A DNA stretch of 64,000 nt, taken from Candidatus Aminicenantota bacterium (lineage in GTDB: Bacteria > Acidobacteriota > Aminicenantia > Aminicenantales > Saccharicenantaceae). Made by a program: the position numbers and the translations under genes. The stretch covers positions 1,062,239 to 1,126,238 of the forward strand of contig JAGNLW010000001.1 of NCBI GenBank assembly GCA_017999365.1. Reading direction: 5' to 3'. Below, in pieces: positions 1 through 64,000 of the stretch. The first letter of the stretch is position 1. Every line of letters starts with the position of its first letter. The notes under the pieces are model-generated. The model had not been told where the DNA came from. It did not search any database and worked only from the letters and a program-made list of their open reading frames with translations.

Positions 1-127
1 CGCCGAGACGGACCAGGGCCGGGGCATCCTGGGCGTCGTCGACGGCGTCCGGACCAAGGGCGTCGAGGGCCCCGACGGCGTCGCCTGGCGCAAGGGCTTC
101 CTGCGGCAGATCGGCTACAAGCTCTGA
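1..127 (+). CDS. Adenosine-specific kinase, C-terminal fragment
   Basis: Only the last 41 residues are present; the 5' part lies outside the window. The tail [10 protein letters not shown], then a GVE turn, then [13 protein letters not shown] before TGA (125-127) matches the strongly conserved C-terminus of the adenosine-specific kinase family (Adenosine_kin, DUF355), small proteins known mostly from archaea and some bacteria. The family is reported to phosphorylate adenosine to AMP. The next gene begins 10 bp downstream, so the two are probably co-transcribed. The identification rests on tail similarity alone. Confidence 0.75.
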
Positions 128-137
128 ACGGCCGCCC

Positions 138-1367
138 GTGAAAGCGCCCTCGCCCCTCTCGAGGACCCTGGCCGCCCTCGCCGCGGCGCTCGTCGCCGCC
201 CTGCCCCTCGCGGCCCAGTTACGGGACGACTTCACGATCCTGCGTAAGGACCCGGCCGGCGCGGCGGGGTGGGCGACGCGGACCGGAGAGGGGCGGGCCG
301 TCATGGACATCCTGCCGGGAGACGGCTTCGCTGCGGTCTCGGTCGACGCGACGGCCGACCGGCGCAACGTCTGGTGGGCCGTCATCGCCCGGCGCGTCTC
401 GGGGGCCCTCGACATGGCCCGCCTGGCCCGGCCCGGCACGGAGCTCCGGGTCGAGGCCCGGGTCCGGACCGACACGGCCCCGCGGCGGATCAACCTCAGC
501 TTCAACACGCAGAAGACCACGGACTTCCACAGCCACCTCATGGAGTACGACCTGGCCGAGGCCGGCCGCTGGTATACGATCAGTCTGACGACGAGCGGCT
601 TCGAAGCCGGCCCGGGCGACACCGTCAACGTCCAAATGGCCCTGATGGACTGGGGCCTCGGCCGCTACCGCGTCGACATCGACTATCTCGAGGTCGATGT
701 GGTCGAGGCGGCGCAAGCCGGCCCCGATCTGGGCCCGCCCATCCCCTATCATCCGCCCGTCGCCGATCCTTCCGCCTTCGCTTTGGCCCTGCCGGCCGCG
801 GCCGACCTGACCGTCGACACGGCCGAGCCCGGCGTCAGCCTCGACGACTGGAAGCTCGCGGACGGCGGCGGGACGGCCCGCGTCCTCTCGGCCGGCGGGA
901 CGCGCCTCGTCCTGCTGCACTGGGACTTCACGGGCCTGGCCGGGCGCGAGGTCGCCGGTCCGGGCCTGCTCGAGCTGACGACGCGCGCCGTGGCCGTCCC
1001 GGGGACGGAGCGGCCCGATTTCGGCCAGCTCCGCGTCGTCGAGACGATTGGCGGCGATCCGGCCTGGGACGAGCGGACGGCGACCTGGACTTCGATCGCG
1101 GGGGGCCGGCCGCGCGACCTCGTCCTCAACCCACAGCCGATCATCGACGCCCCTGTCACGGCCGGCGACGGCGCGAAGACCTATCTGACCGTCCCGGCCG
1201 TCGTCCTGCAGCGCCTGCTCGACGGGAAAACCCTCGGCATCGCCCTGACCCCGCTGGGCTCGATCGAGGCCTCGTTCTACGCCCGCGAGGAGCGCGGCGG
1301 GACCCTGGCTCCGCGGCTCCTCTTCAACATCCTTCAGAAGCCATCCGGAAGCCCTGACTCGAAATGA
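138..1367 (+). CDS. Secreted protein with DNRLRE-like C-terminal domain
   Basis: The protein has 409 aa and starts at GTG 138. This start is chosen because an alanine/leucine-rich signal peptide (about residues 1-26) follows immediately; no clear Shine-Dalgarno is seen, so translation may be coupled to the preceding gene. Residues about 30-190 look like a beta-sandwich with carbohydrate-binding features. Residues about 225-400 carry DNRLRE/CBM96-type hallmarks: a LLHWDFTGL strand, WDERTATWTSI, a YLTVPAVVLQRLLDG strand and a final LAPRLLFNI strand. The domain is known from secreted polysaccharide-related proteins. No catalytic motif was recognised, so a surface or glycan-binding role is inference. 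Confidence 0.6.
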   Translation: MKAPSPLSRTLAALAAALVAALPLAAQLRDDFTILRKDPAGAAGWATRTGEGRAVMDILPGDGFAAVSVDATADRRNVWWAVIARRVSGALDMARLARPGTELRVEARVRTDTAPRRINLSFNTQKTTDFHSHLMEYDLAEAGRWYTISLTTSGFEAGPGDTVNVQMALMDWGLGRYRVDIDYLEVDVVEAAQAGPDLGPPIPYHPPVADPSAFALALPAAADLTVDTAEPGVSLDDWKLADGGGTARVLSAGGTRLVLLHWDFTGLAGREVAGPGLLELTTRAVAVPGTERPDFGQLRVVETIGGDPAWDERTATWTSIAGGRPRDLVLNPQPIIDAPVTAGDGAKTYLTVPAVVLQRLLDGKTLGIALTPLGSIEASFYAREERGGTLAPRLLFNILQKPSGSPDSK

Positions 1368-1383
1368 TGGCAGGGGGGACCTC

Positions 1384-2493
1384 ATGAACGAAAAAGCCGT
1401 GGCCAAGGACCGCCTGTTCTCGCTCGACGCCCTGCGCGGCTTCGACATGTTCTGGATCATCGGCGGCGACGCCTTCTTCCGTACGTTGGCCGAGGTGACG
1501 GACTGGGGCTGGGCCCGGGGCTGGGCGGCCCAGCTCGAGCACGCCGAATGGGCCGGCTTCCACTTCTACGACCTCATCTTCCCCCTGTTCATGTTCATCT
1601 CGGGCGTGGCCATGCCCTTCTCCCTCCTGGCCAAGGCCGAGACCGCCGCGGACAAGCGGCCGGTCTACATCAAGCTGATCAAGCGGGCCCTGCTCCTCGT
1701 CCTGCTGGGTTTCATTTACAACCACCTGACCGACCTCCGCTTCGCCACCCAGCGCTGGGCCAGCGTCCTCGGCCAGATCGGCCTGGCCTACCTCTTCGCG
1801 GCATTGATCATGCTCAACGTCCGCTCCCTCCGGGGCCGGCTGGCCGCGCTCGCGGCCGTTTTGGGCGGCGTGGCCGTCCTCCAGCTCCTCGTCCCCGTCC
1901 CCGGCGTCGGGGCGGGCGTGCTGACGCCGGAGGGCAGCATCAACGGCTGGCTCGACCGCCTGCTCCTGCCGGGCCGCCTCTACGACAAGGTCTTCGACCC
2001 CGAAGGGATCCTCTGCATCCTCTCGGCGACCTCGGTGACGCTGATGGGCGCTCTCGCCGGGCTCCTCCTGCGGTCGGACCGGCACCCGGCCCACCGCAAG
2101 GCCGTCCTGCTGGCGGCGGGAGGCATGGGGCTCGCGGCCCTCGGCTACGCCCTCTCCGGCTGGTATCCCATCATCAAGAAGGCCTGGACGGCGACCTTCG
2201 ACCTCTACGCCGCCGGACTGTCGGCCATCCTGCTGGCCCTGTTCTACCTGGTCGTCGACGTCTGGCGGCTCCGCAAATGGACGTTCTTCTTCCGGATCAT
2301 CGGGCTGAACTCCATCACCATCTACATGGGGACGCGGATGGTCGACTTCGGACGGACGAGCGAGTTCTGGTTCGGCGGACTGGCCCGCCTGGCCGGCGCC
2401 GCCGGCCCGCTCGTCCTCATCGCCGGGACGATCGCCGTCGAGGGACTGGTCCTCTACTTCCTCTATAAGAAGAACGTCTTCCTGCGCGTCTGA
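1384..2493 (+). CDS. NagX/DUF5009-type membrane acyltransferase
   Basis: A 369 aa integral membrane protein with roughly ten hydrophobic segments. It opens with the family-typical RLFSLDALRGFDMFWII and also has FPLFMFISGVAMPFS, VLGQIGLAYL, FDPEGILCIL and LNSITIYMG. These are features of the DUF5009 / heparan-alpha-glucosaminide N-acetyltransferase (NagX) family. Human HGSNAT in this family moves an acetyl group across the membrane onto glucosamine; the bacterial substrates are mostly unknown. A purine-rich AGGGGGG lies before ATG 1384. It sits 16 bp after the DNRLRE gene, so it probably shares its transcript. Substrate cannot be deduced. Confidence 0.8.
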   Translation: MNEKAVAKDRLFSLDALRGFDMFWIIGGDAFFRTLAEVTDWGWARGWAAQLEHAEWAGFHFYDLIFPLFMFISGVAMPFSLLAKAETAADKRPVYIKLIKRALLLVLLGFIYNHLTDLRFATQRWASVLGQIGLAYLFAALIMLNVRSLRGRLAALAAVLGGVAVLQLLVPVPGVGAGVLTPEGSINGWLDRLLLPGRLYDKVFDPEGILCILSATSVTLMGALAGLLLRSDRHPAHRKAVLLAAGGMGLAALGYALSGWYPIIKKAWTATFDLYAAGLSAILLALFYLVVDVWRLRKWTFFFRIIGLNSITIYMGTRMVDFGRTSEFWFGGLARLAGAAGPLVLIAGTIAVEGLVLYFLYKKNVFLRV

Positions 2494-2523
2494 GCCGGTC
2501 CGGACGGCCCGGCCGCGCCCCCG

Positions 2524-4806
2524 CTAGCGGGACTTCGGGCCCGCGAGCAGGTTCTCCTCCAGGAACCGGGTGAACATCGTGTACAGGTGGAGCGTCGTCC
2601 CGCGGCCCTCGTAGATGCCGTGCGACCGGTTCGGGTAGGCCATCATGGTGAAAGCCTTGTTGTGGGCGACGAGCTCGTCGACGAGCTTCTCGAAGCCCTG
2701 GTAGTGGACGTTGTCGTCGCCCGTGCCGTGGACGACGAGGAGCTGGCCCCGGAGGTCCTTGGCGAAGGTGATGGGCGAGCCGTTCGCGTAGCCCTCGGCG
2801 TTGTCGGCCGGCAGGCCCATGTAGCGCTCCTGGTAGATGGTGTCGTAGAGGCGCTGGTCGGGCACGGAGGCGACCGAGATGCCGGCCTTGTAGAGGTCCG
2901 GATGGCGGAACAGGGCGTTGAGGGTCATGGACCCGCCGCCGCTCCAACCCCACACCCCGACCCGCTCCGGATCGGCGTAGGGCCAGGCGGCCAGGGCCGC
3001 CCGCACGGCCGCGGCCTGGTCCGAAGAGGCCAGGATGCCGATCTGCCGGTAGATGGACTTGCGCCAGGCCCGGCCGCGCGGCGCGGGCGTCCCGCGGTTG
3101 TCGAAGCTGGCCACGAGGACGCCCTTCTGGGCCAGCATGAGGTGCCAGAGATAGCCGCTGCCGCCCCAGCCGTCCTGCACGGTCTGGCCGGCCGGCTCGC
3201 CGTAGACGTAGACGAGGAGGGGGTACTTCCTGGCCGGATCGAAGTCGGGCGGCAGGATGCGCCAGCCGTCGACCTCGACGCCGGCGGCGACGGGCAGCCG
3301 GAAATACTCGGCCCGCCGGCGCGCCAAGCCCTCGACCCTGGCCCGCAGCTCCCTGTTGGCCGCGAGCGTCCGGACGACCTCGCCCTTCGGCAGGCGGACG
3401 AGCTCGGTCACCGGCGGCTCGTCGAGGCGCGAGAAGGTGTGGAAAGCGAAGCGGGCCGAGGGCGAGATGTCGTAGCGGTGGACGCCGGCCTGCCCGGCCG
3501 GGCCGACGGGGACGAGCGCGCCCTTCCCGTCCATCTTGACGCGGTAGAGGAAGCGCCTGGTCGCGTCGTCGGGCGAGGCCGTGACGTAGAGCCAGCCGCC
3601 CTTCTCGTCGACGGCGTCGACGCCGAGGACGTCGTAGTTCCCCGGCGTCAGGAGCCGGGGCGCCGTGCCGTCGCGGCCGACGGAATAGGCGTGGTTCCAA
3701 CCGTCGCGCTCGCTCAGCCAAAGGAGCCGTCGGCCGCCCTCGAGCCAGACGAAATCGTCCATGACCTCGACCCAGGCTTCGTCGGTATCGGTGAAGATGG
3801 CCCGCATCTCGCCGGTCGCCGCGTCGCCGACGAGGACCGTGAGCGTGTTCTGGAGGCGGTTGAGGTGTTGGAGGACGACCTCGCGGGAGTCGCCCGCCCA
3901 TTCGAGCCGGGCGATGTACGTCTCGGAGGGGTCGCCGGGCGTCTTCATCCAGACGACGGGCCCGCCCGAGACGGGGACCACCCCCGCCCGGACGGCCGAA
4001 TTGGGCTGCCCCGGCTTGGGGTGCTTGAAGGCCGTCGTCACCGGATAGAGCCCGCTCGTGTTGTCGATCATGGTGAACGTCGGGACCCGGGACGTATCGA
4101 ACCGCCAAAAGGCGAGGGCCGCGCTGTCCGGGCTCCAGCGGAAGCCGTCGCGGATACCGAACTCCTCCTCGTTGACCCAGTCGGAGGTGCCGTTGATGAT
4201 CTCGGGGCCGCCGTCGAAGGTCAGCCGCGTGACGCGGCCCGAGGCCAGGTCTTCGGCGTAGAGGTCGTTCTTGACGACGTAGGCCGCCCTGCGGCCGTCG
4301 GGCGAGAGCTTGGCGAACATCAGGGTCGACGGCTCGAAGTCGCGGCCGAGTTGCCGGAGCCGGCCCGTGGCCATCTCGTAGGTCCAGAAGTCGCCGCGGG
4401 TGTTCTGGCGCCAGACCCGCTTCGAGTCGGTGAAGACGATGAGCACCTGGCCGTCGGGCGACCAGGCGTAATTCTCGATGTCGAGGGGCTTCGCGGCCCC
4501 GGGGGGCACGAGCCGGGCCGCGGGGACGAGGACGCGGCGGGCCCCGGTGGCGGCGTCGTAGAGGACGAGGTCCCGGCTCCCTTCGGCTCCGGGGCTCGGC
4601 TCGAGCGTCGTGTAGGAGGCCCCGTCGCTCATCCAGCGGGCCGGGCCGAAGCGTTCCGCCGCGAATTCGCGGCCGGCGAAGATGCGCTCGACGGTCAGGT
4701 TCGGGTCGGGGTTGGCGGGCGCCGGCTTGTCCTGGGCCGGGACGAACGGGACGGCGAGAGCGGCGGCCAGGGCGAGCAGGATGAGTGTTCGGGGGTGTCT
4801 CTTCAT
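2524..4806 (-). CDS. Dipeptidyl-peptidase IV-type S9 serine peptidase
   Basis: A 760 aa exported protein. The chosen start, ATG at 4806, is followed by a signal peptide (MKRHPRTLILLALAAALAV) and preceded by GAGGAGG; a longer open frame upstream has no signal peptide. Residues about 70-480 form the DPPIV_N beta-propeller and contain DWVNEEEF, the double-glutamate motif that holds the substrate N-terminus in DPP IV. The catalytic alpha/beta-hydrolase domain follows: Ser622 in GWSGGGS, Asp697 in HGTGDDNVH and His729 in RSHGI. It should release dipeptides from N-termini in the periplasm or outside. It lies 25 bp after the GH95 gene in a GntR-GH95-S9 operon. It converges on the NagX-like gene. Confidence 0.93.
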   Translation of the reverse strand: MKRHPRTLILLALAAALAVPFVPAQDKPAPANPDPNLTVERIFAGREFAAERFGPARWMSDGASYTTLEPSPGAEGSRDLVLYDAATGARRVLVPAARLVPPGAAKPLDIENYAWSPDGQVLIVFTDSKRVWRQNTRGDFWTYEMATGRLRQLGRDFEPSTLMFAKLSPDGRRAAYVVKNDLYAEDLASGRVTRLTFDGGPEIINGTSDWVNEEEFGIRDGFRWSPDSAALAFWRFDTSRVPTFTMIDNTSGLYPVTTAFKHPKPGQPNSAVRAGVVPVSGGPVVWMKTPGDPSETYIARLEWAGDSREVVLQHLNRLQNTLTVLVGDAATGEMRAIFTDTDEAWVEVMDDFVWLEGGRRLLWLSERDGWNHAYSVGRDGTAPRLLTPGNYDVLGVDAVDEKGGWLYVTASPDDATRRFLYRVKMDGKGALVPVGPAGQAGVHRYDISPSARFAFHTFSRLDEPPVTELVRLPKGEVVRTLAANRELRARVEGLARRRAEYFRLPVAAGVEVDGWRILPPDFDPARKYPLLVYVYGEPAGQTVQDGWGGSGYLWHLMLAQKGVLVASFDNRGTPAPRGRAWRKSIYRQIGILASSDQAAAVRAALAAWPYADPERVGVWGWSGGGSMTLNALFRHPDLYKAGISVASVPDQRLYDTIYQERYMGLPADNAEGYANGSPITFAKDLRGQLLVVHGTGDDNVHYQGFEKLVDELVAHNKAFTMMAYPNRSHGIYEGRGTTLHLYTMFTRFLEENLLAGPKSR

Positions 4807-4831
4807 GGCGGGAAGCCTCCTCGGTTTCAGA

Positions 4832-7318
4832 TCATCGGGTCGGCGATATGACATACGAACGGCCGGGACGGGTCTCGAACCCGACCCCGGCGGCGGCGGG
4901 CAACGGAAAGGGCCTGACGGGCCCATCGGGGGACGATATCCGCATCCCCGACGGTAACCGGACCCGGCACGTCCCGCCGACCGTGGACCGGACGGTCGCT
5001 TGCCTCAGACGGCCGTCGGCCCACTTCAGGTCGACCTCGAAGCCGCCCCGGGCCCTCAGGCCGCGGATCTCGCCGGTTCGCCACGAACTGGGCAGGGCCG
5101 GAAGGAACTCGAGCTCGCCGTCCTGAGACTGGAGGAGCATATCGGCGATGGCCGCGCTGAAGCCGAAGGCGCCGTCAACCTGGAGGGCGCCGCTGCAGAT
5201 GGAGAACAGGCTGTCGGTCGTGTAGGTGTTCATGGCGTAGCGGAAGTTCTCCAGCGCCTTGGCCCCGTCGCCCAGGCGGGCCCAGCAGGCCGCCTTCCAG
5301 GCGGACGACCAACCGTTGCCGGGGAGGCCGCGCTGTTCCAGGACGGCCCGGGCCCCGGCGGCCAGCTCCGGCGTCCGGCGCGGCGAGATCTCGCGGCCCG
5401 GGAACAGGCCCCAGAGCCCCGATATGTGGCGGTGGCTCTTCTCGGTCTCGCCCCAGTCCTCGAGCCACTCCTGGAGGTTCCCGGCCCGGCCGATACGCAT
5501 CGGGGCCAACTTGGCCCTGGCGTCGATGACCTTGGCCCGGAAGTCGGCGTCGACGCCGAGCGTCGCGGCGGCCTCGGCCACGGCCCCGAAGAGCTCGTGG
5601 AGGATGCGCATGTCGATGGTCGAGCCGACGCAGAGCGACGACGTCGTCGTGAACCCCGTGATCTCGTCGTAGAACGGCTTGGCTCCGGGCACGGCCGGGA
5701 AGTTCTCCGGCGAGGTCGAAGGATTCGTGACCAGCCAGCCGTACCGCGGGTGCGTCACGAGGAAATCCAGAAAGAACTCGGCGCTCCCCTTCAGGACCGG
5801 GTAGTATTCCTTGAGGAACTCTTTGTCGCCGGTGAAGAGGTAGTGCTCGACGAGGTGCGTCGCCAGCCAGGCCCCGCCGGTCGTGAAGGCGCCCCAGCTC
5901 GCGCCGTCCATGGGCGCGGCGACGCGCCAGAGGTCGGTGTTCTGATGGAAGACCCAGCCGCGGGCGCCGTAGTGCTCGCGGGCGACGCCGGCGCCCTGCT
6001 CGGCGAGCTCCCGGACCATGCGGAAGAGCGGCTCGGCGCATTCCGGGAGGTTGCCGACCTCGGCCGGCCAGTAGTTCATCTCGGTGTTGATGTTGGTCGT
6101 GTACTTCGAATCCCAGGACGGGTTCATCTTGTCGTTCCAGAGGCCCTGGAGGTTGGCCGGCTGCGTCCCCGGACGCGACGACGAGATGAGGAGATAGCGG
6201 CCGAACTGGAGGACGAGCCCGGCCAGGGCCGGGTCGTTCGTCCCGTCGAAGGCCTTGATGCGCTCCGCCGTGGGGAGGTCGGAGGCCGGCCCGCGGGGCA
6301 GCGTGACGGCCACCCGGCGGAAGAGCCGCCGGTGCTCGCGGAGGTGGGCGTCGAGGAGGGCCTCGAACGGCTTCTCCAGGGCCGGGCCGAGGGCCGCCGC
6401 GACGCGGGCGGCCTGATCGGCGGAGACGTCCCGGTGGTCGACGAAGTTCGTCGCCGCGGCCACGAACAGGGTCACTGCGTCGGCGCCCGTGACGACGAGC
6501 TCGTCCCCCTCGACGGCCATCGACCCGCCCTCCGGGCGGGCGACGAGCCGGGCCTCGTACCGCAGGCGGCCTGTGACGCCCATGTAGTCGGCCGAGCGGC
6601 CCCGGAGGACGAGGCCGTCGGGCGGCGCCCCGTCCATCCGGAAGTAGTCGGTGGCGTAGTTCGAGTGGGCGTCGTTGCGCTCGCCCCGCAATTGGGCCCG
6701 GAACGAGATCCGGCCCGGGGCTCCGGCCTCGAGCCGGACGACGACGACCTGGTCGACGGGGCTGGCGAAGACGCGCCGGGTGAAGCGGACGCCGCCGCTT
6801 GTATAGGCCGTCGTGACGACGGCCGTGTCGAGGTCGAGGACGCGCCGATAGTCCACGGTTCCGCCCATTTCGGCGAAGGCCAGGACGAGGTTGCCGAGCG
6901 ATTGGTACTTCTGCTGCTCGACGGGATAGCCGAGGAAGCGCCGGCCGAAGAGGACGTGGGCCTCCTTGAACCGGTTCTCGAAGAGGAGCCGGCGGAGTTC
7001 CGGCAGGGTCTCGGCGCCGCCGCGGACGGTCGTCGTGTAAGGCCCGCCGCTCCAATAGGTGTCCTCGTTGAGCTGGAGGCGCTCCCCGTCCGCGCGGCCG
7101 AAGACCATGGCCCCCAGGCGTCCGTTCCCGACCGGATAGGCGTTCTCCCACTTGTCGGCGGGACGGTCGGACCAGACCGCCGTGAGCGGGTCGGGGATGG
7201 GCCCGGCGGCCGGAGGGGCGGCCTGCGGCCGGCGCCCGGCGGGCGCGGCGGACAGGAGGGCAGGGAGGGCGAGGGCGAGGGCCCCGGCGGCGAGCGTCCG
7301 TGCGGCGCGGTGCGTCAT
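4832..7318 (-). CDS. GH95 alpha-L-fucosidase/galactosidase-type glycoside hydrolase
   Basis: An 828 aa secreted enzyme. ATG 7318 is chosen because it precedes a clear signal peptide ([18 protein letters not shown]) and has GGAGGT upstream. The N-terminal part ([30 protein letters not shown]) is the beta-domain signature of GH95. The (alpha/alpha)6 barrel holds [20 protein letters not shown] and [12 protein letters not shown], the region with the catalytic-pocket asparagines of the family, and [19 protein letters not shown]. Known members remove alpha-1,2-L-fucose or alpha-L-galactose from xyloglucan, mucin and similar glycans. It is between the GntR regulator (41 bp upstream) and the S9 peptidase, which fits joint control. 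Confidence 0.92.
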
Positions 7319-7359
7319 GGCGGAAACCTCCGCCCGGCGGATCGGCCGGCGCGGGCCGG

Positions 7360-8046
7360 CTATTCGGCGGGGCCGGAGATCCCCGGGTAGTACTCGCGGA
7401 TGAAGCGCTCCTGGACCTTGAACGACCAGTGGATGTCGCGGATGTGGTTGGCCGCGGCCTGGCTGCGGCCCGAGCGGATGAGGTCGATGAGGGCCTGGTG
7501 CTCGAGGATGGACGACTCCTCCCACTCCTTGACGAAGCCGGCCGGCCGCGGGAAATCGTAGAGCCGCTTCTTCAGGTTGTTGACCGTCTTGACCAGGCTG
7601 TCGTTGTCGCAGAGCCGGAGGAACGTGCCGTGGAAGGCCAGGTTCTTCTCGTAGTAGGCGTCGAAGTCGTCGGCCGCGATGGCCTCGCGCATGCCGTCGT
7701 TGAGGGCCTGCATGCCCTCGACGTCGGCGGTCTTGAGCCGGTCGAAGGCCTTGAGCAGGGCCATGCTCTCCAGGGCCCCGATGATCTCGTAGTAGTTCCG
7801 GACGTCCTTCTCGCCGAGGGCGTTGACGACGACCATGCGCCGGGGCAGGATGGTGACGAAGTCCTCCGTCTCGAGCTGGAGCAGGGCGTCGCGCAGGGGG
7901 GTCTTGCTGACGCCGAGCTTGCGGGACGTCTCCTCCATGTCGATGGCCGAGCCGGGCCTGAGCTCGCCGCGGCGCATCTGTTCGCGCAGGTACTCGTAAA
8001 CCTGCTCTTTGAGGGACTTGACGTTCAATATCGGCTTCGGGTCCAT
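7360..8046 (-). CDS. GntR-family regulator, FCD subfamily
   Basis: A 228 aa DNA-binding protein. Residues about 10-70 form a winged helix-turn-helix ([37 protein letters not shown]). Residues about 80-215 form the all-helical FCD effector domain, with [13 protein letters not shown] and a late HxxL/I helix ([12 protein letters not shown]). FCD regulators usually sense sugar acids or organic acids and repress nearby catabolic genes. It is first in the GntR-GH95-S9 operon, so a glycan breakdown product is the probable ligand (inference). On the minus strand TAATAT at 8061-8056 lies 9 nt before ATG; it shares a 60 bp divergent spacer with the gene at 8107. Confidence 0.9.
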
Positions 8047-8091
8047 GTCCCCAGGATATTAAACTCGCGCTCCCCAAGTCAACCGCGCCTT

Positions 8092-8100
8092 TGGTAGAAT
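8092..8100 (+). promoter_or_regulatory. Extended -10 promoter placed for a leaderless transcript
   Basis: TGG-TAGAAT (8092-8100) ends 6 nt before ATG 8107, so transcription would start at or within a base of the A of ATG. No good -35 is seen 17-18 nt upstream. See the matching sites at 17750 and 41375. Confidence 0.6.
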
Positions 8101-8106
8101 GGGGCC

Positions 8107-9042
8107 ATGCGATACATCCCCGAAGACGAGATCCGGCGGACCGCGGCCATGCCGGCCGCCATCCGGGCCGTGGCCGAGGCCCTCGCCGCCCTCTCGGCCG
8201 GACGGGCCCTGGTCCCGCCGCGGACGAGCCTCGAGGTCCCGGGCACGCGGACGACGGCCCTGGTCATGCCGGCCTATCTGCCGGGGACCCGGCGGATAGG
8301 CCTCAAGCTCATCTCCCTCTGCGAGGACAATCCCGCGCGGGGGCTCCCCTACGCCCAGGCCGTGACCGTCGTCATGGACGCGGAGAAGGGAACGCCGCTG
8401 GCCGTCCTCGACGCCGGTTATCTCACGGCCCTGCGGACGGGGGCGGCTTCGGGCGTCGCGACCGACGCTCTGGCCCGCCGGGACGCCCGCGTGGCGGCGA
8501 TCTTCGGGGCCGGCGTCCAGGGCCGGACCCAGCTCGAGGCCATCGCCGCCGTCCGCGCGCTCCGCAAGGCCTTCATCGTCGACGTCGACGCGGGCGCGGC
8601 CGCCGCCTTCGCCCGGGAGATGGAGGCCCGCCTGGGCCTCGAGGTCGAGCAGGCCGGCGCCGCCGCGGCCCTGCGGGACGCCGACATCGTTGCGACGGTG
8701 ACCACGTCGGCGACGCCGGTCTTCGAGGACCGCGAACTCAAGCCCGGCATGCACATCAACGCCGTCGGGTCCTACAAGCCCCACGTCCGCGAGGTCCCGG
8801 GCGAGACCGTCCGCCGGGCCGCCCTGTTCGTCGACGAACGCCGGTCGGCCCTCGAGGAGGCCGGCGACCTCATCATCCCCATCCGCGAGGGCCTCATCGG
8901 CCCGGACCATGTCCGGGCCGAGATCGGCGAAGTCCTGGCCGGGACGAAACCGGGCCGCCTCGCGGAGGACGAGACGACGCTGTTCAAGTCCGTGGGCAAC
9001 GCCGTCGAGGACCTGGCCGTGGCCGGCCTCGTCCTCGGCTGA
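8107..9042 (+). CDS. Ornithine cyclodeaminase / mu-crystallin family NAD(P)-dependent enzyme
   Basis: A 311 aa cytoplasmic protein that fits the family length. The Rossmann dinucleotide site is [18 protein letters not shown] (about residues 130-147). [12 protein letters not shown] and [16 protein letters not shown] are substrate-pocket segments, and [16 protein letters not shown] is the conserved loop after the nucleotide domain. Family members include ornithine cyclodeaminase, delta-1-pyrroline-2-carboxylate and ketimine reductases, and alanine dehydrogenase; the sequence does not decide between them. It is first in an operon with L-serine dehydratase (10 bp on) and an M1 aminopeptidase, so amino-acid catabolism is the likely context. 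The transcript looks leaderless. Confidence 0.88.
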
Positions 9043-9052
9043 GGGAGCGCCG

Positions 9053-10438
9053 ATGGAATTCGTCAGCATCCTCAACGACGTCCTCGGGCCGGTCATGCGC
9101 GGGCCGTCGAGCTCGCACACGGCCGGGTCCTGGCACATCGCCCGCCTCGTCCGGGACCTCCTCGGCGGCGAGCCCGCCGCGGCGGAGCTCATCTTCGACC
9201 CGGACGGCTCCTACGCCGCGACCTATCGCCAGCAGGGCGTCGACCTGGCCTTCGCCGCGGGGCTTCTCGGCTGGGAGCTCACGGACGGCCGCTTCGCCCG
9301 GGCCCTGGCTCTGGCGCCGGCCGAAGGCCTCGACATCCGCTTCCGCGTCGCACCGCTCGCGGGCGCGGACCATCCGAACACAGTGCACGGGAAGCTCGTC
9401 GCCAGGGACGGCCGGCGCCTGGCCTTCACGGCCAAGTCCGTCGGCGGCGGCATGGTCGTCGTGACCGGGCTCGACGGCCGGCCGGTCCACCTCGACGGCA
9501 AGAGCGCCGTCGCCGTGAGGACGGGCGGCGCGGCCCGGACGGCCCGGCCGCTGTTCTTCGTCCGCAAGGGCGAGCCCCTGTTCCTCTCGGCCTCCGAGAT
9601 GGTCCGGCTGGCGGCCAAGCGGCGCGTCTCCCTTGGCCGCCAGGCCCTGGCCTACGAAAGCGCTCTGCTCGGCCTCACGGAGGCCGAGGTCATGGCGGAG
9701 ATCGGCCGGCGCTTCGACATCATGAAGGACGCCGTGCGCCGGGGCCTCTCCGGCCGCGGCCTGGCCATGAAGCTCCTCGAACCTTCGGCCGGGAAAGTCC
9801 TGCGGGCCGAAGCCAAGCGGCGCCTGGCCGCCGGCGGCCTGCCGACGCGGGCCGCGGCCCGGGCCCTGGCCGCCCTCCACGTCGCCGCGAGCGGCGGCGT
9901 CGTCTGCGCCGCCCCGACGGGCGGCTCGGCCGGGGTCCTGCCCGGGGTCCTGGTCACGCTGGCGGAGGAGCGCCGGATGTCCCGGGGCAGGACCTCGCTC
10001 GCCCTCCTGGCCGCGGGCGCGGTCGGCCTCGTCGTGGCCCGCCGGGCGACCTTCGCCGCCGAGGTGGCGGGCTGCCAGGTCGAGATCGGCGCGGCCGGAG
10101 CCATGGGCGCGGCGGCCGTGGTCGAGGCGGCGGGCGGGACGGCGGCCCAAGCCTGCGACGCCGCGGCCGTCTCGCTGCAAAATACCATGGGCTCGGTCTG
10201 CGACCTCGTCCAGGGACTTTGCGAGATCCCCTGCCACACCCGCAACGCCGTGGCCGCCTCGAGCGCCTTCGTCTGCGCCGACCTCGTCCTCGGCGGCTAC
10301 AGGAACCCCGTGCCGCTCGACGACACGGTCGACGCCTCCTTCGATTCCGGCCGGATGCTCCCGGCGGAGCTGCGCTGCACGGCCCGGGGCGGCCTGGCGG
10401 TCGCCCCGTCCGCCCTCGGCCTGCGCCGGAAGAAGTGA
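9053..10438 (+). CDS. sdaA: L-serine ammonia-lyase (iron-sulfur L-serine dehydratase), single chain
   Basis: A 461 aa protein; ATG 9053 is chosen because the conserved N-terminus (FVSILNDVLGPVMRGPSSSH) begins there, 10 bp after the preceding stop. Residues about 1-150 are the beta domain with the GPSSSHTAG serine-binding motif. The alpha domain (about 190-455) has GGVVCAAPTGGSAGVLPG, and cysteines in GCQVEIG, MGSVCD and EIPCHTRN that correspond to 4Fe-4S ligands. The enzyme converts L-serine to pyruvate and ammonia. Beta and alpha domains are fused, as in E. coli SdaA, rather than split as in Bacillus. The neighbours suggest use of peptide-derived serine. Confidence 0.92.
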   Translation: MEFVSILNDVLGPVMRGPSSSHTAGSWHIARLVRDLLGGEPAAAELIFDPDGSYAATYRQQGVDLAFAAGLLGWELTDGRFARALALAPAEGLDIRFRVAPLAGADHPNTVHGKLVARDGRRLAFTAKSVGGGMVVVTGLDGRPVHLDGKSAVAVRTGGAARTARPLFFVRKGEPLFLSASEMVRLAAKRRVSLGRQALAYESALLGLTEAEVMAEIGRRFDIMKDAVRRGLSGRGLAMKLLEPSAGKVLRAEAKRRLAAGGLPTRAAARALAALHVAASGGVVCAAPTGGSAGVLPGVLVTLAEERRMSRGRTSLALLAAGAVGLVVARRATFAAEVAGCQVEIGAAGAMGAAAVVEAAGGTAAQACDAAAVSLQNTMGSVCDLVQGLCEIPCHTRNAVAASSAFVCADLVLGGYRNPVPLDDTVDASFDSGRMLPAELRCTARGGLAVAPSALGLRRKK

Positions 10439-10451
10439 AAGGAGCACAGGC

Positions 10452-12581
10452 ATGAAGAAGGCCGCTCTCGTCCTTTCCCTGGCCGTGACCCTGTCTTTGA
10501 CGGCCGGCGGCCAGACCGTGGACTGGTCGGCCAAAGCCGTCCAGTCCGAGCGCACCCGGTCCTACGACGCCCTCCACTACCTGATCCGGATCCGTCTCGA
10601 CCTGGACGGCAAGGCCTTCGACGGCTCGACCACGGTCACCCTGGCCTCCCTGCGGGAGGGCCTGGAGACCTGCTCTCTCGACGCCGAGGAGTTCACGGTG
10701 ACCTCCGTCCTCGCCGCCGACGGATCCGCTCTGGCCTTCTCCCAAACGGACAAGGCGCTCGAGGTCCGGCTGCCCCGGCCGCTCGGCTTCGGCGAGGAGA
10801 CGTCGCTCACCTGCATCTACCGCGGCCGGGACCCCAAGGACGGGCTGCGGTTCATGGCCGGGACGGAGGACCATCCCGCCCTGGTGTACTCGGATTCCTG
10901 GCCCGACCACGTCCACCACTGGTTCCCCTGCTACGATTACCCGAACGACAAGGCCACGACCGAGATCGTCGCCACGGTCCGGCGCGGGCTCAAGGTGGCC
11001 GCCAACGGGCGCCTCGTCAGCACGGTCGAGGACCGCGCGTCGGGGACGGCGACCTATCACTGGTCGCAGGACCGGCCGCACTCGACGTATCTCGTGTTCC
11101 TGGCCGCCGGCCCCTACGTCGTCGTCCGGGACTCCTACAAGACCCTGCCCGTGAGCTACTGGGTCTACCCGGCGGACGAGGCCAAGGCCCTCCCGACCTA
11201 CGGCAAGACGCCGAAGATGATGGCCTTCTTCGAACGGACCTTCGGGACCGACTACCCGTGGCGGAAATACGACCAGGTCTCCGTCCCGAACGGCGGCGGC
11301 ATGGAGAGCACGTCTTCCACGGCCATGACTCACACCATCATGGTCGACGCCAGGAACGAGGAGGACTTCCCGGCCATCGGCATCGTCTCCCACGAGCTGG
11401 CCCACCAGTGGTGGGGCGACTTCGTGACCCTCCGCAGCTGGGCCCACACCTGGATCAACGAGAGCTTTGGGACCTACTCGGACTACCTCTATCACCGCTA
11501 CGAGAAGGGCGACGACGAGGGCGCGGTCGACCTTCGGGGGAAGCTCGACGCCTACCTCCGCGAGGCCCGCTCGCGCTACATCCGGCCGATCGTGACCGAC
11601 CGTTACGACGCGCCCGAGGACATGTTCGACGCCCACACGTACCCCAAGGGCGCGCGCGTCCTGCACATGCTCCGGGCCCTCCTCGGCGACGAGCCGTTCT
11701 TCCGCACGCTGGGCCATTTCCTGCGCACTTACGCTTTCGACGCAGTCGACACGGGCGATTTCGTCCGGTCGGTCAAGACCGTCACCGGCCGGGACCTCGA
11801 CTGGTTCTTCGACCAGTGGTTATACAAGCCCGGCCATCCGGTCCTCGAGGTCGGGAGCGAATGGGACGCGGCCTCGAATGCCGTCCGGCTCCGGGTCGCC
11901 CAGGTCCAGGACCTTTCGAAGGGCACGCCCGTCTTCCGGATGCCCGTCTCCATCAAGCTGGTCACCTCCCGGCGGACGGATATCCGCACGATCTGGGTCG
12001 ACAAGAAGGAGGAGACCTTCGTCCTGCCGCTCGAGGAGAAGCCGCTCCTGGTGCGCTTCGACGAGGGCAACGTCCTCATCAAGGAGATCCGCTTCCCCAA
12101 GGAGCTCGACGAGCTCCTGTTCCAGCTCGGCCACGACGACGTCATCGGCCGGATGGACGCGGCCGCGGCGCTGCCGGACTTCAAGGACGACCCGCGAACG
12201 GAGGCGGCGCTCGCGACGAGCCTCCGGTCCGACCCTTTCTGGGCGGTGCGCAAGAGCGCGGTCGAAGCCCTGGCCCGTTCGACCGCAAAAAGCCGGATGG
12301 CCGTCCTCAAGGGGGGCGTCCGGGACGCGGACCCGCGGGTCCGGGCCGCGGCCCTGGCCGCCCTGGGTGACCTCCGGGACCGGGCCCTCATCGGCCTCTT
12401 TAAGGAGAGGTTCGACGGGGACCCGAGCGACCGGGTCCGGGCCGAAGCCCTGACGGCGATCGGGAAGGCGGGCGATCCGTCGAACGTCCCGTTCCTCCGG
12501 CGGGCCGCCGCGGTCCCCTCCTACAGGCACATGGTCCGCAGGGCGGCCGAGGCCGCGATCAAGCTTCTCGACGGGAAGTAA
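10452..12581 (+). CDS. M1-family zinc aminopeptidase with C-terminal HEAT-like repeats
   Basis: A 709 aa protein with a signal peptide (MKKAALVLSLAVTLSLTAGG) and an AAAGGAG ribosome site. Zinc ligands and catalytic Glu are His314, Glu315, His318 (HELAHQWWGD) and Glu337 (WINESF), spaced HExxH-x18-E as in M1. The usual exopeptidase motif GAMEN is here GGGMEST (Met284, Glu285). The glutamate that binds the free N-terminus is kept, but the following Asn is Ser. Residues about 560-705 form several HEAT-like helical repeats (VRKSAVEALAR, VRAAALAALGDL, VRAEALTAIGKAG). It probably trims peptides in the periplasm. It is third in the leaderless operon; the serine dehydratase stops 13 bp upstream. Confidence 0.92.
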   Translation: MKKAALVLSLAVTLSLTAGGQTVDWSAKAVQSERTRSYDALHYLIRIRLDLDGKAFDGSTTVTLASLREGLETCSLDAEEFTVTSVLAADGSALAFSQTDKALEVRLPRPLGFGEETSLTCIYRGRDPKDGLRFMAGTEDHPALVYSDSWPDHVHHWFPCYDYPNDKATTEIVATVRRGLKVAANGRLVSTVEDRASGTATYHWSQDRPHSTYLVFLAAGPYVVVRDSYKTLPVSYWVYPADEAKALPTYGKTPKMMAFFERTFGTDYPWRKYDQVSVPNGGGMESTSSTAMTHTIMVDARNEEDFPAIGIVSHELAHQWWGDFVTLRSWAHTWINESFGTYSDYLYHRYEKGDDEGAVDLRGKLDAYLREARSRYIRPIVTDRYDAPEDMFDAHTYPKGARVLHMLRALLGDEPFFRTLGHFLRTYAFDAVDTGDFVRSVKTVTGRDLDWFFDQWLYKPGHPVLEVGSEWDAASNAVRLRVAQVQDLSKGTPVFRMPVSIKLVTSRRTDIRTIWVDKKEETFVLPLEEKPLLVRFDEGNVLIKEIRFPKELDELLFQLGHDDVIGRMDAAAALPDFKDDPRTEAALATSLRSDPFWAVRKSAVEALARSTAKSRMAVLKGGVRDADPRVRAAALAALGDLRDRALIGLFKERFDGDPSDRVRAEALTAIGKAGDPSNVPFLRRAAAVPSYRHMVRRAAEAAIKLLDGK

Positions 12582-12593
12582 GCGCCGGGCCGC

Positions 12594-15515
12594 TCACTTC
12601 TTCGGCGCGGGCTTCTTGGCCGCCGGCGGGGCCATGATCCGCTGCGTGTATTCGGGCTCGACGTTCTCGAAGAAGACCCCCTGGAAGCGCCCCGGCTCGA
12701 GCGTCGGCAGCCCGACCTCGATGTCGATCGGCGCGTCGGGCCGGATCCGCGACAGGTCGGCGTAGTGGCCGAGGAAGGTCCGTTCGGGCGCGTGGGGGTA
12801 GACGCTGTTGTAGGCCTTGAGCACGGGGACGGGCTGGCCGTTGACTTTGAGGGAGACATCCATGGCGTCGGTGGCCTCGAAGATGGGGATGTGGAGGAGC
12901 AGGCGCCAAGACCCGAGCCAGGTCGCCCGCAGATCGTCCTCGGTGTACTCGACGGGCCAGGCCTTCTTCCGCTCGGCCAGCTGCGCGAAAACGCGGGCCG
13001 GCACGGTGACGCGGGCCTTGAACGTCTCGCCCTTGAAGCCGGCCGGGACCTCGCCGGCCGCCTGGGAGCGCCCGAAGGCCCGTCCGGCGAACCGGACGGT
13101 GGACGTAACGCGGTCGCCCTCGGCCTTGAACGGGTGGCCGACGCCGTTGACCGACAGGGTCCGGACCCGGGATCCGGCCGGGACGAGGACGACGATGGCC
13201 TGTTTCGTGCCCGTCTCGGCCTCGACGCCGGTCAGGACGAGCCGGTTCGACACGAGCTCGGCGGCGCCCCGGACGTTGAACAGCACCGGCTCCTCGAGTG
13301 CGGCCGGTGCCGGGAAGAGCTCGTAGACGGCGGCCTCGCGCCCGGCGAGGGGCAGGACCGCCTCGGCCCCGTAGGCCCACAGGCCGTCCGGCGATCCGAC
13401 CAGACGGCCCTCCTCCGGGTAGAGCTCCTTGAGCATGAACCGCTCGCCCTTGGTGAGGCCGATCGAGGCGTCGAGCTTGAGCCGGGCCTCCTTGCGGCCG
13501 GGATTGGGATTGAAGAGGAAGAGGAGGCCGCGGTCTTCGACGACGGCGGCCGTGCCGTCGACGCGCCCGGCCATGGGCGGCCCGATGATCGGCCGCAGGG
13601 CGTGAAGGTAGCGGGCGTTCTCGTCGGCCCAGTCGAGCCATTTGCGGAACCAGGCCTTGTCCTCCTCGCCGAGGGCGGCGAACTCCGCGGTGTCTCGGGC
13701 CGGGATGAAGTTGACGACGTGGTGGAAGGGCGCCGTGCCGATCGAGGACAGCAGCGAGTACTTCCAGCCGAGGACGTCCCAGTCCCGGGGCCGGAAGCGG
13801 TCGCGGCGCATGACGCCCTGCTCGTCGACGCGCTCCGACTGGTGGGTGATGAAGCCGGGCATGATCTCGGTCGGGGCGAAGCGCTCGACCCGGTAGGTCC
13901 AGGCGGCGAAGCGCTGGCGGTCGGCCGAGACCCGGTCGGTGTGGAGGTCGGGGAAGGCCTTGAAGCTCTCGGGCTGCTCGTCGGTCAGGCTCGGATGGGG
14001 ATAGGAGCCGGCCAGCCAGGTCCAGGGCCCGAAGTTCTGGTACTGCTGCCGGCCGTCGACGACGGCGTCGAAGGCCTCGCGCCGCAGGCCTTCGAGCACG
14101 CGGCGGGCGCCGGCCCACTGGGCGTACTTCGACGAGGCCTTGTCGAGGGCGATCCACCAGTGGTCGAAGGAGAAGCCGGCCGCGCCCGTCGCGCGCATGA
14201 AGGCCAGGAGCTTGTCGAGCCACCAATCCTGGAACGAGCGCAGGCCGGTGTCGGCGGGCGACTTGGCCGCGTCGGCCCCGGCCCAGGCCGTCCACCGCGG
14301 GTCCTGCGGGAAGGGCAGGGACGGGTAGGCGTAGGCCATGAACTTGATGTTCTTGGATCCGGCGTAGTCGAGCATGGCCTTGAGGCCGTCCGGGACGGGG
14401 TCGCGCCGCGGGTCCCACTCCCCCTTCCGGAGCTTCTGGCCGAGGCCGAACCAAAGGACGTTCTCCCAACCCCAGTCGTCGGCGTTGTCCTCGAGGCGCG
14501 ACAGCGAGCTGTTCCCGGGCGTGTAGAGGAGATGGGTGAGGCCGAGCTCGGCGGCCCGGTCGACGATGCGCTTGTATTCCTCGACGCCCTCGGGCGTGCC
14601 GACGTCGATCTGGTAGTCGTTCTCGCACCAGGGGATGTGGACGCGGACGCCGCGTCCGGGATAGTAGAGGAGGAAGGCCCGGACACAGGCGGTCAGGGCC
14701 TCGACCTCGTTCGCGTCGATGGCCGGGTTGGCGGCGACGTGGCCGGCGTAGTCGGCGACGTACTTCCACTCGGGCACGGCCTTGGCCGGGAAGCGGGTCC
14801 CGGAGAGCTCGACGACGCCCAGGCAGAGCCGGTCGGCGGCGAAGGGGCCCAGGTCGCGGTTCCACTCGATCTCGGGGCGGTAGGACACGGCGGCCGCGCG
14901 GCCGCGGAGCGACCAGGCCATGAACGGATTCTGGAGCATGAAGAAGACGCTCCAATCGGGTCCGGAGGAGGGCGCGGGACCGGGCCCCGCGAACCGGCAG
15001 ATGGCGCCGAACGCGCCGTCCTTGATCCTGAGCTCCTCGGCCACCGGGAGCCCGATGGTGGCCGCGAAGACCTCGACCTCGTCCACGCGGAAGGCCCGGC
15101 CGCGGGCCGAGGTGACGACGATCTGCTTGGTCAGGAAATCCCAGGCGGGCTTGAGCTCGTAGACGACGTCGAAGGTGAACGGGTCTCGGGTGTGGCGGTA
15201 GGCGACCTTGGCCGGGGTCATCTCGATCTCGGCCGGGCCGAGGGCGCCGATGTCGACCGCCGCGCCGTCGAGGATGACCTTGGACGGGTCGGCCGAGAAG
15301 GCCAGGGCCCGGCCGGTCTTCGAGGAGCCGAGCGAGACCAGCCCGCGGTCGTCGAACTCGGCCCGGACCCGGCCGTTGTCGAGGACCATGGTCTCGGCCG
15401 CGGCGTCCGGCGGCTCGGCCGCGAAGAGCGCGGCGGCCAGGGCCAGGACGGCCGTGACGGCCAAGGCGGCCCAAGCGGGGGCGGGACGTCGGGGCGCGGC
15501 GTTTGGGACGGTCAT
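12594..15515 (-). CDS. Large secreted putative glycoside hydrolase, family unassigned
   Basis: A 973 aa protein with an N-terminal hydrophobic export segment (about residues 14-33). A beta-rich N-terminal domain (about 40-280) is followed by what looks like a TIM barrel: VRVHIPWCENDYQIDVG, LTHLLYTPGNSSLS, IKFMAYAYPSLPF, and AAGFSFDHWWIALDK, where the Asp has the strand-end setting of a GH-D/GH36-like nucleophile. After that come WDVLGWKYSLLSSIGTAPF and two beta domains, ending in a lysine/proline tail (PAAKKPAPKK). Similarity to alpha-galactosidase-type barrels is inference from fold pattern; no named family is certain. It converges on the M1 gene with a 12 bp gap. An AAGGAGAG lies before ATG 15515. 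Confidence 0.55.
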   Translation of the reverse strand: MTVPNAAPRRPAPAWAALAVTAVLALAAALFAAEPPDAAAETMVLDNGRVRAEFDDRGLVSLGSSKTGRALAFSADPSKVILDGAAVDIGALGPAEIEMTPAKVAYRHTRDPFTFDVVYELKPAWDFLTKQIVVTSARGRAFRVDEVEVFAATIGLPVAEELRIKDGAFGAICRFAGPGPAPSSGPDWSVFFMLQNPFMAWSLRGRAAAVSYRPEIEWNRDLGPFAADRLCLGVVELSGTRFPAKAVPEWKYVADYAGHVAANPAIDANEVEALTACVRAFLLYYPGRGVRVHIPWCENDYQIDVGTPEGVEEYKRIVDRAAELGLTHLLYTPGNSSLSRLEDNADDWGWENVLWFGLGQKLRKGEWDPRRDPVPDGLKAMLDYAGSKNIKFMAYAYPSLPFPQDPRWTAWAGADAAKSPADTGLRSFQDWWLDKLLAFMRATGAAGFSFDHWWIALDKASSKYAQWAGARRVLEGLRREAFDAVVDGRQQYQNFGPWTWLAGSYPHPSLTDEQPESFKAFPDLHTDRVSADRQRFAAWTYRVERFAPTEIMPGFITHQSERVDEQGVMRRDRFRPRDWDVLGWKYSLLSSIGTAPFHHVVNFIPARDTAEFAALGEEDKAWFRKWLDWADENARYLHALRPIIGPPMAGRVDGTAAVVEDRGLLFLFNPNPGRKEARLKLDASIGLTKGERFMLKELYPEEGRLVGSPDGLWAYGAEAVLPLAGREAAVYELFPAPAALEEPVLFNVRGAAELVSNRLVLTGVEAETGTKQAIVVLVPAGSRVRTLSVNGVGHPFKAEGDRVTSTVRFAGRAFGRSQAAGEVPAGFKGETFKARVTVPARVFAQLAERKKAWPVEYTEDDLRATWLGSWRLLLHIPIFEATDAMDVSLKVNGQPVPVLKAYNSVYPHAPERTFLGHYADLSRIRPDAPIDIEVGLPTLEPGRFQGVFFENVEPEYTQRIMAPPAAKKPAPKK

Positions 15516-15544
15516 CGGGCTCTCTCCTTGCGGGGCATGGCCCG

Positions 15545-15550
15545 ATTATA
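15545..15550 (-). promoter_or_regulatory. -10 element for the putative glycosidase gene
   Basis: On the minus strand TATAAT (15550-15545) lies 29 nt before ATG 15515, leaving room for a leader with the AAGGAGAG ribosome site. No convincing -35 was found. Confidence 0.5.
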
Positions 15551-15614
15551 ACCGAACTCCGCCGAAAACGCCGAGGGGCTTTGCGGGCGGGCGCGGCCCA
15601 GCCGGGGCCGTCCG

Positions 15615-17705
15615 CTAGTCGACGGTCATGTCGATCTTTTTCGGGGGGCGGACGGCGGCCGGCGTGCGCGGCAGCCAGACCAGCATCTGCCCGCCGCCGC
15701 GATTGGCCCAGGCGTAGTAGGGCACCGCCAGGAACGGCCGAGGCGTCCCGAGCGGCTTCCCGTCCGTCCCCTGGCCCGCCAGCGGGGCTTGGCCCGTGAC
15801 GACCGTGATCCCGCCGAGCAGGTCGGTCCGGAACTCCGCCTCGAGCGGGACCGCGTCCGGCAGGACGAGATCGAAGACGCGGTCGCCGTTGTCGACGCCC
15901 TCGACGGCGTAGACGACGGGGCCGCGCTGGAGGGCCACGCGTCCGGCGTCCTCGGCCACGGCCTCGGCGGCGACGACGCGGCGCACGGACATGGGCAGGT
16001 CCAGCTCGACCGTGTCGCCGGCCCGCCAATCGCGGCGGAGGCGGGCGTAGCCGTCCCGGAGCTCGATCGCGGCGGGCTCGCCGTTGACCTTCAGGGCCGG
16101 GGCGGCGCCGGCGGCATCGAGAAAACGGTAGAGGCCGGTCGGCATGGCTTCGCCCCGGGCCCAGCCCGGGATGCGGACCGCCAGCTCGAAGGGACCGGCG
16201 TCGCCCGAAGCGACGGTCAGCTTGACCGCGCCATCCCAGGGGTAGCGGGTCTCCTGAGTCAAGACGAGGGACCGCCCGGCCGGGGACACGGTCCCGGTCC
16301 CGGCGATGAACAGGTTGACGAACACGGTGTCGTCCCTGGTCGCGTAGACGTAGCCGGGAAGAGAGGGCAGGAAGCGGCTCATGTTGGGCGGGCAGCAGGC
16401 CACTTCGAACCAGGGGCTGCGGGCGTAGCCGCCGGCCGACTCGAGGGGGTTCTGGTAGAAGAAGCGGTCGCCGGAAAGGGCCACCCCCGAGAGCAGGCCG
16501 TTGTAGAGGACGCGCTCGAAGACGTCCATGTACTTCGATTCGCCGTGGAGCAGGAACAGGCGATAGTTCCAGAGGGCGTTGCCGATCGAGGCGCAGGTCT
16601 CGGTGTAGGCCTCGGCGTTGGGCAGCTCGTAGGCGTCGCCGAAGGCCTCGGAGCCGCTGCGGGCGCCGACGCCTCCGGTGAGGTATTGCTTCCGGCCGGC
16701 GACGTCGAGCCAGAGCCGGTCGATGGCGGCGGCGTACTCGGGATAGCCGCCGAGGGCCGCGACGTCGGCCATGCCCGAGAACATGTACATGGCCCGGACG
16801 GCGTGGCCGACGACCTGGTCCTGTTCGAGGACCGGCTTGTGGTTCTGGAGGTATTCGTCGGAATTGTAGATGGCGAAGGGATCGTCGGCGGCGTAGGTCT
16901 GCCCGCCGTAATAGCGGCCGCGCTCGTCGAGGAAGAACTTGGCCAGGTCGAGGTAGGCGCGGTTGCCGGTCACTCGAAAGAGCTTGGCCAGGCCGATCTC
17001 GATCTCCTGGTGGCCCGGGAAACCGCGGCGCCGGCCGGGGCCCGAGCCGAAGGTGCGCAGGAGCAGGGCGGCGTTCTTCTCGGCGATGGCCAGGAAGGCC
17101 CGCTTGCCGGTGGCCTGGAAGTGGGCCACGGCCGCCTCGTACATGTGGCCGACGTTGTAGAGCTCGTGGCTGACGCGGAGGTTCGACCAGCGCTCGGGCC
17201 CGGCGCCGGGGGCCGGGTGGACCGGGTCCGCGGTCCGGGTCGTGTAGAGGTAGCCGTCCGGCTCCTGGGCCCTGGCGATGAGGGCGACGAGGTCGTCGAG
17301 GGTTTTGTCGAGGGCGGCGTCCGGATGGAGGCGCAGGGTGTAGGCCGCGGCCTCCATGGACTTGTAGATGTCCGAGTCGTTGTAGCGCTTGCCTTTGTAG
17401 ACTCCGGCCATGAGCTTGGCGGCGATGCGGAAGTTGTCGACCCGGCCGGTCTCCTCGTTCATTCGCAGGGCGTAGGGGACCGAGACCGTCCGGTTGGTCT
17501 CCAGCCGGGGCGCCCAGAACGCGTCCGTGAAGCGGACGTCGGTGAAGGGGACGGGGCGGATGGGGTAGTCCGAGGCGGGCCCGGCGGCGGGCGTCGGGGC
17601 GGCGCCTGAAGGGGCGTCAGCCGAGCGGCCGCGGCAGCCGGCCGAGGACAGGCCGACGATGACGGACAGGACGACGGCGGGGACGAGCGGGACGTTCGTC
17701 TTCAT
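15615..17705 (-). CDS. GH127 (DUF1680) beta-L-arabinofuranosidase-type lipoprotein
   Basis: A 696 aa protein with a type II signal peptide and lipobox LSSAGC (Cys24), so it is probably membrane-anchored. FTDAFWAPRLETNR and EPDGYLYT are typical of DUF1680. The catalytic set of GH127 is complete: Glu369 and Cys371 (TETC) and Cys437-Cys438 (ACCPPN), matching the Glu-x-Cys and Cys-Cys zinc site of the Bifidobacterium enzyme HypBA1, where a cysteine is the nucleophile. Members cleave beta-L-arabinofuranosyl linkages of plant cell-wall glycoproteins and pectin side chains; the related GH146 cannot be excluded. Preceded by GGAGGAG and an extended -10 promoter. Confidence 0.9.
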   Translation of the reverse strand: MKTNVPLVPAVVLSVIVGLSSAGCRGRSADAPSGAAPTPAAGPASDYPIRPVPFTDVRFTDAFWAPRLETNRTVSVPYALRMNEETGRVDNFRIAAKLMAGVYKGKRYNDSDIYKSMEAAAYTLRLHPDAALDKTLDDLVALIARAQEPDGYLYTTRTADPVHPAPGAGPERWSNLRVSHELYNVGHMYEAAVAHFQATGKRAFLAIAEKNAALLLRTFGSGPGRRRGFPGHQEIEIGLAKLFRVTGNRAYLDLAKFFLDERGRYYGGQTYAADDPFAIYNSDEYLQNHKPVLEQDQVVGHAVRAMYMFSGMADVAALGGYPEYAAAIDRLWLDVAGRKQYLTGGVGARSGSEAFGDAYELPNAEAYTETCASIGNALWNYRLFLLHGESKYMDVFERVLYNGLLSGVALSGDRFFYQNPLESAGGYARSPWFEVACCPPNMSRFLPSLPGYVYATRDDTVFVNLFIAGTGTVSPAGRSLVLTQETRYPWDGAVKLTVASGDAGPFELAVRIPGWARGEAMPTGLYRFLDAAGAAPALKVNGEPAAIELRDGYARLRRDWRAGDTVELDLPMSVRRVVAAEAVAEDAGRVALQRGPVVYAVEGVDNGDRVFDLVLPDAVPLEAEFRTDLLGGITVVTGQAPLAGQGTDGKPLGTPRPFLAVPYYAWANRGGGQMLVWLPRTPAAVRPPKKIDMTVD

Positions 17706-17722
17706 GGCTCCTCCGGGCGATA

Positions 17723-17731
17723 ACTATACCA
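17723..17731 (-). promoter_or_regulatory. Extended -10 promoter of the GH127 gene
   Basis: Reading the minus strand, TGG-TATAGT (17731-17723) is followed by a leader of about ten bases with GGAGGAG before ATG 17705. The divergent TauE-like gene has its own -10 only 22 bp away. Confidence 0.6.
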
Positions 17732-17749
17732 CAGGGCGCGGCAATCCAT

Positions 17750-17755
17750 TATAAT
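17750..17755 (+). promoter_or_regulatory. -10 element placed for a leaderless transcript (TauE-like gene)
   Basis: A perfect TATAAT ends 7 nt before ATG 17763, and the 7 nt between them contain no Shine-Dalgarno. Transcription would start at the ATG. Confidence 0.65.
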
Positions 17756-17762
17756 CGCGGGC

Positions 17763-18542
17763 ATGGACGGACCGTGGCTCATCCTCATCGGGGCGGCGGC
17801 CGGCGTCTTCGCCGGGCTGTTCGGCATCGGCGGCGGCATCATCATCGTCCCGGCCCTCATCCTGCTGGCGGGGTTCCCGCTGGTGCGGGCGACGGGGACG
17901 TCGCTGGCGGCCATCCTGCTGCCTGTGGGCATCCTGGGGGTCGTCGCCTACGCCCGGGCCAAGATCATCGACATCCGGGCCTCGGCCCTCATCGCGGCCG
18001 GGCTGTTGACGTCCGTCGTCGTCGGGGCCTGGCTGGCCAACTCGCTGCCGGTCGACCTGATGCGCAAGCTCTTCGCCCTGTTCTGCCTGTACGTCGGCTG
18101 GAACTTCATCGATCCGGTGCGGCGGTTCCGGACGTGGCGGGGTTTGGCGGTCAAGCCCGGGCCGGAGCCCGAGGCGGCGCCCCATCCGGCGACGTGGACG
18201 CTCGTAGGCGTCGGATTGCTGGCCGGGGTCATGGCCGGGATGTTCGGTATCGGCGGCGGCAACATCATCGTGCCGATCCTGACGCTGGCGCTCCACTATC
18301 CGCCCAAGAGGGCCATCGCCACCTCGCTCGGGGCCATCCTGTTCCCGTTCGGCATCCCCGGCGTGCTCTACTACCAGCGCGCCGGCAACCTCGATCTGGC
18401 CGCGGCGGCCTGGATCGCGGGCGGGCTGTTCGTCGGCACCGTGTTCGGGGCGCTGATCACGATCAGCCTGCCCTCGCGCACGGTCAAGCTCCTCTACGGC
18501 CTCTTCCTCGTCTTCGTCGCCGCCCGCTTTTTCTTCTTCTAG
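17763..18542 (+). CDS. TauE/SafE-family sulfite/organic anion exporter
   Basis: A 259 aa membrane protein with about eight hydrophobic segments in two repeats. Each half begins with the family motif: LFGIGGGIIIVPALI near residue 20 and MFGIGGGNIIVPILT near residue 160. The repeats are followed by ATGTSLAAILLPVG and AIATSLGAILFPFG. TauE/SafE proteins export sulfite, sulfoacetate or related anions; the substrate here is unknown. It ends in a phenylalanine run (ARFFFF) directly abutting a REP-like palindrome. The transcript looks leaderless. Confidence 0.88.
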   Translation: MDGPWLILIGAAAGVFAGLFGIGGGIIIVPALILLAGFPLVRATGTSLAAILLPVGILGVVAYARAKIIDIRASALIAAGLLTSVVVGAWLANSLPVDLMRKLFALFCLYVGWNFIDPVRRFRTWRGLAVKPGPEPEAAPHPATWTLVGVGLLAGVMAGMFGIGGGNIIVPILTLALHYPPKRAIATSLGAILFPFGIPGVLYYQRAGNLDLAAAAWIAGGLFVGTVFGALITISLPSRTVKLLYGLFLVFVAARFFFF

Positions 18543-18544
18543 AC

Positions 18545-18567
18545 CGGGGTCAGACCCCAGCTTCTCC
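18545..18567. repeat. REP-like palindromic repeat, copy A
   Basis: A 23 bp sequence, CGGGGTCAGACCCC plus AGCTTCTCC, beginning 3 bp after the TauE stop. Its core GGGGTC-A-GACCCC is a near-perfect palindrome. The same 23 bp occur inverted at 19957-19979. The following bases to 18708 are distinctly AT-rich compared with the window. Confidence 0.75.
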
Positions 18568-18665
18568 ATTAAAATCAATTTGTTACAAAATTTCCCCTTT
18601 TCCGTGCCCTACCTATCTCATTTAATTCCTGTGATCTAAAAAGCGGGCTAAAACCTATTTTGATG

Positions 18666-18681
18666 TTTTTGCCGGCAAAAA
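18666..18681. repeat. Perfect 16 bp palindrome TTTTTGCCGGCAAAAA
   Basis: Self-complementary TTTTTGCC/GGCAAAAA in the AT-rich spacer between the convergent TauE-like and thioesterase genes. Each arm carries a T run on its outgoing strand side, so it might act in termination. As RNA it would need a small loop at the centre, so this is tentative. Confidence 0.45.
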
Positions 18682-18708
18682 GCGCCAACTCGCCGTCGGG
18701 CGGTTCGG

Positions 18709-19116
18709 TCAGGACTTTGTCTTGAAGAGCTTGCCGGTCGCGCGGGCGACCTCCAGCCCCTCGGCGTCGGTGAGCGCGCTCTCGGCGAGGACGATGCGGC
18801 CCTTGTCCTCGATGAAGCGGCCCTTGAGCGCATAGGGCACGCCCGTCCTGGCCGGCTTGACATAGCGCACGGTGATCTCGCCAGTGACGCACATGTGACC
18901 CTTGGCGCCCGCGGCGTAGATGAGGGCCTCGTCGAGGACAGAGGCGAGGAGCCCGCCGTGGACGATCCCCGACCAGCCCTGGAAGGCCTCGGGGAAAACG
19001 ACCTCGGCCGCGGCCTCGCCGCGCTCGGCGTCGGTGCGCAGCTTGAGCTTCAGTCCGATGGGATTCTTCTCGCCGCAGATGAAACAGGTCCTGTCGTCGC
19101 GGGGGGGGTCGTTCAT
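18709..19116 (-). CDS. Hotdog-fold thioesterase, PaaI-like
   Basis: A 135 aa protein; ATG 19116 is chosen because the conserved N-terminus starts there (CFICGEKNPIGLKLKLR, with a Cys-x2-Cys pair common in this subgroup). The hotdog core has GWSGIVHGGLLASVLDEAL, where the HGG and following Asp/Glu helix are family hallmarks, and ITVRYVKPARTGVPY, VLAESALTDAEG. Members hydrolyse acyl-CoA or related thioesters; the acyl group is unknown. No Shine-Dalgarno is obvious before the ATG. It is divergent from pyrE, 124 bp away, and the pair is bracketed by inverted REP-like repeats. Confidence 0.85.
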   Translation of the reverse strand: MNDPPRDDRTCFICGEKNPIGLKLKLRTDAERGEAAAEVVFPEAFQGWSGIVHGGLLASVLDEALIYAAGAKGHMCVTGEITVRYVKPARTGVPYALKGRFIEDKGRIVLAESALTDAEGLEVARATGKLFKTKS

Positions 19117-19173
19117 GGCCCCGATGTAACACATTCCGGCGCGCCCCGCAAGGGAACGGCCGCCGCCCTCCCC

Positions 19174-19202
19174 TTGTCCTGCGCGCGCCATCCGGCTATA
19201 AT
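19174..19202 (+). promoter_or_regulatory. Promoter of pyrE
   Basis: TTGTCC (19174-19179), 17 bp spacer, TATAAT (19197-19202). A leader of about 32 nt with AAAGGAG precedes ATG 19241. Confidence 0.7.
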
Positions 19203-19240
19203 CGGGCCCGCGAAAACGGCCGCCGCAAAGGAGAACCGCG

Positions 19241-19840
19241 ATGACCTCCCCGACCGAGAACGAGACCGTCCTCAAGCTGTTCAAGGATTGCGACGCCCTG
19301 CTCCAGGGCCACTTCAAGCTGACCTCGGGCAAGCACTCGGAGTGGTACTTCGAGAAGATCCGGCTCATCGAGAAACCGGCCGCTCTCGAGCGGATCGTCG
19401 ACCTGCTGGCCGAGAGGATCCGGAGCGAGGTGCCCGACTTCGACTACGTCGTCTCCCCCGCCTACGGCGCCATCGCCATCGGCTTCCTGGCCGCCCTCAA
19501 ACTGGGCAAGAAATTCGCCTTCACCCAGCGGGCCGAGGAGAAGATGACCATCCGCTCCGGCTTCTCGGGGCTAGACGGCTCGCGGGCCGTCATCGTCGAG
19601 GACATCCTGACCACGGGCGGCTCCATCCAGGAGGTCATCGCCTGCCTGAAAGAGCACCAGGTCGCCGTCGCCGCGACTTACGTCCTGGTCGACCGCACCG
19701 GCGGGGCCGTGCCCATCGAGGGCAAACCCGTCGGCAGCCTCCTTGCTCTCAAGGTCGAGGCCTTCGAACCGGACGTCTGCCCCTTCTGCGCCAAGGGCCT
19801 GCCTCTGACCAAGCCCGGGGCTTCGGACAAGAAACTCTAG
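19241..19840 (+). CDS. pyrE: Orotate phosphoribosyltransferase
   Basis: A 199 aa cytoplasmic enzyme that makes orotidine monophosphate from orotate and PRPP in pyrimidine synthesis. The N-terminal GHFKLTSGKHSEWYFEK is the OPRTase signature. VVSPAYGAIAIGFLAAL is the substrate loop, FTQRAEEKMTIRSGF the flexible catalytic region, and VIVEDILTTGGSIQE (about residues 113-127) the PRPP-binding motif. The C-terminal VCPFCAKGLP carries a Cys pair common in bacterial PyrE. No other pyrimidine gene is nearby. It has its own consensus-like promoter and an AAAGGAG ribosome site. Confidence 0.95.
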   Translation: MTSPTENETVLKLFKDCDALLQGHFKLTSGKHSEWYFEKIRLIEKPAALERIVDLLAERIRSEVPDFDYVVSPAYGAIAIGFLAALKLGKKFAFTQRAEEKMTIRSGFSGLDGSRAVIVEDILTTGGSIQEVIACLKEHQVAVAATYVLVDRTGGAVPIEGKPVGSLLALKVEAFEPDVCPFCAKGLPLTKPGASDKKL

Positions 19841-19937
19841 CGGATTTTCACTTTTTCGGGGTCAAAAGCGCGCAGGGCGATTTTCTATCTCTTTCAATAC
19901 CAAAGACTTCGGTTTTTCGCCCGACGGCCTTTTTCGT
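19841..19937. other. AT-rich spacer between pyrE and the RND pump gene
   Basis: A spacer with several T runs (CTTTTTCGGGGTC, GGTTTTTCGCCC, CCTTTTTCGTC) in otherwise very GC-rich DNA. It may hold the pyrE terminator, but no clean stem was found. No gene is seen. Confidence 0.5.
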
Positions 19938-22900
19938 CTAACTCTCTGATTTCTCTGGAGAAGCTGGGGTCTGACCCCGTTTCAATTTATCCGAGACGAC
20001 GTAGAAGGCCGGGACGACGATCAGGCTCAGGGCCGTCGACAGGACCAGCCCGCCGATGACCGCGATGCCCATGGGCCGGCGGATCTCGGCGCCCGAGCCC
20101 AGGCCCAGCGCCGGCGGGATGGCCGCCATCATGGTCGCCGTGGCCGTCATCAGGATCGGCCGCAGCCGGATGGGACCGGCCTTCTCCATGGCTTCCCGCG
20201 CCCCGAATCCCTTGTCCTTGAACGCGTTGGCGTAATCGACCAGGATGATGGAGTTCTTCTTGACGATGCCCATCAGGAGCAGCAGCCCGATCATGCTGAA
20301 GATGTTCAGCGACTGCCCGGTCACGAGCAGGGCGAAGGCCGCGCCGGCGATCGACAGCGGCAGGATGGTGATGATGGTCACCGGGTCCTTGAACGAGTTG
20401 AACTGCGACCCCAGGATCATGTAGGCGATGGCCACGCCCAGGAACATGGCGAACAGCAGCGAGCTCATCGAGTCCCGGAAGGCCAGGCTCGAGCCGCCCA
20501 GGACGACCCGGTAGCCGACCGGCAGGCCCTTGGCCAGGTCCTCGATGACCCGCAGGGCCTCGCCCTGGGAGTGCCCCGGGGCGACGTTGGCGAAGATCGA
20601 GATGGCCCGCTCCCGGTCGCGCCGGGTGATGGCCTGCAGGGCGGCCTGCTCCTCGAAAATGACCAGGGACGACAGCGGCACCAGCTCGCCGTTGCCGGCC
20701 CGGACGCGCAGCCGCGAGATATCCTCGGGCCGCGACCGCTGGCCGGCCATGAGCTTGAGCCGGACGTCGAGCCGCCGGCCGCCCGTGCTGTACTTGCCGA
20801 CCCGGATGCCGCCGACCAGGGCGTTGATGGTCGTGGCCACGTCGTCGACGGACACGCCGACGTCGGCGCACACGGCCCGGTCCGGGGTCACCCGCAGTTC
20901 GGGCATGCCGACGCGGTAATCGGAGTCGAGGTCGACCACGGTCCCAGTGTCGGTCAGCTCTTCCATGAATTTCTGGCTCAGGGGCACGAGCTCGTTCCAG
21001 TCGGCGCCGCGCACGGAGAACTCGATGGGGAAGCCGCGCTGGGCCGTGAAGCCCTGCTGCGAGGTGTCCTGGATGACGGCCCGCAGGCCGGGGACCGCGT
21101 TGAGCTCCCGCCTCAGGACGGCCGAGAACTCGGCCTGGTCGAGCTTCCGCTCGCCCGGCGGGACCAGGGTCAGGAACATCATGCCCGAGTTGACGCCGCC
21201 CCCGCCGCCCATGCCGCCGACGAAGATGAACGTCTGGACGACCTCGGGATGCCGGTTGACGATGTCCTCGGCCCGGACGAGCAGGGCGTCCGTCTCGGAG
21301 ATGTCCGACCCGACTGCCGTCTGCAGCCGGATGGAGACGCGGCTCTGGTCCTGCGACGGCACGAATTCGCTCGGCAGGATGGTGAACACGAGGATGGCCA
21401 GGCCGAACAGCGCCGCCGCCAGGACCAGGATGAGCCCGGGCCGGCGCAGACCCCCGTGGAGGACCCGCCCGTAGGCGATCTCGAGCTTCCCGAAGGCCTT
21501 ATCGACGGCCAGCCCGACCTTGTTGCGGCCTTCCCTCGAGGTTTTGAGGAACTGGGAGCAGCGGGCCGGGGCCAGGGTGACGGCCTCGACGTACGACAGC
21601 AACACGGCCAGGCACAGGGTGATGCCGAACTGCAGGAAGTACCGCCCGATGATGCCCTCCATGAAGATGACCGGCAGGAAGATGGCCACGACGGCCAGGG
21701 TCGCGGCCAGGGCGGCGAAGGCGATCTCCTTAGTCCCCTCGAGGGCCGCCGGCACCAGGGCCTTGCCGCCCTCGCGGTGGCGGAAGATGTTCTCCATGAC
21801 CATGATGGCGTCGTCGACGACGATGCCGACGGCCAGGGCCAGGGCCAGCAGGGTGAAGGTGTTGAAGGTGAAGCCCAGGAAGTAGATGATGGCCACCGTG
21901 CCCAGCAGGGACATGGGGATGGCCAGGATGACGTTGAGCGTGCTCGAGAGCGAGCCCAGGAACAGCCAGCAGACGAAGGCCGTCAGGACGACGGAGAGCA
22001 GGAGCTCGAACTGGATCTCGTTGACCGAGTGGCGGATGAACTCCGTGCTGTCGTTGGTGATGCCGACGTTCATGTCGGCCGGCAGGGTCTTGGCGTACTC
22101 GCCGATGGCCGCCCGGACGCTCTTGGCCAGGGCCACGGCGTTGGCGCCGCGCTGCTTCTTGATGCCGATGCCCTGGGCCGGGCCGCCGTCCATGCGGGCC
22201 AGGCGCCGGACGTCCTCGAAGCCGTCCTCGACCAGGGCCACGTCGCTCAGGTAGATCGGGCTGCCCTTGACCTCGCGGACGACGATCTTGCGCAGGGTCT
22301 CGAGGTCGACGGCCTCGCCGAGGACGCGCACGTTGACCTCGCGCCCGGTCGTCTCCAGCCGGCCGGCCGGCAGCTCGATGTGCTCGCGCTGCAGGGCCGA
22401 GATGACGTCCCGCACGGTCAGGCCCTTCTCGTCGAGCCGGGCCGCGTCGAGCCAGATGCGGATGTTCCGCTCGAGCGTGCCCATGAGCGAGATCTCGCCG
22501 ATGCCCGGGATGGTCTGGAGCTTTTCCTTGAGCCCGTAGCGGACGTAGTCGCTGAGGACGCGCTGGGGATAGGGCCCGGCCAGGCGGGCCATCATGATGG
22601 GCTGGTCCTCGGGGTTCTGTTTGGAGGTGATGGGCGGGTCCATGTCCCGGGGCAGGCGCCGCTGGGCCTGGGAGACCTTGGCCTGGACGTCCTGGAGGGC
22701 CAGATCGACGTCGCGCGAGAGCTCGATCTCGACGGTGATGTTGCACGAGCCCTGGCGCGAGCTCGAGGTCAGCGTCCGGACCCCCTCGACCTGGATGAGG
22801 GCCTCCTCGAGGGTCTCGACGACCTCGTTCTCCATGACCTCGGGCGCCGCGCCCTCCCAGGTGGCGGAGACATTGATGGTCGGGAAATCGACGTCGGGGA

Positions 22901-23009
22901 ACTGGCTGATGCCGATCCGGCCCGCCGCGACGACGCCGAAGACGACCGTGGCGGCCATGAGCATCCAGGCCAGGACGGGTTTCTTGACGCAGGCTTCGGT
23001 GAGGTTCAT
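19938..23009 (-). CDS. RND efflux pump inner-membrane subunit (HAE1/AcrB type)
   Basis: A 1023 aa protein with typical RND architecture: one TM helix at about residues 10-30, a large periplasmic loop, TM2-6, a second loop and TM8-12. FINVSATW-type porter features near residue 45 and ALAVGIVVDDAIMVMENIFR, with the paired Asp of the proton relay in TM4, are present. The second half has GIVKKNSIILVDYAN and a GPIRLRPILMTATATM helix. It should export hydrophobic compounds by proton antiport with the MFP and TolC-like proteins encoded just upstream. It starts 12 bp after the MFP stop. Its last residues (RGQTPASPEKSES) are encoded in and beyond a REP-like repeat, so the C-terminus is probably altered. 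Confidence 0.94.
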   Translation of the reverse strand: MNLTEACVKKPVLAWMLMAATVVFGVVAAGRIGISQFPDVDFPTINVSATWEGAAPEVMENEVVETLEEALIQVEGVRTLTSSSRQGSCNITVEIELSRDVDLALQDVQAKVSQAQRRLPRDMDPPITSKQNPEDQPIMMARLAGPYPQRVLSDYVRYGLKEKLQTIPGIGEISLMGTLERNIRIWLDAARLDEKGLTVRDVISALQREHIELPAGRLETTGREVNVRVLGEAVDLETLRKIVVREVKGSPIYLSDVALVEDGFEDVRRLARMDGGPAQGIGIKKQRGANAVALAKSVRAAIGEYAKTLPADMNVGITNDSTEFIRHSVNEIQFELLLSVVLTAFVCWLFLGSLSSTLNVILAIPMSLLGTVAIIYFLGFTFNTFTLLALALAVGIVVDDAIMVMENIFRHREGGKALVPAALEGTKEIAFAALAATLAVVAIFLPVIFMEGIIGRYFLQFGITLCLAVLLSYVEAVTLAPARCSQFLKTSREGRNKVGLAVDKAFGKLEIAYGRVLHGGLRRPGLILVLAAALFGLAILVFTILPSEFVPSQDQSRVSIRLQTAVGSDISETDALLVRAEDIVNRHPEVVQTFIFVGGMGGGGGVNSGMMFLTLVPPGERKLDQAEFSAVLRRELNAVPGLRAVIQDTSQQGFTAQRGFPIEFSVRGADWNELVPLSQKFMEELTDTGTVVDLDSDYRVGMPELRVTPDRAVCADVGVSVDDVATTINALVGGIRVGKYSTGGRRLDVRLKLMAGQRSRPEDISRLRVRAGNGELVPLSSLVIFEEQAALQAITRRDRERAISIFANVAPGHSQGEALRVIEDLAKGLPVGYRVVLGGSSLAFRDSMSSLLFAMFLGVAIAYMILGSQFNSFKDPVTIITILPLSIAGAAFALLVTGQSLNIFSMIGLLLLMGIVKKNSIILVDYANAFKDKGFGAREAMEKAGPIRLRPILMTATATMMAAIPPALGLGSGAEIRRPMGIAVIGGLVLSTALSLIVVPAFYVVSDKLKRGQTPASPEKSES
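19957..19979. repeat. REP-like palindromic repeat, copy B (inverted)
   Basis: Reverse complement of the 23 bp at 18545-18567 without mismatch. It lies inside the 3' end of the RND gene and encodes its residues just before the stop. Copies A and B bracket the thioesterase and pyrE genes, about 1.4 kb. Confidence 0.75.
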
Positions 23010-23021
23010 GGAGTCGTTCCC

Positions 23022-24167
23022 CTACTTCGCGACCGGGGCGGCCGGCGTCCCGGCCGCCGCGCCGACGCGGACCGGCACGCCGTTCGAGAGGGCCTCGGCG
23101 CCGCGGACGACGAGGGTCTCGCCGCCCTTGAGCCCGGACAGGACCTCGACCCGGCCGTCGGCCGAGCGCATGCCCAGGGTCAGGATGCGCTCGACGGCCT
23201 TGTCGCCCTCGACGACGTAGGCCAGGAAGCCGCGCTCGCTCGGCCGCACGGCGGCGATCGGGACCACGGGCGCCTCGCCCGCGGACGACACCGGCACCGT
23301 GATCTCGGCGAACGAGCCGGGCCGGAGGGCCTTGTCGCCGGCGTCCTCGATGTGGGCCGTGACGTCGACCAGGCGCGAGGTGTCGTCGGCCGACTCGGCG
23401 ACGTGGACGACCTTGGCCGCGAACTCCCGGCCGTCCTCGCGGACCCGGAAGTTCGCCTTCTGGCCGGGCTTGATGCGGGCCGCGTCGCGCTCGGGGACGC
23501 GGAACCGCAGCAGGAGCGGATCGCGCCGGACGAGCGTGGCCAGGACCGTGCCGGTCTGGACGTACTGGCCGGTCTGGACGGTGCGGGTCTGGATGACGCC
23601 CGAGATAGGCGCCTTGACGAAGGCGTCCCTCAGGTTGAGCTGGGCCTGGTTGAGGGCCGAGCGCTTCTCGGCCACGTCGGAGGCCGCCGTCAGGACCTTG
23701 GTCCGCCAGGTCTCGACCTCTTCCCCGGGGATGAGCCCGGGATTCTGGGTCGTGACCGTCTCCCGGCGCTTCAGGCCGGCCTCGGCGTCGGCTTTGGCGG
23801 CCTCGGCCTTGGCGAAGGCGGCCTGGGCCGACTCGACGGCCAAGCGGTAGCGCTCGGTCTCGATCTCGACCAGGGTCTGGCCGGCCGCGGCGTACTCGCC
23901 TTCCGAGAACTGGACCCGGTCGACGGCGCCGGAGACCCGGGCCGTGACCTGGACCTTCTCGAAGGCCTCGACGGACCCGACGGCCGTGACGCTGTAGACC
24001 AGGGACTGGACCGGGACCTCTTCCACGTCGACGGGGAACTGCATGCGGCCCCGGGCCCCGGGGCCGCCGGCCGGGGCGGCGTCCTTCTTCTTGCAGGCTC
24101 CGGCGACGACGACGAGCGCGGCGGTGGCGATGAGGACGGCGGTCTTCCTGAGGCTCTTGGGGATCAC
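23022..24167 (-). CDS. RND efflux periplasmic adaptor (membrane fusion protein)
   Basis: A 381 aa lipoprotein. The start is GTG 24167, which overlaps the TolC gene stop as GTGA; it is followed by the signal IPKSLRKTAVLIATAALVVVAGAC with lipobox VAGAC (Cys24-25 region). Then come VTARVSGAVDRVQFSEGEYA (first lipoyl half), a coiled-coil hairpin rich in Ala/Lys/Glu (about 95-170), FVKAPISGVIQTRTVQTGQY (second lipoyl half), a beta-barrel with LLRFRVPERDAARIKPGQ and a C-terminal membrane-proximal domain (VVPIAAVRPSE). It links the RND pump to the outer-membrane channel. It is the middle gene of the tolC-MFP-RND operon. Confidence 0.93.
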   Translation of the reverse strand: MIPKSLRKTAVLIATAALVVVAGACKKKDAAPAGGPGARGRMQFPVDVEEVPVQSLVYSVTAVGSVEAFEKVQVTARVSGAVDRVQFSEGEYAAAGQTLVEIETERYRLAVESAQAAFAKAEAAKADAEAGLKRRETVTTQNPGLIPGEEVETWRTKVLTAASDVAEKRSALNQAQLNLRDAFVKAPISGVIQTRTVQTGQYVQTGTVLATLVRRDPLLLRFRVPERDAARIKPGQKANFRVREDGREFAAKVVHVAESADDTSRLVDVTAHIEDAGDKALRPGSFAEITVPVSSAGEAPVVPIAAVRPSERGFLAYVVEGDKAVERILTLGMRSADGRVEVLSGLKGGETLVVRGAEALSNGVPVRVGAAAGTPAAPVAK

Positions 24168-25507
24168 GTGCGCGGCTCCTTCCCGAAGGGATCGAGACCC
24201 AGGGCCGCCTCCAGATTGAGGAAGGCGACACCCAGGCCGTAGCGTTCCTGGACGAGTCCGACCTCGGCTTCGAAGAGCCGGACGTTGGCGTCGGCGACCT
24301 CGAGGGCGGAGGCCAAGCCTTGGCGATAGAGTTCGGTGGTCTCGGCGGCGTTCTTTTTGGCCACCTCGTGGGCGACGGTGGCCTGCCGGTGCGAGGCCCG
24401 CTGGTTGGCCAGCGAGACCAGGGCCTCGCGGACCTCGACGTCGACCCGGCGCGTGGCCGCCTGGAGGTCGAGGTCGGCCAGGCGGGCCAAGGCCCGCTGC
24501 TCCCGGCTCTGGCCGAACCGGGCCCCGCCGTCGAACAGGCTCCAGGTCAGTGTCGCCCCGACGCTCCAGTTCCAGTTCCGGTTGTTGAAGCTGGCCTCGT
24601 TGGTCAGGCTGTAGCGGCCGCTGGCGCCTAGCGAGGGCACCCAGCCGAGCAGGGGCAGCTTGGCCAGGGACCTCTGGGCCGAGGCCAGGGAGCGGAGCGA
24701 GCCCACGTCCAGGCGCCGGGCCAGCGCTTCGGCGACGAGGCCTTCGGCGTCGGCGGAATCGGCGGCCGCGGCCTCGATGAGGAACTCGGGGACGACGAGG
24801 GGCCCGCGGACGGCCGAGGGCGCGTCGAGGAGATGGCCGAGCTGGAGGGTGCTCGTCTCGACCTCCCCCTTGACCTGAGTCAGCCCGACCTCGGCCGTGG
24901 CGTACTCGAGCTCGGCCCGGGTGACGTCGTTGACCGAGGCCAGGCCGGCGGCGAAGCGGGCCTTGGCCGCCTCGAGGTTCTGGCCGGCGAAGGTGAAGCG
25001 GCGGGCCGAGGCCTCTCGGACCTGGGTCGTGCCGAGCGTGGCCAGGAAGGCCTGGCCGACCTCGAAGGCCAGCTGGCGCCGGTCCTCGGCCGCGGCGGCC
25101 ACCCGGGCGTCGCGCTGGGCACGGACGGCGGCCAGGCTGGTCAGGCTGCGGGCGTCGAACAGCGTTTGGCTGAGGGTCAGCGTCTCCGACAGCGCGTTGT
25201 AGCGCTGGATGATGACCTCGGTGTCGCCGACGACGCGGCGGGTCTCGTAGGCCCGGCGCGTGTAGGTCCCCGTGCTGGTGATCGAGGGCAGGAAGAACGA
25301 CCGCGCCTGGGTCACCCGGGCGTTGGCCGCGGCGACCTCCTCCCAGGTGGACTTGGCCCGCTCGTTCCTCTCCAGGGCCAGCTTGACCGCCTCGTCGAGG
25401 GTCAGGGGGGCGTCTTGCGCGGCGGCGAGCGGTGCCAGGAGGGCGATCAGCCCGACGAGGGCCGCGGCGAGGCGGCCCGCGCGGCCGGGTCCGGTTCTGT
25501 CTGTCAT
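24164..25507 (-). CDS. TolC-like outer-membrane efflux protein
   Basis: A 447 aa protein; ATG 25507 is chosen because a signal peptide follows (RLAAALVGLIALLAPLAAA) and AGGAGAA precedes. It has two outer-membrane efflux (OEP) repeats: PLTLDEAVKLALERNERAKS and long helices with SFFLPSITSTGTYTR, then the second with LLGWVPSLGASGRYSL and WNWSVGATLTWSLFDGGARF. The last helix ends with RYGLGVAFLNLEAALG. It forms the channel of the tripartite exporter. It is first in the operon; its stop overlaps the start of the adaptor gene by 4 nt. Confidence 0.93.
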   Translation of the reverse strand: MTDRTGPGRAGRLAAALVGLIALLAPLAAAQDAPLTLDEAVKLALERNERAKSTWEEVAAANARVTQARSFFLPSITSTGTYTRRAYETRRVVGDTEVIIQRYNALSETLTLSQTLFDARSLTSLAAVRAQRDARVAAAAEDRRQLAFEVGQAFLATLGTTQVREASARRFTFAGQNLEAAKARFAAGLASVNDVTRAELEYATAEVGLTQVKGEVETSTLQLGHLLDAPSAVRGPLVVPEFLIEAAAADSADAEGLVAEALARRLDVGSLRSLASAQRSLAKLPLLGWVPSLGASGRYSLTNEASFNNRNWNWSVGATLTWSLFDGGARFGQSREQRALARLADLDLQAATRRVDVEVREALVSLANQRASHRQATVAHEVAKKNAAETTELYRQGLASALEVADANVRLFEAEVGLVQERYGLGVAFLNLEAALGLDPFGKEPRT

Positions 25508-25539
25508 CGTCTCTTCTCCTGAAATCGGCACAAAACTCC

Positions 25540-25545
25540 AGTATA
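25540..25545 (-). promoter_or_regulatory. -10 element of the efflux operon
   Basis: On the minus strand TATACT (25545-25540), preceded by an A run. It is 32 nt before the tolC-like ATG at 25507. No clear -35. Confidence 0.4.
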
Positions 25546-25705
25546 TCTTTTTTTGACGCGGCCCGGCCGCATTTCTTCCCTGTTTTACGGCCGATCGGAC
25601 AGGGGAAGAACAGGGCCCGCCTCTCCGACCCTGGCGGCCCGGGAAGAGCCCGGACGGCCGGACGTCCAAAAGGCGAGAGGGTATTTATCGGGCAAGGAGG
25701 CTCCC

Positions 25706-26377
25706 ATGGCGGCAAGACGCGTTCTCATCACGGCCTGGGGGCTGGCCCTGGCGCTGGCGGCCGCCCCGGCGGTCCCGGCCCCCCAGGCGGCGCGCGGCGG
25801 TCCCGAGCTCGACCGCCGGGTGGAGGCCTTCCTCGAGTCCCGGTCCGGGACGTGGCGGGACATGAACGTCCCCGAGGCCGACGGCCGGACCCTTCACGAC
25901 CTCATCGTCTCGAAGGGCTACACCAAGGCCCTGGAGATCGGCACCTCGACCGGCCATTCCGGCGTCTGGATCGCCTGGGCCCTGAGCAAGACGGGCGGCC
26001 GGCTGGTCACCGTCGACATCGACGAGGGGCGCCACCGCGAGGCCGTGGCCAACTTCGAGGCGGCCGGGCTGGCCCCCTGGATCGACGCCCGCCTGGCCGA
26101 CGCCCACGAGCTCGTCCCGGCCCTCCCCGGCCCGTTCGACTTCGTCTTCTGCGACGCCGACAAGGACTGGTACAAGAATTACTTCGACGCCGTCCTGCCC
26201 AAGCTCGCGGTCGGCGGCTCGTTCGTCGCCCACAACGTCTCCGAGCGGATGCGCCGGGGCGGCTGGGGCGCCGCGGGCTTCGTCGTCCACGTCCTCGCCC
26301 TCCCGTTCATGGAGACGACCTTCGTCGGCGGGAGCTGGTCGGGGATGTCCGTCAGCGTCAAGAAGGCCGCGAGATAG
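25706..26377 (+). CDS. Class I SAM O-methyltransferase with N-terminal signal-like segment
   Basis: A 223 aa protein; ATG 25706 follows AAGGAGG. Residues 1-27 (VLITAWGLALALAAAPAVPA) look like a Sec signal peptide ending in APQAA. The rest is a methyltransferase_24/3 domain: ALEIGTSTGHSGVWIAWAL (SAM motif I), LVTVDIDEGRHREA (acidic ribose-binding end of strand 2), FDFVFCDADKDWYKNYFDAVLPKL (metal/catalytic region of O-methyltransferases) and GGSFVAHNV. SAM is normally cytoplasmic, so an exported enzyme is unexpected; the segment could instead be a membrane anchor. The 198 bp upstream contain no other gene. Confidence 0.75.
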   Translation: MAARRVLITAWGLALALAAAPAVPAPQAARGGPELDRRVEAFLESRSGTWRDMNVPEADGRTLHDLIVSKGYTKALEIGTSTGHSGVWIAWALSKTGGRLVTVDIDEGRHREAVANFEAAGLAPWIDARLADAHELVPALPGPFDFVFCDADKDWYKNYFDAVLPKLAVGGSFVAHNVSERMRRGGWGAAGFVVHVLALPFMETTFVGGSWSGMSVSVKKAAR

Positions 26378-26381
26378 GCCC

Positions 26382-26398
26382 GGCGGGGCCGCCCCGCC
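26382..26398. terminator. Possible bidirectional hairpin between convergent genes
   Basis: GGCGGG / CCCGCC stem with a 5 nt loop just after the methyltransferase stop and before the end of the CorA-like gene. No U tract follows on either strand, so termination is only suggested by position. Confidence 0.35.
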
Positions 26399-26401
26399 CG
26401 G

Positions 26402-27319
26402 CTACCACTTCTTGTATTTCCAGAAGACGAAGAAGCCGACGACCGAGATCGCGGCCAGCCCGATGATCATCCAGAAGGCCGGCAGCTCGCGCCAGCCGAA
26501 CGGCAGGGTCACGTTCATGGAGAAGACCGAGACGATGAAGGTCGGCACCATGATGGCGATGGTGATGATGTTCAGGGTCTTCATCAGGACGTTGAGGTTG
26601 TTGCTGACGATGGAGGCCCGGGCGTCCATGAGGCTGGCCAGGATGTTCGTGTAGACCTCGGCCTGGCGGTAGCACTGGTTGTTCTCGACGGCGATGTCGT
26701 CGAGCAGCTCCAGCTCCTCCTGGGTGAAGCCGAACTTGGCCGCGTTGTGCCGCATCTTGTCGATGAGGGCGCCGTTGGAGTTGACGGCGTTCTGGTAGTA
26801 GACCAGGCTCTTCTGGAGGGCGAACAGGTTGATGAGGAAGCGGTTCTCCATGGCCTTGTTGATCTTCTGCTCGACGTCGTCGGCGATCTGGTTGATGATC
26901 TTGAGGTGCTCCATGAAGTGGAAGATGGCCCGGTAGATGAGGCGGATGACGAGCTCGCGGACGCTGCCGACCTTGGCCAGCTGCTTGCCCTCGAAGAGCG
27001 TCGTGTCGTCGGCCACGACCATGATGATCATCTCGCCGAAGAAGAACACGCCCATGGTCGAGGCCTTGAACAGGAGCTGGTCGTCGCCCGAGTAGTTCTT
27101 GGGCCGCTTGTAGATGAAGGCGATGTGGCCGGGCTCGCACTCGAGGCGGGCCTGCTCGTCGGGGTCGAGGGCCGAATTCAGGGTGTGCTCGTCGACCTGG
27201 TAGGTGTCGACGAGCAGGCGCTTCTCGGCCTCGTCGGGATTGACGTAGAGGAGGATCGGGGCCCGGGCGTCGTCCGAGGGGACGATCTTCTGGTTCTCGA
27301 TCTGGTATCGGTGCAGCAT
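26402..27319 (-). CDS. CorA-like divalent cation transporter with altered GMN motif
   Basis: A 305 aa protein. A soluble alpha/beta domain (about 1-150) and a long helix (about 160-240; YQNAVNSNGALIDKM, TQEELELLDDIAVENNQC, QAEVYTNILASLMDAR) lead to two C-terminal TM helices (IITIAIMVPTFIVSVFSMNV and PAFWMIIGLAAISVVGFFVFWKY). This is CorA architecture, ending in a positive KYKKW tail. The pore signature, usually YGMNF, is FSMNV: Met-Asn are kept and Gly is Ser. Mg2+, Co2+ or Zn2+ transport is likely but selectivity may differ. AAAGGAGG precedes ATG 27319, and CATAAT at 27379-27374 (minus) may be its -10. Confidence 0.85.
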   Translation of the reverse strand: MLHRYQIENQKIVPSDDARAPILLYVNPDEAEKRLLVDTYQVDEHTLNSALDPDEQARLECEPGHIAFIYKRPKNYSGDDQLLFKASTMGVFFFGEMIIMVVADDTTLFEGKQLAKVGSVRELVIRLIYRAIFHFMEHLKIINQIADDVEQKINKAMENRFLINLFALQKSLVYYQNAVNSNGALIDKMRHNAAKFGFTQEELELLDDIAVENNQCYRQAEVYTNILASLMDARASIVSNNLNVLMKTLNIITIAIMVPTFIVSVFSMNVTLPFGWRELPAFWMIIGLAAISVVGFFVFWKYKKW

Positions 27320-27411
27320 CCCGGCCCTCCTTTCAGCGGCTCCTCGCCCGCGCGTCTCCCGGTCTCTCGGCCCATTATGCGCCCGCCGCCGGAGAATGGC
27401 AAGACGGCCGT

Positions 27412-29172
27412 CTAATCGAGCTTGACCTTCGCCTCGCGGACGCCCCCGTGGGGCGAGGCGTAGCGGACCGTGATCTCGCCCTTGCCCTCGACCAGGAACT
27501 GGTGCTCGACCTTGCCGAAGCCGGGAACGACCGTGAACTGGAGCTCGGGCCGGTCCTTCTTGTAGACGGCCTGGTCGCGGTAGGGGTCGACGAGCGTCCC
27601 GCCCGCCACGACCTTGGCCCCGGGACCGGACACGGTCAGCATGTCCTGGGGATAGAGCTTGTTCTTCTGCGACAGGGCGCTCATGGTCGGCATGGCCTTG
27701 GGATTGGCCAGGCGCGTCCGGACCCGGAAGAGGCCACCGCCGAGGGGCTTGACCTCGAAGACCTCGAGCGAGACGTCGGGCAGGTGCTTGGCCGTGAACA
27801 GGGCGGCCATGGCGTTGCGGTGGACGAGATCCTTGATCATGAACGGGGCGCCGAGCCGGGAGCTCATCTTGACCCAACCGCCGATCTCGACGTCGCCGTA
27901 GGTCGGGTGCTTGAAGGCTTTCCAGGGCTTGTAGAGCTCGCCCTGGACGACGTTGTCGCTGAACTTGAGCCGCTCCTTCTCGGAGACGCGTTCCTCGAAG
28001 ATGCTCCGCACGGCCTCCTCGCGGGGGGTGCCCGGCTCGTAGCGCTCGGAAACGCCCTTGAAGGCCTCCGACTCGCCCTGGAAGACCTCGGCGCAGAAGA
28101 AGTAGGCGCCGGCGGTCTGGGTGATCCACTCGCCGGAGTCGCCGTAGGTCGTGTAGAGGTCCTTCCAGGAGATCATGTAGCGGTAGCCGGGGATGATGCG
28201 CTCGCCCTGTTTGCCGAGGAAGTCGTAGACCGCGACGTCCGAAGCCGGGTACTCGCCGAGCCCCTTGCGGCTGGGCCCGCGCAGGAGCATGCCGCCGTTG
28301 TTGTGGTAGGACCAGGCGAAGACGATGTTGGGCTTGGTCATCGTCCACTCGGCCAGGGCCTTGAGGCCGACGGCCTGGAACGGGTACTCGCCCGAGCCGC
28401 CCTGGACGTAGGGCGGGGCCCAGTCGAAGCCCCAGTTCCGGTTCGGGTCGACGTAGCCCTCGCCGTCCTCGTTGACCTGGCCGTCGCCGTCGTTGTCGAG
28501 GCCCTCCTCGCCGAGCAGGGTCCACTCTCCCTTCTCGCCGGGCTTGATGCGGACGAGGAGGCGCGGGTCCTCGGGATCGGTCTTGTAGGCGCCGAAGGGG
28601 TCCTTCTTGCGCATCTCGCAGAGGTTGCCGTCGCCGTCGAGGTCGTCGCTGCCGTCCTCGTCGACGAGCCCGTCGCGGTCGTCGTCGATGGGGATGCGCA
28701 GGGTCCGGTTGCTGCTGGGGTTGTTGGGGTCGGCGAAGAAGTGATGGCGGCCGTCGACGTTGGCGACGGGCACGACGTAGAAGCAGACCCGGTCGACGAG
28801 GGCCGTGATCTCGGCGTTGCGGCCGTAGTTCCCGAGGAGATAGTCCAGGAGGTAGAGCGAGATGTCGCCGCCCTGGATCTCGTTGCCGTGCATGTTGCCG
28901 TCGACGTACATGGCCGGCTTGGCGAGGGCCGCGCCGGTCTTGGGGTTGTTGACGGTCATGGCCATGATGGGCCGGCCTTCTTCGCTCTGGCCGACCGTCT
29001 CGAGCGAGGTCAGCTGCGGATAGGCCTTGTGGAGGGCCTCGAGGGCGGCGTAGACCCGGTCGAGCGAGTGGTACTGGTCGAACCGGAGGGGGACCTCGAC
29101 CCCGGCCTTCTGGGCCGGCAGGGTCGAAGCGACGAGGAACAGGACGAGCAGGGACAGGGCGAGCTTTCTCAC
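27412..29172 (-). CDS. M14-family zinc carboxypeptidase, secreted
   Basis: A 586 aa protein starting at GTG 29172, which overlaps the stop of the gene before it (GTGA); a signal peptide follows (RKLALSLLVLFLVASTLPA). Metal ligands are His95 and Glu98 (GNMHGNEIQGG) and His290 (AWSYHNNGG); substrate-binding Asn/Arg are in DPNRNWG (about 242-248). Acidic calcium-type loops DDDRDGLVDEDG and LDNDGDGQVNEDG (about 162-236) are inserted between the first ligands and the NRN motif. A beta-rich C-terminal domain follows (about 440-586). It should cleave C-terminal residues or act as a peptidoglycan or peptide hydrolase outside the cytoplasm. It is coupled to a degenerate paralogue. Confidence 0.9.
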   Translation of the reverse strand: MRKLALSLLVLFLVASTLPAQKAGVEVPLRFDQYHSLDRVYAALEALHKAYPQLTSLETVGQSEEGRPIMAMTVNNPKTGAALAKPAMYVDGNMHGNEIQGGDISLYLLDYLLGNYGRNAEITALVDRVCFYVVPVANVDGRHHFFADPNNPSSNRTLRIPIDDDRDGLVDEDGSDDLDGDGNLCEMRKKDPFGAYKTDPEDPRLLVRIKPGEKGEWTLLGEEGLDNDGDGQVNEDGEGYVDPNRNWGFDWAPPYVQGGSGEYPFQAVGLKALAEWTMTKPNIVFAWSYHNNGGMLLRGPSRKGLGEYPASDVAVYDFLGKQGERIIPGYRYMISWKDLYTTYGDSGEWITQTAGAYFFCAEVFQGESEAFKGVSERYEPGTPREEAVRSIFEERVSEKERLKFSDNVVQGELYKPWKAFKHPTYGDVEIGGWVKMSSRLGAPFMIKDLVHRNAMAALFTAKHLPDVSLEVFEVKPLGGGLFRVRTRLANPKAMPTMSALSQKNKLYPQDMLTVSGPGAKVVAGGTLVDPYRDQAVYKKDRPELQFTVVPGFGKVEHQFLVEGKGEITVRYASPHGGVREAKVKLD

Positions 29173-31196
29173 AGGGCACCTCCGAGGGCGACCGTCCGGG
29201 CGTCGCGCCAGGCGTTCCGGGTCTCGGCCTTGATCTCGACCTTGACCGGCTTGGCCGAGCGGACGAGCCAGGTCACGGTCTGGGCGCCGCGGGCCGGAAC
29301 GGACGGGACCAGGCTCCGTTTCTTGCCCTGGACGATCGTGACGCCGTCGCCGGCCAGGGTCACGACGACGGGCAGGACGCGCTGGTTGCGCCCGGCCATG
29401 GCCGTCGGGTAGGGCAGGTCGCCGGTGTTCTCGACCCAGGCCTTGACCTCGTAGAGGCCGGCGCCGAGCGGTTTGACGGCGGCGTCGGCGATCCGGACCC
29501 GGGCCATCTTCTTGGCCACTTCGAAGACCCAGGGGGCCTGACCTTTGACCAGGCCCTCGATCATCTTCTCGGGCGGCGTCGTGTCCGCGAAGGGCGCGAA
29601 GCCGCCGATCTCGGCCTCGCCGAGGGTCGGGTGCTTGAAGGGCTTCCAAGCCACGAAGCCCTGGCCGCCGAGCTCCTTGTCGCTCCAGGCGAGGAGGGCC
29701 TTCTCCTTGGGGTCGGCCCCGCCGGCGTCGGGCTTCTTGGGCATCTGCTTCATCATCTCGGCCATCTTCTTGGTGTCGATCTGGCCGGCCTTGATCATCT
29801 CGAAGACCTGCTTGGCCTTGAACGGCTCCGGTGCCCCAGCGGCCTTGAGGAAGGCGTCGACCTTCTCTTCGCCGAGGGCGACGAACTGGTCGTTGGTCAT
29901 GGCCTCGAGCTTCTCGGGCGTGAGCTCGTCGGCGGGCTTGTCCTCCTTGACTTCGGGCGGGGTCCAGAAGTCGAGGGCGAACGACGGCAGGCCGAGGTGG
30001 TAGTAGGCATAGAGCTCGAGCGAGCCGTCCCTGTCCGGCGCGGCCTCGAGCCGCTTGCCGTCGAGCTTGGCGGCCTTGAGGAACTCCTTGTATCGCTCGG
30101 AGAGCTCCGTGTAGAACTTGAGGTCTTCGTCGAGCGGATTGACCACGGCGCCGAGCTCGAGGAAGCCGGCGACCATGCCCTCGGTGACCTCCATGCCCGG
30201 CGGGACGAGGGGTTTCACCAGCTCGATGATCTCGGCCATGGTGTAGGTCCGGGTCGGGTCGGCGTTGATGAAGCCGGCCACGCGCTCGGGGACCTTGATC
30301 TGGTTGAAATCGGCGTCGCCCTTGCGCCCGCCGCGGGGCGGGGCGATGCAGAAATTGGCGCCGCCGAGGACGAAGGCCAGCCCGATCTCGCGGTGGAGGT
30401 CGAAGAACCGGAGCAGGGCGAAGGTCTCCGGTTCGCTGCCGGGCCAGGGGCCGGCGTCGGGGGCGTGGTATTTGTAGAGATGCGGGAAGGCCGTGCCGAG
30501 GCCGATGCCGCCGGGGCCGTCCTCGTCGATCAGGCCGTCGCGGTCGTTGTCGAGGCCCTCGGGATAGAGCTTCCAGACGCCCTTCTCGCCCTTGGCGCCG
30601 TCGGCCTTCTTCATGAGGCGGGCGTCGCCGGAGACGGCCATCCAGGCCCCCTCGGGGTCCTTGACCCGGATCTGCGTGATGAGCCCGTCGCCGTCGAGGT
30701 CGTCCGGCCCGTCCTCGTCGGTCGCGTCGTCCTGGTCGTCGTTCTTGGGCCGGGCGTTGCGCGTGTCCGACCGCCGCGGCTTGCCGAAATAGAGCGCGGC
30801 GGCGTCCGGGTTGCCGCAGGCCAGGACGTACCAGGTCTTGTCGGCCCGGAGGTCGGCCTTGGCGCATAGGGCCTGGGCCAGCCACAGCCCGGCCTCGGCG
30901 GCCAGGGGATAGGCGCCGTCCATGTCGGCGGCGACGAAGACGGCCGGCAGGCTCTTGGCGGCCGCGGCGGTCTCGGGCCCGATCTCGAGCAGGACGAGCT
31001 CGCGCCCGCCCGGGCTCTTGGCCAGGACGTGGACTTTGGCGAAAGCGGGATGGGCTTTGGCCAGGTCCCGGAGGGAGGCGGCGATCTCCTCGGGCCTGTG
31101 GTAGCGGTCGAAGGAGAGCTCGGCCGCGGCCAGGGGGACGAGGGAGAGGCAGAGAACACCGATGGCGAAGACGGCGGGGATGCGGCGAAGGGTCAC
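29169..31196 (-). CDS. M14-like secreted protein lacking zinc ligands (putative pseudoenzyme)
   Basis: A 675 aa protein starting at GTG 31196 behind GGAGGT, with a signal peptide (AVFAIGVLCLSLVPLAAA). It aligns along its length with the downstream M14 peptidase: SFDRYHRPEEIAASL at the start, the acidic loops DDQDDATDEDG and LDNDRDGLIDEDG, and a shared motif FVAWKPFKHPTLGEAEIGGF versus the neighbour's YKPWKAFKHPTYGDVEIGG. At the zinc site HGNE is replaced by DGAY (Asp93, Tyr96); the NRN motif is absent, and the third His position reads FVLGGANF. A Lys/Glu-rich helical insert (about 430-510) is unique to it. It may be a binding or partner protein for the active paralogue. Confidence 0.8.
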   Translation of the reverse strand: MTLRRIPAVFAIGVLCLSLVPLAAAELSFDRYHRPEEIAASLRDLAKAHPAFAKVHVLAKSPGGRELVLLEIGPETAAAAKSLPAVFVAADMDGAYPLAAEAGLWLAQALCAKADLRADKTWYVLACGNPDAAALYFGKPRRSDTRNARPKNDDQDDATDEDGPDDLDGDGLITQIRVKDPEGAWMAVSGDARLMKKADGAKGEKGVWKLYPEGLDNDRDGLIDEDGPGGIGLGTAFPHLYKYHAPDAGPWPGSEPETFALLRFFDLHREIGLAFVLGGANFCIAPPRGGRKGDADFNQIKVPERVAGFINADPTRTYTMAEIIELVKPLVPPGMEVTEGMVAGFLELGAVVNPLDEDLKFYTELSERYKEFLKAAKLDGKRLEAAPDRDGSLELYAYYHLGLPSFALDFWTPPEVKEDKPADELTPEKLEAMTNDQFVALGEEKVDAFLKAAGAPEPFKAKQVFEMIKAGQIDTKKMAEMMKQMPKKPDAGGADPKEKALLAWSDKELGGQGFVAWKPFKHPTLGEAEIGGFAPFADTTPPEKMIEGLVKGQAPWVFEVAKKMARVRIADAAVKPLGAGLYEVKAWVENTGDLPYPTAMAGRNQRVLPVVVTLAGDGVTIVQGKKRSLVPSVPARGAQTVTWLVRSAKPVKVEIKAETRNAWRDARTVALGGAL

Positions 31197-31321
31197 GTCG
31201 GGATACCTCCGTTCAAGAGGATGATCGGATCATTCTCGCAAATCGGGCGGGCGAAAGCAACGCGGACGCCCGGCGTCTCCTCTATATACGCATCGCCCTC
31301 GGCGTTAGTTCCTCCGTAAAT

Positions 31322-31350
31322 GGGGACATGTTCCTCGGGTACGTGTCCCC
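31322..31350. repeat. REP-like hairpin of the GGGGACA type, copy C
   Basis: Arms GGGGACATGTTCC and GGTACGTGTCCCC with a 3 nt loop pair at 11 of 13 positions. It lies in the 250 bp divergent spacer between the M14-like gene and the M24 gene, a spacer with no other gene. A related hairpin occurs at 47984-48030. Confidence 0.65.
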
Positions 31351-31383
31351 GTTCGGGACGCCTGGCCCCGGCTCTTGCGGCCC

Positions 31384-31417
31384 TTGACCGCCCTGCCGGC
31401 CCGGTGATAGATAGAAT
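31384..31417 (+). promoter_or_regulatory. Probable promoter of the M24 gene
   Basis: TTGACC (31384-31389) is followed by TAGATA (18 bp spacing) and overlapping TAGAAT (31412-31417). A leader with CCGGAGGT precedes ATG 31447. Which hexamer acts as -10 is unclear. Confidence 0.45.
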
Positions 31418-31446
31418 CCATCGCCCTCGATCGACCGGAGGTCACC

Positions 31447-32799
31447 ATGGTCAAGAAGATCCTTCTCGCGCTCGCCGCCGCATCGTTCGTTCTGCTCGCC
31501 GCCGCGCCGCCCGCCGCGGCCCAGCACGGCGGCCCGCCGGCCGTCCTGTCCATCCGCCGGCAGGCCGACGTCGTCCACCGGATCACGGCCAGGCGCCTCG
31601 AGACGCTCCTGCCGCGGCTCATGCGCGAGACCGGCATCGACATGTGGATCGTCTCCTGCAACGAGGACAACCTCGATCCCGTCTTCGAGACCATGGTCCC
31701 CCTCGGCAACTGGAACCCCATCACCCAGGTCCTGGTCCTCTTCGACCGCGGTCCGGGGAAAGGCGTCGAGCGGCTGAACGTCTCCCGCACCGACACCCAG
31801 GGCTTGTTCCAGAACGCCTGGGACGCCGGGGCCTTCGACCAGAAGAAGGGCGAAAGCCAGTGGCAGGCCCTCGGCCGCGTCGTCCGCGAGCGCGATCCCA
31901 AGCGGATCGGGCTCAACGAGGGCGAGGTCCAATGGGCGGCCGGGGCCCTGACGACGGTCCTCAAGAAGCGGATCGTCGAAGCCGTCGGCCCCAACTACGC
32001 GGCCCGCTTCGTCTCGGCCGAGCCCCTGGTCACGCTTTGGGCGGAGACCCTCCTCGACGAGGAGGTCGAGCACATGGAGCGGGCCGCGGCCCTATCGCGG
32101 TCGATCATCGCCGACATGTTCTCGGCCCGGGTCATCACCGTCGGGCAGACGACGGCCGACGACCTGCGCTGGTACTATTGGCAGCGAGTCCACGACCTCG
32201 GCCTGCGGGTGTCCTTCTCGCCCTTCGTCTCCATCCGCGGCCGCTCGCCCAAGGACGTCGAGAAGTGGGGCAAGGACGACAAGATCGTCCGGCCCGGCGA
32301 CCTTCTCCACTGCGACGTCGGCCTCAAATACATGCGCTGGAACTCCGACCACCAGGAGATGGCCTACGTCCTGCGCCCGGGCGAGACGGACGCGCCCGAG
32401 ACCTTCAAGACGCTCATGGCCGAATGCAACCGGCTCCAGGACATCTACTGCGGGGAGTTCAAGACCGGCCTCACCGGCGACGAGATCCTCGGCCGCGTCC
32501 TCGGCAAGGCCCGGGAGACGGGCGTCCCCGGGCCGCGCCTCTATTCCCACTCGCTCGGCTATTTCCTCCACGAGCCGGGTCCCCTCATCGGCCTGCCCTG
32601 GGAGCAGGTCCACAACGCCGGCCGCGGCGAGGTCAAGCTCGTCCCCATGAGCGCCTTCACGGCCGAGATGAGCGTCACCGGGCCGGTCCCCGAGTGGGGC
32701 GTCGAATTCCGGGTCCCCCTCGAGCAGGACATCCTGTTCGACGGCGAGAAGGCCTTCTTCCTGGCCGGCCGCCAGACGGCCTTCCATCTCGTCCGCTAG
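31447..32799 (+). CDS. M24-family metallopeptidase (Xaa-Pro-type), secreted
   Basis: A 450 aa protein with signal peptide (KKILLALAAASFVLLAAAPPAAA) and a GGAGGT ribosome site. Residues about 30-200 are a creatinase/prolidase-like N-terminal domain (MRETGIDMWIVSCNEDNLDP). The pita-bread domain keeps candidate metal ligands: Asp in LLHCDVGLKY, Asp in WNSDHQE, His in YFLHEPGP, Glu in TAEMSV and a late Glu before the C-terminus. Members cut N-terminal residues next to proline or hydrolyse related amides; the specificity is unknown. It is divergent from the M14 pair, so this stretch carries three exported peptidase-type genes. Confidence 0.88.
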   Translation: MVKKILLALAAASFVLLAAAPPAAAQHGGPPAVLSIRRQADVVHRITARRLETLLPRLMRETGIDMWIVSCNEDNLDPVFETMVPLGNWNPITQVLVLFDRGPGKGVERLNVSRTDTQGLFQNAWDAGAFDQKKGESQWQALGRVVRERDPKRIGLNEGEVQWAAGALTTVLKKRIVEAVGPNYAARFVSAEPLVTLWAETLLDEEVEHMERAAALSRSIIADMFSARVITVGQTTADDLRWYYWQRVHDLGLRVSFSPFVSIRGRSPKDVEKWGKDDKIVRPGDLLHCDVGLKYMRWNSDHQEMAYVLRPGETDAPETFKTLMAECNRLQDIYCGEFKTGLTGDEILGRVLGKARETGVPGPRLYSHSLGYFLHEPGPLIGLPWEQVHNAGRGEVKLVPMSAFTAEMSVTGPVPEWGVEFRVPLEQDILFDGEKAFFLAGRQTAFHLVR

Positions 32800-32841
32800 C
32801 CCGTTTCCTCAACATGGAGCGGTCCTCCGACTAAATCGGAA

Positions 32842-32863
32842 GAAGCCGCCGTTGGGCGGCTTC
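32842..32863 (+). promoter_or_regulatory. Hairpin next to the ribosome site of the lipoprotein gene
   Basis: A perfect 9 bp stem GAAGCCGCC / GGCGGCTTC with loop GTTG. It ends 2 nt before the GGAAGGAG ribosome site at 32865-32872. No U tract follows. It may end the M24 transcript or modulate translation of the next gene. Confidence 0.5.
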
Positions 32864-32879
32864 CGGAAGGAGACCGCCC

Positions 32880-33506
32880 ATAAGAACGAGACATCTGGCC
32901 TTCGTCGCTGTCGTAGCCCTGGCCATATCCGGATGCGCCGTCAAGTACACCATCGTGCCGCCCGCCGTCGACCTGGCGGCCCTGGGCACGATCGGCATCG
33001 TCACCCTCGATCCGGGCGAGGCCAAGGGCGATCTCGACGCCGCGGCCACCCAGTATTTCCTGGAAGAGGTCACGGCCGCCCAGCGCGTCCCCGTCGTCGA
33101 GCTCGGCCCCGCCGCCGAGGCCCTGGCCAAGATCGGCAAGACGGCCTTCGACCGCGACGCCGCCCTGGCGCTCGGACAGCAACAGGGCCTCGAGGCCTTC
33201 TTCGTCGGCGAGATAAGGGTGACCAAGGTCAAGCCCCAGATCGACCTGGCCGCGCCCCTGAGCAAGACCCTCTTCGCCCGGACCGCCTTCGACATCGCCG
33301 TCAAGGTCCGCCTGGTCTCGACCCGCGACGGCGCGACGCTGTGGACGCAGTCGGCCACCAGGGAAGGCACGGTCGGTTCGGTCGGCATGGACAACGGCGT
33401 CCCGGTCTTCTCGGTCCGCGACAAGAGCGCGGCCATGGCCGAGGCGCTCCGCGACCTCGCCTTCCGGCTGACTTGGGACTTCCGCCCGACCCGCCGCCGC
33501 CTCTGA
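32880..33506 (+). CDS. Small lipoprotein, CsgG/LpoB-like, with apparent ATA start
   Basis: The frame is open from a stop at 32832 to 33506 and contains no ATG; the first GTG is at 32955, inside the mature protein. GGAAGGAG (32865-32872) sits 7 nt before ATA 32880, and translation from there gives a positively charged start, a hydrophobic stretch (LAFVAVVALA) and a lipobox ISGC with Cys19, followed by AVKYTIVPP. The mature part (208 aa in all) has ALGTIGIVTLD, LEAFFVGEIRVTKVKP and VRLVSTRDGATLWTQSATREG, reminiscent of CsgG/LpoB-type lipoproteins. Function unknown. The start could be a real rare ATA codon or a sequence error of ATG. Confidence 0.7.
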   Translation: MRTRHLAFVAVVALAISGCAVKYTIVPPAVDLAALGTIGIVTLDPGEAKGDLDAAATQYFLEEVTAAQRVPVVELGPAAEALAKIGKTAFDRDAALALGQQQGLEAFFVGEIRVTKVKPQIDLAAPLSKTLFARTAFDIAVKVRLVSTRDGATLWTQSATREGTVGSVGMDNGVPVFSVRDKSAAMAEALRDLAFRLTWDFRPTRRRL

Positions 33507-33510
33507 AGCC

Positions 33511-33531
33511 GTCCGGGACCGCCTCCCGGAC
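33511..33531 (+). terminator. Hairpin after the lipoprotein gene
   Basis: GTCCGGGA / TCCCGGAC perfect 8 bp stem with loop CCGCC, 5 nt after the stop, followed by TGTTGACA. Only a weak U stretch follows. It directly precedes the -35 of the next gene. Confidence 0.45.
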
Positions 33532-33533
33532 TG

Positions 33534-33562
33534 TTGACAGGCCCCGGACCCGGTCCTATAGT
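33534..33562 (+). promoter_or_regulatory. Consensus promoter of the DUF1003 gene
   Basis: TTGACA (33534-33539), 17 bp spacer, TATAGT (33557-33562); ATG follows at 33581 with GGGAGGGG in the short leader. One of the best sigma-70-type promoters in the window. Confidence 0.8.
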
Positions 33563-33580
33563 CAGGGCCGGGAGGGGCTC

Positions 33581-34291
33581 ATGGAAAAGAACAGCCCGAG
33601 TGTCTGCGGCGTCTGCGGCCTGGTCAAGGATCCCGACGACATCGTCCCCGGCGGGGCGGTCCGCCCGGCCTTGGCCGCGCTCATCCTCAAAGACCACCCC
33701 GACTGGACGCCCGAGAGGACCATCTGCCGGGACGACCTCAATCGCTACCGGGCCCAATACGTCCAAGCCGCCCTGGAGGCGGAGAAGGGCGACCTGTCCG
33801 CGATAGAGTCCGAGGTCATCCGGAGCCTGCGCGAAGGCGAGGTCCTGGCCCGGAACGTCAACATGGAGTTCGAGGAGAGGCGGACGCTCGGCCAGCGCCT
33901 GGCCGACCGGTTGGCCGCCTTCGGGGGCAGTTGGAAGTTCATCCTCATCTTCATGGGCGTCCTCTTGAGCTGGATCGTGCTCAATTCCATCATCCTCGCC
34001 TCGCGCCGCTTCGACCCCTTCCCATTCATCCTCCTCAATCTCTTCCTGTCCTGTCTGGCCGCCCTGCAGGCGCCGATCATCATGATGAGCCAGAACCGCC
34101 AAGAGGCCAAGGACCGCCTCCGGGCCCAGCACGACTACCAGATCAATCTCAAGGCCGAGATCGAGATCCGCGGCCTCCACGAGAAGATCGATCACCTCAT
34201 CTTCAAGCAGTGGCAGCGGCTGCTGGAGATCCAGGAGATCCAGACCGAGCTCATGGGGGAACTGTCGGAGAAGATCCAGAACCGGCTCTGA
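33581..34291 (+). CDS. DUF1003 membrane protein
   Basis: A 236 aa protein; ATG 33581 fits the promoter and ribosome site. The N-terminus has a Cys-x2-Cys pair (CGVCGLVKDPDDI) that may bind metal. The DUF1003 core (about 100-200) has TLGQRLADRLAAFGGSWKFI, two TM helices (ILIFMGVLLSWIVLNSIIL and PFPFILLNLFLSCLAALQAP) and the diagnostic IIMMSQNRQEAKDRLRAQHD and YQINLKAEIEI. The C-terminus is a charged helix. DUF1003 proteins are widespread inner-membrane proteins of unknown role. The gene is monocistronic, converging on the anti-sigma gene. Confidence 0.88.
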   Translation: MEKNSPSVCGVCGLVKDPDDIVPGGAVRPALAALILKDHPDWTPERTICRDDLNRYRAQYVQAALEAEKGDLSAIESEVIRSLREGEVLARNVNMEFEERRTLGQRLADRLAAFGGSWKFILIFMGVLLSWIVLNSIILASRRFDPFPFILLNLFLSCLAALQAPIIMMSQNRQEAKDRLRAQHDYQINLKAEIEIRGLHEKIDHLIFKQWQRLLEIQEIQTELMGELSEKIQNRL

Positions 34292-34327
34292 CGGAGTCGC
34301 AGGAAGGTCGAACCGGCGGCCACCCCG

Positions 34328-34888
34328 TCAGAGGTCCTTGGTCCGCTCCCGGCGCTCGACCTTGATGTTAAGCCGGGCCTGCAGGTAATCGACGGCCGAG
34401 ACGACCGACCTCTCCAGGATGCGCCTTTCCCTCTCCAGGGACGATTCCGCCTCGGACAAAGCGCCGCCCAGGCCTTTGGGAGCCGCGGCGAGGGACTTGA
34501 GGGCCGCCCGGGCGGCGGCCCGCTCCGCGGGTCCGGGCGACGTCGTTCGCGGGCCGGGGCGGAAGACGAGGAAGGCCGCCGCCGCGACGACGATCAGTGT
34601 GCCCGCGGCCGCGGGCAGGGGACGGAGGAACGGACGCCGGCCGAAGCCTTCCCGCGCAACGTCCCGGCTCTCCGCCTTGTCCCAAGCGGCGTCGTTCAGG
34701 GCGAATTCGGGGACCGCTGCCAGGAAGGCGGGACGCTCCGCGGCCAACCGTTCCCGGAGGGAGGCCATGAACCGGGCCTGCTCGCGGCAGGCCGGGCAGC
34801 GCCCGGCGTGCCGGGCCGCCCAACGGGGCGGCGTTTGGCCGCGGTCGTCGGCCCTCGAGACCGTCCAACGGACGATGCGGCAGATCAT
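34328..34888 (-). CDS. Putative membrane anti-sigma factor (zf-HC2-like)
   Basis: A 186 aa protein. ATG 34888 overlaps the sigma factor stop as ATGA. The N-terminus carries a His-x3-Cys-x2-Cys motif (HAGRCPAC, about residues 28-35) typical of zinc-binding anti-sigma domains. One TM helix lies at about 93-111 (AAGTLIVVAAAAFLVF). The C-terminal part has charged helices (SEAESSLERERRILERS). By position and motif it should hold the ECF sigma factor inactive at the membrane; the signal is unknown. Confidence 0.75.
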   Translation of the reverse strand: MICRIVRWTVSRADDRGQTPPRWAARHAGRCPACREQARFMASLRERLAAERPAFLAAVPEFALNDAAWDKAESRDVAREGFGRRPFLRPLPAAAGTLIVVAAAAFLVFRPGPRTTSPGPAERAAARAALKSLAAAPKGLGGALSEAESSLERERRILERSVVSAVDYLQARLNIKVERRERTKDL

Positions 34889-35436
34889 GGTCGTTCTCCC
34901 TTTCTGAGGTTCGTCCGGGCCCGGTGGAGGAGCAGGCTCACGGCGACCCGGCTCTTGCCGACGGACCGGGCGATGTCCGCGACGTCCATGTCCTCGCCGT
35001 AGCGCAGCCACAGGACCCGGAACTGGCTTGCGGCGAGCGTCCGCGCGGCGTCCCACAGGCCGGCGGCGGGGCCCTCTCCCGCCGGGCTGACCGGCGCCGG
35101 ATCGGCGACGCCCCCGGCCGCCTCGGGCGTCAGCGGCACGGCCGCGACGCGCTTCTTCCTGTAGGAGCTGATGGCCAGGCGGGTGGCCGCCGTGTAGAGC
35201 CAGGTCGAGAACCGGTAGGCCGGGTCGTAGCGGTCGATGTTGCGGTAGAGCTTGAGGAGCGTCTCCTGGACCATGTCCTCCGCGTCCTGGTCGCTCCCGA
35301 GGCGCGGCCGGAGATAGACGAAGAGCCGGCGCTTGTAGCGGCGCGCCAGCTCGTCGAACGAACGGCGGGAGCCGGCCCGCGCCTCGCGGGCCAGCTCCTC
35401 GTCGGTCTTCTCTGCGATCGTCCCGGTCCCGGTCAT
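34885..35436 (-). CDS. ECF-type RNA polymerase sigma factor
   Basis: A 183 aa protein. Region 2 (about 25-95): FDELARRYKRRLFVYLRPRL, DAEDMVQETLLKLYRNIDRY, FSTWLYTAATRLAISSYRKK. Region 4 (about 130-180): ASQFRVLWLRYGEDMDVADI, ARSVGKSRVAVSLLLHRART. A proline/alanine-rich linker joins them. It directs RNA polymerase to an unknown regulon. It starts 13 bp after the secreted protein gene at 35450 and overlaps the anti-sigma gene by 4 nt. Confidence 0.92.
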   Translation of the reverse strand: MTGTGTIAEKTDEELAREARAGSRRSFDELARRYKRRLFVYLRPRLGSDQDAEDMVQETLLKLYRNIDRYDPAYRFSTWLYTAATRLAISSYRKKRVAAVPLTPEAAGGVADPAPVSPAGEGPAAGLWDAARTLAASQFRVLWLRYGEDMDVADIARSVGKSRVAVSLLLHRARTNLRKGERP

Positions 35437-35449
35437 GCCTCCCCCGGGG

Positions 35450-36367
35450 TCAGTCGATGCGGATCCTTTTGTGGTCCGACAGGAGGGCGGCGATGTCCTT
35501 GGAGGGCCGCTCGAAGTCGATCTTCACCGTCTGGCCGTCCAGCTTGACCTGGAGCCCGTCGAGCAACGGGGCGACCTCGGCCATCCCACGCTCGGCGCCG
35601 CCGAGGCGGCCCATGGCGATGAGCCCCTGGACGACGTCGGCCATGTTCTTGGCGCTCTCCGGCGACGCGGCCTTCACCTGCAGCCGGAGCGACAAGTTGC
35701 CCGTTTTTTCCTGGGCCATGAAGAACAAGCCGCTGGCCTGGTCGAGGACCTTGGACTGGCCCAGCTCCTTGCCCAGGGCGGCGAGGTCGGGCAGGACGCC
35801 GCTCAGGAAGGCGCCGGCGGGGACCTCCTTGAGCGCCGCGGCAAGAGGCGTGCCGGCGAAGGTCTTGGCCTTGCCGCCGGCGGTGTCGAGGACCTTCTCG
35901 AGCGCGGCCCGGCCTTCGGCGAAGACGAGGAGCCGGTCGTTGACGAACGCCCCGTACTCGTCGCTGCCGCTCGAGTAGAGCGTGTAGGCGCCGTAGGCCG
36001 TCTTCTGGCTGTCCTTGTCGGCCTCGGCCAGGGCGATGATGCCGGCCTTGTCGAGCGTGCCTTCGACGGCGAAGACAATGTTCTTGTCGTCGGGGCCCAA
36101 CCCGATCACGGTCACGCCCTTGATGTCCTTGGCCAGGTCCATCTTGAGCCAGCGGTCGATGTCCCGGCCCTTGATCTGGAACCTGCCGTCCTTGTCCAGC
36201 AGGCCGTAGAGCTCGGTCCCGACGAACTTCTCCATGTCGAGGTGGGCCACCCACTTGGCGCTCTCGGGCACGATGGACGACGGGATCGTGCCGGGGAACG
36301 CCGGGACGGAGACGAACAGGGCCAGGGCGATGAGGGCCGCTAAGAGGAGGGTGATTCTCTTGGTCAT
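35450..36367 (-). CDS. Secreted protein of unknown function, first gene of the sigma-factor operon
   Basis: A 305 aa protein. ATG 36367 is chosen over an upstream in-frame GTG because AAGGAG lies 6 nt before it and the signal peptide (KRITLLLAALIALALFVSV) follows. The mature part has repeating alpha/beta segments (AKWVAHLDMEKFVGTELYG, KGVTVIGLGPDDKNIVFAVE, YGAFVNDRLLVFAEGRAALE, AGAFLSGVLPDLAALGKEL), resembling acidobacterial secreted proteins that score residual activity per residue, but no family is certain. Being in front of the sigma/anti-sigma pair, it may be a target or sensor of that system (inference). Confidence 0.7.
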   Translation of the reverse strand: MTKRITLLLAALIALALFVSVPAFPGTIPSSIVPESAKWVAHLDMEKFVGTELYGLLDKDGRFQIKGRDIDRWLKMDLAKDIKGVTVIGLGPDDKNIVFAVEGTLDKAGIIALAEADKDSQKTAYGAYTLYSSGSDEYGAFVNDRLLVFAEGRAALEKVLDTAGGKAKTFAGTPLAAALKEVPAGAFLSGVLPDLAALGKELGQSKVLDQASGLFFMAQEKTGNLSLRLQVKAASPESAKNMADVVQGLIAMGRLGGAERGMAEVAPLLDGLQVKLDGQTVKIDFERPSKDIAALLSDHKRIRID

Positions 36368-36427
36368 GGGGAACTCCTTCACGGTTGATTCCTACGCCCT
36401 GTCATACGCTCCGGCCCGCCGGATGTT

Positions 36428-39037
36428 TCACTTACCCGACAGACAATCCAACCGGAGGGTCGTCCCCGCCTCGAGGACCGCGGGCTTCCGGAGGCCCTTG
36501 GCCGCGGCCTCGCCCAGGCGGAACGACCGCAGGCTCAGTCGGCCCCCGAGAACGGCCAGCTCGGCCATCCGTCCGCCGGCCTCGATCCGGCAGGTCCCCC
36601 AGGCGTCGCCGTTCGACCAGAACCAGGTCCCTTCGCCGGCCGCGAAAGCCATGGCCTGGATTCGGCCGTCCCAGGAGAACCCGGAGAGGGCGGGCACGGC
36701 CGCCCAGCTGGCCATGGCCCGGGCGTAATGGTGGCCGCACTCGGCCTCGTCGAAGGGGCTGCGCTTGCGGCCGTCGTAGCGGGCCCGGATGTCGCGGATG
36801 ACCTCGAGCCCGCGCGCGGTCTCGCCCTCGTAGAGCAGGCCGACGGCCGCGGTGTACTCGAAGCCGGTCATGACCTCGGTGAAGTAGGGGAAGGGATTGC
36901 GCGGCCGGCCCTTCGGATAGCTGGCCATGAGCAGGGCCGTCTCGTCGCCGAGGACGAACGAGCGCAGGCAGTTGAAATGGTCGAAGAAGCCCCGCTGCCG
37001 GTTGTATTTGAGGATGCTGGCCAGCGTCGTCTTGACGTGGGCCGGGTGGACGAGATAGCCGAGGCCGCAGACGTGGGCCATGTACTGGCCGACGAGCTGG
37101 TCGACGAGACAGCCCTGCGCCAACTGGTAGTCCGGCTCGGCGATCTCCTTGGCCCCCATGTCCAGGCGCAGGCTCGGGGCGACGTCGTCGACGCGCTTGG
37201 GCGGCACGACCCGGTGCTCGTAATATTCGCCGTTCCAGAGATTCGCGTCCGTCCAGGCCCGGCCCTTGGCGAAGAGACCGGCGCAGGTCTTGGCGAAGGC
37301 CTTGTCGCCGGCGCCCTTGGCCATCTCCTCGGCCGCCCGGAGCGCGCCGAGGTACCAGAGCTCCATCTGCGGGTTCGGGCCGTAGTATTCGACGTCCATG
37401 GTGTTGTGCTGGCAGCCTTCCATGACCCCGTCGCGGTCGGCGTCCCAGCCGCCCTCGATCCAGGCGAAGGACAGGGCCCTCTTCACGGCCGGCCAGAGCC
37501 GGCGGAGCCAGGCGCCGTCGCCGGACATCTTCCAATCGCGGTAGGCCCGCATGATCGTGCCCATCTGGCCGTCGGCGGCGGCCTTGCCGAACTCCCGGGC
37601 CCGGTCGAGGGGCAGGCGGACGCGGAAGCTCATCAGGCCCTGGTCGTCCGTCGCGGCCAGGAACTCGGTCTCGCGCATGGTCCGGGCCAGGGCGCCGAAG
37701 AGGAAGCCCGTGGCCTGCTCGTAGTTCCAGACGTGCGTGCACGACCCCCAGCAGCAGCCGGCGTTGTTGCCCGAGCCCTCGAAGCCGAAGAGCTTGCCGT
37801 CGGGAGTCCGGAAGCAGGTCTGGGTCCGGAGCGTGCTGAGATTGAACAGCGCGGCCTCCTTGACCTCGGCCGGGAGCGAACTCCCGGCGAAGGCCCGCAC
37901 GAACGCGACCGTCCGGGCCTCGAGCGCGGCGGCCCGCGCGGCGAAGTCCTCGGCCGCGGCCCAGGCCTCGGGCCAGCGCGTCGTGTAGTAGTTGCCGATG
38001 ACGTCCTCGGGCACGCCCTTGGGCGACCAGGTCACGCGGTTCGGGAAGTGCCAGGCGATGACGAACGAGGCCTCGGCGCTGCCGTTCGCCGGTACATCGA
38101 TCTCGACGGCGAGCGAGCCGAAGGGCATGTCCTCTCCGGCGGCCGGCCGGGGATCGAGCTTCCCGTCGACGGCGAAATCGTCCCAGAAGTCGAGGAGCGA
38201 GGTCCCCCATCCGGCGGCCAGCCACGAGGTCCGGCTCGTCCCCCGCGTTCCGGCCGGGGCGGCCAGGGCCATCGTGCCCCAGGCTTCGTGCTTGGGATCG
38301 ACGCCGGCCGAGGTCATGAAGAGGCCGCGCAGCCCGTCGGTGGCCCGGAACGCGTTGCGGTTCTTGACCGGGCCGGTCGTGACCGGGTCGCCCTTCCAGT
38401 CCTTGGCCGTGCCCGAGCCGTCGGCCCCGATGAAGTTGGGCAGGGTGCCGCACACGACGGCCTTGAGGGGCCGGGCCGTCTTGTTGACGACGACGAACCG
38501 GAGCGCCGCGACCGGGAGGCCGCTGGCCTCGGCGTCGCCGGGCACGAGCGGGTTCCAGCCCTCGACGCGGACATCGACGGGCGCGTCCGGGTCCGAAAGA
38601 AGGACCTGGCCGAGCGGGTAGGCGGCCGCGAAGGAGACGTCGCGGAAGCGCGGCAGGCCGTGGTTGACGGCCGTCGAGCCGTGCGAGGCTTCGTAAGCGG
38701 AGAGCGGCAGGGGCCCCTCGAGGACGCGGAGGAAGGGGCCGCCCGGCGCGTCGACGCGGAGGACGAAGAACGGGCCCGTCTGCTGTCCGCCGTACGGGAT
38801 GTATCCCTTGGCCGGGCGGTTCATGATCTCCCAATCGATGAGATTGCCCCGGCCGCCGAGCGAGACCGTGCCCGTGCCGATGCCGCCGAGGGGAAGGGCG
38901 ATCTTCTCGACGTGGTCGCGGTCGTACGTCCTCAGAACGGGCCAATCGGCCCGCCAATCATCGGCGGCCGTTGCAGGGATGCCGGCAGATACCAGGGAAA
39001 AGGCCAAGGCGATCAGGACACAGCGGGAACGCTTCAT
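36428..39037 (-). CDS. GH116 beta-glucosidase/glucosylceramidase-type enzyme, secreted
   Basis: An 869 aa protein with signal peptide (CVLIALAFSLVSAGIPATA) and GGAGGT before ATG 39037. The N-terminal domain (about 45-370) starts with IALPLGGIGTGTVSLGGRGN. The (alpha/alpha)6 barrel has nucleophile candidate Glu440 (THVWNYEQATGF) and acid/base Asp548 (CQHNTMDVEYYGPNPQM), matching Glu441 and Asp593 of the Thermoanaerobacterium GH116 enzyme. GH116 removes beta-glucose or beta-xylose, including from glucosylceramide. It is last of an operon with an esterase and glycerol kinase, 26 bp after glpK, which hints at glycolipid use. Confidence 0.92.
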   Translation of the reverse strand: MKRSRCVLIALAFSLVSAGIPATAADDWRADWPVLRTYDRDHVEKIALPLGGIGTGTVSLGGRGNLIDWEIMNRPAKGYIPYGGQQTGPFFVLRVDAPGGPFLRVLEGPLPLSAYEASHGSTAVNHGLPRFRDVSFAAAYPLGQVLLSDPDAPVDVRVEGWNPLVPGDAEASGLPVAALRFVVVNKTARPLKAVVCGTLPNFIGADGSGTAKDWKGDPVTTGPVKNRNAFRATDGLRGLFMTSAGVDPKHEAWGTMALAAPAGTRGTSRTSWLAAGWGTSLLDFWDDFAVDGKLDPRPAAGEDMPFGSLAVEIDVPANGSAEASFVIAWHFPNRVTWSPKGVPEDVIGNYYTTRWPEAWAAAEDFAARAAALEARTVAFVRAFAGSSLPAEVKEAALFNLSTLRTQTCFRTPDGKLFGFEGSGNNAGCCWGSCTHVWNYEQATGFLFGALARTMRETEFLAATDDQGLMSFRVRLPLDRAREFGKAAADGQMGTIMRAYRDWKMSGDGAWLRRLWPAVKRALSFAWIEGGWDADRDGVMEGCQHNTMDVEYYGPNPQMELWYLGALRAAEEMAKGAGDKAFAKTCAGLFAKGRAWTDANLWNGEYYEHRVVPPKRVDDVAPSLRLDMGAKEIAEPDYQLAQGCLVDQLVGQYMAHVCGLGYLVHPAHVKTTLASILKYNRQRGFFDHFNCLRSFVLGDETALLMASYPKGRPRNPFPYFTEVMTGFEYTAAVGLLYEGETARGLEVIRDIRARYDGRKRSPFDEAECGHHYARAMASWAAVPALSGFSWDGRIQAMAFAAGEGTWFWSNGDAWGTCRIEAGGRMAELAVLGGRLSLRSFRLGEAAAKGLRKPAVLEAGTTLRLDCLSGK

Positions 39038-39063
39038 GACGACCTCCAAGTTCAAAGGGACGC

Positions 39064-40542
39064 TTAGGCGGCCCGGGCTTTTCGAACGGCCGCCTGCCAG
39101 CCGGCGTAGAGACGGTCGGCCTGGCCGCGGGTCATGGCCGGGGTGAACTTGCGCTCGTCGACGGCCAGCCGCTCGATGGCCGCGGTCGACTCCCAGACGC
39201 CGGCGCCGAGGCCGGCGAGGTAGGCGGCCCCGAGCGAGGTCGTCTCGACGGTCTTGGGCCGGACGACCGGCACGCCGAGGACGTCGGCCTGGAAGCGGCA
39301 CAGGAAATCGTTGGCCGAAGCGCCGCCGTCGACCCGGAGCTCCCGGACCCGCAGGCCCGAGTCCTTGCGCATGGTCTCCAGGACGTCGCGCGTCGAGTAG
39401 GCCATGGCCTCGACGGCGGCCCGCACGATGTGGGCCCGCTTCGTGCCGCGGGTCAGGCCGGCGATGACGCCCCGGGCCTCGGCGTCCCAGTACGGCGCGC
39501 CGAGCCCGACGAAGGCCGGCACGAAGTAGACGCCGGCCGTGTCCGGGACGGAGGCCGCCGCGGCCTCCGATTCCGCGGCCGCGCGGACGAGGCCCAATTC
39601 GTCGCGCAGCCACTGGATGGCCGCCCCGGCCACGAACACCGAGCCCTCGAGGGCGTAGGCGGGCTTCCCGGCCGGGCCGCAGGCGACCGTGGTGACGAGC
39701 CCGTGACGGGAGGCCACGGGCTCGCGGCCGGTGTTGAGCAGGATGAAGGCGCCCGTGCCGTAGGTGTTCTTGATGGCCCCCGGCCGGAACCCGGCTTGGC
39801 CGAAGAGGGCGGCCTGCTGGTCGCCGGCGATGCCCATGACCGGGATGCCGGCCGGCAGCCGCCCCAGACGGACGGTCCGGCCGAACTCGCCCGACGAGGG
39901 CCGGACCTGGGGCAGGACGGCGGCCGGGACGCCGAAGAGGTCGAGCAGGTCGCGGTCCCAGCTGAGCTTGCGGATGTTGTAGAGCATGGTCCGCGAGGCG
40001 TTGGTCGGGTCGGTGGCATGGCTCGTCCCGCCGGTCAGCTTCCAGAGGACCCAGGCGTCCGGGGTGCCGAAGGCCAGGCGGCCCCGCTTGGCCCGGTCCC
40101 GCAGGCCTCCCCGGTCGAGGAGCCACTCCAGCTTGGTGGCCGAGAAGTAGGCGTCGACGGGAAGGCCCGTCCGGCGGCGCACGTTCCGGGCCAGTCCGGG
40201 CCGGGCGGCCAGCTCGCGGCAGCGGTCGGCCGTGCGCCGGCACTGCCAGACGATGGCGTTGGCGGCCGGGCGGCCCGTCCGCCGGTCCCAGAGCACGGTC
40301 GTCTCGCGCTGGTTGGTGATGCCGACGGCGGCGATGGCGCGGCCGGGGACGGTCTCGAGCGCCTTCTGGACCGTGCGATAGACGCTGCGCCAGATGGCCT
40401 CCGGGTCGTGCTCGACCCAGCCGGGGCGGGGGAAGATCTGCGGGAACTCCTCGTAGGCCGAGGCCACGGCCCGGCCCGTCCGGTCGAAGACGATGGCCCG
40501 GCTGCCGGTCGTGCCCTGATCGATGGCCAGCACCAGGCCCAT
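39064..40542 (-). CDS. glpK: Glycerol kinase
   Basis: A 492 aa cytoplasmic FGGY kinase, close to the usual length. It has LAIDQGTTGSRAIVFD at the N-terminus, PGWVEHDPEAIWRSV, GITNQRETTVLWDRRTGRP, DPTNASRTMLYNI (the FGGY signature Asp/Thr region), GIAGDQQAALFGQ, KNTYGTGAFILLNTG and the adenosine motif LRVDGGASANDFLCRF. It forms sn-glycerol 3-phosphate from glycerol and ATP. Its ATG is separated from the stop of the upstream esterase by a single base, so the two are coupled; GH116 follows. No glycerol facilitator gene is nearby. Confidence 0.95.
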   Translation of the reverse strand: MGLVLAIDQGTTGSRAIVFDRTGRAVASAYEEFPQIFPRPGWVEHDPEAIWRSVYRTVQKALETVPGRAIAAVGITNQRETTVLWDRRTGRPAANAIVWQCRRTADRCRELAARPGLARNVRRRTGLPVDAYFSATKLEWLLDRGGLRDRAKRGRLAFGTPDAWVLWKLTGGTSHATDPTNASRTMLYNIRKLSWDRDLLDLFGVPAAVLPQVRPSSGEFGRTVRLGRLPAGIPVMGIAGDQQAALFGQAGFRPGAIKNTYGTGAFILLNTGREPVASRHGLVTTVACGPAGKPAYALEGSVFVAGAAIQWLRDELGLVRAAAESEAAAASVPDTAGVYFVPAFVGLGAPYWDAEARGVIAGLTRGTKRAHIVRAAVEAMAYSTRDVLETMRKDSGLRVRELRVDGGASANDFLCRFQADVLGVPVVRPKTVETTSLGAAYLAGLGAGVWESTAAIERLAVDERKFTPAMTRGQADRLYAGWQAAVRKARAA

Positions 40543-40543
40543 G

Positions 40544-41368
40544 TCAGGCTCTCGGCCCGGCCCAGGCGGCGACGTCCGCGAAGATCTTCTCGCGCCCGAG
40601 GTCGATGGACAAGGCGTGGAGCATGTCCGGATACTCGACGAGGGTTTTGTCGGCTAGGGCGATCTTGGCGAAGAGCCGCCGCCCGGCCCGCTCGTCGACG
40701 AGGCGGTCGTCCCCGGGGACCAGGAACAGGACCGGCACGGTCAGACGCCGGGCCACGCGTCCAGCCCGGGCCTGGACCGGCAGGAACGCGCCCAGCAGCC
40801 GGAGGCTGGCGACCCGGATCTCGTCGGGCGAAGCATCCATGGTCCGGAGATAATCGGCGTCGCGCGTGACCATGTCCGAGGTGAAGGGCACGTCGACGGT
40901 CATCTTGGGAGCGAAGAGGCCGAAGAGGCCCAGCTTGAGGTAAGCGCTCAGGGGGAACTTCATGCCGTTCTTGAAGGCCGGGGCGATCAGGACGAGACCG
41001 GCGAAGGCCTCGGGATGGGCGCCGGCCAGGTCATAGGCGATGAGGCCGCCCATGCTCTCGCCGAGCAGGAAGACCTTCCGGCCGGGGAGGTCGCGGAGGG
41101 CGGTCTCCCGCAGAGCCAGGATGTCGCGGTACCAAACGCCGAAGGAATCGACGTGGCCGCGGGGCCTCTCCGGGGTCCGCCCGAAGCCGCGCAGCTCGAC
41201 GGCGTACGAGGCGAAGCCGCGGCGGGCCAGGTCGGAGGCCAGGAAGTCCCAGCGGGCCGAATAGCCCCCCAGCCCGTGGACGAGGAGGAAGACGGCCTTG
41301 GCCGAGTCCGGGGACGGCTCGGCGTCCCAGCGGCGGTAGAGAAAGTCGGTGCCTTGGAGTTCCTGCAT
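40544..41368 (-). CDS. Alpha/beta hydrolase, monoacylglycerol lipase-like
   Basis: A 274 aa cytoplasmic protein. LLVHGLGGYSARWDFLASDL (oxyanion region), nucleophile Ser in LLGESMGGLIAYDLA (GxSxG), acid Asp in LVPGDDRLVD and catalytic His in DMLHALS are in the right order for the Hydrolase_4 / monoacylglycerol lipase group, as are ELRGFGRTPERPRGHVDSF. It probably frees fatty acid from monoacylglycerol, giving glycerol for the kinase encoded 1 nt downstream. The transcript appears leaderless: TATAAT ends 6 nt before ATG and there is no Shine-Dalgarno. Confidence 0.88.
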   Translation of the reverse strand: MQELQGTDFLYRRWDAEPSPDSAKAVFLLVHGLGGYSARWDFLASDLARRGFASYAVELRGFGRTPERPRGHVDSFGVWYRDILALRETALRDLPGRKVFLLGESMGGLIAYDLAGAHPEAFAGLVLIAPAFKNGMKFPLSAYLKLGLFGLFAPKMTVDVPFTSDMVTRDADYLRTMDASPDEIRVASLRLLGAFLPVQARAGRVARRLTVPVLFLVPGDDRLVDERAGRRLFAKIALADKTLVEYPDMLHALSIDLGREKIFADVAAWAGPRA

Positions 41369-41374
41369 GGCCGG

Positions 41375-41383
41375 ATTATATCA
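41375..41383 (-). promoter_or_regulatory. Extended -10 promoter placed for a leaderless transcript (esterase-glpK-GH116)
   Basis: Minus strand TGA-TATAAT (41383-41375) is followed by only CCGGCC and then ATG 41368. A perfect -10 with TGn extension and no -35. Confidence 0.65.
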
Positions 41384-41413
41384 AAGCGCCGGCCCCGGGA
41401 GGAAGGAGGCCGC

Positions 41414-41442
41414 TTGAACGGGCGGGCGTTTCTTTGTATGAT
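41414..41442 (+). promoter_or_regulatory. Promoter of the small lysine-rich protein gene
   Basis: TTGAAC (41414-41419), 17 bp spacer, TATGAT (41437-41442). The start codon is at 41491 after an AGGAGG. Divergent from the leaderless promoter at 41375-41383. Confidence 0.7.
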
Positions 41443-41490
41443 AGGGGCCACATTCCCTTCAGGGGGAAGAATCCGGTATGAGGAGGTCTG

Positions 41491-41685
41491 GTGGCTAGAG
41501 GTAACCGAGCATTCAAAAGCGAAAAGCGGACCAAAGAGCTGAAAAGACTGAAGAAACAGGAAGAAAAGCGGCAGCGGAAGCTGGCCAAGCTGGCCAATCC
41601 CGAAGGCGAGCCCGAGGTCTTCTCGCCCGACGAGGCGCCGGCCGCCCCGCCCGCCCCGGACGATCCCGGACAGGAAACGACCTGA
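41491..41685 (+). CDS. Small lysine-rich conserved-type protein
   Basis: A 64 aa protein starting at GTG 41491, 4 nt after a perfect AGGAGG and behind a good promoter. The first 36 residues are a basic helix (ARGNRAFKSEKRTKELKRL, KKQEEKRQRKLAKLAN) resembling short basic proteins seen in acidobacteria and deltaproteobacteria; the tail is acidic and proline-rich (EVFSPDEAPAAPPAPDD). Nucleic-acid or ribosome association is possible but not shown. Its TGA overlaps the likely CTG start of the next gene, so the two are coupled. Confidence 0.7.
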   Translation: MARGNRAFKSEKRTKELKRLKKQEEKRQRKLAKLANPEGEPEVFSPDEAPAAPPAPDDPGQETT

Positions 41686-42989
41686 GGCCGTACCGGACAC
41701 GTCGGAACCCTTCTTTTCCGGCCCGCGCGACCCGTAGGGGGTCTGCGCCGGGGCCGGTCGCCCTCCTCCCCCTCCTCGCCCTCCTTCTCGCGGCGGCCGT
41801 CCGCGCCTTCCCGGGCGCCGGCGCCGAACGGACCCTGTTCAAGGACCTGCCGGCGGACGACCCGGCGCGCGAGGTCATCGCGACGGTCCTCGCCGACCGG
41901 GCCTGGGCCGAAGACGGCTTGCGCGCGGCCTGGGAACGGGCCCGCTCCTACTTCCCCGGCCGGACTTGGCTCGTCGTGCCCGGGACGCACTTCATGGCCC
42001 ACGGCTTCGATCCCGAGGGCGAGCTCTTCATGGAGGTCCACGAGTCCGCCTTCCTGACGCTCTGCGCCGCCAACGCCCGGACCTTCAGGCCCGGCTCCGT
42101 CGTCTCCGAGTATGCCCGGATGCGCCGCGAGCCCGACGGCCGGGAGGCGGCCGCTTTCCGCGAGAAGACGGGCCGGCTCGAGCCCCGTTTCCGCGACGAA
42201 GCGTCCCTCGCGGTCCTCGCCGCGGCGCTCGGCCGCGACGGCTACGGAGGGTTGCTGCGGGCCCTCCGCGAGGAGGACCACCACATGCTGGCCGGAGGGC
42301 TGATGCACGAGGGCGTCCACGCCGGCCTCGACGACGCCCTGGCCGGCCGCGTCCGCTCCGAGTTCGAAGCGGGCGATCTTCCCGTCCAATGGGACGAGGC
42401 GCGCGCGTTCATGGCCGAGATCGCCTTTCACGGACTTCAGGCCCGGCGATTCGGCGCGGAGCTCGCCGCGGGCCGGGAGCGGACGGCCGCGCTCCTCGGC
42501 CGGCTCGAACCGCTGCGCAAGAAAGGGACCCTCGGGCGGGCGGCGGACCGCGCCGTCTACGAGACCCTGGCCGCCGGCCTGGGGGCCGAGATCGCCCTCG
42601 GACGGCTATGGATGAGGGAGCTGTGGCAGTCGGCCCGGCGCGTCGAAGGGCTGCTCGGGAACCTGAGGCGGGATTACATCCGGCCCGGCGCGCCCGAGGA
42701 GCTCGAGGGGCCGCTCGCGGCCCTCGAACGGGACGCGGCGAGGTTCGCCGCGGCGGCGGGAGAGGCCATCGGCGCCAACGAGCTGGCCCTGCGCGACGTC
42801 GAGACGCTTCTCGGTCAGTGGGACGAGTGGGCGGCCGGGACGCGGCCGTTCCCGCCCCCGATCACCGATTCGAACGCGATCGTCCGGCGCGCCGGCGCCG
42901 TCGTCTGGACGGCCCCTCCCTTCGACGGGGCCCTGGCCCTTATGCGTCTGGCCGGCCGGGCTCTCGACCGGCAGCGTTCTCCCTGGTGA
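41682..42989 (+). CDS. Secreted HEXXH protein, putative metallopeptidase, with apparent CTG start
   Basis: The frame is open across the preceding gene end but has no ATG or GTG, and its first TTG (41919) lies well inside the protein. CTG 41682 overlaps the small gene's stop as CTGA, with AGGAA 5 nt before it. From there the 435 aa product has a basic start and a clear signal segment (VALLPLLALLLAAAVRAFPG). The mature part holds HEGVHAGLDD (HExxH) and later a Glu/His helix (ARAFMAEIAFHGLQARRF) that might supply a third ligand, then mostly alpha-helix. Zinc peptidase function is inference. The 3' end overlaps the convergent GMC gene by 50 bp. Confidence 0.65.
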   Translation: MRPYRTRRNPSFPARATRRGSAPGPVALLPLLALLLAAAVRAFPGAGAERTLFKDLPADDPAREVIATVLADRAWAEDGLRAAWERARSYFPGRTWLVVPGTHFMAHGFDPEGELFMEVHESAFLTLCAANARTFRPGSVVSEYARMRREPDGREAAAFREKTGRLEPRFRDEASLAVLAAALGRDGYGGLLRALREEDHHMLAGGLMHEGVHAGLDDALAGRVRSEFEAGDLPVQWDEARAFMAEIAFHGLQARRFGAELAAGRERTAALLGRLEPLRKKGTLGRAADRAVYETLAAGLGAEIALGRLWMRELWQSARRVEGLLGNLRRDYIRPGAPEELEGPLAALERDAARFAAAAGEAIGANELALRDVETLLGQWDEWAAGTRPFPPPITDSNAIVRRAGAVVWTAPPFDGALALMRLAGRALDRQRSPW

Positions 42990-44634
42990 GCAGGCCCTCG
43001 GTCCCCCAGGTCCGCTCGGCCGCGAGAGTGCGGACCGGCCGCTTCGGCGGCACGAAGGACATGGCCCTCTCGGCGAAGGCCGTGATGGACAGGGCCGGAT
43101 TGACGCCCAGGTTCTCCGGGATCTGGGAGCCGTCGCAGACGACCATCCCCTCGTAGCCGCGGACGCGGTTGCGCCCGTCGATGACGCCTTCTTCGGGAGT
43201 CGGACCGAAGGAACACCCGCCCAGGATATGGGCCGTGATGGGGGCGTTCACGGTCACCTCGGTGACGACGTTGGCGGCGACGCCGCCCGTCCGCTTCGCC
43301 AGCCGGCGGCCGAAGTCGTTGGCGGCCGGGAGCCAGGTGGGGTGGGTCCGCTCGGGCCCGCGGCGCGACGCCAGGACCCGGACGAAGGGGAAGAACCAGG
43401 GCCGGGCCAGCTTCAAGTGGAAATAGTTGTCGAGGGTCTGCATGCCGAGGAGGATGATGGTCTCCTTGGCCCACCCGGCCGGGTTCCGCATCCGCAGGTG
43501 CCCGAGCGGCCGGCGCAGCTCGTTCCCGAGCCAGCGCAGGACCCGGGGCGTCCGTTTGCCCCCGTCGGTCAGCGCGGCCACCAGGGCGCACATGGCGTCG
43601 TGGCCCTGGCCGAAGCGGACCGGCTCGAGGTGGGTGTCGGCGTCGGGATGGACGCTCGAGGTGATGGCCACGCCGCGGGTGTAGTCGGTCCCGGGCGCGA
43701 GATCCCGGACGCCGAGCAGGGTCTCGCTGTTGGTCCGGGTGAAGCGGCCGACCGTGTCGGGCAGGTTCGGCAGCCGGCCCCGCCGCTTGAGATCGAGGAG
43801 CAGGGCGTTGGTCCCCAGCGTGCCGGCGGCCAGGATGAGGCCCTTGGTCTTGAAGACGAGGCCGCGGCGGCCGCGGAAGATCCCGGTCGTCTTGCGCGTC
43901 CGGACGAGATAGCCCTCGGCGCCGTCGGGCGAGAGCGGTTCAACGTCGACGACGCGGTTCTCGGCGAAGACTCGGGCGCCGAACTTCTCGGCGAAGTAGA
44001 GGTAGTTCTTGTCCAGGCTGTTCTTGGCGTCCTTGCGGCAGCCGGTCATGCACGCGCCGCAGAGCTCGCAGCCGACGCGGTCCGGCCCCTCGCCTTCGAA
44101 GTAGGGATCGGGGGCGGGCTCCCCCTCCGTCCCGAAATAGACGGCCACGTCGGTCAACCGGTAGGTCCCCTCGCGGCCGAGCTCGGCGGCCGTCTCCCTC
44201 ATCAGGACGTCCTGCGCGGTCTCGACGGGATTGCGGACGACGCCGAGCATGCGCGAGGCCAGGCCGTAGTAAGGCAGGAGCTCCTCACGCCCGCCCAGGC
44301 GCCGGACGCTCGGGCGCTCGAAGAAGACGTCGGGCGGGACGTACAGGGTGTTGGCGTAGTTGAGGCTGCCGCCCCCGACGCCCGACCCGGCCAGGATGAA
44401 GACGCCGTTGAGCAGGCGCAGGCGCCAGGTCCCGGTGAGACCCAGGCTGGGCAGCCAGAGGAACTTGCGCAGGTTCCAGTTCCGGCGGGGAAAATCGTCG
44501 GCGTGCCAGCGCCGGCCGGCCTCGACCACGCCGACGGCGTAGCCCTTCTGGGCCAGGCGCATGGCCGCGACGCTGCCGCCGAAGCCCGACCCGACGACGA
44601 GATAATCGAAGGTGAAGTCGGCCGTGTCTTTCAT
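42940..44634 (-). CDS. GMC-type FAD oxidoreductase with Cys-cluster motif
   Basis: A 564 aa flavoprotein. The dinucleotide site is YLVVGSGFGGSVAAMRLAQ (residues 11-29) with VVEAGRRW closing the fold. GSGVGGGSLNYAN is the FAD-binding GMC loop. CELCGACMTGCRKDAKN is a four-cysteine ferredoxin-like stretch found in a cholesterol-oxidase-like GMC subgroup. The C-terminus has HILGGCSFGP and VCDGSQIPENLGVNPALSIT with the GMC substrate-site signature. It likely oxidises an alcohol such as a sterol or sugar; the electron acceptor is unknown. Weak GGGGAAA precedes ATG 44634. Confidence 0.88.
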   Translation of the reverse strand: MKDTADFTFDYLVVGSGFGGSVAAMRLAQKGYAVGVVEAGRRWHADDFPRRNWNLRKFLWLPSLGLTGTWRLRLLNGVFILAGSGVGGGSLNYANTLYVPPDVFFERPSVRRLGGREELLPYYGLASRMLGVVRNPVETAQDVLMRETAAELGREGTYRLTDVAVYFGTEGEPAPDPYFEGEGPDRVGCELCGACMTGCRKDAKNSLDKNYLYFAEKFGARVFAENRVVDVEPLSPDGAEGYLVRTRKTTGIFRGRRGLVFKTKGLILAAGTLGTNALLLDLKRRGRLPNLPDTVGRFTRTNSETLLGVRDLAPGTDYTRGVAITSSVHPDADTHLEPVRFGQGHDAMCALVAALTDGGKRTPRVLRWLGNELRRPLGHLRMRNPAGWAKETIILLGMQTLDNYFHLKLARPWFFPFVRVLASRRGPERTHPTWLPAANDFGRRLAKRTGGVAANVVTEVTVNAPITAHILGGCSFGPTPEEGVIDGRNRVRGYEGMVVCDGSQIPENLGVNPALSITAFAERAMSFVPPKRPVRTLAAERTWGTEGLLTRENAAGREPGRPDA

Positions 44635-44691
44635 TTTCCCCGAATGCGCCCCACTCTACCCCAGGCGGCCGGGCCGGTCAAGAAAAAGGGC

Positions 44692-44720
44692 TTGACAGGC
44701 CCGGGCCTGAGCAATATATT
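44692..44720 (+). promoter_or_regulatory. Consensus promoter of the double-MerR gene
   Basis: TTGACA (44692-44697), 17 bp spacer, TATATT (44715-44720). Spacing is the normal 17 bp, not the 19-20 bp typical of MerR-activated promoters, so repression rather than distortion-type activation is more likely here. Confidence 0.8.
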
Positions 44721-44769
44721 CCTATGCGTATATGTTGTATAGATAAATATATTAACTTAAACGTATAGG
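44713..44769 (+). promoter_or_regulatory. AT-rich operator-like region with palindromes
   Basis: A strikingly AT-rich leader in GC-rich DNA. The 8 bp palindrome AATATATT occurs at 44713-44720 (over the -10) and at 44746-44753, 33 bp apart, about three helical turns. CCTATGCGT (44721-44729) and ACGTATAGG (44761-44769) are inverted with one mismatch. These are plausible sites for the regulator encoded next. Confidence 0.55.
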
Positions 44770-44775
44770 TACACT

Positions 44776-45522
44776 ATGAACAAAGACGTCCTGTCCCTTG
44801 AAGACCTGTCGGCCAAGACCGGCGTGCCCGCCGAGCGCATCGGCGAATGGACCCGGAGCAAGCTCCTCAAGCCTGACGGTTACACCGACGGGAAAGCCCC
44901 CCTCTTCGACGCTTCGGGGCTCGACCGCGTCGCCCATATCCAGCGGCTGGCCGATCTCGGCTACGGCACCGACGAGATCATCAAGATTGTCAAAAAGGTC
45001 GGCCTGCCCCGGGACGGGCGGCGGGCGAAGAAGGACGCCGGGAAGGGCAAGTTCCTCACGATCGGGAACCTGGCCGAGCGCTCCGGGGTCAGCCCGAGGA
45101 CCATCAAGCACTGGGAGGACAAGGGCATCATCGAGCCCGACATGCGGACGGAAGGCGGCTTCCGCCTCTACTCGGAGTCCTACGTCGTCCTCTGTCAGCT
45201 CATCCGCGATCTGCAGCTCTTCGGTTACACCCTCGAGGAGATCAAGGCCATCTCGGACGACGTCCGGACCCTGTTCGAGATCGAGGCCGACCCCGCCGCC
45301 TTCCCCGCGCCCGAGGTCGAGAAGCGCCTGGCGGTCCTCAACGAGGCCATCGAAGCGCTTTTCGCCAAGATGAAGCTCCTCGAGGAAGGCATCGACCGCT
45401 GGCAGGACCTGCTCAAGAAGAAGAGGAAGGACATCGCCGCGATACGGGCCAAGAACAAAAAGAGAGAGGAGGGAGGCAAGGACAAGGCCAAAGGCAAGGA
45501 CAAGGAGAAATCCCGTGCCTAA
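44776..45522 (+). CDS. Regulator with two tandem MerR-type DNA-binding domains
   Basis: A 248 aa protein. Domain 1 (about 5-75): LSLEDLSAKTGVPAERIGEW, then HIQRLADLGYGTDEIIKIVK. Domain 2 (about 92-165): FLTIGNLAERSGVSPRTIKH, EDKGIIEPDMRTEGGFRLYS, LQLFGYTLEEIKAISDD. Each has the MerR helix-turn-helix plus wing; domain 2 is nearer the consensus. A coiled coil (about 180-225) and a lysine-rich tail (KGKDKEKSRA) follow in place of a recognisable effector domain. It is the first gene of an operon with a radical-SAM protein, overlapping it by 8 nt. Autoregulation through the AT-rich palindromes is likely (inference). Confidence 0.85.
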   Translation: MNKDVLSLEDLSAKTGVPAERIGEWTRSKLLKPDGYTDGKAPLFDASGLDRVAHIQRLADLGYGTDEIIKIVKKVGLPRDGRRAKKDAGKGKFLTIGNLAERSGVSPRTIKHWEDKGIIEPDMRTEGGFRLYSESYVVLCQLIRDLQLFGYTLEEIKAISDDVRTLFEIEADPAAFPAPEVEKRLAVLNEAIEALFAKMKLLEEGIDRWQDLLKKKRKDIAAIRAKNKKREEGGKDKAKGKDKEKSRA

Positions 45523-46954
45523 GATCGTCCTCATCGAGCCCCAGGCCCCGAACCTCCACATCTTCTCCCAGTTCCCCCTGCCCCGCCTCGGCACCCTCAT
45601 CCTCGGCACCATGATGAAGAGGCGCGGCTGGGAGGTCGATCTCTTCGTCGAGGACTTCCGCAAGGTCGATTTCGACGTTGTCGCCGCGGCCGACCTCGTC
45701 GGCATCTCGACCATCACCTCGACGGCGCCGCGGGCCTACGCCATCGCCGACCGGGCCCGGGCCCTGGGCAAGACGGTCATCATGGGCGGTCCCCACGTGA
45801 CCTACCTCACCGACGAGGCCCTCGAGCACGCCGACTTCGTCGTCCGCGGCGAGGGCGAAGCGGCCCTGGCGGCCTTCGTCGAGGCCCGGGAGAGGGGCGG
45901 GGATTGCGCCGACGTGCCCAACCTCTCTTATAGGGACACCTCGGGGGCGATCGTCCACAACCCCCTGGCCCCGCGGGCCTCGGACCTCGACGCCATCCCT
46001 TTCCCCGAGTTCTCGCTCCTCCGCCCGGACGCCAAGAACCTCAAGCACATGTCGTCCATCCCGGTCCTGACCTCGCGCGGCTGCCCCTTCGACTGCTCGT
46101 TCTGCTCGGTGACCGGCATGTTCGGCCGCAAATACCGCTTCCGCTCGACGGCCAACATCATCGAGGAGCTGCGCCGCTACGACGGGACCAAGTCGCTGAT
46201 CTTCTTCTACGACGACAATTTCGCCGCCGACCCGGAGCGGACCCGCGAGCTCTGCGAGGCCATGATCCGCGAGGGCCTCAAGCTCAAATGGACGACCCAG
46301 GTCCGGGCCGACGTCACCCGCGACCCCGAGCTCGTCCGGCTGATGAAGAAGGCCGGCTGCCACACCGTCTACATCGGCTTCGAATCGGTCAATCCCGAAG
46401 CGCTCGTCGACATGAAGAAGAAGCAGACGGTCGCCGAGATCGCCCGGGCGGTCAAGGTCTTCCGCCGCAGCCGCATCCACATCCACGGCATGTTCGTCCT
46501 GGGCTTCGACCAGGACGACTGGAAGACCATCCGCAAGACGGTCCGCTGGGCCAAGCGGGCCCGCCTGACCTCGACCCAGTTCCTCATCCTGACCCCCCTG
46601 CCCGGATCGGCCTTCTACGATCAGATGAAGGCCGAGAAGCGCCTGCGCTTCCACGACTGGGCCCTCTACGACGCCCACCACGCCGTCTTCCAGCCGGCCC
46701 GCTTCTCGCTGCCCGACCTCCAAAAAGCCCAGAGCTTCGCCCACCGCAAGTTCTACTCGCTCAAGGAGGAGGCCCGCAAGCTGCTGGCCGGCGACTGGCT
46801 GGCCCTGGCCATCGCCCACTACGCCCGGAAGCTCGACAAGACCTGGAAGAAGCGCAACCGGACCTTCCTGCGCGTCGCCGCCCTGCTCAAGCCCCGGCCG
46901 GGCTCCCGGGCCCGGGTAACCGTGGACTACCGCGAGGACATCAGCCTCGAGTAG
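45515..46954 (+). CDS. B12-binding-domain radical SAM protein
   Basis: A 479 aa protein starting at GTG 45515 inside the regulator gene, behind AAGGAGAAA. Residues about 1-150 are a cobalamin-binding-type Rossmann domain (LGTLILGTMMKRRGWEVDLF, VGISTITSTAPRAYAIADRA, GGPHVTYLTDEALEHADFVV, GEGEAAL). The radical-SAM core has the 4Fe-4S motif CPFDCSFC (CxxxCxxC), FFYDDNFAADPERTRELCEA and GFESVNPEALVDMKKKQT. A C-terminal helical region follows (LRFHDWALYDAHHAVFQPA). Relatives modify lipids, hopanoids or bacteriochlorophylls; the substrate is unknown. Co-transcription with the double-MerR gene suggests induced expression. Confidence 0.88.
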   Translation: MPKIVLIEPQAPNLHIFSQFPLPRLGTLILGTMMKRRGWEVDLFVEDFRKVDFDVVAAADLVGISTITSTAPRAYAIADRARALGKTVIMGGPHVTYLTDEALEHADFVVRGEGEAALAAFVEARERGGDCADVPNLSYRDTSGAIVHNPLAPRASDLDAIPFPEFSLLRPDAKNLKHMSSIPVLTSRGCPFDCSFCSVTGMFGRKYRFRSTANIIEELRRYDGTKSLIFFYDDNFAADPERTRELCEAMIREGLKLKWTTQVRADVTRDPELVRLMKKAGCHTVYIGFESVNPEALVDMKKKQTVAEIARAVKVFRRSRIHIHGMFVLGFDQDDWKTIRKTVRWAKRARLTSTQFLILTPLPGSAFYDQMKAEKRLRFHDWALYDAHHAVFQPARFSLPDLQKAQSFAHRKFYSLKEEARKLLAGDWLALAIAHYARKLDKTWKKRNRTFLRVAALLKPRPGSRARVTVDYREDISLE

Positions 46955-46979
46955 AACCTCAGGACCCTCCGACGACCAC

Positions 46980-47912
46980 TGACTCGCCTTGACCGGTCTA
47001 CGAATACACCCCCCCCAAGTCCGTGAGGCCGTCGCTCATTTCGTTCAAGAAGTCCTCGTCGCCGGGGATGATCTGACAATCGTCACACCCCGAACGACCT
47101 ATCGCATGAACGACCAGGCCCTGCTTTCTTCGCCGAAAGAGAAGGTCATCGATAAGCTCACCAAGATCGTCCGCAAGGATATCCTCGTCGCGGACGCGGC
47201 CTACCGGTCCGCGCTCAACGACATCAAGCGACTGGTCGGGGGGAATCGCATCGATGCCAGCCAACCTCTGGGAGTGGATTATGGAGGAGGGACCGAATAC
47301 GATCAGGAAGGAGGCGCCCCGTTCCTTCTAAGGTATCGTATGGATCTTCAGCGACTTGAGCAGCTAAGGTCGCTCGATCAAATGAAGCTGTTCGATTTCG
47401 CCGAGTATTTAAAAGACCGGAGTGGGCAGAAGCACGTTTTTCTCTTCTAACAGAGGGAATATGTGCCCGTTCTCGACAAAAAAACCCAGTCCCTGATGGA
47501 GAACGATCCCATCGCTCAAGCCATGGTCAACGAGCTCATGGAGCTCTACCGGAGGGAAGCGGACATCGACTTCGGGCGACTGCGCACGACCTACGCCGAT
47601 TCCGCGATCACGATCCACTTCCTGTTCCTCACGACCCGGCCAAACGACTTACCGGCCGACATGGCCCCCGAGCACTCGGAGGACATCTATGCGCCCTTCT
47701 CCGAGATGGCCCGATCAACAGGAGGTCTCATCGAGCGCTCGTCGAACCTGACCTTCCTGATGGAACGGGCGTCCCAGGCGTCGGAAAGCTATTACGTTCT
47801 ATACTATGCACCGACGAATAAGGACAAGAATGGAGCTTTCCGAAACATCCAGGTGCGGATAAAAGGTAAAAGCTACCGTGTCTTGCATCGGGCTGGTTAT
47901 ATCGCCGACTAG
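46980..47912 (+). pseudogene. Broken VWFA-domain protein of acidobacterial type
   Basis: Two open stretches in the same frame (46989-47450 and 47463-47912) are separated only by TAA at 47448-47450; reading through gives HVFLF-stop-QREYVPVLDKK, where Tyr (TAC/TAT) would fit. The first part, VREAVAHFVQEVLVAGDDL and IVTPRTTYRMN, matches the middle of the VWFA-related domain proteins abundant in Acidobacteria, and SYYVLYYAPTNKDKNGAF with IQVRIKGKSYRVLHRAGY their usual C-terminus. The N-terminal part with the metal-binding DxSxS site is missing; the fragment begins 26 bp after the radical-SAM gene stop. Base composition is visibly less GC-rich than its neighbours. Confidence 0.8.
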
Positions 47913-47983
47913 AGGGCAGGCGCCATCGGGGCCAAGAGACGCAGCCATTTTATTACCATAGAGTGGTGCGGATTCTTGTGGAA

Positions 47984-48030
47984 AACGGGGACACGATCCC
48001 TTTTCAAGAGAAAAGGGTCATGTCCCCGTT
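47984..48030. repeat. REP-like long hairpin of the GGGGACA type, copy D
   Basis: Arms AACGGGGACACGATCCCTTTTC (47984-48005) and GAAAAGGGTCATGTCCCCGTT (48010-48030) with a 4 nt loop, nearly perfect apart from the CGAT/TCA segment. It lies in the 194 bp spacer before the ABC transporter genes, which has no gene. Related to the hairpin at 31322-31350. Confidence 0.75.
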
Positions 48031-48062
48031 CCCGAACGGTTTACTTCCCCCGCCGTATCAAC

Positions 48063-48068
48063 TAGAAT
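48063..48068 (+). promoter_or_regulatory. Probable -10 of the ABC transporter operon
   Basis: TAGAAT, with a weak -35-like GTTTAC 18 bp upstream. ATG 48107 follows a leader with AAGGGAG. Confidence 0.45.
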
Positions 48069-48106
48069 GACCGGGATATTTTCGCGTTTCCTCAAGGGAG
48101 TCGCCC

Positions 48107-48829
48107 ATGTCTAACGTGTTGACGGTCCGGGGATTGAAGAAATCCTACGGGCAGAAAACGGCCCTCCTCGGCATCGATTTCGATGTCCGGGCCGGAGAGG
48201 TCTTCGCCCTGATCGGCCCCAACGGGGCCGGCAAGACGACGGCCCTCCGCATCGTGGCCACCCTCCTGACCGCGACGTCCGGCGAGATCACCTTCCTCGA
48301 CCGCGACCACCGCAAAGAGCCCGACTTCGTCCGGGAGAAGATCAGCTACCTGCCCGACGAGGCCGGCGCCTACCGGGACATGAAGGGCCTCGACTACCTC
48401 CGCTTCATGGCCGCCTTCTACGCCCGCTCGCCGGAGGAGGAAAGGGAGTTCGTCGACCGGGCCAAGGCCATCGCCGAGCTCGGCGACCGCCTGGGGACCA
48501 AGGTCGGCACCTACAGCAAGGGCATGACCCGCAAGCTCCTCCTGGCCCGGGCCCTCATGACCAAGCCCGTGCTGGCCATCCTCGACGAGCCGACCTCGGG
48601 CCTGGACGTCATCAACGCCCTCGAGGTCCGGGAGATCGTCCGCCGCTACGTCAAGGAAGGGACGTCGGTCCTGCTCTCGTCCCACAACATGCTCGAGATC
48701 GAGTTCATGTCCGACCACGTCGCCCTCATCGACCAGGGCCGCATCCTCGACTCGGGCTCGCCGGCCGAGCTCAAGGCCAAGCACGACGCCCGCAACCTCG
48801 AAGAGGTCTTCAGGAGTTCCCTCCGATGA
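48107..48829 (+). CDS. ABC-2-type transporter ATP-binding protein
   Basis: A 240 aa ATPase. Walker A is IGPNGAGKTTALRI (about 37-50), signature TYSKGMTRKLLLARALM (YSKGM is the usual variant in ABC-2 exporters), Walker B LAILDEPTSGLD and the switch His in LLSSHNMLEIE. It energises export by the membrane protein whose ATG overlaps its stop (ATGA at 48826). NatA-type or drug/lipid exporters are the nearest types; substrate unknown. A REP-like hairpin lies 77 bp upstream. Confidence 0.93.
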   Translation: MSNVLTVRGLKKSYGQKTALLGIDFDVRAGEVFALIGPNGAGKTTALRIVATLLTATSGEITFLDRDHRKEPDFVREKISYLPDEAGAYRDMKGLDYLRFMAAFYARSPEEEREFVDRAKAIAELGDRLGTKVGTYSKGMTRKLLLARALMTKPVLAILDEPTSGLDVINALEVREIVRRYVKEGTSVLLSSHNMLEIEFMSDHVALIDQGRILDSGSPAELKAKHDARNLEEVFRSSLR

Positions 48830-50121
48830 AAAGATTCGGCAACCTGCTCAAGAAAGAGATCAAGGAGCTGGTCCGCCCGCAGCTCATCATATCTCTCGCC
48901 TTCACGGTCATCCTCTTCAACTTCATCGGCCAGGTCAGTAAGAAGGAGGTCCAGAAGGCGACCGGGATCCAGACCATCTCGGCCCTCGACCAGGACGGCA
49001 CCGCAGCTTCGAAAGCCCTGATCCAGGGGCTCGAGTCGGTCCGTTTCAAGGTCCTCGACCAGTCGGGCAAGACCAAGGACGAGGCCCTGGCCGTGGCCAA
49101 GGCCGGCGAGTCCAAGCTCCTCCTCGTCATCCCCAAGGGCTACGGCGATTCGCTGACCGCGCTCAAGCCGAGCGAGATCGAGACCTACTCCTTCATGCGC
49201 AGCTTTTCTCTCATCGGCGCCAGGAGCCAGGTCGTCGTCCAAACCCTCATCACAGCCCTGAACGAGGCCCAGTCGAATATCTTCCTCAAGGAGCGTCTGC
49301 CGGACTTCGATCCCCAAAGCCTCAAGCGGCCCATCAAGAGCAGGGACTTCATCATCGTCCAGGACAGGATGGCCGAGGGCTCGGCCAACCTGGTCGCCGG
49401 GATGATCTCCCAGCAGTCCATGTTCATCCCCATCGTCCTGATGATGATCGTCATCTACTCCTCCCAGATGGTCATCTCGGCCATCGCCATGGAAAAGCAG
49501 AACAAGACCCTGGAGACCCTCCTGACCGTGCCCATCAAGCGGACCTCCATCATCACGGCCAAGATGCTCGCGGCCGGGCTCATCGGGCTGATCTCGGCCG
49601 CCGTCTACATGTACGGCATGCAGGGCTTCCTCGGCGGGATCGGCGATGAGGCCGCCAAGGCCGGGGCCCAGGCGGGCGCTCCCGCGCTCATGCAAAAGCT
49701 CGGCCTGACCTTCAGCACCTCCAGCTACGTCATCCTCGGCCTGTCCATCTTCCTGGCCATCCTGGTCGCTCTGGCCCTGGCCATGATCCTCGGGGTGCTC
49801 GCCGAAGACTTCCGCAGCGCCCAGAACATGATCATGCCGCTCATGTTCATGGTCATGATCCCCTACTTCATTTCCATGTTCGCGGATATGGGTTCGATGT
49901 CGCTGCCGCTCAAGGTCTTCATCCTGGCCATCCCCTTCACCCATCCGTTCCTGGTCTCGCAAAACCTCTATCTCGGTAACTACGGCATGATCGCGGCCGG
50001 GCTCGCCTACATGCTGGTCATTTTCGGCATCCTGGTCGTCGTGGCGGCCCGGATCTTCTCGACGGACAAGATCCTGACCATGAAGCTGAGCTTCGGCAAG
50101 AAGAAAGGGGCCACGGCCTGA
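48826..50121 (+). CDS. ABC-2-type transporter permease (NatB-like)
   Basis: A 431 aa membrane protein with one N-terminal TM (LIISLAFTVILFNFIGQVSK), a large extracytoplasmic domain (about 45-190, including KLLLVIPKGYGDSLTALKPS) and five to six C-terminal TMs. EKQNKTLETLLTVPIKRTSI is the classic ABC-2 coupling motif just before the TM bundle. It pairs with the ATPase encoded directly upstream. Its TGA overlaps the apparent CTG start of the following MFS gene (CTGA). Confidence 0.9.
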   Translation: MKRFGNLLKKEIKELVRPQLIISLAFTVILFNFIGQVSKKEVQKATGIQTISALDQDGTAASKALIQGLESVRFKVLDQSGKTKDEALAVAKAGESKLLLVIPKGYGDSLTALKPSEIETYSFMRSFSLIGARSQVVVQTLITALNEAQSNIFLKERLPDFDPQSLKRPIKSRDFIIVQDRMAEGSANLVAGMISQQSMFIPIVLMMIVIYSSQMVISAIAMEKQNKTLETLLTVPIKRTSIITAKMLAAGLIGLISAAVYMYGMQGFLGGIGDEAAKAGAQAGAPALMQKLGLTFSTSSYVILGLSIFLAILVALALAMILGVLAEDFRSAQNMIMPLMFMVMIPYFISMFADMGSMSLPLKVFILAIPFTHPFLVSQNLYLGNYGMIAAGLAYMLVIFGILVVVAARIFSTDKILTMKLSFGKKKGATA

Positions 50122-51338
50122 GCCCGGCCCGCGCGGTCCCGGCGGGACGGACGCCGCGAGCCTCGCTCGCCTTTTTCGTCGCCGCCCGGACGGTCTCGAA
50201 CACGGCCTATCGGCTCGTCTATCCCTTCCTGCCGGTCTTCGCCCGCTCCCTGGGCGTCGGACTGGGGACGATGTCGGTGGCCCTGGCGGTCCGCTCCGCG
50301 GCCGGCGCCCTGGGCCCCCTGCTCGCGCCCCTCACCGACCGCCGCGGCCGGCGCTTCGGCCTGACGCTCGGGCTCGGCCTGTTCGCGGCCGGGGCCCTTC
50401 TGGCCGCCGCCGGACCGGGCCTGGCCGCCTTCGTCGCCGCGCTCGTGCTTATGACCCTCGGCAAGTACGTCCTCGATCCCGCCGTCCTGGCCCACCTCAG
50501 CGACCTCGTCCCCTACGAGCGGCGCGGCCGGATCCTGGCCGTGACCGAGCTCAGCTGGTCTCTGGCCTTCTTCCTGGGTGTCCCGGCGGCCGGGTTCCTG
50601 GTCGGGCGCTTCGGCGGGCGCTCGCCCTTCCTGGCCCTGGCCGGGCTCGGCCTGGCCGGGCTCGTCGTCGTGCGGACCGTGCTGCGCCTCGGGCCCGCCG
50701 CCGACGGGGTGTCGGGCGCGACGACGGCACCGGCCGATCCCGCAACGAGCGGATACCGCGGATCGTACCGGGCGGTCCTGCGCTCGCCGGCCGCCCTGGC
50801 GGGCATCGGCGTCATCCTGGCCGTGAGCGTCTCGAACGAGCTGGTCAACCTCGTCTTCGGCGTCTGGCTCGAGGACTCCTTCGGCCTCAAGCTGGCCGCC
50901 CTGGGCGCCGCGGCCGCGATCATCGGCGCGGCCGAGTTCGCCGGCGAGGGCCTGGTCGTGGCCACGGTCGACCGCCTCGGCAAGACCCGGGCCCTGATGA
51001 TCGGCCTGGCCGCCAACGCCGCGGCGGCCCTGGTCCTGCCGCTCGCCGGCCGGACCGAGGCCGGGGCTCTGGCCGGCCTGGCCGTCTTCTACCTGACCTT
51101 CGAGTACACGGTCGTCTCCATGCTGCCCGTCATGAGCGAAGTCCTGCCGCGGGCCCGGGCCACCCTGCTGGCCTTCTACGCGGCCGCCTTCTCCCTCGGC
51201 CGGGCCGCCGGCTCCCTCCTCTCCGCCAAACTTTACGGGCTCGGCTTCGGGGCCGTGACCTTGGCCGCCTTCGCGCTCAACGCCGTCGCCTTCCTCTTTC
51301 TCATCCGCCTCCACCGCCTGACCGACGGTGCGCGCTGA
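50118..51338 (+). CDS. MFS transporter with apparent CTG start
   Basis: From ATG 50271 the product would be 355 aa and lack TM1. The frame upstream back to CTG 50118 has no ATG, GTG or TTG but encodes a good MFS beginning: ASLAFFVAARTVSNTAYRLV, then YPFLPVFARSLGVGLGTMSV. CTG 50118 overlaps the permease stop as CTGA, and AAAGGGG lies 7 nt before it. This start gives 406 aa and 12 TM helices, the usual MFS size. The loop motif LTDRRGRRFGL between TM2 and TM3 confirms the family. Substrate unknown; co-transcription with the ABC exporter suggests linked export. Confidence 0.8.
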   Translation: MSPARAVPAGRTPRASLAFFVAARTVSNTAYRLVYPFLPVFARSLGVGLGTMSVALAVRSAAGALGPLLAPLTDRRGRRFGLTLGLGLFAAGALLAAAGPGLAAFVAALVLMTLGKYVLDPAVLAHLSDLVPYERRGRILAVTELSWSLAFFLGVPAAGFLVGRFGGRSPFLALAGLGLAGLVVVRTVLRLGPAADGVSGATTAPADPATSGYRGSYRAVLRSPAALAGIGVILAVSVSNELVNLVFGVWLEDSFGLKLAALGAAAAIIGAAEFAGEGLVVATVDRLGKTRALMIGLAANAAAALVLPLAGRTEAGALAGLAVFYLTFEYTVVSMLPVMSEVLPRARATLLAFYAAAFSLGRAAGSLLSAKLYGLGFGAVTLAAFALNAVAFLFLIRLHRLTDGAR

Positions 51339-51375
51339 GGCCGTCCCGGTCCGGTCTTCTCCGGCGGGGGGAATC

Positions 51376-51384
51376 TGGTATAAT
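51376..51384 (+). promoter_or_regulatory. Extended -10 promoter of the DUF5916 gene
   Basis: TGG-TATAAT (51376-51384). The leader of about 25 nt contains GAGGAAAGG before ATG 51416. No good -35. Confidence 0.65.
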
Positions 51385-51415
51385 GCCGGGCCGTGCGTCC
51401 CGAGGAAAGGACCCC

Positions 51416-53635
51416 ATGAGAACAACCGCCGCCGTCGCGCTCGCCGCGCTCGCCGCGCTGGCCGCTCCCGTCGCCCTCCCCGGCCGGGAGAGCGGAGCCC
51501 AGGCCTCCGCGACCGACGGCTCGCCATTCGTCCGGGCCCTGCGCGTCGAGAAGGGCCCCAAGCTCGACGGCCGACTCGACGACGAGGCCTGGCGCGACGC
51601 GCCCGTCGTCTCCGGCTTCCGCATGGCCGTGCCCCGCTCCGGCGACGAACCCTCGGAGCGGACCGAGCTGCGCGTCGTCGCCGACGGCGACGCCCTCTAC
51701 ATCGGCGTCATGTGCTACGACCGGGAGCCGGGGCGCATCGCCGCCAACAGCATGGCCCACGACGGCGACGAGACCGAGGACATCTCGGAGGACGCCGTGC
51801 GCGTCATCCTCGATCCCTTCCTGGACCGCCGCAACGCCTACTTCTTCTCGGTCAATCCCCGCGGCGCCAAGAGCGAGGGCCTGGCCACCGGCGAGCACTC
51901 GAGCCTGGCCTGGGACGGCCTGTGGGACGCCCGCGGCACCATCGGCCCCGACGGCTGGTCGGTCGAGATGGCCATCCCCTTCAAATCCATCTCCTTCCGG
52001 CCGGACCTCGAGACCTGGGGCCTGAACGTCGAGCGGGTCATCGCCCGCCGTCAGGAGATCGACCGCCTGTCGGGGGCCCGGACGGACGCCTTCTTCACCA
52101 ATCCGGCCGAGGCCGCCCCGCTCGAAGGGATCGAAGGGGTCCGCCAGGGCCTGGGCCTGACCTTCAAGCCCTACGGCCTGCTCAGCCCGTCCAAGGACCA
52201 CGTCGCGGGGACGCCGGCGGACTGGCGCTGGGACGGCGGCTTCGACCTCTACAAGAGCTTCACCCCCAACCTCGTCGGGGCCTTCAGCTACAACACCGAC
52301 TTCGCCGAGACCGAGGCCGACGAGCGGCGGGTCAATCTGACCCGCTTCTCCCTGTACTTCCCCGAGAAGCGGACCTTCTTCCTGGAGGGCTCGGAGATCT
52401 TCAACTTCGGCACGGTCTCGCCGAGCGACGGCTCGGGCTTCGCCCCGTTCTTCAGCCGCCGCATCGGCCTGTTCGCCGGAGACCCGGTCCCCGTCACCTT
52501 CGGGGCCAAGGTCTTCGGCAAGATCGGCGCGACCAATGTCCAGGTCCTCGACGTGCGTACCGCCTCCCACGACGACCTCGGCCTGACCTCCGAGAACTTC
52601 CTGGTGGCCAGGGTCTCCCGGAACGTCCTGGCCGAGAGCCGCGTCGGGGCCATCTTCACCTCCGGCAGCCCGACCGGGGGCCGGAACTCCCTGGCTGGAT
52701 TCGACGCCGTATACCAGACCTCGCGCCTGTTCGGCGACAAGAACTTCCTGGCCGGCGGCTGGTTCGTCTACAACTGGAACGGCGCCCCGGGCGGCCGGCA
52801 CGAGGGCTACGGCTTCAAGATCGACTACCCCAACGACCTCTGGGACGCCGCAGTGTCCTTCAACTCGTACGGCGACGCCCTCGATCCCGGCGTCGGCTAC
52901 CTGCCGCGGCGGAACGTCCGGGTCCTCAGCGCCGGGGTCAGCTACATGCCCCGGCCGGAGAAGGGGCTCCTGGGCCGGCTCGTCCGCCAGTTCTTCTTCG
53001 AGCTCCGGCCGTCCTTCACCTGGGATCTCTCGGGCCTGCTCGAGACCCGGCGCCTGTTCACGGCCCCGCTCAACTTCCAGACCGAGAGCGGCGAGCAGTT
53101 CGAGTTCAACATCGTCTCGAACTTCGACCGGCTGCCGGAGGCCTGGGAGGTCGCCGACGGCGTCTTCCTGCCGGCCGGCGCCTACACCTTCACGAACTAC
53201 GCCTTCCAGCTCGAGACGGCCGGGCACCGGGCCTGGGGCGGGCGGCTCGAGTGGCAGACCGGGCCGTTCTACGCCGGGCGCCTCGACAACGTCGAGGCCG
53301 GCTTCCGGGTCAAGCTCAAGGGCTACGCAGTCCTCGACCTCGACGCCAATTTCGTCCGCGGCCGGCTGCCGGCGGGGGATTTCCGGGAGAACGTCTACCA
53401 GCTCAAGACCGACCTCTTCCTCTCGCCGCGGCTCGGCCTGATGACCTACGTCCAGTACGACGACGTCTCCAACGAGCTCGGCCTCAACGCCCGTTTCCGC
53501 TGGGAGCCGCGGCCCGGCAACACCGTCTACTTGGTCTACTCGAAGAATTGGGAGCGGCGCTGGGACCCGGCGACGCGATTCTATCCCCTCGGGGAGCGGG
53601 GCGTCTTCAAGATCACCCTCAGCATCCGGCCTTGA
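51416..53635 (+). CDS. CBM9-like/DUF5916 outer-membrane-type protein
   Basis: A 739 aa protein; ATG 51416 is chosen for its ribosome site and signal peptide (RTTAAVALAALAALAAPVAL). Residues about 40-215 are a CBM9-like domain (PKLDGRLDDEAWRDAPVVSG, LYIGVMCYDREP, GWSVEMAIPFKSI). The rest is DUF5916: many amphipathic beta-strands with periodic aromatic residues, including LYFPEKRTFFLEGSEIFNFG, PFFSRRIGL and a final strand RGVFKITLSIRP. It ends in a hydrophobic/aromatic-style terminal strand as outer-membrane barrels do. The family is common in Bacteroidota and Acidobacteria; function unknown, glycan binding or uptake is possible. Confidence 0.85.
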   Translation: MRTTAAVALAALAALAAPVALPGRESGAQASATDGSPFVRALRVEKGPKLDGRLDDEAWRDAPVVSGFRMAVPRSGDEPSERTELRVVADGDALYIGVMCYDREPGRIAANSMAHDGDETEDISEDAVRVILDPFLDRRNAYFFSVNPRGAKSEGLATGEHSSLAWDGLWDARGTIGPDGWSVEMAIPFKSISFRPDLETWGLNVERVIARRQEIDRLSGARTDAFFTNPAEAAPLEGIEGVRQGLGLTFKPYGLLSPSKDHVAGTPADWRWDGGFDLYKSFTPNLVGAFSYNTDFAETEADERRVNLTRFSLYFPEKRTFFLEGSEIFNFGTVSPSDGSGFAPFFSRRIGLFAGDPVPVTFGAKVFGKIGATNVQVLDVRTASHDDLGLTSENFLVARVSRNVLAESRVGAIFTSGSPTGGRNSLAGFDAVYQTSRLFGDKNFLAGGWFVYNWNGAPGGRHEGYGFKIDYPNDLWDAAVSFNSYGDALDPGVGYLPRRNVRVLSAGVSYMPRPEKGLLGRLVRQFFFELRPSFTWDLSGLLETRRLFTAPLNFQTESGEQFEFNIVSNFDRLPEAWEVADGVFLPAGAYTFTNYAFQLETAGHRAWGGRLEWQTGPFYAGRLDNVEAGFRVKLKGYAVLDLDANFVRGRLPAGDFRENVYQLKTDLFLSPRLGLMTYVQYDDVSNELGLNARFRWEPRPGNTVYLVYSKNWERRWDPATRFYPLGERGVFKITLSIRP

Positions 53636-53689
53636 CGGCGAGGGCCCTCCGGCCGGGGGGAAGCCGCGGGACGGTCCCACCCGTGGCCG

Positions 53690-53719
53690 TTGACAGCAGC
53701 CTTCCGCCGCCGATAAGAT
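53690..53719 (+). promoter_or_regulatory. Promoter of the YeaQ/GlsB-like gene
   Basis: TTGACA (53690-53695), 18 bp spacer, TAAGAT (53714-53719); AAAGGAAGG precedes ATG 53743. Confidence 0.7.
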
Positions 53720-53742
53720 GGGGCCGAAAGGAAGGGTTCGAC

Positions 53743-53991
53743 ATGAGCATCCTCTGGACCATTCTCCTCGGTTTCGCCGCCGGCCTCATCGCCAAGTTCA
53801 TCTACCCCGGCAAAGAGAACATGGGCTGGATCTGGACCATCATCCTGGGCGTGGCCGGCTCGTTCGTGGCCACGTACCTCGGCAAGGCCCTCAAGATCTA
53901 CGAGCCCGGCGAGACGGCGGGATTCATCGGGGCCATCGTCGGCGCCCTGATCCTGCTCTTCGTCTACAACCTGCTCAAGAAGAAGAAATAG
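53743..53991 (+). CDS. GlsB/YeaQ/YmgE-family small membrane protein
   Basis: An 82 aa protein with three hydrophobic segments (ILWTILLGFAAGLIAKFIYP, WIWTIILGVAGSFVATYLG, GFIGAIVGALILLFVYNLL) and a lysine tail (KKKK). The GLIAKFIYPG and GxxGSF(V)ATYLG motifs are diagnostic of the transglycosylase-associated/GlsB family, often stress-induced. It has its own consensus promoter and converges on the DUF4126 gene. Exact role unknown. Confidence 0.88.
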   Translation: MSILWTILLGFAAGLIAKFIYPGKENMGWIWTIILGVAGSFVATYLGKALKIYEPGETAGFIGAIVGALILLFVYNLLKKKK

Positions 53992-54018
53992 CGCCCAGCG
54001 CCCGGGTCGATCCCGCCC

Positions 54019-54567
54019 CTAGTTCCGGGCGTTCCGCCGGTGATGCCAGCGGATGAAGAGCCAGACCGCCAGGAGCACGAGGAGCATGATCAGGACGGGG
54101 GCCACGACGGCGACGACCGTCGTCACCCCCGAGACGGCGTCCTCCGCCAGACTGACGACGGGATTCCCCGTTCCCAGGGTCCCGGCGGTCACGGCCGGCC
54201 GGGCCGCGGCCTTGGCCGTATGGACCCCGCCGGCGATGAGGAGGCCGCAGACCATGGCCAGGACCGGGCTGACGTGGCTGATGACGTTGCCGCTGGCCGC
54301 GAACAGGACGGCCCCGGCGGCCGGCCGGAAGAGCGTCTGGATGATGTCGTTGACGGTGTCGACGGCCGGGATCTTGTCCACCGTGATCTCGATCGCCAAC
54401 AGGACGCCGATGACGACGAGCACGACCGGGTGCGTCAGCGCGTCCCAAGGCGCCGCGAGGGCGATGAGATCCGTATAGCGGGCCAGCAGCCCGACGATGA
54501 GCAGCGGCAGATAGGCGTTGAGGCCGGTCGCCGCGGCCAGTCCGAACCCCGCCAGCACGCCCAGCAT
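54019..54567 (-). CDS. DUF4126 membrane protein
   Basis: A 182 aa protein with four to five TM segments. GLAAATGLNAYLPLLIVGLL, then VVLVVIGVLLAIEITVDKIPA and VDTVNDIIQTLFRPAAGAVL are the DUF4126 hallmarks. Its ATG shares a base with the stop of the upstream BON-LysM gene (TGATG), so it is translated by coupling. It is last in the DUF937, BON-LysM, DUF4126 operon. Function unknown. Confidence 0.85.
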   Translation of the reverse strand: MLGVLAGFGLAAATGLNAYLPLLIVGLLARYTDLIALAAPWDALTHPVVLVVIGVLLAIEITVDKIPAVDTVNDIIQTLFRPAAGAVLFAASGNVISHVSPVLAMVCGLLIAGGVHTAKAAARPAVTAGTLGTGNPVVSLAEDAVSGVTTVVAVVAPVLIMLLVLLAVWLFIRWHHRRNARN

Positions 54568-55001
54568 CAGAGCTTGGGGATCTTCAGCTTCTGGCCGGCC
54601 TTGATGCGGTCGGGATCATCCAGGATGTCGCGGTTGGCCTCGAAGATCTTGGGATAGAGGCTGGCCTTGCCGTAGAACCGCTGGGCGATGTGGCCGAGCG
54701 TGTCGCCGGGCTTGACCTCGTAGACCTGGACCTCCGCCGCGGGCGAAGCGCCGGGGCCCGGCAGCGTCGGGGGGACCGCCCCCTGGACCTGGATCCTGTT
54801 GATGGTGTTCTCGGTCTTGACCATCTTGTTGAACTCGAGCATGGCCCGGCCCTTGGCGTCCAGGCTGGCCGCCTGGCCCTCGAGGGTCACGACCTTGCCG
54901 TCGATCCCGGCCCGCAGGCCCTTGATCCCGATGCCGGACTTGTTGATGACGTCGACGGCGTCCCGGACCTTCTCGTCGAACGATTTGCCGAACAGACCCA
55001 T
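54567..55001 (-). CDS. BON-LysM protein, YgaU/Kbp-like
   Basis: A 144 aa protein with an N-terminal BON domain (about 10-70: VRDAVDVINKSGIGIKGLRA, DGKVVTLEGQAASLDAKG) and a C-terminal LysM domain (about 92-142: YEVKPGDTLGHIAQRFYGKA, IFEANRDILDDPDRIKAGQ, LKIPKL). This is the layout of E. coli YgaU (Kbp), a K+-binding protein. It lacks a signal peptide, as YgaU does. It is in the middle of the DUF937 operon. A role in potassium sensing is by analogy only. Confidence 0.88.
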   Translation of the reverse strand: MGLFGKSFDEKVRDAVDVINKSGIGIKGLRAGIDGKVVTLEGQAASLDAKGRAMLEFNKMVKTENTINRIQVQGAVPPTLPGPGASPAAEVQVYEVKPGDTLGHIAQRFYGKASLYPKIFEANRDILDDPDRIKAGQKLKIPKL

Positions 55002-55055
55002 ATCGTCCCTCCTTGGATCGTCGTGATCGGCGGGCGGAGCGTCCGCCCTCCGGTC

Positions 55056-55649
55056 TTAGCGTTTCTTCCCGAACAGGCCGCCGAGCAGGCTGCCGAGCAG
55101 TCCGCCGCCGCCGCCCGACGAGGCGCCCCCGCCGAGCGCCGGCCCGAGGAAGCCGGTGATGTCGTCGAGGATGTTCCCGTCGCCGTCCCGGTCGATCAGG
55201 GCGGCCAGGCCGCCGAGCCCGGCCCCGCCGGCCGCGTTCTTCTGCTTCGACAGGAAGCCCAGGATGAGCGGGGCCAGCATCGGGATGAGGCTCATGGCCT
55301 TGTCCGCGCTCAGCCCGAACTTCTGCCCGATCATCTGGGAGGCCTGGAGCCCGGACGGGCCGAGGAGACCGCCGAGCTGCGGGTCGGGATCGGCCTCGCG
55401 GGCCTTGGCGGCCAGGGCGGCCCCGACGTCGTCGAGGACGTCCTCGCGGCCGTACTTGTTGAGGATGTGGTCGAGACGGTCGGCGCCGCCGCGCGTCTCC
55501 ATCTGCCGCTTCAGCCCGCCCATGATCATGGGCATGACCTGAGGGATGAGCTGGGCCGCGGCGTCCGGCTTGAGCCCGAGGTTGGCGCCGAGCTGGCGGC
55601 TGACGTCGCCGCCGTACGTCTTCATGAAATCGCCGATGAGATCAGCCAT
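55056..55649 (-). CDS. DUF937 protein
   Basis: A 197 aa protein; ATG 55649 is chosen over an in-frame GTG 12 codons upstream because AAGGAGGT lies 7 nt before it. Two helical repeats are seen (LGANLGLKPDAAAQLIPQVM, MPMIMGGLKRQ and IGQKFGLSADKAMSLIPMLA, PLILGFLSKQK). An EF-hand-like loop ALIDRDGDGNILDDI and a glycine-rich end (LGGGASSGGGGGLLGSLLGG) follow. This arrangement is typical of DUF937; function unknown. First gene of its operon, with a consensus promoter at 55749-55778. Confidence 0.85.
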   Translation of the reverse strand: MADLIGDFMKTYGGDVSRQLGANLGLKPDAAAQLIPQVMPMIMGGLKRQMETRGGADRLDHILNKYGREDVLDDVGAALAAKAREADPDPQLGGLLGPSGLQASQMIGQKFGLSADKAMSLIPMLAPLILGFLSKQKNAAGGAGLGGLAALIDRDGDGNILDDITGFLGPALGGGASSGGGGGLLGSLLGGLFGKKR

Positions 55650-55748
55650 CACCGCACCTCCTTGAGGATCGATGTTCCCGGCCACGGCTCCGGCCTGAAC
55701 GGGCGGGGGCCGCGGCTCTGCCCCGTCCGGCCCATCCCCTTTGAGCCG

Positions 55749-55778
55749 ATTCTATGCCCCCCAAAGAAGGCCTGTCAA
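55749..55778 (-). promoter_or_regulatory. Promoter of the DUF937 operon
   Basis: Minus strand TTGACA (55778-55773), 18 bp spacer, TAGAAT (55754-55749). It overlaps the stop region of the GH106 gene (55775). The leader is about 90 nt. Confidence 0.7.
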
Positions 55779-58700
55779 GGAATGAGGATCAATCTCACGG
55801 GGCCCAGGAGCCCGGACGGCAAGAGCGGCGAGTCCGAGGAGAAGTGGTTCCATGTCGAGAAGGTCCGGCGGCCGGCCGAGGGGCGCGGACGGCCCTCGAG
55901 CAGCCACTCCGGCCAGCGCAGGAGGTTCCCTCCCGGACCGTATTCCGCGTCGGGCGGCTCGCGCTCGTCGCCGATGAGCCGGTTGGGCCAAAGGTTGGCC
56001 ACGCGGACCTCCAGCCGGTTGCCCTTCGCCCCGACCGCCTCGGTGATATCCACGCGCCATGGATCGCACCAGACGACGCCGAGGTCGCGGCCGTTGAGCC
56101 GGACGGAAGCCATGACCTCGACCCGGCCCAGGTCGAGCCGGAGGCGCGCGCCGCCAGGAACGGCGGCCGCCGCGCCGGCCGGAAGGTCGAAGGTCTTCCG
56201 GTAGACCGCCTGCCCCGAATAATATTCGATCGCGGGCTCCGGCCTGAGGCTCCAGTCGTCGAGGGACGCGAACGTGACCTTCTCCGGGCCTCCCCGGCGC
56301 GGATCGAAGGCGACCTCCCACGGACCGGCGAGCGTCAAGACCTCCGTCTCGGCCGGGAGATCCCGCTCGGGCCCGTCCGGCGGGAACGGCGTATCCGTCG
56401 AATCCGGCCGGGCCGCCTCCCGGAAGACGACGAAATACGATTGAAAGGGAGCCAGCCGCAGCCCGACCGCGGTCATCTTGCCTTCTGTTGAGAAGCCGGC
56501 CGCCGGCCCGGTCTCTCCCGTCAGCGGGTCCCAAAGCTCGGGCCTCCGCCCGGACACCCGGAACCGGGCCGCGGCGGCGACCGGCCGGTCATCGGGATTG
56601 GCCACGAAATAGATGTCCGTCCCGCCGTCGCGGCGGTGGATCCAGCGCAGGGGCGGGTCCGAAGCGAAGTCCGGACCGACCCCCAGCTTCGCCAGGGTGT
56701 CCGTGACCGCGGCGAAGTCGCCGTACTGCGCCGGCTCGTCGAGAGGCGGAGCGCCGACCCGCCACACGCCCTCTTCTCCGGGCCGCGGATCCGATAGGGA
56801 CGCGCCGGATCCCCCGGGGGTGAGAGGACCGGACGGTCCCGGGCTCGCTTTGCGCTTGTCCCAAACGACGCGGCCGAGGCCGAAGGCGCGCTCGGTGACC
56901 TTCTCGCCGTCGACATCGCCCCAGACCTCGGCGGCCAGGCGGGCGACCTCGGCGTCGCACGCGGGGCGGCCGGAGAGCGACGGGGACTCGCGGGGCGGCG
57001 GCCCGACGACCGTGGCGCCGGCGGCAACGAGGTCGCGGACCTTGGCCAGGAGCCGGGGCGTCATCGTCTCGCGCTCCGGCAGGACGAGGATGGCGTAGCT
57101 CGCGCCGCCCGGGAAGACGACCCGGCCGCCCTCGACCCGGGCCGAGGCCAGCAGGGTCTCGGGCGGACAGCCGTCGAAGGCCGGTCCGGACGGCCCCGGC
57201 GGGCTGCCGCGGAGCGCCCCGGCCGGCGGCCGGAAGACGTGCGGCGCGCCCTCCGCGACCAGGAACAGGACATCGGCCACGGACGTCCCCTGCCTCAGCA
57301 TGAACTGGCAGCGGGCCAGGTACTCATGGTAAGCGGGGACCATGTCCCACCAGGTCTGGGTCCTCTCCCAATGGACGCCGTAGGGCCCCATGGTCATGCC
57401 CGGAGCGACGGTCACCCCGGCCTGGTTCTCGTAGCGATGGAAGACGACGCGGTTGACGCCGGCGGCGAAAGCCCAGTCGCCGAGGGCCTTCATCGAGGCC
57501 GGATGGGCCCGCCAGGCCTCGCGGTCGTCCGAGGTGAAGGCCTCCGCGGCCATCACCCGCCGTCCGCCCGTGTGGGCGATGCCGGCGGCCTCGAAGACGC
57601 TGTGGGCCGTGTGGAAGCCGTATAGCCAGAACTCGCTCATGGGGACGTCGGCGACCGCGCCCAGGGACATGTCCGCGCACGGGGTCATGTCGTAGGGCTC
57701 GATCGACAGCCGGAAGCCGTCCCGCAGTCCCCGCTCCTTGAGGCGGCGGGCGTGGTTCTCGAGGACGAGCTCGTTGGCCGTCTGCCGCAGGTCCCACAGG
57801 AAGCGCTCGGTCGTCTCGCGGTCGCCGACGAATCGGCCGGTGACGGCCGGCAGGAAGGGCAGAGGATCGTAGCCGCGGCGGGCCCGGAACTCCTCCCGGA
57901 AGGCCGGTGTCCAGTTCTGGGCGCCCATCTCCCAGCTGTCGATGTGGAGCGTCGTCCAGCCCGCCCGGCCGTCTTTCCGGCGGGGGCCGATCTCGCGGAG
58001 GAGGGCCCCGACGAAAGCGTCGTAGTGGCGGTCGAAGGCCCCGGCGTCGAGCTTGTCGCACTCCAGGCCGAGCCCGGGGACGGGGGCCGGACGCGTGTTG
58101 GCCCCGGTCGTCGTCCGGCCGAAGCGCAGGACGGTCCAGCGGCCGGGCGGGACGTCCCAGGCCAGGCGCCCGCCGGAGTCGAGCCGGTCGCTCAGGTCGA
58201 CGACCCCCGACGGATCGACGGCCGCGCCCGCCGGGAGCGCGGGGAAGTCCGCCGGCGACGGGAAGAACGGCCGCACGCCCGGCTGGGACGAGTAGGGAGC
58301 GCGGACGTAGAGGGCTTTCTCGTCGATGTCGGCGATCGCCGGGCCGGGCGCGGGTGTCGGGAAGGCCAGGGCGGCCACGTCGCGGTAGAATCCGTCCATC
58401 CGGTCCCTGACCGCTTGCGGCAGTCCGCCCTCGCCGAAGAAGGCCGGGCGGCGCTCCGGCCGCGGCAGGACGGCGTCGAAGGAGGCCGGCCCGGAAATCT
58501 CGGTCGCCGAGGCGACGAGGTGCTGCATGGAGTCCTCGGGCTCGACCCAGGGCCCGCCCGAGCCCGTCCAGCCGGGCCCGGCGTTGAGGGTGACCTCGAG
58601 GCCGAGGCGCTCCGCCTCCTTGACGACGTGCTTGAAGAGGGCGCGCCACTCCGGGCTCATGAACTCGACCGGGCCGCGCGGCACGCCGACGTTGACCTCG

Positions 58701-58954
58701 CAGATGACGACGCCGCCGAGGCCGGCGGCCCGCATGGCCTCGAGGTCGGCGGTGATGCCGTCCCGGGTCAGGTTGCCGTCCATCCACATCCAGTAGACCC
58801 AGGGCCGGGCTTCGTCGGGCGGACGGCGAAAGCCCGCGGCGAGGTCGTCGCCGCGAACGTTCCCATCCGGCCCCCGGCCGCAGCCGGGAGCGATGCCGAA
58901 GGCCAGGACCAGGATCGATAGGACGGCGAAGGGAGCGGGACAACGGCGCGGCAT
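55775..58954 (-). CDS. GH106-like alpha-L-rhamnosidase lipoprotein
   Basis: A 1059 aa protein with lipoprotein signal (FAVLSILVLAFGIAPGC, Cys25) and AGGAGA before ATG 58954. RPWVYWMWMDGNLTRDGITA and GLGGVVICEVNVGVPRG begin the catalytic barrel, followed by NAGPGWTGSGGPWV, TLHIDSWEMGAQNWTPAF, LSIEPYDMTPCADMSLGAVA and VMAAEAFTSDD, all in the style of GH106 rhamnosidases. The C-terminal beta domains (about 850-1055; LRLDLGRVEVMASVRLNGRD, ANLWPNRLIGDE) resemble GH2 sugar-binding domains. GH106 releases alpha-L-rhamnose from pectin (RG-II) and similar glycans. Divergent from the AraC-type regulator, which could control it (inference). Confidence 0.88.
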   Translation of the reverse strand: MPRRCPAPFAVLSILVLAFGIAPGCGRGPDGNVRGDDLAAGFRRPPDEARPWVYWMWMDGNLTRDGITADLEAMRAAGLGGVVICEVNVGVPRGPVEFMSPEWRALFKHVVKEAERLGLEVTLNAGPGWTGSGGPWVEPEDSMQHLVASATEISGPASFDAVLPRPERRPAFFGEGGLPQAVRDRMDGFYRDVAALAFPTPAPGPAIADIDEKALYVRAPYSSQPGVRPFFPSPADFPALPAGAAVDPSGVVDLSDRLDSGGRLAWDVPPGRWTVLRFGRTTTGANTRPAPVPGLGLECDKLDAGAFDRHYDAFVGALLREIGPRRKDGRAGWTTLHIDSWEMGAQNWTPAFREEFRARRGYDPLPFLPAVTGRFVGDRETTERFLWDLRQTANELVLENHARRLKERGLRDGFRLSIEPYDMTPCADMSLGAVADVPMSEFWLYGFHTAHSVFEAAGIAHTGGRRVMAAEAFTSDDREAWRAHPASMKALGDWAFAAGVNRVVFHRYENQAGVTVAPGMTMGPYGVHWERTQTWWDMVPAYHEYLARCQFMLRQGTSVADVLFLVAEGAPHVFRPPAGALRGSPPGPSGPAFDGCPPETLLASARVEGGRVVFPGGASYAILVLPERETMTPRLLAKVRDLVAAGATVVGPPPRESPSLSGRPACDAEVARLAAEVWGDVDGEKVTERAFGLGRVVWDKRKASPGPSGPLTPGGSGASLSDPRPGEEGVWRVGAPPLDEPAQYGDFAAVTDTLAKLGVGPDFASDPPLRWIHRRDGGTDIYFVANPDDRPVAAAARFRVSGRRPELWDPLTGETGPAAGFSTEGKMTAVGLRLAPFQSYFVVFREAARPDSTDTPFPPDGPERDLPAETEVLTLAGPWEVAFDPRRGGPEKVTFASLDDWSLRPEPAIEYYSGQAVYRKTFDLPAGAAAAVPGGARLRLDLGRVEVMASVRLNGRDLGVVWCDPWRVDITEAVGAKGNRLEVRVANLWPNRLIGDEREPPDAEYGPGGNLLRWPEWLLEGRPRPSAGRRTFSTWNHFSSDSPLLPSGLLGPVRLILIP

Positions 58955-58977
58955 GGGGCACTCTCCTGAATGCCCCC

Positions 58978-59006
58978 GTCATAGTACAGAGCCCTCCGGG
59001 AGTCAA
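58978..59006 (-). promoter_or_regulatory. Promoter of the GH106 gene
   Basis: Minus strand TTGACT (59006-59001), 17 bp spacer, TATGAC (58983-58978), 23 nt before ATG 58954. It lies back to back with the AraC gene promoter. Confidence 0.5.
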
Positions 59007-59012
59007 GAAAGT

Positions 59013-59042
59013 CTGACTCGAGGCCCGCCCCGCTGTTATAAT
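59013..59042 (+). promoter_or_regulatory. Promoter of the AraC/GyrI gene
   Basis: CTGACT (59013-59018), 18 bp spacer, and extended -10 TGT-TATAAT (59034-59042). GGAAGAGG precedes ATG 59063. Confidence 0.6.
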
Positions 59043-59062
59043 GGGGCGGCAGGGAAGAGGAT

Positions 59063-60022
59063 ATGGACACCACCGCGAGCCGGGCGTCCGAGCGGACCCG
59101 CAAGGAGTACGCCCGGCGTCTCGACCTGGCCCTCGGGTACATCGACGCCCACCTCGGCGATGAGATCCCGCTGGCCCGGCTGGCCGCCGTCGCCTGCTTC
59201 TCCCCCTACCATTTCCACCGCCTGTTCACGGCCATGGTCGGCGAGCCGCCGGCCGAGTACGTCCGCCGCCTGCGCCTGGAGAAGGCGGCCGTGCGCCTGG
59301 TCAACGATCCGTGCGTCCCCGTCACGGAGATCGCCCTGGCCTGCGGCTTCTCGACCTCGGCCCTGTTCTGCCGCCTGTTCAAGGCCCGCTTCGGGCTCAC
59401 GCCCCGGGCCTGGCGGGCCGGCGGCGGCGAAATGCGCAAGAACGGACAACAGGACCGCAAGAAAGGGAAAGACCTGCCGCCCCGCCCCGGTTACGATGGG
59501 CCCGCACAAACGAACTCCGGGAGGCACGGCATGAAGAAAGCGCCCGTCGTCAGGATCGAGGACGTCCCGCCCCTGCGGGTCGCCTACGTCAAGCACATGA
59601 AGGGGTACGAGGACAGCGCCGGCATCGGCGAGGCCTTCGAGACGCTGTTCGCCTGGGCCGGCCCGCGCGGCTTCATGGGCCCCGAGGCCCGGGTCCTGGG
59701 CGTGTCGCTCGACAGCCCCGACGTCACGCCCAAGGACAAGTGCCGCTATTGCGCCTGCGTCGCCGTCAACGACCGGGCCGAGCCCGACGGGCGCGTCGGC
59801 ATCATGACCCTCCGACCGGGAAAGTACGCCGTCGGCCGCTTCTCGGGCGGGGCGGACATCTTCCGGAAGGCCTACGCGGCGATGTTCGGCGACTGGCTGC
59901 CGAAGAGCGGCTGGCAGCCCGACGACGCCCCGGCCTTCGAGTCCTACGTCGGGGAGCCCTCGGGCACGGCCGAGCGGCCGCGCTTCGTCTTCGACCTCTA
60001 CGTCCCGGTCAAGCCGCTCTGA
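59063..60022 (+). CDS. AraC-family regulator with GyrI-like effector domain
   Basis: A 319 aa protein. Residues about 15-118 are the AraC double helix-turn-helix (LALGYIDAHLGDEIPLARLA, FSPYHFHRLFTAMVGEPPAE, IALACGFSTSALFCRLFKAR, FGLTPRAWR). After a basic linker (about 120-155), residues 156-319 form a GyrI-like/SOUL-type small-molecule domain (PLRVAYVKHMKGYEDSAGIG, CRYCACVAVN, GKYAVGRFSGG, RFVFDLYVPVKPL). Such proteins (Rob/SoxS-type with GyrI domain) sense hydrophobic or cationic compounds. It is followed 17 bp on by a stand-alone GyrI-like gene and is divergent from GH106. Confidence 0.9.
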   Translation: MDTTASRASERTRKEYARRLDLALGYIDAHLGDEIPLARLAAVACFSPYHFHRLFTAMVGEPPAEYVRRLRLEKAAVRLVNDPCVPVTEIALACGFSTSALFCRLFKARFGLTPRAWRAGGGEMRKNGQQDRKKGKDLPPRPGYDGPAQTNSGRHGMKKAPVVRIEDVPPLRVAYVKHMKGYEDSAGIGEAFETLFAWAGPRGFMGPEARVLGVSLDSPDVTPKDKCRYCACVAVNDRAEPDGRVGIMTLRPGKYAVGRFSGGADIFRKAYAAMFGDWLPKSGWQPDDAPAFESYVGEPSGTAERPRFVFDLYVPVKPL

Positions 60023-60039
60023 CGGCGCGAGGCCCCGCC

Positions 60040-60651
60040 ATGAAAACCATCGACCTCAAGAAGATCCTCAAGCCCTACTACACGGCCTCGTCGGCCAAAC
60101 CCGCCCTCGTCGACGTCCCGGTCCTGAACGCCCTGACGGTCGACGGCACGGGCGACCCGGGCGGGACGGCCTTCCAGGAGGCCGTGGGCTCGCTCTACAG
60201 CGTCGCCTACACGCTCAAGTTTGCCGTCAAGAAGGACAAGGCCGTCGATTACCCGGTCATGGCCCTCGAAGGGCTGTGGAGAGCGGACGACCCGGCCGTC
60301 TTCCTGAGCGGCGAGCGCGACAAGTGGCGCTGGACCGTGTTCATCGTCCTGCCGGACGTCGTGACGAAGAAGGACGCCGCCGCGGCCGTCGCGGCGGTCA
60401 AGAAGAAGGCCAAGTTCCCGCGCTTTCCCGAGGTCCGCTTCGACCGCTTCGCCGAGGGTAAGGCGGCCCAGATCATGCACATCGGGCCGTACGCCGAAGA
60501 GCGGGCCACGATCGAGCGCCTGCACCGGTTCATCGGGGAGGCGGGATACCGCCTCCGCGGCGCCCACCACGAGATCTATCTGGGCGACCCGCGGCGCGCG
60601 GCCCCCGACAAGCTGCGGACGATCGTCCGCCAGCCGGTCGAGAAGGCCTGA
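60040..60651 (+). CDS. GyrI-like small-molecule-binding protein
   Basis: A 203 aa protein; ATG 60040 is chosen because family similarity starts there (MKTIDLKKILKPYYTASSAK). It resembles the GyrI-like group with LVDVPVLNALTVDGTGDPGG, SLYSVAYTLKFAVKKDK, YPVMALEGLWRAD, RWTVFIVLPDVVT and QIMHIGPYAEERATIERLHR, ending GAHHEIYLGDPRRAAPDKLR. The fold is two SHS2 modules that bind or hydrolyse small organic molecules. It is co-transcribed with the AraC/GyrI regulator, so it may bind the same ligand. Confidence 0.85.
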   Translation: MKTIDLKKILKPYYTASSAKPALVDVPVLNALTVDGTGDPGGTAFQEAVGSLYSVAYTLKFAVKKDKAVDYPVMALEGLWRADDPAVFLSGERDKWRWTVFIVLPDVVTKKDAAAAVAAVKKKAKFPRFPEVRFDRFAEGKAAQIMHIGPYAEERATIERLHRFIGEAGYRLRGAHHEIYLGDPRRAAPDKLRTIVRQPVEKA

Positions 60652-60663
60652 CCGATCCGGGGC

Positions 60664-61332
60664 TCAGCCGGGCTTCCGGAACTCGAGGAAGAACCAGCCG
60701 TTCTCGTCTTTCCGGGAGACGGCTTCGAAGCCGGCCGCTTTCGCCAGCGCGACGAAGTGGTCCGCCGCCTGGCCTTCGCGGATGCCGACGCCATAGCCGG
60801 TGTTGATCTCCTTCCCGGGCAGACGGACATGGAGGCGATACATGATCTTCGGCTTTTCGGGCGCCGCCTTGTCCGGGAAGACCGGGTCCCAGACGAGGAG
60901 GCGGCCGCCGGGCCGGAGCACCCGGTGGAGCTCGGCGAAGACCTGGGCATGGTCGGGCGGCATGATGTACATGAAGGTGAAGAAGACGGTGGCCGTGTCG
61001 AACGACCCGTCGAGGAATCCCATCGCCCGGGCGTCCATGACGATCTTGAGCATGGGCCCGTCGGGAGCGTCCTCGAGCTCCCGCTTGATGAGGTCGATGG
61101 CGACGACCTGCCGGCCCTTGAGCTGGCCGATGACGCCTTCCCCCCCGCCCCCGATATCGAGGATGAGCCCCTCGGCCGGGAAATCGGGCACCGCGACCTC
61201 GAGCGAGGGAGGCATGACGAATTGGGCGAAGTTCGGACGGTCCTGGGCGGGCGCGGTCAAAGCGGCGCAGGCCAGGATGACGAAGCCGGCCAGGGCCGGA
61301 TGGACGAACTTAACGGAACGAAGCAGGCGCAT
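60664..61332 (-). CDS. Class I SAM methyltransferase with signal-like N-terminus
   Basis: A 222 aa protein; GGAGGA precedes ATG 61332. Residues about 10-30 are hydrophobic (HPALAGFVILACAALTAPAQ) and end like a Sec signal (APAQD). The catalytic domain has LILDIGGGGEGVIGQLKG (motif I), VVAIDLIKRELEDAP, KIVMDARAMGFLDGSFDTAT and LHRVLRPGGRLLVWDPVFPD (motif post-III), typical of Methyltransf_11. Substrate unknown. This is the second methyltransferase in the window with an export-type leader. Confidence 0.75.
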   Translation of the reverse strand: MRLLRSVKFVHPALAGFVILACAALTAPAQDRPNFAQFVMPPSLEVAVPDFPAEGLILDIGGGGEGVIGQLKGRQVVAIDLIKRELEDAPDGPMLKIVMDARAMGFLDGSFDTATVFFTFMYIMPPDHAQVFAELHRVLRPGGRLLVWDPVFPDKAAPEKPKIMYRLHVRLPGKEINTGYGVGIREGQAADHFVALAKAAGFEAVSRKDENGWFFLEFRKPG

Positions 61333-61391
61333 GGTATTCCTCCACAGCCAAGAATACGCGCCCGCGCCGCGCGATGTTTCGGCCCGGGCCG

Positions 61392-61979
61392 CTATTTTTT
61401 GGCCCAGGCGCCGTCGGCTCCCTGGACCCACCAGCCCGGCGCGGCGCTCTTGGCCCACTCCTCGGCGAAGATCTTCTGGATCTTCTCGACCTGACCGGCC
61501 TCGATGTTGAGGGCCTTGGCCACCTCGGCGTAGAGCTTGGTCCGGTCGCCGTTCTCGTCGCGGACGGCGTTGCGCAGGGCCGCCTTGGCCTGGAGGTTGA
61601 GGCCGGCCTCGTCGCGGACGTCGAGCAAGCCGTTGTTCGTCTCGCCGATCTGCCCGGCGTCGAAATAGGGCTTGAGCAGGGGGAAACGGGCCTTCATCGA
61701 CTCCTTGAGGGCCCGGATGGCCGGCGTCGAGACGCTCGTGGCCTCCTGGGCGAAGGCGGCCGGGACGAGCGTGAACGGCCCGGCCTCGCGGCGGGCCGGC
61801 AGGGCGGCCGCGGCCTCGGGGGCCTTCTTCTCGCCCTCGGTCTTGCGGATCTCGTCGACGATCTCGGCCGCGGCCTGCTTGACCGTGGCCTCGGGGAAGT
61901 AGATGTTGACGGTGATGCAGGCCAGGACGAAGAGCAGTCCCACGGCCGCCGCCGTCCCCAGGGTGTATCGCTTGGTCAT
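61392..61979 (-). CDS. DUF1318 (YdbL-like) lipoprotein
   Basis: A 195 aa protein with a type II signal (AAAVGLLFVLAC; Cys21) followed at once by ITVNIYFPEATVKQAAAEIV, then an Ala/Lys-rich linker. The DUF1318 domain (about 85-180) has KESMKARFPLLKPYFDAGQI, GETNNGLLDVR, LVRDENGDRTKLYAEVAKAL-type features. In E. coli, YdbL acts with the lipoprotein YnbE and the AsmA-like YdbH in transport of phospholipid between membranes. Here the YdbH-like gene is directly upstream (25 bp), and the mature N-terminus resembles YnbE, so one protein may combine both parts (inference). Confidence 0.82.
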   Translation of the reverse strand: MTKRYTLGTAAAVGLLFVLACITVNIYFPEATVKQAAAEIVDEIRKTEGEKKAPEAAAALPARREAGPFTLVPAAFAQEATSVSTPAIRALKESMKARFPLLKPYFDAGQIGETNNGLLDVRDEAGLNLQAKAALRNAVRDENGDRTKLYAEVAKALNIEAGQVEKIQKIFAEEWAKSAAPGWWVQGADGAWAKK

Positions 61980-62004
61980 GGTGTCGCCTCCTCGCGGTGC
62001 GCCG

Positions 62005-64000
62005 CTATTTCTCGGATTGGCCGACCCGCTTGAGCCGGCTCGTCATCTCCTTGAAGCTGATGACCTTGTCGGGCTCCCGGTTCACCACACTTATACCAAA
62101 AAGGGCCGGTTTCTTCACCAGGTACTCGACGCCGCCCTCGCGGATGGTCCCGTTGAGGGTGAAGGTGTCGTTGCGGAGGGTGCTGAGGATGCCCAGCTTC
62201 TCGTAGCGGAAGCCGCGGATGAAGCGCATCCAGAAGCCGCCCGATCCGGACGAGGCCTGCTGGCCGGAGCTGAGCACGGTCAGGTTGTCGACGGCCTTGA
62301 GGCTGAAGGTCTGGGCCACGCCCTTGCGGGGCACGGACTCGAGCCGGAAGGTGAACCGCTCCGGCTGCATGTAGCTGATGACCAGGTCGCGGACCTCGCC
62401 GCGGACGATGCCGGTGACCTCGCCGAAGGGGACCTCGTCGGTCAGCCTCTTGAGGTCGAGATCGACGAGGTCGATGTTGAGGGAGATGGTCCGGCCGGCC
62501 GTGAAGGGCCTGGTCACGGCGAAGTCGCGCAGGACGATCCGGCCGCCGAAGACGTCGGCTTCGCCGCGCCCGGACACGCCGACGCGGTCGGCGGCGATGT
62601 CGAGGACCGGGAACTCGGCCCGGAACTTGCCCGTCAGCCGGAATTGGGGCGAAGCGACGGGCAGGCGGGCGATGTCGAGGTCGCGCAGGGCGAGCGAGCC
62701 GAGGCCGCGGAAAGAGCCCGTCGCGGGGTCGAGCCGGAAGGTCGTCCGGCCGAGCTCGAGGCGGCCGCCGTAGAGGTCGACGCCGAAGGGCTCGAGGCCG
62801 AGGGCGTTGAGGCCCGAGCGCAGGGGGATGTCGATCGACCTCAGGGTCAGGGCCGGGGACTGGAACTCGCCGAGCCGCAGGAAGCCGCGGTCCGGGAGCG
62901 AGCCGTCGGAGGCCGCGGGCGCGGAGGCGTAGCTCACGGGGATGTCCGCCGAAAGGCCGAGGAACAGGCTCTTCGAAGCCGGGTTCTCGATGTGAACTTC
63001 CTCGACCGTGACGCGGCCGCCGGCCGTGAGCGCGGGGCCGTCCTTGCGGAGGCAGAGCGAGGCTCCGAGCGCACCCTCGAGCTTCAGGCGGGCCTCCTCG
63101 GCGACGCCGGTCTGCGCGTAGAGGGAGTAGAGCGGACCGAGCCCGAGGCGGGCTTCGGCGCTCCCATCGAAGGACAGGGAGGGCGAGGTCCGGGCCGAAC
63201 CGGCCAGGTCGACGGTCCCGATAGCCGCCAGGTCGAAGCGGGCCGCGAGGCCGTCGACGGCGCCGGCGCGGGGGTCGTAGCGGCCGGAGAAGGACAGGGC
63301 CAGCGGGTGGCGCTCCCAGGAGACGTAGACGGACTTCCAGAGCGATTCGCCCTTGCGCAGGGACAGTCCGCCGGTGACGGACAGAACGGGCGAGCCGGCC
63401 GCGGGAGAGCTCTCGAAGGTGACGACCGGATCGAGGCCTTCGCCGGCGACCGTGAAGGCCGGGTCGTTGAAGCGAATCCCGGCGAAGGCGAACGAACCCG
63501 CGGCGGTCCAACCGGCGCGGCGGCCGGGCGGACGGCGGGCGGCGAGCGAAAGTTCGGCCGTCCCGGCCAGGTCCCAGCCGGCCAGCCCGGCCGGAAGGAA
63601 AGGAGCGGCCAGGCCGCGTACGGCGGCGATGTCGAGGCCGCGGCTCTCGAAGCGCAGGTCGGCCGCGGCGCCCGGGCCGAAGCCGTAGCGGCCGGCGAGG
63701 CGGAGCGGGGCCAGGCCGGGGAGACGGGCGACGAGGGAGGCGCGGGAGACAGCCAACGAACCGAGGTCGACGCGCCCGGCGGCCGTGACGGTCGCGCGGT
63801 CGAAGGAGAGGGCCTTTCCCTCGGCCGGCGAAACGGAAAGCCTCGAAACCACGGCATCGAGGGACGCGACGTCCGCGGCCGAACGCGTCCCCGAGGCGGC
63901 CAGGCGCACGTCGGCGCCGGCGATGGAAGCGCCGGGGAACGCCAGCGGGCCGAGCGACGCCCGCAGGTCGACGGCGACGCGCGGGTCGGCGGGCAGGCCG
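62005..64000 (-). CDS. YdbH-like AsmA-family intermembrane transport protein, 5' end missing
   Basis: At least 665 residues; the frame stays open to the window edge, so the N-terminus is not seen. It is made of repeated beta-strand segments as in AsmA/TamB-type bridges. The C-terminal third matches the YdbH domain: FGVDLYGGRLELGRTTFRLD, LRDLDIARLPVASPQFRLTG, GRGEADVFGGRIVLRDFAVT, LVDLDLKRLTDEVPFGEVTG and GFWMRFIRGFRYEKLGILST. The end reads GIREGG-type strand then ALFGISVVNREPDKVISFKE. With the DUF1318 lipoprotein downstream it forms a YdbH-YdbL type system, thought to carry lipids from inner to outer membrane. Confidence 0.85.
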   Translation of the reverse strand, partial: GLPADPRVAVDLRASLGPLAFPGASIAGADVRLAASGTRSAADVASLDAVVSRLSVSPAEGKALSFDRATVTAAGRVDLGSLAVSRASLVARLPGLAPLRLAGRYGFGPGAAADLRFESRGLDIAAVRGLAAPFLPAGLAGWDLAGTAELSLAARRPPGRRAGWTAAGSFAFAGIRFNDPAFTVAGEGLDPVVTFESSPAAGSPVLSVTGGLSLRKGESLWKSVYVSWERHPLALSFSGRYDPRAGAVDGLAARFDLAAIGTVDLAGSARTSPSLSFDGSAEARLGLGPLYSLYAQTGVAEEARLKLEGALGASLCLRKDGPALTAGGRVTVEEVHIENPASKSLFLGLSADIPVSYASAPAASDGSLPDRGFLRLGEFQSPALTLRSIDIPLRSGLNALGLEPFGVDLYGGRLELGRTTFRLDPATGSFRGLGSLALRDLDIARLPVASPQFRLTGKFRAEFPVLDIAADRVGVSGRGEADVFGGRIVLRDFAVTRPFTAGRTISLNIDLVDLDLKRLTDEVPFGEVTGIVRGEVRDLVISYMQPERFTFRLESVPRKGVAQTFSLKAVDNLTVLSSGQQASSGSGGFWMRFIRGFRYEKLGILSTLRNDTFTLNGTIREGGVEYLVKKPALFGISVVNREPDKVISFKEMTSRLKRVGQSEK

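Follow-up and report, generated by a model that had tools for sequence, protein, structure and literature searches.

The locus described here raises the question of what a peptidase-like protein without a zinc site does beside a paralogue that has kept one. In the window, a stretch of 64,000 nucleotides from a Candidatus Aminicenantota genome, two genes for M14-like proteins lie on the minus strand, U first and D second (Table 1). A sequence-only reading of this DNA had placed both genes, their strand and their overlap correctly, with the bases GTGA common to the stop codon of U and the start codon of D. It had also held that this coupling keeps the two products in a fixed ratio; the 4-nt overlap does show translational coupling, but the claim on stoichiometry is too strong, as the pairs found in Bacteroidota and in the clades B and C described below are mostly gapped. 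In other words, an ATGA or GTGA overlap is found in nearly all pairs of the window's type (A-type) from Aminicenantes, while in Bacteroidota the stop codon of U is mostly followed by two bases and then the ATG of D, and in clades B and C mostly by a short gap with no overlap. Because GGAGGT stands inside U shortly before the start of D, D has a ribosome site of its own besides the coupling. The gene divergent from U presumably encodes an M24-type peptidase and the one past D a transporter of CorA type; these names were read off the sequence without a search.

Table 1. Features of the U-D locus, in coordinates of the window.
Feature	Position	Strand	Remarks
U, zinc-less M14-fold protein	29169..31196	-	675 aa; GTG start; N-terminal signal peptide (..LAAA/ELSFD)
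D, M14 metallocarboxypeptidase-like protein, catalytic set complete	27412..29172	-	586 aa; GTG start; signal peptide
GTGA, overlap of U stop (TGA) and D start (GTG)	29169..29172	-	read directly in the sequence
GGAGGT, Shine-Dalgarno sequence of D, within the end of U	29178..29183	-	spacer 5 nt; read directly
GGAGGT, Shine-Dalgarno sequence of U	31205..31210	-	spacer 8 nt; read directly
Pseudo-zinc loop of U, residues 92-98, MDGAYPL	30903..30923	-	aligned with MHGNEIQ of D
Zinc loop of D (HxxE), residues 94-100, MHGNEIQ	28873..28893	-	HxxE in 102/102 D
Acidic loops of U, calcium-loop-like (DDQDDATDEDGPDDLDGDG ... DNDRDGLIDEDG)	30507..30737, approximate	-	several acidic positions invariant in the U alignment
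Acidic loops of D, calcium-loop-like (DDDRDGLVDEDGSDDLDGDG ... DNDGDGQVNEDG)	28458..28692, approximate	-	many acidic positions invariant in the D alignment

Both proteins match the Pfam family PF00246 (Peptidase_M14), D with 133.7 bits (E 1.3e-38, cut-off 21.6) and U with 44.4 bits (E 2.1e-11), likewise above the cut-off, and all 73 members of the D family match it at E 0.01 or better; a search of NCBIfam returned no family for either protein. U and D share 34% identity over 243 N-terminal residues (E 5e-22) and again 34% over 127 residues of a C-terminal block, and a comparison of their profiles gives a probability of 100% (E 2.8e-65, 526 columns), so that we regard them as paralogues. The common layout that had been noticed from the sequence, with acidic DxDxDG loops and an FKHPTxGxxEIGG motif, is present in both. 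Structure prediction of each protein, which the sequence-only reading had proposed as a check, yielded confident M14 folds for the two single chains (AlphaFold2 mean pLDDT 87.3 for U and 86.9 for D). In Foldseek searches, the D model matched carboxypeptidases A and B best (CPA/CPB, E 2.3e-18) and the U model CPN, CPA and CPT (human CPN, E 2.4e-12). The placement of U in the family is based on the PF00246 match of the window's protein, the Foldseek result for its model and the profile-profile comparison with D, and U is confidently modelled as a protein of carboxypeptidase (M14) fold. Membership of M16 was considered for both proteins and ruled out by the M14 matches in the Pfam, PDB sequence and fold searches. 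Compared with the D model, the U model carries two extra, mostly helical stretches at approximately residues 285-400 and 415-510, the first of which replaces the M14 segment leading to the catalytic Glu; the substrate cleft of U is therefore probably remodelled.

The two families differ sharply at the active site. D has the full catalytic set, with HxxE (H95, E98), NRN (N244, R245), the third His (H290) and the catalytic Glu (E362), and its assignment to M14 follows from these residues together with the PF00246 match. No substitution of H95 or E98 occurs among 102 distinct relatives of D; H290 is present in each of the 101 sequences readable at that position, and E362 in 99 of 100, where the one deviating gene has a broken frame. 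At the aligned positions, U has D93, Y96, G234/T235, G278 and D409, and none of 110 distinct U relatives has any zinc ligand at its place: the position of H95 is taken by E, D, S, T or Q, that of E98 by V, H, T, N and others, and that of H290 by G in 95, S in 13 and D in 2, while the catalytic Glu is replaced in all 110 by D, N, P or rarer residues. The loss of HxxE, NRN and the third His from U was thus read correctly, with the refinement that DGAY is peculiar to the window: U proteins of the window-type clade (A) usually read N-x-E-G-x-x-P, and in clades B and C the motif is mostly E-G-x-H, i.e., ExxH in place of HxxE. Since clades B and C mostly show this swap to ExxH and, for the most part, keep NRN (L067-L086), the window-type U has lost more than its sister clades. 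Around the lost site U is nevertheless strongly conserved, with N91, G94, P97, G278, P404 and F406 nearly invariant in an alignment of 76 rows. Judged by these residues, U would not act as an M14 peptidase, as zinc ligands and catalytic Glu are both absent, and it qualifies as a pseudoenzyme that lost its catalytic residues and kept its fold under purifying selection (see below). That the locus encodes an enzyme/pseudoenzyme pair, as had been proposed, is strongly supported.

How constant is the pair? In the loci from the window's taxonomic order where both genes are readable, U and D are adjacent and co-oriented (at L077 the contig stops short of D), and among 80 named loci from public genomes, U is followed by D in 76, the contig ending first in the other 4. 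Both sets of loci were chosen through U, and two further samples were therefore searched with D as well. The 297 Acidobacteriota genomes of the first hold 48 D loci, of which 46 have U directly upstream and two (in G076 and G288) lie at contig ends; in 10 of the D-bearing genomes U had stayed under the first threshold, and reading the upstream region recovered it in 9, the tenth being G076. Among 80 Prolixibacteraceae genomes, D occurs in 25, each time with U upstream (25/25), 54 have neither gene, and one additional U lies at a contig end; the Fisher test on this table gives p = 7e-20, which is not a fair probability, as the genomes are related. In these two systematic samples, no D stands without U except at contig ends. 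Among the first 60 relatives, 5 genomes were without both U and D. Co-occurrence had been named beforehand as a point on which the proposal could fall, and it held. The pair is spread over Acidobacteriota/Aminicenantes, Bacteroidota, Chlorobiota, Balneolota and Zixibacteria, and no natural fusion of U and D was seen; plasmids gave no U pair and a single, weakly matching archaeal M14 gene, and phages no match to D. One match, listed as both L111 and L198, has a U broken by stop codons and a D of only 374 aa, so that either both members are broken or the sequence is misassembled.

The unit consists of two genes, since none of the families represented among 436 neighbouring frames at 80 loci is present at more than 8 of them; a wider operon was considered and rejected, as no other gene travels with the pair at these loci. 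Nearly all relatives of U and D begin with a hydrophobic export signal and few carry a lipobox-like motif, which suggests that both proteins reside in the periplasm or outside the cell. A different tandem in the same taxonomic order, the E-type pair (L167-L173, L177; e.g., G005:C108:2079-4824), serves as a natural control: like U and D, its two M14 genes are co-oriented neighbours that differ little in size, but both of its members keep HxxE, NRN, the third His and the Glu. Tandem M14 genes, in other words, do not routinely lose one active site.

In a maximum-likelihood tree of 100 sequences of U and D, all U form one clade (SH-aLRT 100) and all D lie on one side of a branch, although the support of the latter, 65, is weak. 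Clades A, B and C, a Zixibacteria-like pair and the pairs of the FCB group recur in both halves of the tree, and in all 38 sampled pairs the U clade matches its D clade, with no mixed pair even in genomes that hold two pairs, the window's genome included. The distance matrices of U and D correlate with r 0.94 (permutation maximum 0.23), a correlation that shows joint travel only, being expected from shared species history alone. Distances between U proteins are approximately 1.3 times those between D proteins, i.e., U evolves faster. Nonetheless, omega values (NG86, since YN00 gave no value for most pairs) within the genus are 0.255 for U and 0.241 for D, with 0.09 and 0.056 in clade B, and 0.39 and 0.28 in clade C; the absolute values are rough in a high-GC genome, and it is the comparison of U with D that counts. 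Relaxed selection on the zinc-less copy, the other point on which the proposal could have fallen, is not seen, as purifying selection acts equally on U and D (0.26 versus 0.24). Because U forms a single clade with an omega like that of D, we read the loss of catalysis as one old event after which U was maintained; the zinc site was lost long ago and throughout the U lineage, which is no local decay.

Taken together, the coupled operon, the catalytic asymmetry, the co-occurrence, the matched subtypes and the selection on both genes lead us to favour, with some reserve, a reading in which U and D are two subunits of one exported M14 peptidase, periplasmic or secreted. We infer that the two proteins bind each other, likely as a heterodimer. 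D would be the catalytic subunit, removing residues from the C-terminal side of peptides as its family does, and U a structural or substrate-positioning pseudo-subunit in a role like that of the inactive alpha subunit of M16B peptidases, supplying what D alone may lack, for example greater stability, one side of the cleft that takes up the substrate, or a site for holding and presenting it. U would be made first, and re-initiation at D would favour co-translational assembly. As a counterpoint, constant pairing in an operon also fits two proteins of one pathway that make no contact. The earlier interpretation stands in its core, an enzyme with a pseudoenzyme that came through the tests of selection and co-occurrence, while its fixed ratio made more of the overlap than coupling. 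A bolder version, which we offer tentatively and would hesitate to back as a whole, is that this is the first obligate heteromeric M14 peptidase, a carboxypeptidase in which substrate is bound or presented by a remodelled twin subunit free of zinc. The pair would have evolved independently of the alpha/beta design of M16, either becoming fixed a single time in a shared ancestor or passing between phyla at an early stage.

Other roles for U have to be weighed against the two-subunit reading. U might be a separate binding protein, its fold kept for a peptide or glycan of the envelope, that feeds D or senses its substrate with no stable complex; the conserved surroundings of a pocket that lost its ligands would suit such a role, and carboxypeptidase D (CPD) domain III, AEBP1 and CPXM have been described as binding other proteins (PMC11266112). 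A free-standing binder, however, would have no need to sit next to D in genome after genome and to match it in subtype, and we consider this unlikely. As an inhibitor, chaperone-like partner or safety subunit, U would keep D inactive until export or some trigger, much like a separate propeptide, which agrees with its being translated first and coupled to D, and with how little sequence separates the signal peptide of D from its M14 domain, leaving scant room for a propeptide. Yet U is larger than D and keeps an M14 fold and the surroundings of the pocket, beyond the needs of an inhibitor, so that this role is less likely and, in our estimate, improbable.

It would take more still for U to be an enzyme whose catalytic residues have migrated. 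The ExxH of 16 sequences from clades B and C, together with the NRN kept in most and an acidic residue three positions past the lost third His in most U of these clades, might hold another metal; nearly all of the window-type clade, however, is without both ExxH and NRN, in 108 of 110 U a G or S stands in place of the third His, none retains the catalytic Glu, and no third ligand is evident, which makes this reading very unlikely. Hardly credible, finally, is a decaying duplicate kept beside D by chance: the lost active site is what decay would leave, but a single ancient origin across phyla, intact frames, an omega equal to that of D and near-perfect co-occurrence all speak against it. Relaxed selection with chance co-retention of U is rejected by the equality of omega and by the genome samples searched with D.

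With the two-subunit reading in mind, the closest parallels lie in M16B, where MPP alpha/beta, TTHA1264/1265, SPH2681/2682 and AlbE/AlbF show the same arrangement, in bacteria with adjacent paralogous genes, of a zinc motif in one subunit only (PMC12731061, PMC11266112). The neighbouring genes TTHA1264 and TTHA1265 give an M16B heterodimer, TTHA1264 alone being monomeric and inactive, and SPH2681/2682 is another bacterial two-gene heterodimer of this kind (PMC12731061, PMC11266112). U and D belong to another family and have neither the clamshell fold of M16 nor its zinc motif HxxEH, and the complex shown for M16B is inferred for U and D; by analogy, the pair may be the M14 counterpart of these heterodimers and may work alike. 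Within M14, domain III of carboxypeptidase D (M14B) has kept the fold, lost its active-site residues, works with active M14 domains and has been proposed to present substrate (PMC11266112), but it is part of one eukaryotic three-domain polypeptide, related to U and D only as members of M14. AEBP1/ACLP, CPXM1, CPXM2 and Ecm14 are, like U, secreted M14 pseudopeptidases, with roles in collagen binding or unknown; unlike U, they are eukaryotic, stand alone without an operon partner and keep H69 and E72 (PMC11266112). These four and CPD domain III are the M14 entries in a 2024 review of metallopeptidase pseudoenzymes, all of them eukaryotic (PMC11266112), and our search, which covered a library of open-access papers (subscription journals lying outside it), turned up no description of paired bacterial M14 proteins of which one is inactive. 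The M14 pseudopeptidases that we found reported are thus eukaryotic, and the bacterial pair appears new in that respect. M14 pseudopeptidases have so far been a few eukaryotic proteins with roles that are hard to test, and an operon kept across several phyla offers a simple two-gene system in which to study what an inactive copy does for its active twin. The pair is a warning for annotation as well: a protein with a PF00246 match that would pass for a zinc carboxypeptidase may instead be a non-catalytic subunit, and D produced by itself might seem to have no activity, which was the case with TTHA1264 until the neighbouring protein was supplied.

Some further observations concern metal sites. 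The two DxDxDG calcium-loop-like stretches are conserved in U and D and, in U, are better preserved than the zinc site; by their sequence, the acidic loops of both proteins may bind calcium. The swapped ExxH motif of U in clades B and C (L067-L086) resembles a metal site and might still hold a metal. A second pair in the window's genome, outside the window (G000:C7:353087-356895, L079, approximately 4 kb), belongs to clade C, and its U reads FEGDHL, again with ExxH for HxxE. The same contig carries a single M14 gene (L080, G000:C7:435865-436818) that, like four others (L178-L181), keeps HxxE (RHSGEV) and has MDTT or MDTS at the third His, where Asp is perhaps the third zinc ligand.
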